Assembly (NCBI RefSeq): GCF_026151205.1
Contig: NC_087076.1
Span: 6,920,902 to 6,984,901 of the forward strand
Reading direction: 5' to 3'
DNA: 64,000 bases
From: Bolinopsis microptera
Taxonomy: Eukaryota; Ctenophora; Tentaculata; Lobata; Bolinopsidae
How positions within the stretch are numbered: the stretch's first letter is position 1; every line of letters starts with the position of its first letter. The translations under genes and the position numbers were made by a program. The notes under the pieces were generated by a model that did not search any database, was not told the origin of the DNA, and saw only the letters and a program-made list of their open reading frames with translations. This document shows, in pieces, positions 1 to 64,000 of the stretch.

Positions 1-24
1 CCATTAAAAAAAAAGTCCGGTATC

Positions 25-514
25 ATTTGTCATACGTTGTATGACCCGCCGCGCACGAAGTGCGCGGCTCCCCCTGTATCGTCAGGACGATAGTGAAACG
101 ACCGTGGGGGTCGCAACGTGATACAAGGTATCATGTAGCACAGAGAAGATTTGGAGACTATACATTGTCATACGTTGTATGACCCGCCGCGTCGAAGACG
201 CTTTAGTGAAACGACCGTGGGGGTCACTGCACGTGATACAACGCACGACCCAGTAGTGCATCGCGCTACAATGTTACTACTTACTGGGCCGTGCTCAGCC
301 TATTATATATCATTCGACGCCTAATTTAAATAAATATATTTTTCCATCAACATTAATAATTTATCAAATTCAATTTTATTAATTAATAAAATCTAATACA
401 TTATATATAAATTTGTATCACGTTGCGACCCCCACGGTCGTTTCACTATGGTCCTGACGATACAGGGGGAGCCGCGCACTTCGTGCGCGGCGGGTCATAC
501 AACGTATGACAAAT
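25..514. mobile_element. Foldback/MITE-like element with ~98-bp multi-hairpin inverted arms
   Basis: The left arm (29-126) and right arm (413-510) are reverse complements with a single mismatch in 98 bases. A few more matching bases (ATTT/AAAT) extend beyond them. Each arm is a string of small perfect hairpins. In the left arm these are 29-45 (GTCATAC stem), 49-67 (CCGCGCAC stem), 77-92 (TATCGTC stem) and 99-113 (CGACC stem). A shorter copy of the same module lies inside at 167-241. The middle (about 300-410) is A+T rich and has no ORF. The structure fits a non-autonomous DNA transposon. No certain target-site duplication is visible, so the superfamily is unknown. Confidence 0.75.
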
Positions 515-540
515 ATAAATAATTCATTAAAACTTCCCAG

Positions 541-1133
541 CAGAGGCGGCTCGTGGGAGCTGGCTGGCAATTTTGTTGGGGGTCCAATCGATGGACTGGG
601 GGGGGGGAGGGGGGCTTGGGAGCCGGCTCAAGCTGATCCCTCCAAACTACCGATTACATTACACACAGGGCCTTGTAAATGTAATGTGTAACACTTTACA
701 GGCGACAGCAAACAAAAACAAAAACTTATAACATGGGTGAAACAGGACACCACACGTGTACGATCTCAGCCGCGCAGTATCACAACAGTCAATAGTTCAA
801 AGGGTCCTAGACCCCCAAATCGAGGCAAATCATAATAGATTACCTGTAGCGGGATGCGCACGATGTGCTTTGTACCGTTTACAATTAACTATGTGTTAAA
901 ACTGCGCGGCTGAGTAATCCAGAGGTAAGATTGGACTCCCTACAACACAAAATTTCACGAAGATCATGCGTGCGCTTACATTAAAACGTATGATAGTAAA
1001 CGAAGACCCTTATATTGCGATTTGTTATTTCCTAACACTATTACTAATTACTATTTCTATTTTAAGCACCAGCCACCAGATAATAAGTCAAAGGCGTCCA
1101 CGGACGCCTGGACGCCCTCAATAGCCGCCTCTG
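541..1133. mobile_element. hAT-type non-autonomous transposon (MITE), complete with TSD
   Basis: The ends are perfect 11-bp terminal inverted repeats, CAGAGGCGGCT at 541-551 and AGCCGCCTCTG at 1123-1133. They are flanked by an exact 8-bp direct repeat, CTTCCCAG, at 533-540 and 1134-1141. An 8-bp target duplication with CAG-starting ends is the hallmark of the hAT superfamily. The 593-bp interior has no transposase ORF; the short ORFs at 506 and 1022 overlap its edges and are not supported. It sits about 30 bp from the right arm of the foldback element at 25-514. Confidence 0.85.
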
Positions 1134-1251
1134 CTTCCCAGTGGAATAAAGATTTACAAAACGCTTCTTTGCCACAAAAGGATGTAACCAAAGATATTCA
1201 ATATGTCTCTCCTTATTGCTTAAATAACTGGGTCCTTCAATTTTCCCTATA

Positions 1252-1745
1252 CTATACTAAAACTTCATTTGAAACATTCCAAAAATAAAAATCATTTCCA
1301 CTGTTTTTAGAAATCATTTTTTTCTTAAATCCTTCCAATCTAACTTTAAAACTTAAAACTGTCGAGCAGTTCTTGACATCTGGAGGGAGTTTGTTCCAAT
1401 AAGGAATGGCTCGATCCGGAAGAAAAGAAGACTGGAGATTCTTCACTTTAGTTACACTCTTACTACATCTATTGGTTGAAACAAGATTAAGACCAGATCT
1501 GCTCATTCTGAACAAACCCGATCCATATTCAGTCAAACCACTAGTACTTTAAAAGCTTCAATAAGGTCCCCACGTATTCGCCGCTCTGCCAGCGTTGTCA
1601 AATTGAGGAGATCCAGTCAAATTGAGGAGATCCAGTCTACAGCTGTATGGAAGAGTATCCACCTCATCAATAAGACAGGTAAACCGCCTCTGGACGCTCT
1701 CCAGCTCCCTGTAAGATATGTTTCACTGCTACTGATGCAGTCCTT
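1252..1745 (-). pseudogene. Degraded CR1/Jockey-type LINE, C-terminal end of the RT protein
   Basis: Read on the minus strand, 1745-1550 gives a block beginning LESVQRRFTCLI and later ERRIRGDLIEAFKVL. The frame then continues, after a stop, into RSGLNLVSTNRCSK and RAIPYWNKLPPDV, then SFKVRL. These are the blocks that follow the thumb of CR1/Jockey/L2-type reverse transcriptases. A 20-bp direct duplication (about 1604-1643) and stop codons break the frame, so it is a dead 5'-truncated copy. No RT catalytic core is present. The hAT element at 541-1133 lies just beyond its 3' end. The clade is inferred from motif style only. Confidence 0.7.
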
Positions 1746-3232
1746 GATCTGACAAGCAAGGCTTCTCTGTTTTTCGTCTAACTATGTACCGTTGGGCTTG
1801 TGGAACCCGTAGGGGGGACATGCATAGGTTAGAATGGTTTTGTGCACCAAGAGGAGTGAGGGAATGAGGGTTGAAGAGAGAGAGAGAGTTAGTGAGTTGT
1901 TAGGGTGGTTAGGATCAGTAGGTGGAGTGTTTGGTTGGAGCCTTCTGTTTTGCTGTATAGCAGTTTAGTCACTCCGCAGTTTATTAACTGTGTCTCAACT
2001 CGGAGTATTCAGATTGTTTGTATATTTTGTTTTCCTTTTGTCGAGTTCTATAGAATTTTTAATATTTTTCGGAATTTCATCTCTATTATCTTGTTCTATT
2101 TTGAAAGGCTGATGAGTTTCATACATCCATTTTTTAAATCTTTTGTATGAAAACCTGGACATCTTCTTGTTAGTCGTATATGCCTTATCTAGTCAGGATT
2201 TAATTTGCAGTTATAAACTTCTGTTTTCTTAATAATTTCACCTCGTCCAAGGCGAGATGTACAATCTCTACTGTCATTTAGTTATCATTTACAGCTGAGC
2301 ATAAGGGTTAAATTTAAATTATTTAACTTTTTGGTGCTGTATAAAGATAACATTAATTTATTATTATTATATCGGGTCTCAATAAGAGGTCTCGACTGCC
2401 TAGGCATCAAACCTTGGCAATCGGTAATTTTCCTCTGGCCCGGAGTCAGCTGACCCTAGGGTTATTATTATTATTATTATCATATAAATTATATTAAAAG
2501 GGTTAATGATAGCTAATTAAAAATGAAGAAATCCTATTAACCATTTAAATACCTGTTAAATACTTACTGATTCGACATGAAAGTGGAATGACATAATTGA
2601 TGATATATATATAATTTTTTTTATGATGTAGAGTTTATTATAAACACTGGATCAGTGCATTGAGTGCACACTCGAGAGACTAGACCTGCTGGTTCTTTTG
2701 AGTGAGTATGTTGGGCTGTATTGGTTCACAAAATTTTATGATCAGGTTTTTACCTATATTTATTATGAAATTAATATTCATTATAATGGCAATAAAATTT
2801 AAATTTTGTTTTCCTTAAAACAAAAATTTCAATTTTATGCCATTTATTACAGAGTAAACAAGTTTACAATAAATCAATTTGATATTTAAAGGAATCCTAA
2901 TTCAATGTGTAGTATGGTTGTCACTCTTTGAATAGATAAGATATAGGTTGACAGGGCAAAGGAGTGTGCGTGCTGTTCGCTATTGCTCACATCAAACGGC
3001 AACCTAGTAAATGTTTTGTATGGACACCGGTCTCCATCACGATACAAAATTAGGATTGTAGAATTTATTGTATAACTATTAGTGCAGTGGAGGTAGCGGT
3101 GTAGTGCATTAATAGAGTGACAGGAGATGAACTGTAATGGACAGTTTTGATAGATATCTCCTACTGTTTAAAACCTTAACAATCAACACAGGTAGCTGAA
3201 GATGATTTTATAAATGCGTGGCAATGACATAG
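1746..3232. other. Intergenic stretch upstream of the kinase gene
   Basis: No supported gene. It holds a short (GA)n run near 1878-1890. A GC-richer block of about 110 bp (2372-2460) is flanked on both sides by ATT/TTA microsatellites (about 2352-2367 and 2461-2481) and looks like a small retroelement remnant. The rest is A+T-rich sequence. The kinase promoter presumably lies in the last few hundred bases, but no convincing core-promoter motif was identified. Confidence 0.4.
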
Positions 3233-12672
<9,440 letters not shown>

Positions 12673-14690
12673 GCTTTGGTAATGATGTTTGTCAAGTCAA
12701 ATTAGATCGCTTCGCAATAGAAGCTTCTAGAAAATATATATATAGAAACTTTAGTGTAACATTAACGTTTGGTTATCTGTTTGTAAATGACCCTATTTAT
12801 AGATAATAAGCTTTGAGTTAGTCATTTAAAAGTTAATAACGTAGTCTTCTAACTTCAGAGAAGCAGAAGTCGCGTGCCAGTAAGCTTCACCAGATTTCAA
12901 TAGACCCATTCCCGAACCAGGTGATTTGAACGACACGAGACCTAGCTTTCTTATCATTAGCCTAGAATCAGACTTGTTATTACTCAACTGACAACGATTA
13001 GTTCTTATGATCTGTTCAAACGACAGTTCTAGTTTGTTCTCCCGATGACCATTTGATTGGCTAATGACCACATAATAGGATAATCATGTTATAACCATTA
13101 TGATCATTTAAAATATTTCAGAACTCCCAACTAAATGGTCGAAGGTTCAGTTGAACACAACCCTGTTAATACGACTCGAGCTAATGTTAAACCTGCCCAC
13201 AAAGTCCCTCGTGCCCTGTTACCGAATAAAGACGACGTTTAGACTTTTAACCACATCATTGATTTCAATAGGACTTGTTGATTGAAGCACTCACGATCAT
13301 AAGGTCATCAGAATGGGGTTTACAGTACCAGATAAAAGACTTAATGTTTTACTCTTGTATCTTTAACAAAAAAACGCTCAAAAAGAATGTAGTTGGTCGG
13401 TTTAAAGCTTGAACGCAGAACGTAAAGATTTGATGTAGATCGAAGGTGACAGACGATTCTCTATTCGGAATTTATCACGAATGTTTTAATTATATTCACT
13501 CCCTAGCTGTTGATTCTTCCCAATGTTATACTCCTATCTTGAACTGTAAACAATATGAACAGTATAATCAAATGTACGATAACAAATAACTGAATTTCAA
13601 TTGTTTCAATACTGTGTGTGGTGTTCCAGTAGGTAGGTTTGTTCGTGAGGATGGAATTAAGATAGTTTTGAGGCGTTAGGAAACGACAGCAGAAAAGTTT
13701 AAACATAAGTCCTGTAGTATTGAGTAGAAACCGGTAGAAAATTAAGTTTTGACTTATAGTTAGAATTGTACCATTTCAAGGATGCAGTATTTGGATCCGG
13801 GTTCGATTTTATGGAACGCGCGATTTATAATTTTGTTGTTAAATTAATACTATGAGCGCTGTGTGCGATATTTTATCGCGCGCATTATTTGTTCTTGTGG
13901 CTCGACCTTGAAAAATAAAACAGATTTTCCGAACTAAAACTCCATCACGAGATCAATTTTCAACTGCACTCTTAGAAAAAATGATCTAAAAACTATCCTC
14001 ATTTGTTAGTTTAAACATTGAAATTCTGCTACTCGTGGTCTTTAGTTAAAATTGTTAAGATATCTGTGTTCGACAGCAGTCAGTATGACTCTATTTTTAT
14101 TAGCTGTGCTTGCGCCTTAACTTACACGCAAGATTGTGGTTAACCAGTTTTTAAAATAATGATTTATGGACTTTCCACAGTTTCATTCTTTGCCGGAAGT
14201 ATGTGGCACGTAACCATGTGTCTGAAAGGTTGCCGTAGCAACGCGCCATTTAACCTATAAAGATGTTTTCGCGCCTGCAGAATAAGGTACAGAAACGCGT
14301 GCCAATATCGGGTCATTGACGATGTTGAAACAACTTGATGAACAAAACAAAAACCAAAACAATAGTTACTTGTGAAAGATATGGTCAATCTCCTATATGG
14401 CCACTACATCTACTCAATGGCATCATCAGCTATCGCTATCACTATAATTGGCCTCTGATACCAATAGATTTATCGGCATTAAGTGCGAAGTGGGAGCAGA
14501 TTAAAGAATACCCGATACATAGCATCATTGAAATGGTTCCAATGATGGTGTTGTTGCTACTTGTTTAAGTCAATGGCGTTATAAAAGGTAGGGTCATGTG
14601 CGACTTTTACTGATGTGACTTACAAAATCTGAGGAATAAATATGCTTGTGATTTAACTCTGATGTTTATCTAGTGAATAACTTGGCAGTT
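12673..14690. other. Intergenic stretch between kinase gene and first LINE
   Basis: A+T-rich DNA with no ORF that shows family motifs or splice structure. Short runs such as the (TA)n near 12737 are present. The kinase 3' UTR presumably occupies the first few hundred bases. Confidence 0.4.
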
Positions 14691-15479
14691 GGCACCTTAG
14701 TAAGTAAATAAATAAGTAAACCTGTTAGTCTTCCAATGGTTGTAGATGCGTAGGTGATCAAAAAGATCACCGCTGACTAGCAGTTCTGTGCTCTCACTAT
14801 AAAAGCCAGGGCTGTGAATCGGAGGTACCCCGCTAGTGCCCCCCTGTCAGTACTTAGTCGAACAAGTCGACCTTAGCCTCTCTGCAACAAGTCCTCCTGA
14901 TGCCTCCACGTGGTGAAGACTGGATACTGGACGATGGATGGTGGTGAACTCCAGGCAAGAATCAGGATGGGCGACGGGTAGATAGCTGACCCCCGGAGAG
15001 ACAAGATAGGAACGTCAGTTGTCTCTCGAACTCCTAGCCTCTGAAGAAGAGAGGTGCGGAGCATCAGCTGGAGGTGTTGGTCATTATATCCTCTGACTTT
15101 CCACTACGACCCAAATGATTGGACCACGCTCTGGTGGAAAGGATGACCCCCCATACCCGGGGTAACGGGCAGTCAGGGAGAGGGCTAGCTCCTGCAAAAG
15201 TTTAGCTTATGCTGACACCCTAGCCCCCCCTAGCTCAGGGACAGGAGTGGCTACCTTCGGGTAGTGTCGGAGAAGAAGAAGAAGAAGAAGAAGAAGAATT
15301 CACCACATCATTTACCCTGAGCAGACAGTTCGATTGGTTAAAGTCTGATAAAAAGTTCAACTCAAGTTGATGTTCCTGCGGTTCAAACCCAAATGTTCCG
15401 GTAGCGTGGCTTTGGGAAATGACCATTTGCCACCATGGAGGGGACTCCATGGGGTCATTTAGCTATTTGAAAAACAACT
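14691..15479 (+). mobile_element. Probable 5' non-coding leader of the RTE-like LINE
   Basis: This GC-richer block lies directly upstream of the LINE ORF and includes a (GAA)n run at about 15269-15297. It has no ORF with recognisable motifs. Calling it the element's 5' region rests on its position and its compositional contrast with the flank; the exact left border is not defined. Confidence 0.4.
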
Positions 15480-18400
15480 ATGATGAATTTAAACAGCACT
15501 AGGGTTAAAGCCCCTAACACGAATCTTGTGGAGGGTCGGCAGTTTTATGACTTGGTTGGCTTAAAACCCAATCTGGGAGGGCCAGGCGATGATGTACTGA
15601 CGTACCCAACACAACACAACAGGATAAGTACAGAACCGGAAAAGAAGAGCAGTAATAGTGGCAGCGTTGTGTCGTGTAGTAGGAAAACGTTCATCGGGAC
15701 ACTGAACGTTCGTACTGTTAGGGAACAGTATAAGAGGATAGAGTTAGCATCGCTCTTTCTTGAGAGTAGAGTTGCAGTTTTAGGGGTACAAGAGCACCGG
15801 ATTGTGCATGAGGAGGAGATCAAGATCCAGAGTTTTGAGAAGGGTGTGCACCTGGTGACCACACCTGCTTGGAGAAACACCCGACAAGCTGCTACTGGTG
15901 GAGTTGGGTTTATGCTGACCAAGCAGGCCTACAAAGCAGTGAGTCTCATGAAATCGTTTGGGAAGCGAATTTTTCTCATATCCTTTGATGGAAACCCACG
16001 GCTTACAGTAATAACGGTGTACAGTCCCACTGAAGCAGCATCAAATGAAGAGGCAGAGGACTTTCACGAGGGACTAAGATCTGCACTAGGAGAGGTACCA
16101 GCCCATCATCTGCTAATGGTTGTTGGTGATCTTAACGCCCATCTTAGCAGATTGAATGAGGAGGATTCAGGTTGGTACTGGCATCGAGTATCCAACAGAA
16201 ACGGATCGCTTCTCAGGGATACTTTGTTGGAGGGAAACCTTGAGGCAACTAACCACCGATTCCAGAAACGTCCCGGTAAACTATGGACGTATCTCTCTGA
16301 CGGAACACTGAGCAAGAGTCAGATTGATTACATCCTGATAAGGAAGAAGTGGCGTAACTCAGTCAAGGACACTGTTGTCTCCAATTCTTTTAACTCTCTT
16401 GGGTCGGACCACCGTCTAGTAGTTAGTTCAGTCAAACTCAGCCTGCGAAAGTGCCAGAATGCACCTAGAGTAGTAAGATATGACTACAGACTGCTCAAAG
16501 AGAATAAGGAGTTGCAAGCCTTGTATTCTGTGGAGGTGAAAAACAGATTCTCTATGCTACTGGAGGAAGAATCTAGTGAGCAGAACGATCCCACGATTCA
16601 GTACGGAAAGCTTATGAATGCCGTGAAAGCAACCAATCATAAGTTGCTGAAGCCCATCCCAAGAAGACAACGTAACAACCCCTCCCAAGATCCTAGGGTA
16701 TCGGAGAGGAGGAGAACTCTGTTTCAGGCCAAAGACGCATATCATGAGAATCCTACAGAGGAGAGTAGAGAGGTAGTTAAGGAGTGTAAGGATGCACTTG
16801 CAGTGAGCTACAAAGAGGTTGAGGAGGAGACTCTTGTTTCTCGGATCAGGCGGGCTGAGGATGCTGCTGACAGGTGCAAGAATAAGGAAAGTTGGGACCT
16901 TATTAATGACATAAATGGCAGGAAAAGCAAGCCATGCAGCCTGGTTGATGGAGGTAGTGCAGAGGGGAGATTGAAGAGCTGGAAGGACCACTTCACTAAG
17001 CTCCTGGGTCAACCACCATCTGTACCTGACCAGGAAATAGTTATCCAAACCATCCACCCCCAGCAGGATATAGAGACTGGTCTGTTTTGCAGGGAGGAGT
17101 TAGCGGAGGCGAGGAAGCAGATCAAGGAGGGTAAGGCCTATGGTGATGATGGCATAGCTCCAGAGATTCTCAAAAGAGTGGACATGGACGACCTGATTCT
17201 AGAGTTCTGTAACAGCGCTTTGGTTGATGGAAAAATCCCTGATCAATGGCGGCAACTCAACATCGTGCCTGTGCCAAAGAAAGGAAATCTAACTAAAGTG
17301 GATAACTACAGAGGAATCGCTCTTACGTCCATTGTTAGTAAGACCCTGAATCGTATGATCCTTAACAGAATCAAACCAGCGATGGAGAAAATCCTGAGGA
17401 TCAACCAAAACGGATTTCGGGAGGGACGCAGTACCACCAGCCACATTCTGTGTCTAAGGAGGATCTTGGAGGGGGCTAGAGACAAAAACCTGACCGCCCT
17501 TCTCTTGTTCATCGATTTTAAGAAGGCCTTTGATAGCATTCATAGGGGTATATTGATGAAGATACTCCTGGCATATGGGATACCAGAGCCCATTGTTAGG
17601 CTGATATATGCTATGTACAAGGACACCATGGCACGAGTCATCACGGAGGATGGTCTGACTGAAGCTTTCCTTATACTTGCTGGAGTTATGCAGGGAGATA
17701 CACTGGCGCCCTACCTCTTCGTGATTGTCATTGACTATGTGATGACAACAGCACTTAGAGGCAAAGATCTGGGCTTCACTGTCAACCCCAGAAGAAGCAG
17801 GAGATACCCAGCAGTTAAGATGACAGATGTCGACTTTGCTGACGATCTTGCACTGACAACAGACACCGCAGAGCAAGCGCAAGATCTTCTCCTCAGTGTG
17901 GAGCTGGCTGCTAACTCCGTTGGACTTCACCTCAACGAGAGTAAGACGAAGTACATCAGAGTCAATCTCTCTGAGTCTGACTCTACCGTCATTAAAGCAG
18001 CAAGCGGGCAGGAGATAGAGCAAGTAGACGACTTTGTCTACCTTGGAAGCAGAATAATGAGTGCGGAGAAGGACTTTGATGTTAGGAAAGCAAAGGCATG
18101 GGGGGCCTGTCATCAGTTAAAGACAACCTGGAAGTCTGGAATGCGCAGGGACTTAAAGATCCGTGTCTTCCGAGCAACGGTTGAGCCCGTACTCCTGTAC
18201 GGCTCTGAAGCATGGACGATAAGCCAATCCATGACTAAGCGGATCAATGGATGCTACACTAGAATGCTCCGGATGGCCTTGAACATACGTTGGCCACAAG
18301 TCATCAACAACAGTGATTTATACGGCAACATCCCCAAGCCATCAGCGATGATAGCCTCCAGAAGAATGAGACTGGCTGGACATGTAGCCAGGCATGACGA

Positions 18401-18593
18401 CCTTCTGGCAAACCAACTTCTGTTCTGGGACCCTCAGCATGGAAACAGGAGACCGGGGAGGCCCCACCTTACGTTTCTGGACATGCTAAAGAAGGACACC
18501 AGCCTTTCCTGTGTTGAAGAGATAAGATCTGTTATGCTTGACCGCGACGTGTGGCGAGGAATTGTAGTTGCTCGGACCAAGAAGCCGACTTAA
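15480..18593 (+). CDS. RTE-like non-LTR retrotransposon polyprotein (APE endonuclease + reverse transcriptase), intact ORF
   Basis: One uninterrupted ORF of 1037 codons. The N-terminal apurinic-type endonuclease shows LNVRTV, VQEHR, VVGDLNAHL, SQIDYI and SDHRLV (about residues 75-312). The reverse transcriptase shows FIDFKKAFDSIH (about 677-688), the MQGDTLAPYLF block and the catalytic FADD box (about 784-787), then FVYLGS, LLYGSEAWT and RRMRLAGHVARHD. These blocks and the single ORF fit the RTE group of LINEs, which nick target DNA and prime cDNA there. All catalytic residues I can check are present, so the copy may be young. The clade was assigned by motif style, not phylogeny. Met at 15480 is the first in frame. 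Confidence 0.9.
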   Translation: MMNLNSTRVKAPNTNLVEGRQFYDLVGLKPNLGGPGDDVLTYPTQHNRISTEPEKKSSNSGSVVSCSRKTFIGTLNVRTVREQYKRIELASLFLESRVAVLGVQEHRIVHEEEIKIQSFEKGVHLVTTPAWRNTRQAATGGVGFMLTKQAYKAVSLMKSFGKRIFLISFDGNPRLTVITVYSPTEAASNEEAEDFHEGLRSALGEVPAHHLLMVVGDLNAHLSRLNEEDSGWYWHRVSNRNGSLLRDTLLEGNLEATNHRFQKRPGKLWTYLSDGTLSKSQIDYILIRKKWRNSVKDTVVSNSFNSLGSDHRLVVSSVKLSLRKCQNAPRVVRYDYRLLKENKELQALYSVEVKNRFSMLLEEESSEQNDPTIQYGKLMNAVKATNHKLLKPIPRRQRNNPSQDPRVSERRRTLFQAKDAYHENPTEESREVVKECKDALAVSYKEVEEETLVSRIRRAEDAADRCKNKESWDLINDINGRKSKPCSLVDGGSAEGRLKSWKDHFTKLLGQPPSVPDQEIVIQTIHPQQDIETGLFCREELAEARKQIKEGKAYGDDGIAPEILKRVDMDDLILEFCNSALVDGKIPDQWRQLNIVPVPKKGNLTKVDNYRGIALTSIVSKTLNRMILNRIKPAMEKILRINQNGFREGRSTTSHILCLRRILEGARDKNLTALLLFIDFKKAFDSIHRGILMKILLAYGIPEPIVRLIYAMYKDTMARVITEDGLTEAFLILAGVMQGDTLAPYLFVIVIDYVMTTALRGKDLGFTVNPRRSRRYPAVKMTDVDFADDLALTTDTAEQAQDLLLSVELAANSVGLHLNESKTKYIRVNLSESDSTVIKAASGQEIEQVDDFVYLGSRIMSAEKDFDVRKAKAWGACHQLKTTWKSGMRRDLKIRVFRATVEPVLLYGSEAWTISQSMTKRINGCYTRMLRMALNIRWPQVINNSDLYGNIPKPSAMIASRRMRLAGHVARHDDLLANQLLFWDPQHGNRRPGRPHLTFLDMLKKDTSLSCVEEIRSVMLDRDVWRGIVVARTKKPT

Positions 18594-19430
18594 GTCAGTT
18601 AAGTCAGTAAACCTAGTTAGTAGGTTCAATAGGTTCAAAAGGTAGGTAGTAGTAGGTTTCTCGGCCAGGTGGTGATTATTATTTCAAAATCAGTGTTTAC
18701 ACTTTACAGATAAATATCCATCAGAACAGAAGAAACAACCGAATAATGTGACATAAAAAAACAACTTATTCACAACGAAACAGATCATAATGTCACTTCA
18801 ATATCATTTGATGCAGTATGCACATGTACGTTACCATGCTGTAACTATGCAAATTCCTATTTCTCATCTAATTTGGACGGAACAAAAATCCCTGAATCTA
18901 ATTTTATACAGTTGCATGATCCCTTCTTTATACCCGAACCCCTAAAAACGGTTCACATTCATTTGGAAAGTCACAGAGATCAAATTTCACAGCCACTTAA
19001 ACATTTTACATACAATATCGATTTTACTATGTACATGGTTACAAAATGTATTTCCCAATCTATTTAAAAAACTCTGATACATGAATAAATTTAAAAGAAT
19101 GAAATACGTCTGTTAAAATGTGTTTAAGTTGATAAGGGATCGTTCACATATAACGTAAGCCAAAATAGGGGGACAGATGGCTTTGGAAAATCTTACAATT
19201 ACATTAGTGCAATTTCTACAAAATTGAAAATAGCTGTGTAAAGTGGCTTACATGATAAGCGAACAAACCTTAGCAAACCAAGCGATGAAGGTTGTGCCAA
19301 AATTTCTGGGTTATGAACTTTGAAGAGTTATGAATTATCAAATATTTTACTGTAAAATACTTTCTTGAACGTGATTGGATAAATATCTTATCTTCACAGG
19401 TTTTAAAAGCATATGATGCAAACAATGATT
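18594..19430. other. LINE 3' tail followed by intergenic DNA with a MITE remnant
   Basis: 18594-18690 carries short repeated AAGTCAGT and TAGGTTC words after the LINE stop and is probably its 3' UTR and tail. At about 19136-19275 a block begins GGGATCGTTCACATATAACG and ends with a related inverted sequence (GGCTTACATG...TTCG region). It resembles a small DNA-transposon remnant, and similar end words recur near 42486 and 59141. No gene is seen. Confidence 0.4.
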
Positions 19431-19439
19431 AGTAGACAT

Positions 19440-19690
19440 TGTTTACATGATAATAACAACGTTTACAGTTTACATGATAGAGCATACTTTGCTGGCATGT
19501 TTACATGACAGAGCACACTTTGCTGGCATGTTTACATGATAGAGCACACTTTGCTGGCATGTTTACATGATAGAGCACACTTTGCTGGCATGTTTACATG
19601 ATAGAGCACACTTTGCTGGCATGTTTACATGATAGAGCACACTTTGCTGGCATGTTTACATGACAGAGCACACTTTGCTGGCATGTTTGC
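19440..19690. repeat. 31-bp minisatellite overlapping the 3' end of the TIR/EF-hand gene
   Basis: About eight tandem copies of a unit containing AGAGCACACTTTGCTGGCAT and GTTTACATGAT. The copy nearest the gene encodes, on the minus strand, the last ten or so codons and the TAA stop of the TIR/EF-hand protein. The array seems to have grown out of that coding end. Confidence 0.9.
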
Positions 19691-22600
19691 TTGTAATAGC
19701 TCCCGCCCCGGATTGCTTACTTAAAAAGTGCACGAACTCATCAAACTCCAACGCCCCCGATTGTTTCACATCAAACCGCCTAATCTGTTCAGAAACCAGC
19801 CGTTTAGACATGGGCCTGCCTATCATCTTCAAACAGGACGTGATCTCATCCGGGGACAGTCTGTAGTCCTGACTAATGTCTATCTTACAGAATGCAGTGA
19901 ACAGTTCGTCTAGTTCTGTGCGGCTGATTTGGGGGTGAAGTCGGGTGAGGAGATCGTAGTTTGGTGAGGCTGTCTCCGCTGTGTACACCAAACCTGTTGA
20001 GTAGTTAGCTTCATTAATATAGTAAAGGCTTGAATAGTGAGGAAACTTGGTTATGCCATACACACCAAGTATTTGTGACAAACCTTAGGTATGGCAATCC
20101 GATTATGGCATAGATCCAGAAGTATTACTACACTTCTCGATCTTTCATTCCAAATTTCAAATTTTATGTTCACAAAGATTGTATTTACAAAACAGAAACC
20201 TCCTCGCTCAATGGACCGGAATTTGTCCTCGACTTTCTGCGCGTACACCACGGACCTACAGTCTGCTCCGAGTAGAACTCCTGAGAACGATCTGAAACAA
20301 GAACAGTATATATAAATATATATAATATAGTGTGTACAGCATGGCAAGACCACTAGCATGCAAGCTGTTAAAAGTAGTACGATGTTGTGTCAACGATTGT
20401 GATATTACATTCGACCTACGTCAGTATAAATGAGTTAAAATAGTTATGACTTATTTTGTAATGTGTTGTGGTGGACAAACTGATGTAATATAATAATTAT
20501 AAGTCAACACAGGATATCAAATTTCTAGCTGCTCTTTCGTCGACAATGATGAGGTATAAATATATTCAAATGGTAACTGATCAAAACTGTTACGGTAACC
20601 ATAGCAACAGTTTTGGTTGATTGTTGAAAAGATGTTGAAGTTATCCCTTGTACAATATACTAATGTACCTGTTATCGCCAGACATCATAGCTTTGATGCC
20701 CAAAACAAGGTCGTAAGTCTTAGGATTAACGAAGTACAGTAGAAGTCTAGTTCCACAAACTATCGACTGAGGACTCAGCCGTGCTACCGGTTTGCCGGAC
20801 TCCTCTTGGAGGACTCCACTTGGGACTCTTCTGATATACTCCAAAGCAACTTTGCTCTTAAGTTTCCTCCCAACAGTATCCGTGATAGAAACAAGCCAGG
20901 AACCGTTAATATCACAGATATTAGACCTGGTTTTGGAGAGCTGGAGACGATCTAGCAGCACTTTCAGCGGGTCCAGGTACATCAGCTCAAACTGACCTAC
21001 ATTCTCCGGATCCACGTCAGAGGAAGCAGGCCGGAAGTCAATCCAAGTAGACTGGCTGGTCTCGTGGCTAATCTGATGGGGAGGGTAGGAGGGCTTGTAG
21101 GTGGACTTTACCAGGGGGCGTGGCTTGCTCTGGTCTGTGTGGGGCAGGACAAGTGGTATTATTAGTTTGCCTGAGTCGAATGCTAAGCTGATCTCCTTGG
21201 TGCACATCTCTGATTTGAGGTATTCTTCGGAGAGCAGGCAAAGTTCGCATTTAGCTAGTCGAATAGCGGAGGTGATGTCTGAACTCCAGTTAGCTCCGAT
21301 TTCCATCCGCTGGTCCCTCCAGCACAGCACCTGAAATGTTGTTAAATTTCACAAAATATTGTAGATATGTTTAAATAATGAGCTTTAAGAAGTAAAGAAA
21401 CTTGTGCAACAACAGCATAACCGATAAAGAACAAGCACCTCAACTGATGCATAACAAATAATTTGTTATATTAACAACTTCCTAAAAGTATATTACCTCG
21501 TTGTTCTCCAAGTACATTTGAAGGAGGTCCGCCCAACCACTATCCGTACTTCTGTAGGTAATCATAACATCGTATATTGATGAGTGGAACTGCAGAGCTT
21601 CCTCTTCTAAACTCATTGTTCCTCTCAACAAACAGTTCTCGTCAATAATGAAGAATTCTCGTCTGGTTCTAGCCCCGTATTTAATATCAAACTCGTAGCG
21701 GGAGATTGAGAGATGCGACAGATTTGTTTCCAGCATTTTCCTACGACCCACAAAACTATAATTCTCAATCTTCCCCATGATATCATGAGTGCTCTTACAA
21801 TAAGCTTCAAACGCATCCTGTCCTTCTATCACAGACTCGGTATGCAGCTCTTTATACGACACGTAATCCACATCATTGAACGCTTCAATGTACCTCTCAA
21901 TAAAATCCAGCACATAAGCCTCACAACTCACTCCAATCTTGTCGGCTTCATCAAGTTTCTGAAACCGAGTCTGCAAATAATCGTACACGTACGACAAACA
22001 CCTGGTATTGGCCAGGGAAGCGTACTCGAAACAGATCAGGCTGGATCCTGACATTGATTTCTGGATAACCCCGACCATGGTGCTGAGAACTGGCTTCCTG
22101 TTGACACACCTGGGTATGGTGCAGTAGAACCTACTCCCGTAGAACACCCCGGGCAGGATGTAGTTCCTGTAGTAAACGTCCACTGAGTGTTGTCCTGTTT
22201 TTACAATACCTAACATTTGGTTCTGCTCTTTTACCGTGTATATGCCACTGATTTCATCTATTTCGAGTGTCAAGGTGATTTCCATTTGGATGTTTTGAAC
22301 TCTGTTGATGTAAGTTCCCTGCATGGTTTGACCATCTCTCTCAATAACCAACTCATATTTAGAATCTTCGTTATCAAATGTGAAGGTGCTTTCTTCATTG
22401 TTTACATGTCCTTTGAATTGCTTTGAAGAAACAAAATCATTGATTCCAACAACCCTCCCAGAAACACCGTCAGTTAAAATATAGAGAAGTTTGGGAAAAG
22501 TGAGGTGTTTGACTTTCCCTTTCCTGGCGTCAGCAGCGGCCTCGTTGTATCCACTCTTGAAGTCAACTTTACTGAATGTTCTAACGGACCACATTCCCGA

Positions 22601-24853
22601 TAGAAAGTAGACGGGAGGCTTGTAGTTACTCTTAACTTCCTTGACAAGTGTTTTGAAGAGTAACGAATTCGGATCTAGTGTCATTTTGCCTGTTTGTTTC
22701 AGTCTAGCAAGACAACTTAGTAGAGTTTCTTTCAGGTTCAGATCTTTCCAGAACTTGTCGTTGAATATATTTCGTCGGGCATCATTTGCTATGATAAAGA
22801 ATGGGACGTCTTTAACTGAGATCTTTTTGGCGGTTTCAACGAGGTCAGTATTATCACGGACATGAGCCGACAGGATGAAGCAAACACTTCGGGCAGAATC
22901 CAAATCATTTGCATCACAAGAGATAGGGCCCACTCCCGCTTTCAGAAGATTATATTTCAGTTCTTTCAAGACTTCCTTATCCTCATCAGCTCCTACGATT
23001 AGTACGGGGAAATCTTCAGGTTTCGGGGGAACGTAAGTGAATGAGTTGATGACGGACGTGCGCAAGGACCGTTGTTGAGCGTCAGCTACAAGCTGTAAAA
23101 ACATTTCAGTGTTCATTGTGTCCACTTGAACAGTCTCCCCAACCATCTCACGTTTAGCGTAGAACTTCGTCTTGGGAATTACTGTCACCCCGTTTTTACA
23201 CTTGAAGAAAGAGCCACTAGCCTCAGTGGACCTGTTTCCAGCGTTAAACACTCCCTCGTAGGTTGTACAGGAGCTGGGAGTATTCTGAACGTATAACCAG
23301 AACCGCCGACTAGCCGAATCAAATATCCCTGGATACATTACACCGTGGTGTCCCTTGATATCTGCTAACAGATCCCCGCCTCGCTGCTGGATGATAGTCA
23401 TGTGTCCCTTCTCCCCTTTTAACTCGGAGAGGGTGTCAGTTATCTCGTAAAACCCTGAAACCCCCTCGTTTTCTTGGTCAGCTGACAGTGTACCCACACA
23501 CTCGTACACTTTGTCTCCAACACATGATACCTCGCAGATCTGCCCTTCAAATCGGCTGCCTTTATAGTCCAACACTCCCTTTATCCTCAGCATTATCTGG
23601 AAATATTCCTCCTTCCACCCCTCGTTTTCTTGATTCCACGGTCCACAGTATGCACCAGTGATATCAAGGATCCTGCTGTCAGTGTTAAAGTCACCCTCAA
23701 GTACGATACCTGAGGGAGTACGGCCCCGAACCTTGCCGTCATCATCAGTGTACAAGTACAGTGTCATACATCGGTTATCGTAGAAATTAGAGCAAAAGTC
23801 CCCACTAACAACAACCTTGCAATGCCATATACCACACACAGTACTGAGTTCCACCAAATCAGCTTCACTTCTCTCGGTGTAACTTTTGATCTGTGAAGCC
23901 ATCTCAGTGAAGCTGACCTCCGGGGAATCCACACCGATCCAGTTATACCACTTACTGTCAGCAAGGGAGTAAGCCATGTTGTCAGGGATTCTGTTTTGTC
24001 TGAAAGCGGAACATGTTGGGTGGACTAAAACTTTAATACAAAGTTCGCCGCTGTTAGCAAGTTCAGCACCTCTGGTTAGAAGACGAATGAGCGTGGCGTC
24101 GTAGGAGGCGTTGTCAGTGTAAAGGAGCAGTAATACCCTTGATTTGTGGAGTTCTTCTTCTGAGGTTGTTACTGTCAGCCCAGAAGATTCGAGAAGGATT
24201 TTTAGCCTATCAACAAAGATCTTATCAAAGTTGCAGGTGAGAAGGAAAATGTTATAATCATCGTTGAGAGGCTGTCCACTCCATTGTGGTTTTATATAAA
24301 AGCTGTTCAAATTAGAGATTACCTCGTCCCATTTTTCAGATGTAATGATAGAATCAACTTTCTCGGACAGCTTCTCGAATCCCCCAGAATTTGTATATTT
24401 TCTAATTCCTGGTTCGGGAGAAAGTACTCGGGTATCGACTTTATCACTTTCAGTTGGGATAAACAAATTAGTTTCTTTGGTTTTTTCATTCTCTTCTTTG
24501 GGAGCCAGTGTTATCCATTCAGAAAAATAAGATTTCTTCGTTCCCTTCTTGTAACAAGTAATTTCACATTCTCCAAATTTAGTGCACAAAACAGTTGCAG
24601 TTTTCCACTCCCCAAATAGCTCAGCTTTAACTTTGTCACCCTCGCTTGCGAAGTTGGCGTTTGCATCTTTCGGTCTGAAGAAATTGTCATCCAAATCCTT
24701 GACCTTATCTGCTGGCACTAGTTCAGCAAAGTTTTCTTTTAAGTTTTCGTATTGGATTTTGTACAAGAGCTTTGGTCCAAGTTGAGAGACCACATAGTCG
24801 AATTTTTCGTCACTTTTTATTACATCTCCGACTTTTACCTTCTTTTCTGTCAT
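19656..24853 (-). CDS. Triple-TIR, NTF2-like, EF-hand protein with C-terminal CaaX box
   Basis: Exons, in transcript order: 24853-21497, 21330-20669, 20291-20200 and 19993-19656. Phases agree throughout, giving 1482 residues. Domains (approximate residues): tudor/agenet-like barrel (70-118); degenerate TIR-like 1 (200-280); beta-rich module (340-560); degenerate TIR-like 2 (615-705); beta-rich module (752-930); NTF2/SnoaL-like (980-1080); canonical TIR 3 (1093-1182); third beta-rich module (1260-1375); EF-hands with loops 1409-1420 (DISQDYRLSPDE) and 1445-1456. The protein ends in CSVM, a CaaX prenylation motif. In TIR 3, Glu1165 in TKEISLAFDSGK matches the position of the catalytic Glu of the NAD-cleaving TIR of SARM1. 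TIR 1 and 2 appear to lack it. No signal peptide or membrane helix was seen. Splice agreement is strong; the enzymatic role and the weaker domains are inferred. I recognise no named family with this architecture. Confidence 0.8.
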
Positions 24854-25183
24854 TTGCTGTTAGCTGAAATTACAGTAGGATAGCACAAGATACAGCATAA
24901 AATTCAAATTATTGGCCCGTAATTGTGAACTGTCATAACTGTACTGCAGTTACTCAACGTTTACCACAGTTAAACTGTAGATAATGTTGCGTGATTTATC
25001 ATTTTCAAATCGAAAAATGGTCTGATACTCCTGTGTCCTGACTTGTCGAAGTAATTTTGGATTTTACTCTAGTAATAACAGATAATATCGAAAGTTATAA
25101 TTAAATGTTTTAATTTTATCCGGGGATTCTTTAGGGTGATGGTTTTATTCAGAATTACTGCAAAGAGTACGTTTTAACCAGAT
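24854..25183. other. Gap between the TIR/EF-hand gene start and the second LINE's 3' end
   Basis: A+T-rich sequence of about 330 bp with no ORF of interest. It should contain the 5' UTR and promoter of the minus-strand TIR/EF-hand gene, but no clear motif is visible. Confidence 0.4.
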
Positions 25184-28100
25184 TACAAATTCAAATTCAA
25201 ATGGACTGAAGAAAAATGTAAGTATCGCCCGAAAAGATGATGTGACCAAACATGGTCGCTTTAAGAAGATTGCCAAATCGAAATGTACATTCTCCACATC
25301 GTCGATAACTTGCTAATTGCTTATTATCAAACATGTCAATCTTACAAATGTCAACAATCCTAAAATAATTTAGAACCGAAATGTGATCCTTTGTAAGATT
25401 ATATGTCCCAAAAGTCAAATTGACTTGTACTCAAGTATAAAGTCGAACAATTTACTCCAATAACCACGGTCACTAGCAAGTTCTCTCAAATGAAGAATAT
25501 CATCATACGACTGAAGCAAGATGAAACGCTTCCAGAGGTCAACCTTCAGGTGGTGTAGGAGGTTACGTCTGTGAGCCCCGAGTCTACCAACTTCACTACA
25601 CATCTCGACAGCAAAACACAGCGCAGCTTGAGCTGGTGATCTTTCATCGCTCCTCAGTATGTGTCCTAGCATCTTCCACCTAGATAACTCAGCACGCTCA
25701 GACATAGGGGTAGAGTTACTCTGTTTGTAGAGGGTATCTTTGGACATCATACTGCGTGGCCAGCTGACGTTCATGATCTTTCTGAGGTGGTTACGGTGAC
25801 ATGCATGTAGTTTGTCCCAGTACGATTTTGGCATTCCCCAGCAACTAGAGTTATACATGAGGATAGATACTACTTGGGCCTCATAGACCTTCAGCTTCTT
25901 CTGTAGGGGGATCTTACTCTGGCACCAGACCTTCTTGAAGTTCTGGAATGCTACATTGGCTAGCATGATTCTTCTGGTGACATCTTTCCTACTTTCTAGC
26001 AGAGAACCCAATAACTTGCTACTGCACCATTCTTCATTCATTCTAAGGGGTTTACCATCATCCATGACCTCATCTTTCCCAGCTATGTAGACGTGTACAA
26101 ACTCTGTCTTTGATTCATTAATATTCAGATTCCACTCTTTGAACACCTTAGTAGCGATAGGGAGGAGGGCTTCTAGAGCATCTTTGTCTTCACCAAGATA
26201 GTCGATGTCATCAGAGTAGGCATCTTCTTCAGGCATGCCACTAGGGCTTATAGGAGGGGTTGGGCGCAGCGTCACGGCACGCAGGTGGTAGCAGGCACCA
26301 GCTAGAGTGATTGTGAAACAGAGGCCTGAAACACTATCACCTTGGGGTCCTCCATTGGTGCTGATGAATTCAAGGGAGGTAGCGTTGTTGACTCGCACCT
26401 TGATCTTGGTGTTGCTCAGGAGGAATCTCACTAGTCTGATCTCATCTCTTGTGCACCCTGCGTCCTCTAGGAGGTTGAGCACAGTCTGCCTACTGATCGT
26501 ATCGAAGGCACTGGACATGTCTAGGCCCATCTTGTGGAAAGACCACTCTCTTTCTTTTACGATGCTGATCAACATACGGTGACACCATACCAGGTCTCCA
26601 CAGCTTCTCTTCTGCTTGTAGGCAGCTTGCCATGGACCTGTGTAAGCGTCTACCTTTGCTTCAATTCTCCTGAGTGTAATGAGGGATAGCAGCTTACGAG
26701 CACAGTTACATAATGTCAGGGGTCTGAGGCTTTTCAGTTCACCAGGAGTCTTCCCAGGCTTTTGAAGAGGGGTGATGAAACATTCTCCGACAGCATCAAG
26801 GAACAGGTTCTCTTCAAAGCAGGTGTTGATGATTTTGGCGTAATGGACACATAGCGCACTCCCGCCATATTTGAGGAGCTCATTGGGGGTATTGTCAGGT
26901 CCGTTGGCTTTGCCGTTCTTGAGGCGTTTAGCAGCGGTTTTTACCTCATATTCTGTGATAGGGCAGTCGAGGGGAGAAGGGGGACCTTCAAACGGGTCGA
27001 GGGCAGGTTCATCTCCAGTCAGCTGTTCTTCGTACCAATCACGGAGTACTTCAGCTTTAGCGAGGTCTGTACCAATAGGGTACCCATCCTTATTGTGGAC
27101 AACTATAGGCTTTGTCTCTTTGGTCTTAGCTAAGGATCTCACAGCTTCGAACATTTGACGCGTGTCGTCAGTTGATGAAATTTCTTCAGCTAACTGGTCA
27201 GCCTTAGCACACTCTAGCTCCTTCAGTCTCTTTTTGATGTCTTTACCGAGCTTATTTCCCCGTCCTCGCAGTACAGAGCTATCACAGGGCTTGTTGGTGC
27301 TTGCCAGGGCAAGGCGTATATTGTGTCGTTCTGCGACTAGGGCAACAACAGTAGGGTCATTAGAGAAGAAGCACTTATTCTTAGCCTTCCTGTAGCCTAG
27401 GGTCTCAGCAGCTGACTTATGAACTTCACCAAGTACTACTGCAAAGTCCTTGTTGGGATCACCTGAGGGTATTACAGTAGAAAGTCTACTAGCAATGTCA
27501 TGTTCATACGCTCGTTTACAATCGGGGTCTGATGTGAGCCTGCGAGTGTCAAACATTTTAGGACGTTTAGGAGCTTTAGCGTAGAACAAGGGGCGTTTAG
27601 ACAATTCAATCTTACATATTACAAGCCTGTGGTCAGAACTAAACACCATACCGTTGTGCGACCTAGCATCTCTGAGCAGACATTTACTTCTTCTTTTACA
27701 AAGAATATAATCTATCTGAGTAAACACTTTACGCTTTTTACCAGACTGACCTTTGACATTAACCAAACCCTCGTAAGTGGTCCGATGACTCGCACGGTGA
27801 AGGAAGGCAGTATTAGCAGCAAACAGGTCGTTTCTACACATGAAGTTGAGAAGGTAGTGACCGTTATGGTTCCTTTTACCCATACCGTGCCTGCCGACAT
27901 AATCTGACACACCATTTACATAATCTGAGTCATCAAGCTTACCCAGCCTACCGTTGAAATCTCCCATCACAAACAGCTCGTATCTTGAAGGAATGACAAT
28001 AGCTGAACTGACTTGCTTGTACACTTTCCTGACAATTTCTGGTCTGAGTTCTGATTTGGTGTTAGTGGGGCAGTACACATTGACGGCTCTAAACATGACG

Positions 28101-28519
28101 GGTTCACCGTGCTTTACAGGCAATCTGAAATCTATCCACGCAACACGGTCACTGACACGATGATATTGAACAATGCACGGTACTAGCCGCTTTGATACCA
28201 CAAACCCCAGACCTGCATAACAGGCATCCTTTTGTTCAATGATAATCAACTTATTGCCACAGGGTAACATTGCTTCAAATGGCTGAGTGATCTTAGTTTC
28301 TTGAAGGGCTATAACGTCTAATTTATATTGAGTACAGTCACGTCCTAATATATGTTGGTCTACTTCTTTGCTCAGCCCACGAACATTGAATGTTGCAAGG
28401 GCTAGAATGAGTGAGAGAGGGAGCAACTTAGGGACGATGAGTAGAGGGTTAGATGCTGCTGCAGGAGTAATCTGTGTCTCCTTGCTTCTGCCGATGTGCC
28501 TGACGTCATCACTGGTCAT
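25184..28519 (-). mobile_element. Second RTE-like LINE copy, coding region plus 3' tail
   Basis: The element comprises the ORF at 25415-28519 and a minus-strand 3' non-coding segment. That segment ends in a short hexamer repeat, visible on the plus strand as CAAATTCAAATTCAAAT at about 25187-25201. Short tandem-repeat tails are typical of RTE-group LINEs. The 5' border upstream of 28519 is not visible. Confidence 0.6.
25415..28519 (-). CDS. LINE polyprotein (APE endonuclease + reverse transcriptase), intact ORF, lineage distinct from the copy at 15480
   Basis: A continuous 1034-codon ORF. Endonuclease motifs are TFNVRGL, LQETKI, VMGDFNGRLG, TQIDYILCKR and SSDHRLVI (to about residue 298). Reverse transcriptase motifs are DMSSAFDTISR, GGPQGDSVSG and a catalytic YSDD box (about 769-772), followed by LNINESKTEFVH and SILMYNSSCWGM. 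It shares its layout with the plus-strand LINE but has a different active-site box (YSDD instead of FADD) and little visible identity, so two LINE lineages coexist. The active site and nuclease residues look intact. The start is the first Met of the open frame and could lie a little further in. Confidence 0.9.
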   Translation of the reverse strand: MTSDDVRHIGRSKETQITPAAASNPLLIVPKLLPLSLILALATFNVRGLSKEVDQHILGRDCTQYKLDVIALQETKITQPFEAMLPCGNKLIIIEQKDACYAGLGFVVSKRLVPCIVQYHRVSDRVAWIDFRLPVKHGEPVMFRAVNVYCPTNTKSELRPEIVRKVYKQVSSAIVIPSRYELFVMGDFNGRLGKLDDSDYVNGVSDYVGRHGMGKRNHNGHYLLNFMCRNDLFAANTAFLHRASHRTTYEGLVNVKGQSGKKRKVFTQIDYILCKRRSKCLLRDARSHNGMVFSSDHRLVICKIELSKRPLFYAKAPKRPKMFDTRRLTSDPDCKRAYEHDIASRLSTVIPSGDPNKDFAVVLGEVHKSAAETLGYRKAKNKCFFSNDPTVVALVAERHNIRLALASTNKPCDSSVLRGRGNKLGKDIKKRLKELECAKADQLAEEISSTDDTRQMFEAVRSLAKTKETKPIVVHNKDGYPIGTDLAKAEVLRDWYEEQLTGDEPALDPFEGPPSPLDCPITEYEVKTAAKRLKNGKANGPDNTPNELLKYGGSALCVHYAKIINTCFEENLFLDAVGECFITPLQKPGKTPGELKSLRPLTLCNCARKLLSLITLRRIEAKVDAYTGPWQAAYKQKRSCGDLVWCHRMLISIVKEREWSFHKMGLDMSSAFDTISRQTVLNLLEDAGCTRDEIRLVRFLLSNTKIKVRVNNATSLEFISTNGGPQGDSVSGLCFTITLAGACYHLRAVTLRPTPPISPSGMPEEDAYSDDIDYLGEDKDALEALLPIATKVFKEWNLNINESKTEFVHVYIAGKDEVMDDGKPLRMNEEWCSSKLLGSLLESRKDVTRRIMLANVAFQNFKKVWCQSKIPLQKKLKVYEAQVVSILMYNSSCWGMPKSYWDKLHACHRNHLRKIMNVSWPRSMMSKDTLYKQSNSTPMSERAELSRWKMLGHILRSDERSPAQAALCFAVEMCSEVGRLGAHRRNLLHHLKVDLWKRFILLQSYDDILHLRELASDRGYWSKLFDFILEYKSI

Positions 28520-31500
28520 TCCACCTCAATAAATGTAATAGATTTGTAGTGTTGTAATTAGTTTAGTTGCTAATTGCTATGCCGTCAAAATAGATATGAA
28601 TAAGTCAGCTTGGTCCTTTGAAAAAAATAAAAAAAGACGACAGAACTTTAGTGCAATAAATAGCTACAAGCTTATGGCTACAACTAAACAGTAAACATAC
28701 ACGTATAATAAGCAAAATAGCGAAGCGCAATAATTTTCTAAATGAAGCTCTATCTTGTTCGAGACATTGAGCGCTCGATTCGAAAGTAGATTTTTATCGA
28801 ACCTGATTCTCTAATATATTGGTGCTGGGACGCGCGCGCAACTAAAATGACATGTTATTTGGAGCCCACTTATTATTATAATATAAAATGTATACAGTTG
28901 CTTCATAATTTTACCCTTTTTAGACTTGATTGCTATAGTGAAGAAAGCATCGCGCGCTACTTCGAAGAAATTTAGACGAGTACCATCCGTCAAATATTTG
29001 GATCGAGTCAAATTATATTATTATAGCATTGTGGTTGGTTATTCAGATCATATTACATTATTATACATATTAACATTTCTCCTGGAGAGATGATCGAGAT
29101 ATTAAGGCTTGTCCCCTCATACGTGGAATCAGGTTATCAAGTACCGTTGAGTCTTTATGTCTGCAAACTTAATTGAAAATTCAATTGTTGCATCAATCGA
29201 ATTTTCAATTAAGTTTGCGGAGACATATTCAATATTTTTTCGAGGATTATGTAACAAAATTCTTGACATGGAAAATGGCTAGAATAAATAAATATTTAAG
29301 CAGAAATGTTTGCAGTTTGCACATTATATGCACTAGCAGGAACCCGTATAATATAACCCTAAACGGTGTCAAGACTCAAAATACTAAAATGATTATTACC
29401 TATTTAATTGGCGTTTTTGACACCACTTGGGGGTCCAAATTTTCGGCTCTAAAATCATTATTCCTTGGCCAATTTTTTATTTTTTCATGCTGATTTGAAG
29501 GCCATTAAAGCATTTGACCCAGCCAAAAAAGTTCAAGTTGTATATCTTTTACGGTTTTTGCGGAAAGTCGCGTTAAAGTTGATGCCGTGGTGTCAGTAAA
29601 ATGGCACAGATATATATATATATATCGTCTCGCTTTATATATAGTAAGATGGCTTATGGGCCCTCCGGTCCTTAACCTTGTTGTAGCTAGATATATATCA
29701 ACCGACTGATGCTTGATATGACGCTTGAACATGAAGCAAACGGTATATAAAAATTAGAACAATGAATATCATAATCATATCAAACTCCTGAACAAAGGGG
29801 GATCCGGACCCTCCCCCCTAACTTCTTAACGATGATTGTTCATTGTACTTTGGTAGACCGAGTTAGACCGATTATCATGTTTGATGTTGCGAATATGAAA
29901 TATAAGTGAATAGTCGGACAACGCAATGTCGGCTATTATAGTTGACAAAGCAAATCTTTTTTACAGTCTACGCTCTATCCAGTGTACAGTGTATATATGC
30001 CCATGCCTATCTGTAATGGCTTACTCGTAAAACATAAACACTAAAGATGAAATTAAGGATTTATTTCCAGATTTTGCGAATCCCACGCGAATTAATCTCG
30101 CATTTGTGGTGATTTTCATTATGTTTATAATACCTGAGGACTTCATGCATCGTCGCTACTTCATCGTTCATCAAATTTTCTATTGATTGATCGAAATTCA
30201 TGTCACTAGGCAGTAGACACATTTTAATCGAAAAGTAACACAAGATTTTACAGAGTGGAAATTGATATCTTGGTATACAGTAACAATGGTGTTCAGCAGC
30301 GTAAAGTTTGGTTCAAATATTTGAAATGTAATATAAATGTATAATATCCATAAACGTTTAATTTCAAATATCAAAGTTACAAATCGGTGTAATTACAACG
30401 TAAGATCGGTTCATATCAAAATGCAATTCGTGCTCAGTTTCAGCCACTAAAATGCCGATATTATTTCAATTTCTAAACAGCATCACAACGGAGTAATGCC
30501 GCATTATTATTATTAATAATATAATATTAACCATCAAATATAATAAAAATTAAAGCACTGCCTAGATGAATAGCGAAACTTTGAATCCGCGGGATTAAAA
30601 TCTGAGATCATAATCTTAGTAATTCAAATAATCATAACTTTAGGGTACCTTTCAGATATCAATATTGGAGAGAAACATATAAAAATCTGTTGTATTTTTA
30701 TAAGGAGTAAGACTCCTAGTCAAGAAAATACCTATCTTACATCAGCAAATCGTTTCACTGTATCTACATTCTGTAAAGCGTCAAAATTCCAGACAATATC
30801 TAATCCAGACAATATCTAATCCAGACAATATCTAATTCCAGACAATATCTAATTATGATTATTCCGCTCCATCAATATCCATTTATGTCAGATTTCAGGC
30901 GTTTTGCTGCCAGCTATAATAATGATAAAAATTCTCATCAAAATTCTAATAACAATTACATAAACAGTTCTGAGCGGGAAATGATAACCGATCGACAATT
31001 TCGAAGAGAAAAATGTGTACTCAATTGGTACAAATATGTCATTTAGTCATTCACATCTCTGGTGTTGGCGCTAAAGATCGCCTCCATATCATTATCAGCA
31101 TATCTGTCGATGAGGGAAATCATTTCACAAGCTAACTCTAACCCTATAATTCTCACGGGGCAATCTGTCAGACGTTTTAACGGACGTTTCCCAGCCTATC
31201 AAAAAGCCAGCTCCTTTCCAGCCACCAGTGTATTCCTCCCTCAATAACGATAGCCCAATAAAACACCCCGTCTCGGTCATATGATCGGCGGTTTCCCCAT
31301 TCAATAACCTACCGCAGAAGGGAAATAAAATTACTGGCGCGTATCCTGCACAACTAAGCAAGGCTGCCCCGTGAGTGCCCCTTTGGAAACAGAAACAGAT
31401 ATATTAATATCAGGGGGTTATTTCGGGTTTTACTGAGACACTTTTCTAAAACTGTTGGATCCTCGGCCATCACACCCTCTATATTCTGTAACGTCCGTTA

Positions 31501-32083
31501 AAAATCCCATAAAATCTAGAAGTGCTGCAAAATGCATGCTAACACAGAGCACACTTGAGGATTCAATGCATTGAAGAAACAAATGTGACAAGCTTTCCCG
31601 GTTTAACAACTGAAAACATAAAAAGTGTCTGCTCAATTTATGGGGCATTGGCACTTTGCCACATTAGTCAACTTGATTAGGTCCCTCTTGGGCCCAGGAT
31701 TAGCTTTGCAGAAAACAGCAAGAGCCAGAGCAAGTAGGGCGGGTGAAATAAAAAATGTTGTCTCACAGCACGACTAGCTGAACTGAGGTTTAACACAATT
31801 CACTCTTTGTCCATCAGTTATCGCACACAATTTAGTAAAATATATAAAAACATCGGTTAATATAATTCTGAGTCTTTAATTCTTTGTTCGTTTTTCAATC
31901 GAACCACATAAACAGGTTCAAAAGTTCTGGAACTTGAGGCTGAGAATGCACTGCGGATTGAACTTCATGAGAGCAATGCTTAGAGGCCGCTAGGGCACAC
32001 AGAGGCGCAAATAACTAGTAACAAGTAACTCCAACAATAAGAAACAGAAGTGATAAGCTCGCTGGAACGAGCTGAGACTAATT
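28520..32083. other. Gene-poor interval between second LINE and Wnt gene
   Basis: No coding exon is supported. It contains an inverted repeat at 29163-29218, (TA)n runs near 29611-29624, and four tandem copies of a ~17-bp word based on CCAGACAATATCTAAT at about 30790-30852. Some thousand bases next to 32083 probably include the 3' UTR of the minus-strand Wnt gene. Confidence 0.5.
29163..29218. repeat. Short perfect inverted repeat, 20-bp arms
   Basis: GCAAACTTAATTGAAAATTC at 29163-29182 is repeated in inverse at 29199-29218 with a 16-bp loop. Further outer bases match with a 2-bp offset. Possible MITE remnant or hairpin. Confidence 0.7.
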
Positions 32084-35000
32084 TTACGTACATCTTGTTT
32101 CTACAACAGTCTTCCGACACCGCTCACACCTCATTGCTAGACTGTCGTATACGAATTTGCATTTACAGTCATAGTTCACGTCTTTCTGGGAGTCTAGGTA
32201 AGAGCGGTCGCAACACAAATTGTTGCACGCGTCTGACTCCAGGGATGTGACGCTGCAAATGCGTCCCTGAGTGCCGATACTGCCGACTGCTTCATTCGGT
32301 AAACAAAACTGATCCGGGTTGGTGGACTCCATGTAAATAAGCTCACTCTGGCGCGGCTGTATTCCGTGTAGATCGTACAGTACCCACGTGTCATCACGTC
32401 TAGTGTCCAGCACTCTAGTGGCGTACTTGTACTTGGTTACCAAGTTAGCACCTATGGTTGTCATGGTCGGTATCCTCTGGTAACAGGTTTTTACGGTACA
32501 CGAACCGGAGAGTCCCTGACACTTACATATCGTCTCCATGTTATCTCGCACAGCCTGAAACACGGGTAATCTTATTACCCTTTTTCAAAACACCAATTCA
32601 AAATCAATAGATAAAACCCTTAACGGCTCCCCGAACGGTGAAGCAGTTAAAAGTTATTTCCCAACGTCACGGTTAACCGACTTCCAAGATAAGTGATAAT
32701 CTGTGATATCGTCATTAGACCCATGGAAACGAGTAAACAAGCAACAAGTAGGATTACCAGGGTCCCTGCTCGGTTGTTGTGCCGCTTTATTCTGTCTGGC
32801 ATGGAGTTGGCTTGGTGCGGGCTGTCTACAAACCTCTTTGTTTTGTCTATAACAACTGAAATGTGGTGGGAGATCTTTAATTTTAAAAGGTTATTAACTG
32901 CAGCCACGCCTAAACAATATTGGGCATATCAATCATCACAATACAAATAGATTAATGGTTAGATTGATGTTTAAACTTTACATCTGAAATTCTCCCACAA
33001 CAACCGACAGTAAATCAGATTATGGCACAGTCGATTAGAGCAGGTATTACAGAGTTTAAAACCCACCATTGTCGACTGCATCAGAACAGCCGCCCCAAGT
33101 CCAGTCTGGCTGCGGATCCGGCACATCATTCATCTCCCTACACCCACACATGTAGATATCACCATCAGAACAGGCGTCCACTACGCCCACCATCGCGCTA
33201 GCAGACATCAAGGCGTAGATAAACCCAGTCTCACTCAGATCTGAAACATTTGATTGTCGGTAAACCCGGTAAAAAGTGTGTCGGTAAAGGGCTTGTAAAT
33301 GTCGGGAAACCTGTGAGATGGTAACTCTTTTAATAGTGACATAATATTGATAATAGGTTTGTTGGGTGAATGAATAATGAACTGTTCTCTGTCGGTACTC
33401 TTTGTGGGATCGTATCGGGACTTCAAGGAACAGTTCCGCGTCGGTAACTCTAAACTGTAAACAAGGATATCATCTCTCCAATATAAGGCTCCATATCAGT
33501 GTCATACGTATTATGTAAGACTAACAAATTCGTTACTACATAGATCTAAGATCATCCTTTATCCCAGATATCGTATGTCTATCAGACCCCTCCTTAGTTG
33601 AAAGTATGATTGTTTAGTCTGATTGTGAAGGCTGGAGGCGGGATTTTAGTAGAACAGACTGCCAAATCAGTCGCTGATAAGCAGTTACCTCGAGAAGCAA
33701 TAACCATAGCCGTAATAATCGCTTTCAGGTTGTCACAGAGGCTCTGCAATCTGCTGGCGTCGTGTCAAAGGGAGTGAATAATATCTCGGCTGGCAAAGAA
33801 GCCAAACTTTTGTCTCGGTTAAAAAGAGAAGGGGTTCGCACTTGTTAGAAGAGAGTAATGGAGTATGGATCTAGGCTAATGTCTCTGAACACCAACGTCC
33901 TGGATTAACCAAATGCCGCACTTCTTTGTGCACAATCGACCACAAATTTGATGATTTGGTGCTGTAATCGAGAAAGAGGCCTAGCTCTTTCGTCTTAACC
34001 TTGGATAATTTGTCACCACCGGCCCTAGCTAATTCACCTCTAAGTTACAGTTTACGTTGGTTCACGTCGCGCGCGCTCCAGAATTTAGCAAATGCGCACA
34101 TTTTCGCCATAATTTGGTAAACGCGCGTTACGGCTAGCACAGCAAATTACTCTAAATGTCCAAGGTTGCCGGTTGCATGGATTACTTTAGACTTAGAGTG
34201 GTATTAAATAGGTGAAGTTACGAGAATGTGCGGCTTCGGCTAAATTCCAGGTACATTCTTCCGCTCCGCATCAGCGGGGGGAGAATGACGTCACGAAATG
34301 AGCCCATCGTGTAAAGGGTGACCTGTTGCAGGTGAAAGGGAGATGTTACCGGACCCGGTCACTGCAAAGCGCGGGGCTGTCAGATATAAGCGGAAATACA
34401 AGTTCTGTGTAGCCACTCCCCTGTCCAGACAATATACACACTTAGTGTCAAATACCTTGAGAGAAATTAAAAGTAAATTTAGTGCCCCCTAAGAAAGTGG
34501 CGTGGATAATTCGGGTCTTGCGGAGTGACGGCTGAGTCCCCTCGCTCACCGTAAGAGAGAGAAGCGGTTTAATCAGAGATTGGTTAGGGTGTACAGCGAC
34601 ACCAGATTAATTGTCTGTGTACAGGCCCACAGGCTTCCCTCTTCAGGCCTCCCTACACTTTAAAGTTTTAACCGCAGCAATACGCCACCTCAGAGATACA
34701 GGCCTCCTGGCTCCGCCCATACCCTAATTTACTTTTTCCCTCCTACCAACAACATTCCGCCAATTTTTGGAGACACCAGGGTTCACAATTTTAGAGAAAG
34801 GGGATATTTCTTGCGCAACTGCCTACTTTCGCTTGGAACAAAGGCTTATTGAAACTGTGACGGTAGCTGCACTAGATCTCTTACTATCAAAACAACTCTA
34901 AATACATCGCTCACCAATGCTGTTATTATGAAGAAGAATGCACTGCATACCAGAAATTATCTTTGCCGTGCAGCAATCAAAACTTGATGGATTTTAGTGT

Positions 35001-38000
35001 TTGTATCAAGTTAAAAGTGAGAAGCTCTGAGGTTGCCGCTAAATTACCTTACAAAACTATTTTGAGCTGAGCGGGGCGGCTACGACTCTCTGATCTCTGT
35101 CATTCTACCTCTCAAGCTTCAAGCACTTGGAATTCGGAAACGAAATTTTCAAGCTGCTTGAATATGCGGTGGAGAGCACAAAGTAGGTGAAATTTCAGAC
35201 ATATTACCCCAAAATATGCGCAATATATAAGAATGTCATGCATAACTACACAATCAACAATTTTCAGAACTGAAAAGTCACGCTACATTCCCCACATATA
35301 TTATCTAGGAAATTTATCGGCTGTTTAAATTCGGTGCTACTCTAATGTTAGTATAATGTGTATATAATATATGCAAGTATATGTAAGTATATGTTAATAT
35401 ATTTAAGTACATGGAAGTTTGTGTATGAGTGTAAAGGAAGTTAGATATTCTCATACAGAAGTGTAAGTTAGGTCTAAATATGATGTAATGGTTATAATAC
35501 GGAACCCAGTATTAGTTATTACACATTTTATTAGTTATTACACATTTTATTAGTTATTACACATTTTATTAGTTATTACACATTTTATTAGTTATTACAC
35601 ATTTTATTAGTTATTACACATTTTATTAGTTATTACACATTTTATTAGTTATTACAGATTTTTACAACTCAGCAAAGTGCACCCCAGAAATTCTGTTTAC
35701 AGCAAGTACCGACAGGAATCTTATTGTATTGATGGACTGAGAAATGACCAATGGATGGGGCTAGGCAGACTGGAGGCATGCAATTTGATCGGGTGAAGGA
35801 TCAAGAAAATGGTACAGAGCTAGACAACTACAGAGACATTCTGAAATATTTGGTGTCCCCAGGACCATGAGTCCACATTTGCTCAGACAGTCTGACATGA
35901 AATAGCTGGATTTGACCGCCGAATGTTGTCCTGAACCCACCTGGCCAGACTCCAAAACTTTGAAACTAAGAGTAGGAAATATTTGGCGAGGGTAAAACTC
36001 ACAAGTTTTTGGGAATGAGACTTGAGCACATGTGTATTGTGGACGAATTGCAGTAGGGGACTAAACTATATATATAAATGGACAACAATACGACTTATAA
36101 CGTGATTCAATTACACCAATCCAATAAACCTTTGGCGGATTGTTTTGAAAGAAGCGAATTCGATTGAAAAGTAGCTGATGACTGGCAAGATACAAATTTA
36201 CCGCAAAAAAAACGAATTATTTCCGAAAAATTGATGTCTGATATGTTCTGACAAGTTGCTAGCTATGATTTGTAAGAACTAATGAAATACAATATGGAAT
36301 GGTGCACTGTCCCCCCACAGATCACATACATGTTAATCACATCAAACACTCCCAAATAGACTTCTTCTCACCAAGTTACGGCAGAGCCAAAAATTGGAAA
36401 TATCACCAGCCTGCTAATTATAGAAAAGCAGATACTTAGCTGTTACATATTATTATTAGAGCTATAATCACCAATATCAATCCAGTCAACAGACCCCCCC
36501 CCCCCCCCCCCCCCAGTACTTGCAAACCTTCCACAGTCTGTCAGACCAGTTAAAAGTTGTGTTTTAAAAGTTAACAGTTAAACAGCATTAGTGTGACGAG
36601 GCGTCAGTACAAAGTACTCAAGTATTTATACTCCTCCTCCTACAACCATCATTAGTGTATTATCAGTAGCTGTTACCTAGCAACCATCCGCAGGTGAAAA
36701 TATGTGTGCCGTAACGAATAACAACGACTATTTTTCATGTTTCCCTGTCGTATTTGAGAGAGAATGGGCAGGGCCTATTTGGTCATACTTAAGTTTAGAT
36801 ATCACGCTGTATGTTAGACACATACTACCAAACTACAGTCTGCTCAATGTTCATCATGTTCAGTTTATAAAGTAGATTAGTAGTATGTGTCTAACATTAT
36901 AGTAACACTAACCCCTACTTTGACCTATTAGTGAAGAACAACAGTAGTAAGTAAGTAAGTAGCTGCAGCTAAAAAGTAGCACCACATCGCCCAGATTGTG
37001 GTTAAGCAGTACAATGGGATGAGGCAAGTTGTGGCTACTTCACCATGTTACTGTGGGGTGGATTATATAAACATTTGGTATTGTGTGGTGAACATAGAGC
37101 CACCGCCATCCGTTAAACATAGGTATTGTACACCAATCGAGTGAATTATCTGCTTATCTTACAACTGTATTGACTATTGTGTAGTTAATAGGGTTAGAGG
37201 AATCCGCCCTGCACATAATAAATCTAAAGTTGTACAACATGGGATTAGTTAGACTTGGATCAGTAATATTAAGACACGACTAGGGGGACTAGGGGGTCAG
37301 GGGGACTAGACATTGGTTATTGGGGGACACAGGTGGCAGGGATAATCATATTCATGGGTCAAGCAATCATTGCACTTAGTATCGCACTTAGTAACCAATA
37401 AGAAGGAAATAGAAGAGGAGTCGCGTGTACGGTTAGCAGAAAGTCACGTGACGTCACGTGTACGGTTAGCAGAAAGTCACGTGACATCACGTGTTACCCT
37501 GTTGATATGACCCCGCCTGGCACGTAGCCCCTCAACTCAGAAAACAGTTTAGTTAGAAGCTACTTAAACTACTGCTTAACCATTAACAAGAGGCACTCCC
37601 CCAAATTGAGTTGCTACAAATGGAGTATTCACCCTCTCTAGCTCCTTCCTCTAACTTATTACAATATCACATATTATTACAATATATCATTAATTATAGG
37701 TGTTGCCCACGTCAAGTGTCGGCATACTTGTGCAATACAGCTAAACTGCGAAACCTGACGCGCACCAGCTCTATATTCAATTAGCTTTATATCCGACCAA
37801 AACAGGAATACCACCAAAAACGTATGTTCCCGTAAATTGGTTATTGTTCTAGGATAACAAAGGAATTTCTGTTTACGAAGTCGGCGATAATAATCAACGT
37901 AGGTTCAGAACCAAGTTCAGCTAAATGGAGCAATGACCTTACCTTTATTGACAATGTTTCCGAATAAGTTAGGATACTCCTTGCTGGTGTGACAATTCCA

Positions 38001-40071
38001 GCGCTTTTTAGAGAACTCCTCCCCGCACTGCTGGATACCCCGATTCAGACCTCGACCCAGTGCCTTGATAAACTTCTTCTCTCCACACTCCTGCCGGGAT
38101 GAATTAAACTTAATAAGGATATTTGGGTTAATTTAATTTCCAGTCACCGTCGACGGGGTGTGCGGTTTTGGTTTCCATGAAAGTAAGGATACCTGAAATC
38201 ACCTCTTTCGCAAGCACGAACAAGCCAAACGGAAAGTCAAGTAGATTGTTGTCGGATTGTTGGACTGGAATGCACACGTATTTAGAATGAAATGAATCGC
38301 TACTGGGTCTCTAAAATAGCTGACCACATAACAATGAAATGCGGCTAATAGCAAATATTTGAGAGGGAGGAGGAGTTGATATGTCTTGACAAAGGTTTAA
38401 CCAAGTGTAACCAGCTGCTGGATACCAGGTACCTGGGCTAATATGCAACTATTGTCTCCAGACAGTCCCTTTTAAATTTTAAGTGAATAACGACGATCTC
38501 TTCACGTTTATTTGTCTAGAAAATCTTTAAAACAGTTAAAAACCTGCCTAAATTCCTAGACACTATCTCGCCCACGTAGGATATAAGATACGTAGCGGTC
38601 CAGGCTGGAACCCTGCCAAACAGCAGCGCACCCATGTCAAGGAAATTACTAAATTAGTTTAACATTCCATGACTTGGTTCAAGCACATTCCATGGATCGA
38701 TCGGGACCACTTCATAAGGTGTTGCTAAGTCACGTGGTGTGTTGCTAAGTCACGTGATAAACACGGGACCGGTCACGTGACCCCAGCATGTCATCTCAAT
38801 CAACAGAGCTTGGTCTCATTAATCAGAAGACAACCTCCGTAGCCGGGAGATTGCAATTTGCAATCTTGAGATGAATATAAGGTCTGATTCACATGCTCAC
38901 TGCCCCCACCATGTCCCCTAATCTCATCATGCCACACATGTGGTGTATTTGAAGTTAGTATGAACCTAAATTCAATGTCCGCTAATTTTACCCCTCTCAC
39001 AGGAGAAGAAGGTTTCAAGGGGCAGTCCTGAAAAGTGCCGACGTTTCAGAAAGTTCTCAATGTGGCCAGCTATATTGCAGTGTCCTGGGCTAGATATAAC
39101 TCATAACTGTTGCTATAATTACCCCAGAATTCTGTTAATTTACTTGGACTGATGTTCAGAAAAGTGTGTGTCTGACGTGTTGTGATCACGTGACAGCTCT
39201 TGTTGTGAAGGTGTTGTGAGCACACGGCCCGTTTGTCAACCAACTTTGCCGGTCAACATCCCCTTCAAAGGGAACGACAAAATTAGCTGCCATATACCTG
39301 CAGACCGATATACTTTAACTTATATTTTGGGATTGTTCCTGGCTTCTAGCCTCCCAGACTTGGTACTTGACAGTGTTCAGTGTTGCCATGGTAATTGTGT
39401 CCCAAATTGTATCTTAAAAACGTAAATTGTGTTTATGTCACGGAATAAGAAAACCCGGAGGGTAGTACAGGGAGGGGTTAAGAGAGGGTAAGTGAGGGTA
39501 AGTGAGGGTAAGTGAGTGGATATTAGAGCAGAGAGAAATATAGTGCTGTATCAAGTTGTCAGCTGGTGATGAAGGCCAATGAATTAGTGAAATCCAGCTG
39601 AACAGGAACGTTATTAACCGGCTTATTGACAGGTGAACTGTGTCCAGGTGTGCTCATTAACACGGAAACGGAATGTCTAGCATTCTGATCTACGTCACCA
39701 CCGAAACTTACCCTCTTTTGGTCTGAGGTGAGTTTCAATTTCTTTTCATCGTGGCAGTCACTCGGGGCATTCTTCTCGCCCAAATACCTGAAAATAAAAA
39801 TATGTAACTTTGCGATGATGCGCTAAATTTCAGAAAATTGTAAGTCAAAAGTTTCACTGATCAACAGTTTATATTAGATTAGCGCAGAATTGCATTAATA
39901 ACTTGATGATAGAAAACTTCTTGTACGAGTATTTATAACGTACTGTAAATCTTAATCTATAAGCGGCAGTAAGCAGTTAATGCTCAATATTCTTACTTAC
40001 CACCAAAAAGCTAAGGAACACTGCAGAGACATGATAATAATAAGGCAGTTGAGGAGTATTTTCGCAGACAT
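32084..40071 (-). CDS. Wnt family secreted signalling ligand, six exons, divergent C-terminus
   Basis: Exons, in transcript order: 40071-40001, 39787-39712, 38090-37943, 33240-33067, 32855-32758 and 32554-32084. All splice borders and phases fit, giving 345 residues. Residues 1 to about 22 form a signal peptide (Met, Lys, then LLNCLIIIMSLQC). Conserved Wnt blocks follow: GLNRGIQQC...RWNC, ETGFIYALMSA, CGC, WGGCSDAV, KRFVDSP, IKRHNNRAG and CKCQGLSGSC with the acylated-serine position, then GSIGTQGRICSVTS, NLCC and DCKCKF. Wnts are cysteine-rich, lipid-modified ligands for Frizzled receptors. The mature part has 22 cysteines; the usual Trp-Cys-Cys near the end is replaced by VYDS, and the GRG after LCC by DRS. 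The subfamily cannot be assigned by eye. The 4.7-kb intron 33241-37942 holds repeats and CACGTG sites. Confidence 0.93.
35508..35655. repeat. 19-bp minisatellite (~8 copies) in Wnt intron
   Basis: Tandem copies of TTAGTTATTACACATTTTA, essentially identical, which indicates recent expansion. Confidence 0.95.
36811..36897. repeat. Inverted repeat, 18-bp perfect arms
   Basis: ATGTTAGACACATACTAC at 36811-36828 is repeated in inverse at 36880-36897, with a 51-bp spacer. A possible small foldback element in the Wnt intron; no target duplication was identified. Confidence 0.7.
37424..37494. promoter_or_regulatory. Tandem repeat with four CACGTG E-box palindromes in the Wnt intron
   Basis: A ~33-bp unit (GTGTACGGTTAGCAGAAAGT plus CACGTGAC) occurs twice. 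It gives GTCACGTGAC at 37443-37452 and 37476-37485 and further CACGTG cores at about 37455 and 37488. GTCACGTGAC is the consensus bound by MiT/TFE and USF basic helix-loop-helix factors. A regulatory role here is inferred. Confidence 0.45.
38729..39193. promoter_or_regulatory. Further CACGTG cluster between Wnt exons 2 and 3
   Basis: GTCACGTG occurs at 38729, 38749 (within a tandem copy of TGTTGCTAAGTCACGTG) and 38772 (full GTCACGTGAC at 38772-38781). TCACGTGA occurs at 39186-39193. With the sites near 37450 this makes eight CACGTG cores in about 1.8 kb, far above chance for a 6-bp word. Confidence 0.45.
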
Positions 40072-42042
40072 TTCAGCTAAGATTGGTGAGGGTGGTTAGT
40101 GACGTGATAATAATAAGCATATCTCTTGACAAGTAATGCAAGCTACATGCAGATATATATTACATTTAGTAACATTACACCAGATCCCAAATGGGAGCCA
40201 GAGTCATCGATATATTATAGCAAGATTGCTATATTATAGCAAGATTGAGGGTACATGCTGTCTAGTAATAGTGTCTGTCTAGTGTCTAGTCGTGTGTGTG
40301 GTTCGTGTGTTACTATCGGGGTTATACTGTACTGATAATTGATATACAACCCAGTGTAGCGATAAGCTACTTATCAATTATATAATATTTCAATATTATT
40401 AAAGTATCAATATTTTACCTGGGAATATGCAGTATATAAAATAGAATCTAATTTCTATTCGATTGTATTGTATTCTTTCCTATTCTATTCAGCGTGTATA
40501 TTGTATTACAGTAATCATAATAATAAATGTTACATGATTTTTCATTAGGTTTTGATATCTGTCACATATAATATTTATAATTTGATTATGATAAATTTTG
40601 TAGATCTGACGATGATTGTAATGATTAAGTTGTTACATAAAAAATGCCGTTAAATTTGCCAGTAATTTTTTCAAAAAGTTGACAGTATTATAAATTCTTT
40701 TAACAACATAATGACGAGATTAAAAGTTCAAAAAGGTGACCATCCTACAATCTATTTATCCTCACTGCACCGAGTTCATCTAGAAATTAGTGTCATAATC
40801 TGCAATTGAAACTGAAATAATGTACCCAAAAAATTCTGAGCAAGTCAAATACTTTACAGATACTTCTCAACGACGCTTTTTCCCAAGCATGTCAGACTTA
40901 GAGGTTCACAAAAAAAAGAAGGTTTTTAAAATTTTCCGAAATTCCATAAAAATAAAACTTGCAAGCAGATTGATACGGTGTTAGGTTAGCATGGTAAATG
41001 ATTGGGTTGCTGGTAAGTACCAGCCTCGACATGTGATTTCAGGGCTACACCGTACACGCTACATGGTGGTCAAGGAGGAGAAAGAGCAGTTGTGGTCAAA
41101 TATAACTAACAACTGAGGTTTCCATTTAATTTTAAGGGTAATTTATATGCATGACCTAAGAGACCAAAAGCTGTTAAGGAGTCCGAGCTATTTTGAAAAT
41201 AGTTAAAGGCGTTATTCCCAAAAATCACAGTCTGCTGGATTAAAAGGCAAACATGAATTGTCACCTTTCTCAAAACCTTTTCAGGAAAAAACTAATTTTA
41301 AAACACTAGAAACAGTGGGGGTGTGGTCAGCAATATTTGAAAGATAGAGGTCTCAGAATACCGCTGAAAGACAAGATTCTTAAAAGGTAAACCATGTGCT
41401 GTCTACACAATTCTTCTCGGCGGCACCATGTGGTCAAGACTGTGCGACTAGCGCACGTCCTGCGGGTGCGACTTACCTTGTAATGATGTCAAGTCATGGC
41501 TGCATCTTCACCACCAGGCTATCTAATCCTCCCTTGTGGCTGCATCTTCACCACCAGGCTATCTAATCCTCCCTTGTGGTTCCTGCTTTCTATTAACACT
41601 TGGGTAACAAGTGTGCAGATCTCAGATATGCAGAATGCTACGACATTCCAAACACATGTCGTGAGAAGAGCACATTTTGCACTTACAGTAAAAAAAGTGA
41701 GACAAGGCGGTCTGCACTCAGCTGTGTTTTGAAAGTTAAAGCCATTATATCTGTCACGTTTGAAATTCAAAATCAGCTTTTAAATGCTACTCCGATCCTG
41801 CTGAACAGAACAAGATATTAAGGGTTTTTATTTGGTGTCTTAATTTACATTTTGAGCAGTATTGTTATATTTGTAATGCTATACTGTTGAAACAGTTGCA
41901 TTCTAGAAATTGTGTAAAATTTCAAGCTGTAAGCAACAGCTGTATCGCATATCTTTAAATAGATCATTCATTTTCATAGAGTTGTACAGAATCATGGTTT
42001 GTCAACAGTGCAACTCTAAAATTAACAAATTGTTATCTCTTA
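40072..42042. other. Wnt upstream region and intergenic DNA
   Basis: The first few hundred bases above 40071 are the expected promoter of the minus-strand Wnt gene; no TATA box is obvious. A 40-bp sequence beginning GGCTGCATCTTCACCACCAG is duplicated in tandem at about 41499-41578. No gene is supported. Confidence 0.5.
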
Positions 42043-42481
42043 CCAGTTTAAAAGTCAATTGCAAGATTTCTATCTAAACATATTAAGACAATCGAAATAA
42101 GTGAGTAAACGAATTTTCTGAAAAAATAATCTCTTTTTAAAGTGGATCATTTTAACATTATTTTAACTCATTATTATTGTTAATCAAAATTTTCCTCCTC
42201 CTTTCCTCCTACACAAATGCCATTGCAGGGGACAACGTTTAAAGATCATATTATCACAGAGACTATTCTAGAATTTGGATAAACACAATAGACACTGTAA
42301 AATAATTTAGTGTAGGAGGAAAGGGGAAGGGAGATTCTTCAGTGAGTACCATGACCTTGATATAATCCATTTTGTTTGTACAATCCAAAAGTGATTTTTT
42401 GTTAGGAAATTCGTTTGCTCGCAACATTTCGCTTGTCTTAATATGTTGAGAAAGATATTTCGCAATTGACTTTTAAACTGG
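42043..42481. repeat. Imperfect foldback element with ~75-bp inverted arms
   Basis: The left arm (42043-42117, starting CCAGTTTAAAAGTCAATT) and right arm (42406-42481) are roughly 80% inverse copies. A second inner pair (CTCCTTTCCTCCTACAC near 42199 and GTGTAGGAGGAAAGG near 42311) is nested inside. There is no ORF. It is probably a MITE. Confidence 0.65.
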
Positions 42482-42484
42482 TTT

Positions 42485-43100
42485 AGGGATCGTTCACATA
42501 ATACGTAATCAGCCGAGGGGGGAGGGGGTTCCCAAATGATTACGGTTGATTACAGGGGGAGGGGGGGGGAGTTGGTTGTTGATTACGTAATCAAAATTTT
42601 CTTTTTTACCCTCTAGGATAATAACATTGACAATATTTTTTAATTCAAATTCCACTCAATTTCACGCTGATAGTGATAAAATTTAGGAATGGATCGGGTA
42701 TCCGGCTGCAAAAGTAATTAGTTTGGAAGTTTGGAAGGTGCTTGGCTGGATATCATAACAATGATTTCGGCTCATAATGATCAGGGTAGCCCGTAGCATG
42801 ACTGTAGTTTTTGACTGATTTGAATGTCCTGCACAGCAGATCGAAGCATCTCTAAATTATTTACTATTTTTATTGTATTGCTGTGTATTTGATTCTAATT
42901 CTAATTCTAATGAAATGTAGAGGAATGTGTTTTTCAGGGAAAAAAGTCAAAAAGGGGGCCGGTGGGGCGGGGGGGTCAGGCCATGATTACGTAATTTTGC
43001 TGTCAGGAGGGGGTGGTGGGTTTTGATTACGGTTGACTACGGGGGGTGGGGGGGGAGAGGGGTAAAAATAGCAAAAATATTGATTACGTAATATGTGAAT
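42485..43100. mobile_element. G-rich DNA-transposon-like element with inverted TACGTAATCA-type ends
   Basis: The left end has TTCACATAATACGTAATCA; the right end has the inverse TGATTACGTAATATGTGAA (about 43079-43099). G-rich blocks lie subterminally at both ends (42515-42570 and 42954-43065), with repeated GATTACG words. There is no transposase ORF. It abuts the foldback element at 42043-42481. Superfamily unassigned. Confidence 0.55.
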
Positions 43101-43424
43101 TATTATACTTTCTGTCACATGTTCACGAATTAGATTAAATCAAGTTTATTCTATAAAGGAGTAAGAACTGGTCTAATCAATTATTTTCATTATTAATTTT
43201 AATTTCCTTTCAGACTAAGCAAACAAGACTTTTTGTCCTTGACTGCTAATTGGATTGTGAAAGGACAGAAACTGAGGGGGCAAGGAATGTACGGGCTTGA
43301 AAGCAGTGGCATAACGTTGCCTGTTGGCGCCCCCTCCCCGGAAAAGCATCCCTCCCTAAAATTGAACAACTTAGGTGATTTTAGAGGATACGCCGATAAA
43401 ATCTCTAAAAGTGTGTTTCTAGAG

Positions 43425-43590
43425 CAAAACGTGCAGTACCTTCTATCCATTCTCTTGCTACTCCAAGTCCCCTAAGATATCTGGTATAAAGGTCCTGCTA
43501 GTTATATATAAAATATATTTATGTTTGCTTTAATTGATACTAAATAAAATTGTTGTTTTCTTGAAATTGTTGTTTTCTTGATATAAAATG
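43425..43590 (+). repeat. Dispersed repeat, copy A, with 11-nt repeated tail
   Basis: It contains CTTGCTACTCCAAGTCCCCT, then TTTAATTGATACTAAATAAA, and ends in two rounds of TTGTTGTTTTCTTGA. A near-identical copy lies inverted at 48560-48710, and a tail-only relative at about 44060-44115. The polarised tail suggests a retroposed, SINE-like element; the family is unknown. Confidence 0.6.
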
Positions 43591-44913
43591 CAGCTTGAAA
43601 GGGGATATTAGTCATTGGAGTCGAGTGCTGGCAAAGATTATGTACATATCAAAATACATCTGATACTATTTGTTTGCTGTACATGATTGACTTTATACAT
43701 TCCTGTAATGGCAGAAATTTTAAGTTCTCACACAGCTTTTATCTATATTTTTATTGATAACTTTGTTCTACTGTATCATCAAATGAAGAGAGAACCAACA
43801 CACAGTAAGATAGTAGTAGTCAGTACTATTGATAGGTAGGTAGCCCTGGTGGGTGCGTAAACTTTACGGTCTGCTCTCTCCAAGATCAGCCTGCTTCTCC
43901 ATTTTACCGTGAAGCCTAATTTCTAGTTTTTATAAAAAATACAATCAAGTGCAGGTTTACTAATCTTAATCTACTTAACAACTCAATAGCCCAAGTCACC
44001 ATACCCGTAGTATATTCCATGGTAATAGAAGAGCTTTAAAGTTTTTCAAATTGTTGCTATAATTGATTTAAATAAAAATTTGTTGTTTTCTTGAATTTGT
44101 TGTTTTCTTGATTTCTTGTGTACTAAGACAAAAGATCTTTTGGCAGGTTCTCTCCTCATTTAACGCTCGACCACGCGACGGAAGTCCTGATCATTCCGCT
44201 GATGAAAGTTCTTAGCGCAACCCTTGGGCTTGTTTTAATCAGGATTCAAACCATTATAAATCTTCCGAATAAAAACTCCTTTGAACAAGCAACCATTGCA
44301 ATTGGAACAGAAGGCCCAAAATATGGGAGTTGTCACAGCACAACACAGGGTGTAAGCTTCAATTGGGTGATCGTCTCTGATTAAAACCGATCCACTTTCA
44401 AGGAACATTTTTCTTTTTGATAATATTGTGCGAACTGCAATAGCGTAGAGTGCAGTTGGGTTTCAAGTTTTGTCGAGATGGCCATGTGGCCATAATCCTA
44501 TTATTATTATTATTATTATTAAAATTTTGCTCAATTTAACTGATATATTTTGGATCTTGTACATACAAACCATCAAATTTAAGCACTCTCTCAAGCAGTT
44601 TTGTGTAGCTAATTCATACCCTGACGGATACCCAGACAATTTCATAAAATACCCTGAATTAAAGGCTCCCAAGGATTGATGGCACGGCCGGGTCTCAAAC
44701 ACCAACCTCTCGATGCCAAATGTAATGTTTTGTAATGAATAATGTTTTTGGGAATGTTTCGAATAAAATATAATATAAGAAAGAATTAAACATTAAGAGA
44801 TCCAATAAAGTTCAAATATAGAAATGCATTTAATAAATTTGTTCACACCCAAGTTGCTAAAAATTATTATTTTAACATATAAGTAATGAAAAGTATAGTA
44901 ATGTAAAAAGTTA
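43591..44913. other. Intergenic DNA with repeat fragments
   Basis: Holds the tail-only repeat fragment near 44060-44115, a sequence shared with 48770-48800 (GGTGGGTGCGTAAACTTT at about 43850-43867), and an (ATT)n run at 44501-44521. No gene is supported. Confidence 0.45.
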
Positions 44914-45827
44914 CATTTAAACTGTCAATTCAAAATGACATTATAAAAAGTCTCAAGGCAATCAAGGAGAAACACTTATTTACGGTTAGCAAATCAATAG
45001 AGGACAGTGTAAGAGATCCCAACCTAAAGAGATCTCTCCAGTTCATCAAAGAGAAAGGTTCAGGATGTTGGCTTACTGCACTTCCATTGAAGAGATTTGG
45101 CTACTCCCTGAACAAGATTGAGTTCCGTGATGCTCTGTACTTGCGTTATGGTTGGGAGATCCCTAACACCCCATTTCACTGTGCTTGTGGAGAGAGAAAT
45201 AATGTGAATCACACACTTATATGCAAGAAAGGTGGCTATGTTTCTATGAGACACAACAACATCCGCGATCTAAATGCAGAGCTGCAGCGTGAAGTATGCA
45301 GAGATGTAGTGACTGAGCCAGCATTGATACCCCTTGATAATGAAGAAATTGTTGGTACCAATGCTGATAGAGCTGCACCTGATGTATCCTCACGAGGTCT
45401 CTGGAGCACATTTGAACGAACATTCTTTGATGTCTGTGTTACCCACCCCAACTCACCCACATATGTCAAAAAAGATATGGAACAGATCTATAAAGCTCAT
45501 GAAATGAGGAAAATGAAAAAGTACAACAACAGAATCATCCAGGTGGAAAAAGGCACCTTTACCCCACTTATATACTCAACAAATGGCGGATGGGGTCCAC
45601 AAGCCACAAGATACCACAAGAGACTCGCTGAAAAACTATCCCAGAAGAGAGGAGAAGACTATGCGGCTATTATGTGTTACATGCGCACCAGGATTAGATT
45701 CTCAATCCTCAGGAGCACCCTGATAGCGGTCAGGGGTGAGAGAGGGAGACGGCAATCGTATACATTGCCAGTCAGTGTAACTTCGTTTAACTTGATACCT
45801 GCCACCATGGACTATGAATGTTTCTAG
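44914..45827 (+). pseudogene. C-terminal fragment of a retroelement protein with CxC zinc knuckle and PD...D nuclease-like motif
   Basis: The frame is open from about 44914 to the stop at 45825-45827, roughly 304 codons with no natural start. Visible in order: GSGCWLTALPLKRFGYSLNK, then FRDALYLRYGWEIPNTP, a CACG...NHTLICKKGG zinc-knuckle-like segment, APDVSSRGLW and FFDVCVTHPNS, then VEKGTFTPLIYSTNGG. The cysteine/histidine cluster followed by PDV and FDV resembles restriction-like endonucleases at the ends of some non-LTR reverse transcriptases; that reading is an inference. No RT domain precedes it, so this is a 5'-truncated copy. The same family recurs, broken, at 53690-54900. Confidence 0.65.
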
Positions 45828-47114
45828 ACACTATCCTTTTGATATTGAGATATTGGTATCTCAGATCACGTGTACATCGTTCCTTTTTTTATGACACAGT
45901 AATTTATTGACACTCACAGCTATAATTTTAATCATTGAATCAGTATTTTTATCTATTAACTTATTACATATTTGTGCTCTGCTTTAGCATCACTTGACTA
46001 TTAAAGACTAAAGTTCAGGCCATGACCTTATAGTCAGCCAATTGGCCATTGCTATACTATGTGTATATTGTTTGAATATTCTTTTCTTCTCTTTAAACTG
46101 TAAACTGGGTTTTATTTTAGATTTTAGTTTATAGTTAGATTTTTCCATCGCACTACAATTCAACTCATTGTTATTTTATATTAACCCTCGTACTTTACTT
46201 AGCATTTTGAACACAAATATGAAATTATTCAAACAATACACACATAATATAACAATAACCCTATATAAAATTTCTATATAGAAATTCAATAAAAAATCTT
46301 AGAAAATTTCATAAACCCTTTGTTGTTGTAGTAAAAGTAGCCAATTCGATTTGTTGGCTCTAAATTAATATCTAAATCTGACATCTTAACTTTACTACCG
46401 CTTTTTATCCCTCTTTCTCCTCTAAGAGCAATTATTGTCGTTCTTAATAATTCAAATCTTATTCTTTTCCTGATAAAAGTTTTTTAATATATATAACACA
46501 AATATTGACATAAAATTGTTATCGTTACTGGACAAGTGTTTGTTAATGGCATATTTGATTAACAGCAAAATTGGAGGACTTCGCTGCTTCGACGCGCCGC
46601 GCAAACTAGCATTCTTGCTTCGCATCGACTAGATCGTTGCTCTGTTAATTCGCAAAGCAACGATATCAGATATGGAAGGGTTGACATTGTCAATCAACAG
46701 CACAATTATGGATTATGAACCCAGGAGCAAACCAAACCCACAATAAAGTTTAGCGAAGCAATACAACACTAAACCAGGCTGGTTAAAAAATTGCGCTAAT
46801 TTCTTTATTACCCAAGGCATTAAGTGTTTATGCGAAATCGGACGCACCACACTGGATTAGTTTATAAATAATGGACAACATGCAATGAACAAATATAAAT
46901 GTTTTAAAATTATATTTTCCACTCAAGAATACAAATTCTGAGAGGAATGTAATGGCTGGTACAGATAAGTACAACTTAATCGATTAATTATTATCGATAA
47001 ATTATTATCGATAAATTATTAATTGAAATCAAAAGTTTGGTTTAAATTTGAAATTACATTATTATAAAACATTAACAATTAAATTTAATTGTATGTTACA
47101 GCTTTATAAAGTTT
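45828..47114. other. A+T-rich intergenic DNA
   Basis: No gene seen. TTATCGATAA words are repeated near 46988-47016. A GC-rich patch with CGCGCCGCGC-type words (46590-46665) loosely resembles the multi-hairpin arm found at 47115-47220. Confidence 0.4.
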
Positions 47115-47220
47115 TGTATCACGTCGTGACCCCCATCGTCGTTTCACTATAGTGAAGAGTTTCTACGATACAGGAAGAGCCGCGCACTCGTGCGCGGCGG
47201 GTCATACAACGTATGACAAA
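47115..47220. repeat. Solo copy of the multi-hairpin arm
   Basis: The same order of motifs as the arm at 413-510: TGTATCACG, GACCCCCA, GTCGTTTCACTAT, ACGATACAGG, the CCGCGCAC/GTGCGCGG hairpin and GTCATACAACGTATGAC. Overall identity is a little lower. A more decayed relative lies near 47730-47782. No opposite arm was found nearby. Confidence 0.7.
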
Positions 47221-49144
47221 TAAATTTTGTCTCACGTCGTAATTTTCCTCGTAATTTTATTCAATTTAATGTACCGTGGCAGAACCGTGTACTGCTTAGT
47301 ACTTTATTATACTTGAGTGGTACCGATGCTCACAGAGGTGCGCGCTCAATTTCACAAATCATGAGCGCGCGGTTTTTGGAATCTCTCCATTACACATTAT
47401 TGTCATTGCAGTGTTCACGGCCTGTACTGCGCGAACGACTGAAAGTTCCCTAAAAAGTATTCTGCTTCTGAAATTTTGGCTCTAGTATAATTAATAAATG
47501 TGATATGTAATTGTAAGTTACCATAACAATTGAATAGATCCTGCGCGCGGTGCTTACAGCCGCACTTAAGGATTAATTCTCAACATGAACAATTTGTGGC
47601 TGTGTGCGCGGCGGGCTGTATTTATGGTTGTAATTCAAATTTGAATTTATTTATGAATATAACATGAAGTATTGATTGTTTTGTGGTAAATAACAATTTT
47701 GTCCTTTTTAAAATTTGTGTCTTATTAAAAGCCACGATACGGTTGTGCACTCGTGTGCGCCGGGCCTACAACGTGAGGCAAAATAAGTCAACAACGCACA
47801 CAGAATTATTCAAGTTGTGCAGCAGGGAAATCGATAATTGCTTATGGCTTCTTTGTGTCCGTGATTGACTACTGAAAACATTAATTTTTATGTTATGTGG
47901 AGTAACTTTCCACTCGGCGTTTATCATTTATCAGAGTGCGGGAAAGAGTGCGGGAAAGAAACGTACTTTAATGATTAGCAGATGTATAATTCCAATATCA
48001 ACAACAAAGATAAAGAAAGAATTTGGATGCATTCATTTGCACCCACCATTTTGCCTTCAAAGAACTCAACTAACCTGTTAGGTGCTGCACTATGCACCGG
48101 ATCATTGTCGAGCATCAGTTAATTCAATTTTTAAATTTGACTGCTTACGGTTGGTATATGTTTATTGACAGTTGATACGATTTTGATATATTGAAATATT
48201 GAGCCCTTTGGCTAGAGAATACTTTCTTGAATATTTTCGATAGTTTTTAATATTGGTAATATTAATGAATTGTAATTGATTGATATGTAATATTTAGGCC
48301 CGTGGCCAGTTTTCACTGTTGATACGATTTTAGAATTTATTCAGGAGCCTGACCCCGGTGGTAAATTATTGCCTATCCTGATATCGTGGTTTTGCAACTA
48401 TCCATACAAATAATGCAACCGTTTTGGTCGAAAATAAGCCCCAAACCAAATTCCAAATACTGCACAAATTTGTATTCACGAAAGCAGCTTCTTCATATAC
48501 ACGATTTTACACGATTAGAAAATTTATATGTTATACTGGAATAATAACAATTTTATAATATAAAATAAATCAAGAAAACAACAATTTCAAGAAAACAACA
48601 ATTTTATTTAGTATCAATTAAAGCAGACAAAAATATATTTCATATATATAACTAGCACGAACTTTAGATCAGATATTTTAGGGGACTTGGAGTAGCAGGA
48701 GATTGACTAAAAGGTATATAACTTTTACAAAGATACGTCGAGAAGAATCCAGGGTGATACAGGATCGGAGAGTGCAGACCAAAAGTTTACGCACCCACCT
48801 TTGCCTCCTGAGTTCTTGGTTGGGTAGAAATTTATGCAAACTTGGTCGTTTATACTCCAAGTCCCTGTCTTAAAAGAAGTAGTATTAACTATGTCTAGAG
48901 TTAGCTTCGTTAAATAATAACAATATCAATATAATCAATATCAATACCAGATAAACCTACCGAATAAATTATTAAATATCAATTAATTCATTCGATAAAA
49001 AATTTTATAAATTTAGATATTTAACTTATCTAAAAACATTACAACAAATGTTTAAAAAGCGCCCAAAATCGATTTGAAAGATTTTCTGTCTATAGTACAA
49101 TCATGATAGTAATAGTAAGTGTGTGCCGCTGCAATTAGATTTGA
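47221..49144. other. Intergenic DNA with dispersed-repeat copy B
   Basis: Contains the decayed arm near 47730-47782 and, on the minus strand at 48560-48860, the second copy of the repeat described at 43425-43590, again ending in repeated TTGTTGTTTTC. The 3' tail of the minus-strand LINE begins near 49140. No independent gene is supported. Confidence 0.5.
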
Positions 49145-50325
49145 TTACTGCAATTTAAAATTGTTTGGAGTCCAAGTATCTTTTAAGTCAGCTGCCTGTG
49201 CTTGTATTAATAGTGCTTTGGTTCTCAGTTTTATCAAGCTAATGGACGTTTCTAAGCAATTGCTTGAAGTTAAAATTTGTTTATGAACAGCGTTCCAAAG
49301 CTTGGCTGCATTAAACAAAAAGGTATTTGATTTATTTAGGAGAATAACCATTAGACTCGTTGCACGGTTTGAAATGTTGATAGCCTCATAAAGGGAGTAT
49401 GGGCAGTGGTACTTGATAATCTTAGAGAATTCTAAAATACAGTGATATTTGTACAAGTTTTGAGCTGTAAGAATTTTTAATCTATTAAAAATGGGTTTTG
49501 TATGCTCCTTTTCAAAGTGTTTATGGCCTAGTTTTTGCATACCGTATGGTCTAGTACGTGCACATGTTGATTGTTTATCTAAATATGAGTCAAGGTCGCC
49601 AAAAAGGATCCTTATACAGTGCTTCGGTGTGATGAAAAGACTATCATTGGACCGTTCTTTGAGGACAACACCCCAAACACTTATACCATAACTGAGATGT
49701 GATTCAAAAAGAGCATTATATATTTTCAAATATAGTTCAGAAGGTATCGAGTGCCAAATTCTGCAGATTGCACCAGTCATAGATCGCAGTTTTTTACGGA
49801 TGTAGTGCATGTGGGCAATCCAGTTTAGCTTACTATCTATAACAACACCTAAGAATTTGGTATCCTTGACTTTAGTAATAACCTTACCATTGATGAATAT
49901 TGATCTAGATTCATCTAGCAGGATAGCAAATGGTCTGGTCCGTGCACAGGTGTCATCATATTCAGAGGCAGGTTTAAAATGTATGTAGCAGCATTTGGAC
50001 ATGTTGATATGAAGTAGATTACATTTCATGTAAATCGAGACATGTTTAAGTACTAAGTTGGCTTTTTTGTATGTTGCTTCTCTAGATGGTCCTGATATGA
50101 AGATATTAGTGTCATCAGCATAAAGTACAAATTTCACCTCACTGTCTGAAAAGCAGTTTACTATATCGTTCATATACAATAGGAAGAGTAACGGCCCTAG
50201 AATTGACCCTTGTGGTACTCCAAATTTCACGTCCATTGTTTCTGATGGTACATCGTTATACATAACATACTGCTTTCTGTTAGTCAAATAGCTTTTTAGT
50301 AAGGTAAGTGCTGTGCCCCTAATAC
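49145..50325 (-). pseudogene. CR1/Jockey-type LINE, C-terminal half (RT core onward), separated by insertion
   Basis: Open on the minus strand from the insertion point to a stop at 49145. It starts with GTALTLLKSYLTNRKQ, then FGVPQGSILGPLLFLLYMND and the catalytic YADD box (FVLYADDTNIF), then KDTKFLGVVIDSKLNW, SHLSYGISVWG and the C-terminal SLMVILLNKSNTF and AAKLWNAV blocks. It is the continuation of the ORF at 51675-53582, cut by the element at 50326-51674. Apart from the insertion, the reading frame and RT active site look preserved. It starts without its own Met, as expected for a separated half. Confidence 0.85.
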
Positions 50326-51674
50326 TCTGTACAAAAAGGTAGCCAAAATAGCTCTCAATGTTCCAAAAACAGAGAGCAGCCTTAATGTTTATAGAGACAT
50401 GAAATGGTTACCACTCCATCTTAGACGACAACTCCATCTGTCAAATTATATGTTTAGAATCATCCATGACAATTGTCCTACAAACTTTATGAACAAATTT
50501 AGTTACATATCAGGAGGTAGTAGGAGCGGCGAAAGCTGCAACCTATATGTCAATAGATCAACATCACATAAAAACTTTCAATACTTGGGGGCAAAATGTT
50601 GGAATAATGTTCCAACAGATCTATGAAATCTGCCCGATGTTAAAAGCTTTAGTGATTCGTATAAGAAACAGCTACTATCATCTATAACAACAGACCCTAA
50701 TTATACCGTCGACAATTCATATGACAAATTTTACACTGCAATCATAGTCGCCGATAACTAAGTAACTTCTAATTCTTTTAAATCTGAGGCATATATAATT
50801 GATGTATCGAAAAGATATTCCCTTTTTTACCACCTTACCATTCTGATTGATTTTGCACATGACTGACATGTTTTAACTGGAGAAGGGGTTCCCACAGTGG
50901 TAGTTTTATAAACCACTTTTAATTTATTGACCTATTATACTTAGTGGTAGTTTTATAGACCACATTTAATTTATTAACTTATCATACTTAGTATTTTTTT
51001 TGGTGACTGTATCACCCAGTTTTAACATTTGATAATTGTACAGTTTATTGACGACACATTGACTGAATGTTATTTTATATTCTAATTTATATTCTAGATA
51101 TTTTATTTATTTTACAACAGACGACAACTTCCTGTTTTTTCTTCTATATTAGTTACTCATATCTCTTGTACAGACTTTTTTACAAGGACATTGACAAATG
51201 ATACTCACATTAGGCATTCATTATTGCATCTAAATTATTTCACTTGCATTAGGCTTAGAAATTTATTCTCTGGTCAACAGATTTCAAATGTTTAATTAAT
51301 TTGTAGTATGACAGTAAGGTATATAAGAAGTTATTTAATTTTGCTTGGGCTATTATATTGACTAGGTATTGAGGTTTAATGATGATATGGAATTTGAATT
51401 CTATATAAATTTACACTATGTGGTTGGGGCATTTTGCATAGTAAATATGGTTACTACTCATATATATCATATTATTTGATTGGTATTCGATTTCTGATTA
51501 TTTCTCTAGGAATATGATTATTATATCTCAATTTGGCTTTAGGTAGGGTGCCCCGCTAAAAGAACTGGATTCTTCCAGGAAGCATCCCGTGCACAGAGCT
51601 TGGTCTACATATATATTAAATTATTAACCATTCATTCTGTATGTGCACGAAAATTTATTTCAATCATTGCTACC
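50326..51674 (+). mobile_element. 5'-truncated LINE inserted into another LINE, with 5-bp TSD
   Basis: The 1349-bp insert is bounded by the direct repeat AATAC (50321-50325 and 51675-51679). Its 5' end codes, on the plus strand, YKKVAKIALNVPKTESS and DMKWLPLHLRRQLHLSNYMF, then AKCWNNVP, the extreme C-terminal part of a CR1/Jockey-type RT protein. A long 3' UTR follows. A ~56-bp segment with GGTAGTTTTATA is duplicated in tandem at about 50899-51000. Truncation at the 5' end plus a target duplication is the usual outcome of target-primed reverse transcription. Confidence 0.8.
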
Positions 51675-53582
51675 AATACCGTAGGAATTTAATTTGCATA
51701 AAAGAATATCGTGATCAAGGGTGTCGAAGGCTTTGCTCAAGTCAATGAATATCCCTAGGACATGTTTATTGCTTGCCAGAGACTTAGTAACGGAGTCTAT
51801 AGATTTGTGTAGAGCATGGGTGGTAGAATGGCCTTTTCTAAATCCAAACTGTGAGTCTGTTAGTACACCTTTAGATGTGAAGAAATTATAGAGGCGTTTA
51901 TAAATGACCTTCTCGAAGATCTTTCCAAATAAAGGTAATATTGATACAGGCCGATAATTTTCAATGCATTCCTTATTGTCTTTCTTGTAAATAGGAATAA
52001 CTTTACCAGTTTTAAAAATACTTGGGAATGTACCACTTTGTATACATGTGTTGTAAAGCCTAGCCAAGGTACCAGCAATGAGTTTGGCCGGTTTTTTAAC
52101 AACAACTATAGGTATGTCACTCGCCTTACCATTTTGAAAATCTCTGATCACCTCTATAATTTCTTCTTCATTAGTTTCTTCCAGGTATATGGAGTCAGAT
52201 ACCGAATTAGACATAAACTGAGCAAATGATTCTACTGGTTCCAGAGAAATACTATTGTTTGACAGTACATTTTTATTGAGATTACTTGCAAGAGATGTAA
52301 AATATTCACAGAATTTGTTAGCAATTATTCGTCTGCAAGTAACTCTCTGGCCATCTATGACAAAATCGTCCTTACATCTAGACAAATTTTTGCCACGGAG
52401 TTCATTTATAATTTCCCAAGTCTTTTTTGAGTTCATGCTGTACTTCTCGAATTTTTGAGTATAGCACATAGCCTTTGCCATCTTTATTGAGCTCTTGAGA
52501 AACTTGTCGAATTCCTTGTAGTAGATGTGCTTGTTTGGATCCCCATCAGGTAGTTTTAATGTACAAGTCTTCTTCCATTCGAAATATAACCTAGCTTTCT
52601 TGTCGATGGAGTTAATGAGGCCCTGGGTGATCCAAGGGTTGGTTATGCTGTTACGTTTAGTAGTTCTAGGAGTTAGAAGTTTGCAAGACAAATCTATCTT
52701 TTCTTGAAATAACTGCACGAAAGAGTCAAATGTGTTACAGCTGTGGTGGAACCTATCTATATCGTTTTCTATTTCAAGACAGAGCTTCTCTAAGTTAGCA
52801 TTACTATAGTCGTAGTGTATAGTAATTTTGTCTGATGAATCAGGTGTTGGCACAGAGTCAGGGGAAAGTTCAATAAGAGTGAATATAGGGTGATGGTGGG
52901 AGATCTTGTCAGATATCACACCAGAAATAAGGGATTGATCTACGACATTGGTATGGATATTGTCAATACAGGTCCTGGAACAGCCAGGCATTTGGTGAGT
53001 TGGTACTGATATGGTTGGTATGAAGCCGTTGTTGAATATTATTTCTTGGAATTTGTCCTCTGATGGAGATGGGTCGTTCAAAATGTTAACATTGAAATCA
53101 CCAAGAATATATACTTTTTTGCCATTCAGTTTTGAGAGAATAAATTCATACGCTTTGTTGAACATCTCAAGTGATGCGTTTGGGGGACGGTATATAACCC
53201 CTACGACAGTTGGATCTTGCAAGCTAGTGATAGATACAAACAGTGATTCTATGTGTTCATTACAGAGAGATAAGTCAGTGATTTTGTTAAAGTTAAGGGA
53301 ATCGTGTAGGTAAAGACACACTCCTGACCCTTTACCCTTGAACTGGTTTTTCTCTTGGCAAAAGTAGCGTGATTGGTAACAGGAGGAGTATCCGTTAAGC
53401 TGATACAGAGTTCCATTTTCGGGATTAGTGTTTGTTTCTGCAAGGCCGATAACAGAGAATTTGTGGTCGATACAAGACAATTCAACTGCAAAGTTGTCAA
53501 AGTTTGATGCATTTCCATCAATATTTAGAAATAATTTTGACAAATATTTAGCTGAATTTGTAGGTAGGACGGTGGCATTCAA
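51675..53582 (-). pseudogene. CR1/Jockey-type LINE, N-terminal half (endonuclease and first RT motifs)
   Basis: A frame of about 636 codons, ending within the inserted element. The endonuclease has VIGLAETN, GVIYRPPNA, YILGDFNVNI, TCIDNIHTN and KISHHHPIF. Where most relatives have SDH-P near the end, this copy reads SHHHP, so the catalytic Asp may be replaced. RT motifs follow: KVIPIYKKDN, YRPVSILP, FGFRKGHSTTHAL and GIFIDLSKAFDTLDHDIL. The protein breaks after LNSYGI at the insertion site. It pairs with 49145-50325. Met at 53582 is the first in the open frame. Confidence 0.85.
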
Positions 53583-53689
53583 CTCTGTTATTGAGAATGT
53601 TTTGCAATTTTCAAGAATCTTTGAGCTATTGTAGATAGATTCAATATCACTTCCCTCTGAAGTAGAACAGATGATGGGAGAGCTTCAAA

Positions 53690-53924
53690 CATGGATATAG
53701 GGGCAGTCCATGCCTTCCTTGCCTTCCCTCTAACTGCTACTAGCTCAGGCATGTCCTGATGTTACACTTCACCTGGCTCTAGTCCTCCTTGGTGTTGGTG
53801 GCTATCAACACAGCAAGTCTCCTTATGAAACGCTTGGCCTCAGGTACAATTCCTCCTGTAGTGGTAAATACAAGGGGGACGAATGACCCTTTCTCCAATT
53901 GTAGCACTCGGTTCATGTCTGGAT

Positions 53925-54002
<78 letters not shown>

Positions 54003-54900
54003 ATGACTACTTTTGGGGACTTGGGAATTACGTCAACGATTTTACCCCGAGTCCTCATGATTTTTAGTCCCCATTAGTCCCCAAAAGTCTCCATTAGTCC
54101 CCATTTAGACGATTTTTAGTCCCCATTAGTCCCCAAAAGTCTCCATTAGTCCCCATTTAGATTTATCCTACTCTTATCTTGGACAAAACATCTCGATCGT
54201 ATCGTTATTAAACTAACTTGAAAACCATAAATAACTGTCAAAAATTCTGGGGACTTATGGGGACAAATGGTGAATTACGTCAACGAGTTGACCTCTAGTC
54301 CCCATGATTTTTAGTCCCCAAAAGTCTCCATTGGTAGTCATTGGCCCCCCCCCCCCCCCCCACCCCCCCGTCTGGATCTTTTTCTTTTTCATTCTTGTGC
54401 AGAATGTAGAGCTTTCCTTGATATGTAGGCGATTTGGGATTGAAAATGCGCACGTCAAAGAAAGTCCTCACAAGTCACAAATGTGCTCCACACTGATATA
54501 TCGAGCCTAGCCTTATCAGCATTGTTGCCCTTTTGTTGGAAGTTGGCTGATTCTATAGGTGTTAAGTCTGTTAAACAGGGGCTCAATCCTCACATCCTTG
54601 GTCACCAGCCTAAGGTATTCAGCAACTGAGTCTTTCACGTTGTTATGACGGCAGTTCACATAACCCCCTCTCTTACAGTTGATGATATGATTGTGATCAT
54701 TTTTAGCTCACATAATCACAGATTCTTGGGGTGTTAGGGATATCCCAACCATACCAGAGATGATCAGCATCTCTGAAGTCTTGCTTGCTGTAAGCATACC
54801 CTAGCTTTTGAATGGGGAGACATGTTAGCCAAGCTCCTGACCCATGCTCTTGTACCAGCTGCAGTGACTCCCTGGTAGTCTCATCCACTTCACTCATTAT
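53690..54900 (-). pseudogene. Broken second copy of the CxC/PD nuclease retroelement, interrupted by a transposon
   Basis: Minus-strand fragments match the protein at 44914-45827. They are GSGAWLTCLPIQKLGYAYSK and YGWDIPNTP (54703-54897); CKRGGYVNCRHNNVKDSVAE, then ARLDIS (about 54500-54690); and MNRVLQLEKGSFVPL with EAKRFIRRLA (53780-53925). The frame shifts and has stops between them. A 445-bp element with poly-G/poly-C ends splits the HKNEKEK...MNRV region in frame at 53925-54369. Confidence 0.7.
53925..54369. mobile_element. Transposon with homopolymer G/C termini and 8-bp TSD
   Basis: The left end is (G)76 (53925-54000) followed by CAATGACTAC. The right end has the inverse GTAGTCATTGG followed by a C tract (54345-54369, one A at 54362). 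The flanks are an exact 8-bp direct repeat GTCTGGAT (53917-53924 and 54370-54377). Subterminal AGTCCCCA/TGGGGACT words recur about ten times, and a ~50-bp block is duplicated at about 54058-54162. No ORF is present. Ends starting in G with an 8-bp duplication recall the Merlin or Mutator-like superfamilies; this is an inference. Confidence 0.8.
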
Positions 54901-55548
54901 CTAAGCGAGCTCCCTCTTCAAGCGTAATTTTTAACTATCTTGAGACTGTTTACTCTGCCCTTAATCTTAATTTTATCCAACTTCATCAGGGATGTCTCCT
55001 GGCAATAGATGAGGTCAACCAGCTCCTCTGTTATCTTGAGTGACATCTAGCATTCCTTCTCCGTGATCTCTACCGGATTAACAATACCAGGTATTGTTGA
55101 TCCAGGTAGCGCAAACATTACAGGTAGCGCAAACATTCTCCTGTGCAGGTCAGACACGTTCCTACCAATAATCGCCGGAATGAATTTTTCTCTTATACAC
55201 TGACAGCAGAACTGCAATTTATCTAACTAATGATACGGTAAAACCACCAGTAACACCATATTCCAAATCACCACTTCTTAAAAACCTAATTTGGCTTAGT
55301 CAGATTATTGTTGGCCTATACCAACGAAACCAGTATTACAACGTAATATCAACAAAAACGATAAAAAATGCCGTTTTAACAATCTTTGCGCCTGCACGTG
55401 CGTGTAACAACCCTCGTTACCATGGTTACTACGCAAGTGCATATTTTTCCTTTGTTTTGCACGTGGGCGGTTGTACATACAGACAACAGAAAGAATTCTC
55501 TGAATTATAAGTAAGATGGTCAATACATCCCAAAACTGCACCTGATGT
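54901..55548. other. Retroelement remnant and unassigned DNA
   Basis: Minus-strand reading shows a possible extension of the same retroelement (TEELVDLIYCQETSLMKLD near 54990-55045), then no recognisable motif. An imperfect repeat GCGCAAACATTACAGGTA occurs near 55109-55132. Confidence 0.4.
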
Positions 55549-55554
55549 AACAAC

Positions 55555-57805
55555 GGGGGGGGGGGGGTGTCACGTCCGTCTATGTCCGCTTGTCTCATAG
55601 AATCCAAAAAGGACAGGACATAGGCGGACATAGGCGGACATAGGCGGACATAGGCGGACATTAATGGACACCTAAATTGCTAAATAAAATGTTCAATTTT
55701 TGCTGTTATAGGGGGATCATGTTTTTTGTCCGTTCGGTACCCTATATTTTCAAAACGGACAAAAAATAGAGCGGACAAAAATGGACAAAAACGGACAAAA
55801 ATGGAAATAACATTTAGATGCTTCCTCCTCCTACTCTTCCTCCTCCTCCCCCTGGGTCTTCCTGATCTTCCTCAGTCCTCTTCCTCCTCCCCTCCTCAGT
55901 CCTCCTCCTATTCCTCCTCCTCAGTCCTCCTCATCAGTCCTCAACAGTCCTCCTCCTCCTCCTGGGTCCTCCTCCTGTGTCCTCCTCCTCCTCTTCATCC
56001 TCCTCCTCTTCCTCCTCAGTCCTCAGTCCTCCTCCTCATCCTTCTCCTCAGTCCTCCATCCTCCTCCTCAGTCCTCCCCCAGTCCCCCTCCTCCTCCTAT
56101 TCAGTCCTCCTCCTCCTCCTCCTTCTCAGTCCTCCTCAGTCCTCCTCCTCCTCCTCCTCTTCCCTCTCAGTCATCCTCCTCAGCCATCCTCCTCAGTCCT
56201 CCTCAGTCCTCCTCAGTCCTCCTCCTCAGTCCTCCTCCTCCTGGGTCCTCCTCATCCTCTTCATCCTCCTCCTCTTCCTCCTCGGTCCTCAGTCCTCCTC
56301 CTCCTGGGTCCTCCTCCTCATCCTTCTCATCAGTCCTCCTCCTCCCCAGTCCTCTCCCAGTCCCCCTCCTTCTCCTCCTCCTATTCAGTCCTCCTCCTGA
56401 GTCCTCCTCCTGAGACCTCCTCCTCTTCCTTCTGAGTCCTCCTCCTGAGTCCTCCTCCTCCTCCCTCTCAGTCATCCTCCTCAGCCATCCTCCCCAGCCA
56501 TCCTCCTCAGCCATCCTCCTCAGTACTCCTCAGTCCTCCTCCTTCTCAGTCATCGTCAGTCCTCCTCCTCAGTCCTCCTCAGTCCTCCTCCTCCTCCTGG
56601 GTCCTCCTCCTCCTCCTCCTCCTGGGTCCTCCCCAGTCCTCTTCCTCCTCCCCTCCTCAGTCCTCCTACTCTTCCTCCTCGTCCTCAGTCCTCCTCATCA
56701 GTCCTCAACAGTTCTCCTCCTCCCCAGTCCTCCTCCTCCTCCTCCTCAGTTCTCCTCAGTCCTCCTTCTCATTTCTCCTAAGTCCTCCTTCTGAGTCCTC
56801 CTCCTGAGTCCTCCTTCTCTTCCTTCTGAGTCCTCCTCCTGAGTCCTCCTCCTCCTCCCTCTCAGTCATCCTCCTCAGTCATCCTCCTCAGCCATCCTCC
56901 CCAGCCATCCTCCTCAGCCATCCTCCTCAGTACTCCTCAGTCCTCCTCCTTCTCAGTCATCGTCAGTCCTCCTCCTCAGTCCTCCTCAGTCCTCCTCCTC
57001 CTCCTGGGTCCTCCTCCTCCTCCTCCTCCTGGGTCCTCCTGGGTCTTCCTGATCCTCCCCAGTCCTCTTCCTCCTCCCCTCCTCAGTCCTCCTCCTACTC
57101 TTCCTCCTCGTCCTCAGTCCTCCTCATCAGTCCTCAACAGTTCTCCTCCTCCCCAGTCCTCCTCCTCCTCCTGGGGCCTTTTCCTGGGTCCTCCTCCTGG
57201 GTCCTCCTCCTCCTGGGTCCTCCTCCTCCTGGGTCCTTCTCCTCCTCCTCCTCAGTCCTCTTCCTCCTCTTCCTCCTCCTCCTCCCTCTCAGCCATCCTC
57301 CTCAGCCATCCTCCTCAGCCATCCTCCTCAGTCCTCCTCCTTCTCAGTCCTCCTCCTCCTCCTCAGTCATCCTCCTCAGTTCTCCTCCTCCTCCTCCTAG
57401 GTCCTCCTTCTGGGTCCTCTTCCTCCTCCTCCTCCTGGGTCTTCCTGATCCTTCTCCTCCCTCTCAGTCATCCTCCTCAGTCATCCTCCTCAGTCATCCT
57501 CCTCAGCCATCCTCCTCAGCCATCCATCTCAGCCATCCTCCTCAGTACTCTTCAGTACTCTTGAGTCCTCAAATGTTTGTCCGCTAATGTCCACCAATGT
57601 CCGCTAATGTCCACCAATGTCCATCCAAGTCCGCCAATGTCCGTCCGGGTCCGCCAATGTCCGTCCGAGTCCGCCAATGTCCGTCCGGGTCCGCCAATGT
57701 CCGTCCGTGTCCGCCAATGTCCCAAAAAACACGTCCGTTGTCTCATAGAATCCAAAAAGGACAGGACATAGGCAGACATAGACGGACATGACACCCCCCC
57801 CCCCC
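55555..57805. mobile_element. Second G/C-terminated transposon carrying a long polypyrimidine tract
   Basis: It begins with (G)13 then TGTCACGTCCGTCTATGTC, and ends with the inverse GACATAGACGGACATGACA then (C)12. AACAAC flanks both sides (55549-55554 and 57806-57811). A TCTCATAGAATCCAAAAAGG block occurs near both ends in the same orientation. Subterminal GGACATAGGC (left) and TGTCCGCC/TGTCCACC (right) words are repeated many times in opposite orientation. The centre (about 55815-57550) is an imperfect (CCT)n/CAGTCCTCCT polypyrimidine tract. No transposase is seen. Confidence 0.7.
55815..57550. repeat. Imperfect CCT-rich polypyrimidine tract (~1.7 kb)
   Basis: The plus strand is almost wholly C and T with regular CAG or GGG interruptions (TCAGTCCTCC, TGGGTCCTCC, CAGCCATCCT). 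A block of a few hundred bases recurs (about 56415-56720 resembles 56830-57150). ORFs here are low-complexity artefacts. Such tracts can form triplex DNA. Confidence 0.9.
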
Positions 57806-57944
57806 AACAACCTTAAGACCATTCATTGTCGACAGTAGACCCATAACATATACATATCAATCAACTGTTCTTGGACTAAGCAATAAGCATTGACAACAAG
57901 CTTACGGTCAAGGCCAAGGGTCACACAAATTTCAAACTCAAACA

Positions 57945-58500
57945 ATGATGGTTTGCCTGGTACAGGATCACCCAAAACTCCACCCACCACAGAGGTCTGA
58001 ATGCAAGCTCACTCAGAATGCTCTTCAGAACAGTAGTACTCACAAAACTTCTATATGCTGCTCCAATTATGCAATATGGCTAAAAGATAACCTCGATACT
58101 TTTAAAGACTTTTATGCCAGGGTCCTCTTGAAGGTAAGCAGGGCCACTCACCATCCTCCCAAAGATTTGACCTCTGTCGCGCTTGGGATTCCTCCCCTTG
58201 AGATATACTACAAGATGGTCACTATAAAATTCTTGATAAGAGCACTTACAAGTGACCCATTTATGCAAGGGGTCATCTTGCAGCTAGAGGAGGCAAAAGC
58301 CCATCAATACTAGCACCATATTATCAAGATACATAAGTTTCTAACGCAGACAACTGGGACCAACAAACTGAACAGAAGCAAAATAGACCTTCTGACTAGT
58401 GTCCAGAACGGTGTTGTCAGCTACTCAAAAGAAGTAATAACCCACTTCATGGACTTTACATGGAATAAACATCTCCTGCTAAATCCAAGAATAAATCAGA
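57945..58500 (+). pseudogene. Probable RT-thumb remnant of a retroelement
   Basis: An open frame at 57945-58313 reads LDTFKDFYARVLLKVSRA, then ALGIPPLEIYYKMVTIKFLI. This looks like the region after the catalytic core of non-LTR reverse transcriptases (a conserved A-LG-PPLE style block). Beyond a stop the frame continues NKLNRSKIDLLTSVQNG. It has no start, catalytic box or splice structure. It may belong to the same family as 44914-45827 but lies opposite in strand to the remnant at 53690-54900. Moderate to low certainty. Confidence 0.4.
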
Positions 58501-60108
58501 GTGAGGATACTGGATAACATTGATGAAAGGAGCAAAAAATTCTTTCCTCGCCGCGCTATTCAAGCAGAAGCACAGACACCAAAGTTCTTTCTTAAGAGGG
58601 AATGTTAAAAAACTTTTGAGATAATGGCCAGCATCAAAAAATTTTGGTGACGGGTCTGAATTCTTTAACCAAAATTTTTTTTCGGGTCAAGAAGTATCCC
58701 TGTAATCCTTCAGAAACCATTAGAACCATTCGCCTCCCCTCAACCACCTAAAATGCCAAAATTTGTCAAAAACCTGTCAACAGTGCTTAAAAACCTTGGA
58801 TTTTTAAGTGGTCTTTAAGCAGTTTTGTCAGAAAACGGCAGAATATAACTCATTATTATATAAGTTCACTCAATCAGCCCTAATTCAAGACAAACTTCGA
58901 GCATTTTACTGAAAATTTTGTGTTCAAATGAGCATAACTTGAGTCATTACAACTTCTCTGATGCGTGTCACTCTGGCCAGTTTATTGCCATTTTGAAAAT
59001 CTTTCAGACTAACTTAATGCAAATTTTAAGTTTCCACCCATTCAAATACCAGACTTTTTAAACGTTGGCGAATTTATGATTTCAAGGGACCTGAACTAGG
59101 GATAGGAGGTTCAATGTAGTATAGTGTTATTCTTTTAGGGATTGTTCACATATTATATTAACCAGATAGATAAAACAACACATGATGTACATGCACATAA
59201 TATATAAAGAAAAGCTCTTATGATATGATTTTGTATCAGGATAACATAATTTGACCTATTTTTATTGGTCTCCTGCCATTTTCTTGCACTTTTGAAACAA
59301 CGTTTTAATCTCATATAACCTATCCACTGACCATAGATATTAAACAATACCAAATTTATAACCTCAAACTGTATAATTTGGGAGACCTCAATTTAAATTC
59401 TAGACTCTAAAATAAATTCTCCAAATACAGTAAAACCCCGATTTACCGCGGAATTTGGGGGAAGGAAACATTCGCGGTAAATCAGTGTTTGCGGTAAATC
59501 GGGTAGCGGAAAATCGGGGTTTTACTGTAGTCTCTAGTTTGTGCATGTCAAGTTTCGAAAAAATGTCATGAAGACTCTAGGAAAAATTGTCATTTCAGGG
59601 TAATTTGAACAGCATAAATTTTGGGTCATTTTTTGTCAAATTTTTATGAAATTGTATATATGAACTCAGGAGATCAGCAGCTACAAGTAGAGCACCCGAA
59701 AACTATGTTTTGGGGTAAGATAAAGGTACCTTTTGGTGAGAAATGGATCATACTCAAAGTAGGCTTTGACAATAGCATGTATTTGAAAAGCCTAGTGCAG
59801 CAAAGTATACAAATTTCGAGAGCTATGTAACATATTTGATATCTGGACCAGTTGTAACATAATTTAAATCGATTAACAATGAAAATAAGAGCTTAATATC
59901 TAGCTGGTTGCTCTTTCATAAACTAATCTACAGAGTACAGATGTTTAAAACCGTACCAATGTTTTGTGAACACAGCATTATATAAGCACTTGAAACAAGC
60001 CATAACCTTGACTAGGATAACAATCTCAAATTGGTTTTAAGATAAGACATCAACTGTTCACATTAAACTTGGTCAACTCATGTTACAAATGTTAAGTTCT
60101 GGTTGTCT
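58501..60108. other. Intergenic DNA with small transposon traces
   Basis: Apart from the pogo-like MITE at 59428-59527 and a GGGATTGTTCACATATTATA end-like word near 59139-59158, nothing coding is supported. The last part likely includes the 3' UTR of the membrane-protein gene. Confidence 0.4.
59428..59527. mobile_element. Pogo/Tc1-like 100-bp MITE
   Basis: Terminal inverted repeats CAGTAAAACCCCGATTT and its inverse (17 bp, with CCGC continuing one base later) are flanked by TA on both sides. TA target duplication and CAGTNAAACC-type ends are typical of pogo/Tigger-like elements. The interior repeats GCGGTAAATC. Confidence 0.8.
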
Positions 60109-62089
60109 TCAGCACTGATTATGTTGAACCATTGTTGAGTTAGTCCGACAGGAGGGCCCACTTTTGCTGGTCCTCTGTGAAACAGTGCGAGAGGCTGCCC
60201 CACATCTGAGAATGACACATATGATGAGAAGTGCAATAGCTGTAACCAAAATCACACTGAACACTCCGACTATTAGGTTGCTGCTGTCCACTCCTGAAAG
60301 TATGTGTTAATCTAAGTAGTATAAAATGGACCAGCTTAGTGGCAGTATAGTGCAGAGACTAGTAAGTCTCTGTGACATTGCTAACGTGGAGGTTAGGGCT
60401 CTGTTAGGTCTTTGTAGAAGGTGTATAACTACTAGAAAATGACGGAAAATGTAATAATGACGAAAATGTCACCTCGTGCCGAAGCCCCTGGCAAAAATAA
60501 TTCTTGCAAAATACACTTCCTCAACTGTTGGTTTCCTTATAAGATCATTAAGCTCCTTTTATTGACTTGTAACCAGTTAAAGTAAACCCTTTATTTACCA
60601 TAACTCTTTGGATAATAGCAAATTGCAACTGTAAATCGAGGTATAATTTTCATTAGTTTACTCCTAAAGCATATTATAGTTTCGAGATATCATGACCGGT
60701 AAAGTATAGCCAGGTTAATTGATGGGTTACTGAGCTCATAATTACTATTTGTCTCTATGAATACATATGTTACATATGGGTACTGGCTAGAGAGGCTACC
60801 AGGTTATTCGTTAGAATTGAAATGAAAAGAGAGTATTAATTAATAAGTTACATCCTTTCTCCGTCAATTAGTAATCGTACGATTATAAGTATTCTAGTCA
60901 GATTTTACTACTACTCAATGAAGCAATAAGTTTTATTTTACATTCCTACTATTACTACTACTTACTTAATAGTACATAGCTTAAACTGTTCTTTTAGGTG
61001 ATGTATTCTCGCTCATTATTAGCAATGTTAAATAACTGTAGGGTACTGCGATGAGAGAGTAATGTATAGTATAACTTAGCTAGACTGTAAGCAATTTTGT
61101 GTATTGTATTTTGAATTTTTCTGCACAAAGAAATGCTTGATACAGATATAAACTACATTTATAACTGAAACTTGATGACACACAAAACTAACGTTATAAA
61201 ATAAAGTAGAAACTATTGTCCTAGTAGGGATTTATGTGATAACGTAAGTATATTATTCATGTAAGCATTATTTATCATTAGTGTATGCTTCTACAGTGCA
61301 CTCTAAAGCACTCTACAGTGCTTTAGTAGAATGTCCTAACACTCTTTATAATCTCATATTGTATTTGCTGATGTAGTCGAGCTCAAAGTCGCATGATCTG
61401 GAATTGTTCACATACAGAGTGTCCATTGGACAATGGACACCCTGTATGTGAACAATTCCAGATCAAAAACTTGGACACTGTCCAAGTTTTTTCGTTGATA
61501 ACTCGCCTGGACTCCCCGCTTAGCAAGTCATGTGCCATAATGCCCCAGTGTCTGTGTTAACAACTTAAAGACTTCAGGGCACAACTCTATAAGAACACTG
61601 TTCATTCTTCAGGCATATATTTCTTCAAAGTTGAGGATGTTTATAGAGCCGATTCTGAGCACAAGTGACTGTCTCCATTGTATTAATGGATCCCATGTGC
61701 AGTCATGCAATAAGTTTAGCTGCTAATATTTGTATCTGATATTAATCAATTTATGGTGATTGTACTTTTTAAAAGTGAGTGATTTGTGAAAGGTTGCTAA
61801 CTTTTGGCCGTTCCTACATGAATTAGCAATGCATCAAAGTACAAAGTTGTTAAGCATTCCCATGTTTCTTAGTTCTGACTTAATATATTTTGTAAAGGTT
61901 GAGAAAGTTTTCTGATTTGTATTTTATATGTCAAGAAAAGTATCTCCCTCCCTTCTCGAGGGGTTGCTAATCTCCCTCCTTAACTCTTTTCTTCCTTCTT
62001 CAGCGCAAAGAAAATGTCCCTTTACCTCTGAATGTTGAGTCTTCAAAATCCGTTGTTAGATTTGGAGCATCGCTGTAATTTGTTGTCAT
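60109..62089 (-). CDS. Small single-pass membrane protein, two coding exons
   Basis: Coding exons are 62089-62026 and 60293-60109, with GT/AG borders and matching phase (split Gly codon), giving 82 residues. The N-terminus is short and acidic with an N-glycosylation sequon (MTTNYSDAPN). A hydrophobic helix follows at about 26-50 (LIVGVFSVILVTAIALLIIC), then a cytoplasmic-type tail with Arg/Lys and Ser residues. It lacks a separate signal peptide, so a type III topology is likely. I do not recognise the family. The intron of 1.7 kb holds no other gene. Support comes from splice logic and the clear membrane segment; additional 5' non-coding exons are possible. Confidence 0.55.
60294..62025 (-). 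other. Intron of the small membrane-protein gene, with twin palindromes
   Basis: A+T-rich. It contains a 70-bp near-perfect palindrome (61395-61464) directly followed by a 27-bp palindrome (61465-61491). No exon-like sequence was found. Confidence 0.5.
61395..61491. repeat. Two adjacent near-perfect palindromes
   Basis: The arms 61395-61428 and 61431-61464 match at 33 of 34 positions with a 2-bp centre. Next to them, AAAAACTTGGACA and TGTCCAAGTTTTT form 13-bp arms around one base. Both arms of the larger one contain the word GTTCACATACAG. No target duplication was identified. Confidence 0.85.
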
Positions 62090-62532
62090 CGCAGCTAAGG
62101 CTGATACTATTAATCAGTTTATATTTATCTTATTTACTCTCTGTCCATATAATCTTTGGCAAAGTATACAAAGCTACGACAAAATAACGTCATAACTTAA
62201 ATAAGATCATAATCAAGGATGCAACTGCAATGCTCTTTAGTAATTAAGTTTTAGTTAAGTAATTAACCTACGAAACAGAAGGCAAATTCTCAAAATATGA
62301 ATATTTTTATTTCACCCAATGTTTGTTAAGAAAGATTTTGAATTTGTGTGACGGATTTAGTTGATTGTAATGGACTTCCTCAATTATCAAACTCTGCTAT
62401 TGTCAGCATTGTAATGATCATAACGGGCATAATATAATAACAAAGGGTTTTGACATTCTTCAGCGTATTTGTTTATTTTAATTATTCAACAACATTTTAT
62501 CGATTAAATCATAATCATTCTTCCGTTCTAGG
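62090..62532. promoter_or_regulatory. Intergenic gap between two divergent genes
   Basis: A 443-bp A+T-rich interval lies between the start codons of the minus-strand membrane-protein gene and the plus-strand CxxC gene. It is a candidate bidirectional promoter by position only. The AG before 62533 could also be an acceptor, so 5' UTR splicing is possible. Confidence 0.35.
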
Positions 62533-64000
62533 ATGTCCAGCTTGGAATTGAAGTTCAGCGTTACCAGCGAAAGTGATGTAAGTAACTAAACTGTTTTAGA
62601 CCGCCCCAAATTTAATGTCGTTTACGTAACGCGCGGTATATTTTTAGCGATTCAATATTAATATATTTCGCGCAAAACGCGCACGATTTATTATTTGCAA
62701 GTTTGCACGAGCACCGCTATCTAATAATGAACAGATACAACAGGTAATTTCTGTCTGATGTCATCCTCAACAACGGCCTTCTTAGCCCTAACCGTGTATA
62801 AATTACACATAATCTACGCTACCATTCTTCCCCATCTAAGACTACAGTCCATTACCTTTCCGAGCTATGAAGCATGATACATTGGCCGATCTGTAGTAAT
62901 TTAAAATATCCTGCGTCATCAGTCATGAGTCATGCTAACTTCGTTAATACGCTGATAATGCTTTTAAGTGGTTCAGTGCTGCTGTTAATGCATGCTACAC
63001 TAACATTTATCGCCAGGTCCTAGCGGAGGGTGGTGCTTTAGCTCCGGGCAAGTGCTTATTGTGCCAGAAAGTTCAGCCCAAATCCGCAAAAAACAGTACG
63101 TGCTTTTTGTGATAACTTCAAATAATTTTATCAGTATATTTTAAAGAGTATCATAGTACCATGTGTGCCCTTGAACTTTGAGGGTCAAAAAGTTTCAAGT
63201 TTTATAAATGCGAAATAATAATATTTTTGTTATTTCAGATGAGGATCCAGAGAACAAGTTTTTCTGGGTTTGCTGCGAGTGCAGACAAATTGACAGCACT
63301 GATCTACTACTGGTGAGATTTAGCGCATACCACATACCTACATATGGAGATATTGCAGCCTGTTATTTTGCGTTCGGAATTTGCATTCGCAGATGACTAT
63401 AATGCAATGTTGAGAACGTGATAATTGTATGCTGTAAGGTGTGAACTCTACTTAAAAGCGAAGTTACTTAGTTAAAATCTTTACTGGCATGAAAACGGGA
63501 ATTATTCTTGCTTCCCTGCAATAACATGTGCTATTCCAGGGCAATGATCTGAAATTAGGTAACATATACGACATATTGGGGGAAACGAGAGGTCCCAGTA
63601 ATCGGTACAAGTCTGACATTGACTCTCAGGCAGCCCAGGTTTCTACTCGCAATTTAATTTATAATAAGTTTAATTTAAAGTAGCAACTTAGCTGGTTCAT
63701 TAGTCTGTAATTGGAGCTTCTGATCGGCAATTTCAGAATTATTTCAGAAAAATGCTAATTTCTGTACATGGTAAAGATTTTAAAACTTCCAACTCTCAGC
63801 AAATCTTCCCTAATTGCTCATACACATTGAAAACGCTCCTTTTAATATGATCCATTGACCATTCCTCATTCTCTTCTATTTTTCAGCTGATGTGGGTAGA
63901 GTTGCGGCACACTGTGAGGTGTATTTACCGCAAAGCTGGCACAGAGCTAGCAATTGATCACATGCTTGACGTAGAGAAGATGAAATCTCTCGTTCACAAG
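62533..64000 (+). CDS. CxxC-containing protein, first five coding exons (runs off the window)
   Basis: Exons 62533-62577, 63017-63095, 63239-63312, 63540-63638 and 63887-64000 join with consistent phases and GT/AG sites. The first 137 residues are open, and the gene continues past the window end. The start is MSSLELKFSV. Two cysteine pairs, CLLC (about 28-31) and CCEC (about 53-56), look like a small zinc-binding unit. Later sequence reads WVELRHTVRCIYRKAGTELA and is probably helical. I do not recognise the family. Five successive exons keeping phase make a real gene likely. Divergent neighbour: the membrane-protein gene at 60109-62089 starts 444 bp away on the other strand, so the two may share a promoter region. 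Confidence 0.65.

What the first reader, a model, noticed from the sequence alone, without database searches (positions are those of the whole stretch)
19656..24853. Predicted protein with three TIR-like domains, an NTF2-like segment, EF-hands and a CaaX box
Seen: four exons with agreeing splice phases give one 1482-residue frame. Three TIR-like domains each precede a beta-rich module. Only the last TIR keeps a Glu (1165) at the spacing of SARM1's catalytic Glu, 13 residues before the Pro of the following strand. Two EF-hand loops and CSVM end the protein. Known: SARM1-type TIR domains cleave NAD+, EF-hands bind calcium, and CaaX boxes are prenylated. Inference: a membrane-tethered, calcium-responsive TIR enzyme with two pseudo-TIRs, possibly in innate defence or cell death. 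I know of no described family with this layout.
Basis: partly seen in the sequence, partly recalled or inferred. Interest (0 to 1): 0.88.

Follow-up and report, generated by a model that had tools for sequence, protein, structure and literature searches.

The report
Duplicated comb-jelly TIR gene with EF-hands

Summary
The gene is real: four exons give one 1,482-residue frame. A second copy 66.7 kb away differs at 60 of 4,449 coding bases: 52 silent and 8 replacement codons, no coding indel, dN 0.0023, dS 0.056. The EF-hand exons are thus constrained as protein too. One TIR (residues 1096-1219, E 2.7e-18) and an EF-hand pair are secure. TIR-like region 1 is weakly supported (2 of 300 shuffles score as high), region 2 is not (71 of 300); the NTF2-like and beta-module labels found no support. 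The CSVM tail (CSIM in the other copy) sits in the first unit of a 31-bp minisatellite found only at these two genes. Thirteen chromosome-size contigs suggest a ctenophore. A 2025 Mnemiopsis paper already lists EF-hands among domains drawn with ctenophore TIR_2 proteins (legend). So: a new variant of a known ctenophore TIR_2 kind. A calcium-tuned, membrane-tethered TIR signalling protein is plausible but untested; NAD+ cleavage rests on one Glu that TLR2 shares.

The parts
21497..24853 (-). exon 1, residues 1-1119; ATG at 24853, in-frame TAA two codons upstream
   Evidence: 32 silent and 6 replacement codons between the two copies
20669..21330 (-). exon 2, most of the confirmed TIR and start of the third beta-rich part
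   Evidence: 12 silent and 1 replacement codon
20200..20291 (-). exon 3 (92 bases)
   Evidence: 2 silent and 0 replacement codons, few changes, so weak on its own
19656..19993 (-). exon 4, EF-hand pair, tail and stop
   Evidence: 6 silent and 1 replacement codon
24500..24853 (-). N-terminal part (residues 1-118), looks by eye like two small Tudor/SH3-like units
   Evidence: only sub-threshold matches, DUF7041 E 0.034 and Tudor_4 E 0.066; 10 of 40 shuffles reach its score against Tudor-like proteins of this genome; inference
23864..24283 (-). TIR-like region 1 (residues about 191-330)
   Evidence: no Pfam match; profile score 22.0, reached by 2 of 300 shuffles, residues 201-233 aligned; 1 of 150; 15 of the 154 shuffles that got a score, of 200 made,
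22619..23026 (-). TIR-like region 2 (residues about 610-745), fold not shown
   Evidence: no Pfam match; 71 of 300 shuffles score as high; 1 of 150; 17 of 165 scored, of 200 made,
   Evidence: no NTF2-type family in the Pfam scan, no PDB sequence match up to E 10
21031..21574 (-). confirmed TIR domain (residues 1094-1219), split by intron 1
   Evidence: Pfam TIR_2 E 2.7e-18, 67 bits, cut-off 28; TIR 23.4 bits, cut-off 21.3; PDB sequence hits RPV1, AT1G72930, TLR2, RUN1, Cat1
21193..21195 (-). codon of E1165, in the column of the catalytic Glu of active TIRs
   Evidence: aligns with RPV1/RUN1 CxxE and also with TLR2 CKYE; Glu in 9 of 10 aligned TIRs of this genome, this one included
19722..19910 (-). 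EF-hand pair, residues 1399-1461
   Evidence: EF-hand_7 33.5 bits, cut-off 30, scanned apart, 28.1 in the full-length scan; best PDB sequence hit calcium-binding protein 4, 1.8e-12
19659..19670 (-). CSVM, CaaX-like end; CSIM in the second copy
19468..19684 (-). 31-bp minisatellite, 7 units; the first unit encodes the last 8 residues and the stop
   Evidence: in the whole genome found only at the two gene copies, 14 units, up to 3 mismatches

Best explanation
This is a functional nuclear gene, apparently in a recent tandem duplication, of a ctenophore-like animal. It belongs to the TIR_2 repertoire that ctenophores are reported to have in place of Toll-like receptors. It most likely works as a cytosolic TIR signalling protein: the large N-terminal part (residues 1-1090) regulates or senses, the single confirmed TIR is the effector and acts when several copies come together, the EF-hand pair tunes it by calcium, and the C-terminal CSVM/CSIM is prenylated and holds it at a membrane. 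Shown: gene model, protein-level constraint, TIR, EF-hand pair, the tail in both copies. Inferred: calcium binding, prenylation, self-association, immune role, any NAD+ cleavage, and the organism.
For: Frame and splice sites. 52 silent against 8 replacement codons between copies, omega about 0.04, splice sites kept, indels only outside coding sequence. TIR_2 and EF-hand matches. Tail CSVM/CSIM in both copies. E1165 in the catalytic column. 22 TIR_2 matches in this genome, two of them this gene and its copy, several in frames with another kind of module (by eye). The ctenophore M. leidyi has 15 TIR2 genes, four of them up-regulated on re-exposure to Vibrio coralliilyticus (PMC11797021, abstract, passages and part 1 of section 6).
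Against: No transcript, protein or assay evidence. In this genome exons 1 and 4 match only the two copies and exon 2 besides them only the C3 pair at E 0.18 and 0.36; no relative was found in prokaryote genomes or viral contigs, and no animal collection was available. EF loop 2 has Lys at position 3. The organism is inferred; against it, the Mnemiopsis paper did not detect the classical TIR family PF01582 in any of three ctenophores, while it passes its cut-off here. In M. leidyi three of the four responding TIR2 genes are TIR-only and the fourth has FN3 repeats, so none was reported with EF-hands. Silent sites differ more between the copies (dS 0.056) than introns and 5' flank (30 mismatches in 1,162 aligned columns, gaps included), which I cannot explain.
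Confidence: 0.5

Rival explanations
1. Scaffold reading: the TIR is a non-enzymatic adaptor like those of TLR4 and MyD88, and the protein works by TIR-TIR contact only.
For: The CxxE Glu also aligns with TLR2; TLR4 and MyD88 TIRs lack NADase activity (PMC7282519, passages); Met1161 at the position of SARM1 W638 (PMC8266388, passages); PF01582, the classical TIR family, rings in this genome at E <= 0.1 only in this gene pair and two C9 places.
Against: The best family is TIR_2 rather than TIR; PADLOC matches are to bacterial defence TIRs (SAVED_TIR 6.6e-06, ThsB 0.0015) and the best NCBIfam match is to a bacterial TIR-like protein far below its cut-off (FxsC_Nterm, 21.9 against 130 bits).
Confidence: 0.35
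2. Full first-reader reading: a calcium-switched, farnesyl-anchored TIR NADase held in check by two catalytically dead TIR domains.
For: E1165 at SARM1 spacing; TIR-like 1 weakly resembles a TIR over residues 201-233 (2 of 300 shuffles); EF-hands and CaaX-like tail.
Against: TIR-like 2 unsupported (71 of 300); no structure prediction available; one Glu does not prove an enzyme.
Confidence: 0.12
3. Two genes: exons 1-2 read through to the stop at 20641 (protein without EF-hands), and exons 3-4 belong to another transcript.
For: Exon 2's frame stays open past the donor and ends at 20641; the exon 3 donor GTTTCT looks weak (by eye).
Against: Splice sites and phase kept in both copies; exon 3 has 2 silent and 0 replacement codons, exon 4 has 6 and 1; no other exon-4-like sequence in the genome at E <= 1e-4.
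Confidence: 0.07
4. The two copies are two haplotypes wrongly laid in tandem in the assembly, not a duplication.
For: A few per cent difference, within what two alleles of a marine invertebrate can show (general knowledge); one copy lacks two LINE insertions.
Against: Both lie in one 23.6-Mb contig in the same orientation; identity falls to 84-87% on one side of the block, more than expected between alleles. Either way silent changes exceed replacements, so the constraint argument stands.
Confidence: 0.25

Closest known systems
Ctenophore TIR_2 (PF13676) proteins of Mnemiopsis leidyi
   Same: TIR_2 domain with varied partner domains; EF hand listed among the partners (PMC11797021, Fig. 3a legend); no LRR partner reported
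   Different: The figure was not seen, so number of TIRs, tail and exon layout of the Mnemiopsis TIR2/EF-hand protein are unknown; no orthologue sequence could be compared. That paper found no PF01582 in three ctenophores; this gene passes the PF01582 cut-off
SARM1
   Different: No ARM or SAM family in the Pfam scan of 1,482 residues; EF-hands instead; Met at the W638 position
Bacterial defence TIRs (ThsB, SAVED-TIR)
   Same: TIR domain matches these profiles weakly
   Different: No PADLOC match in the 1,118-residue exon-1 protein; eukaryotic introns; EF-hands
TIR+HEAT-like protein pair of the same genome (C3:639982, C3:652706)
   Same: Highest identity, 25% and 24%, among the nine TIRs of this genome aligned with it; only other matches to the exon-2 protein at E <= 1 (0.18 and 0.36)
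   Different: TIR first, then HEAT-like repeats (by eye); no EF-hand part seen in the frame

Membership tests
TIR_2 (PF13676) | profile match over the curated cut-off | tested here: met
   67 bits, cut-off 28, residues 1096-1219
TIR_2 (PF13676) | further TIR domains at 191-330 and 610-745 | tested here: inconclusive
   No Pfam match; 2 of 300 and 71 of 300 shuffles reach the score; fold prediction switched off
TIR NADase (SARM1 type) | catalytic Glu in place | tested here: met
   E1165, alignments; also present in TLR2, so not diagnostic
TIR NADase (SARM1 type) | Trp four before the Glu (SARM1 W638; a SARM1 feature, not shown to be needed in all TIR NADases) | tested here: not met
   Met1161; none of 10 TIRs of this genome has Trp there; W638 effect from PMC8266388 passages
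TIR NADase (SARM1 type) | NAD+ cleavage | not testable with these tools
   needs an assay
SARM1 family | ARM and tandem SAM domains | tested here: not met
   only TIR and EF-hand families in the Pfam scan at E <= 10
EF-hand proteins | paired EF-hand profile over cut-off | tested here: met
   EF-hand_7 33.5 bits, cut-off 30, when scanned apart; 28.1, under cut-off, in the full-length scan
EF-hand proteins | two calcium-coordinating loops | tested here: inconclusive
   Loop 1 DISQDYRLSPDE fits; loop 2 DVKQSGALEFDE has Lys at position 3 (pattern recalled)
Prenylated CaaX proteins | C-a-a-X at the C-terminus | tested here: met
   CSVM and CSIM in the two copies; chance of such an end about 0.1% from the protein's composition
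Prenylated CaaX proteins | actual prenylation | not testable with these tools
   needs an assay
NTF2-like superfamily | profile match | tested here: not met
   no NTF2/SnoaL family in the Pfam scan at E <= 10, filters on; no PDB sequence match at E <= 10; a fold without sequence likeness would be missed

The most novel reading that the evidence does not exclude
A calcium-switched, prenyl-anchored TIR NADase in an early-branching animal, in which two degenerate TIR domains in the same chain hold the active one in check. TIR products of NAD+ could raise calcium, which the EF-hands would read back as a feedback loop.
Probability: 0.1. Interest if true: 0.78.

Novelty: new variant of a known kind. 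Interest (0 to 1): 0.45.

Why it matters
Ctenophores are reported to lack Toll-like receptors but to keep TIR_2 proteins in unusual layouts (PMC11797021). A TIR protein with its own calcium-sensing and membrane-anchoring parts would show how early animals may have wired TIR signalling to calcium without receptors. The gene pair gives evidence that the 1,482-residue frame is kept by selection, so it is worth expressing and assaying.

Tried and rejected

Profile tests of TIR-like 1 and 2. hmmsearch with 9 TIRs of this genome: 15 of 154 and 17 of 165 scored shuffles (200 made of each) reach the score. hhalign with the same 9: 1 of 150 each. hhalign with the 9 plus 4 bacterial TIRs: 2 of 300 and 71 of 300. 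TIR-like 1 against TIR-like 2: 9 of 60; TIR-like 1 and 2 against the twin-TIR protein of C7/C11: 23 of 40 and 18 of 40. I therefore call region 1 weak and region 2 unsupported; the favourable value for region 2 did not survive the larger profile. PDB sequence searches with the two regions gave nothing of TIR kind: best E 0.7 and 0.91.

Beta modules as repeats of one kind: mod1a-mod1b 0 of 60 shuffles, the four other module pairs tested 13 to 46 of 60; not claimed. By eye they start with a G-x-W motif that recalls lipocalin-like barrels (recall); no search supports it. mod2 against the twin-TIR protein gave 0 of 40, one of eight pieces so tested, too little to claim.

Shared N-terminal units between this protein and the twin-TIR proteins: 10 of 40 shuffles, not supported.

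Taxon tests: no COX1 match in the assembly; three DIOX_N matches, not diagnostic. Relatives in prokaryote genomes, viral contigs and phages: none (exon 1; the C3 TIR; the confirmed TIR). Papers: TIR, lipocalin and ctenophore together, none held; TIR domain, EF-hand, invertebrate and TIR domain-containing proteins together, one coral paper, listing only; TIR domain, EF-hand, NADase and calcium together, four papers, all on plants by title; a wider search listed 12 of 132 papers, none read for this except PMC11797021.
Full report
Where it is. The window is part of a 264.65-Mb animal assembly of 232 contigs, at C5:6920902-6984901. Contigs C1-C13 add up to 258,070,895 bases, 97.5% of the whole, and C14 has 198 kb (lengths; the sum is mine); the other 218 contigs were not looked at but share under 6.6 Mb. 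Thirteen chromosomes fit a ctenophore: Bolinopsis microptera has 13 chromosome-scale scaffolds holding 97.23% of its bases (PMC10232365, passages), and Mnemiopsis leidyi has 13 chromosomes and 247.97 Mb (PMC11797021, abstract). This is my inference; no tool named the organism. Against it, the Mnemiopsis paper detected no PF01582 in three ctenophores, Bolinopsis included, while this gene passes the PF01582 cut-off (23.4 against 21.3 bits; 28.9). A Wnt exon at 32084-32584 marks an animal. COX1 was not found.

The gene model. Exons 24853-21497, 21330-20669, 20291-20200 and 19993-19656 on the minus strand join at GT..AG sites to 4,449 bases, 1,482 residues and a stop. An in-frame TAA two codons before the ATG fixes the start, unless an upstream exon is joined right before the ATG.

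Protein-level constraint. The same gene lies a second time in the same orientation 66,677 bases away. An alignment that allows gaps gives equal exon lengths, no coding indel, kept splice sites, 60 base differences (38, 13, 2 and 7 in exons 1-4), dN 0.0023 and dS 0.0557. Changed codons are 32 silent and 6 replacement in exon 1, 12 and 1 in exon 2, 2 and 0 in exon 3, 6 and 1 in exon 4. Introns and 5' flank carry gaps and 30 mismatches in 1,162 aligned columns, fewer per site than the silent coding sites, which I cannot explain. By piece, the N-terminal 190 residues (1 silent, 1 replacement) and TIR-like 1 (3 and 1) have too few changes to judge alone, while TIR-like 2 (10 and 0) and the confirmed TIR (13 and 1) are clearly constrained. 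This is the best evidence that EF-hand exons 3-4 are coding and read in the proposed frame; it does not prove that they are joined to exons 1-2.

Domains. Pfam finds TIR_2 at 1096-1219 (E 2.7e-18, 67 bits, cut-off 28) and TIR over its cut-off; the EF-hand pair at 1399-1461 is just under cut-off in the full-length scan (28.1 against 30) and over it when scanned apart (33.5). Of ten pieces scanned apart, the confirmed TIR not among them, only the EF-hand piece has matches over a cut-off; six have no match and three only sub-threshold ones counting the N-terminal and NTF2-like pieces, as follows: N-terminal DUF7041 and Tudor_4, NTF2-like Glyco_hydro_49 (in fact seven pieces without any match, two with sub-threshold matches, one EF-hand). 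Closest PDB sequences to the TIR are plant RPV1 (E 2.2e-4), AT1G72930, TLR2, RUN1 and Cat1. PADLOC gives weak matches to bacterial defence TIRs (SAVED_TIR 6.6e-06, ThsB 0.0015).

The other two 'TIRs'. A scan of 150-residue pieces of the whole protein with a profile of 13 TIRs (9 of this genome, 4 bacterial; the confirmed TIR of this gene left out) gives 82.9 at 1081-1230, 22.0 at 181-330 and 13.4 at 601-750, against 9 to 15 in pieces away from regions 1 and 3. Region 1 aligns over residues 201-233 only, in the register of the first strand, first helix and second strand (by eye); 2 of 300 shuffles score as high. For region 2 it is 71 of 300. Other tests were mixed (see Tried and rejected).

Catalysis. 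E1165 lies 13 residues before P1178 and falls in a column with Glu in 9 of the 10 aligned TIRs of this genome, itself included. The same column holds Glu in RPV1 and RUN1, but also in TLR2, and TLR4 and MyD88 TIRs are reported without NADase activity (PMC7282519, passages). Met1161 stands where SARM1 has W638, one of the residues whose mutants lose about 100- to 400-fold in kcat and which the authors link to multimerisation (PMC8266388, passages); none of the 10 TIRs has Trp there. A 2026 preprint reports an amoeba TIR (TirD) that oligomerises and is toxic in yeast independently of the Glu (PMC13142454, passages). So the Glu alone does not make an enzyme, nor would its absence exclude function. 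TIR-like 2 has a Glu (E673) 11 residues before P684 (sequence), so 'only the last TIR keeps a Glu' holds for exact spacing only.

The tail. CSVM sits in the first of seven 31-bp units; that unit encodes the last 8 residues and the stop. The unit occurs 14 times in the genome, all at the 3' ends of the two copies (up to 3 mismatches). The simplest reading is that the array grew out of the coding end itself. Each unit carries the same codons up to the stop, so loss or gain of units would leave the protein's end nearly unchanged. The second copy reads CSIM; units with GTC (Val) and ATC (Ile) occur in both arrays, so the Val/Ile difference may come from unit turnover.

Relatives. In this genome exon 1 (E <= 10) and exon 4 (E <= 1e-4) match only the two copies; the exon-2 protein also matches the TIR+HEAT-like pair on C3 at E 0.18 and 0.36. 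TIR_2 has 22 matches in the genome (a lower bound by the tool's own note). Frames read show TIR plus HEAT-like repeats, twin TIRs between Tudor-like units, TIR with trefoil-like repeats and TIR with a proline-containing repeat (labels by eye, not tested). No relative turned up in prokaryote genomes, viral contigs or phages. No animal sequence collection was on hand, so absence elsewhere in animals is not shown.

Literature. The Mnemiopsis paper reports 15 TIR2 genes, none combined with LRR, and names 'Efh, EF hand domain' among domains in the TIR2 part of Fig. 3 (legend; LRR passage). Four TIR2 genes rose after re-exposure to Vibrio coralliilyticus; three are TIR-only and one has FN3 (passages). 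The figure and supplements were not seen.

Verdict. A real and constrained gene with one certain TIR, an EF-hand pair and a CaaX-like end, in a known ctenophore kind of TIR_2 protein with an unusual layout. The enzyme, calcium and membrane claims are reasonable and testable, not shown.

Noticed in passing
window about 14730-18599 and 25322-28566: Two LINE-like elements with long open frames (endonuclease plus reverse transcriptase) flank the gene and are missing from the second copy; the aligned flanks overlap by 22 and 12 bases there, as target-site duplications would. They probably inserted after the copies parted.
   Followed up: partly
window 19468-19684: A 31-bp minisatellite that seems to have grown out of a gene's own C-terminal codons and stop, found nowhere else in the genome at up to 3 mismatches.
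   Followed up: yes
G000:C11:1905878-1906630 and C7:9884414-9885175 (L039, L040): Two open frames of 743 and 776 residues, each with two TIR_2 matches between Tudor-like units (by eye).
   Followed up: partly
G000:C1:21994536 (L046): A TIR at the start of an open frame of 2,311 residues; the first 900 residues, all that was printed, go on with an ASTVPTQLVP-type repeat.
   Followed up: no
G000:C5:6850902-6866011 (L011, L012): At least 15 kb of tandem satellite next to the second gene copy.
   Followed up: no
window 19994-20199: Intron 3 has a weak-looking donor (GTTTCT; GTTTGG in the second copy), and in the second copy the bases GTTTGG follow both the donor and the acceptor junction, like a short direct repeat around the intron. 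The intron matches only the two gene copies in this genome.
   Followed up: partly
window 32084-32584: A Wnt exon lies inside the duplicated block, so part of a Wnt gene is probably duplicated too.
   Followed up: no
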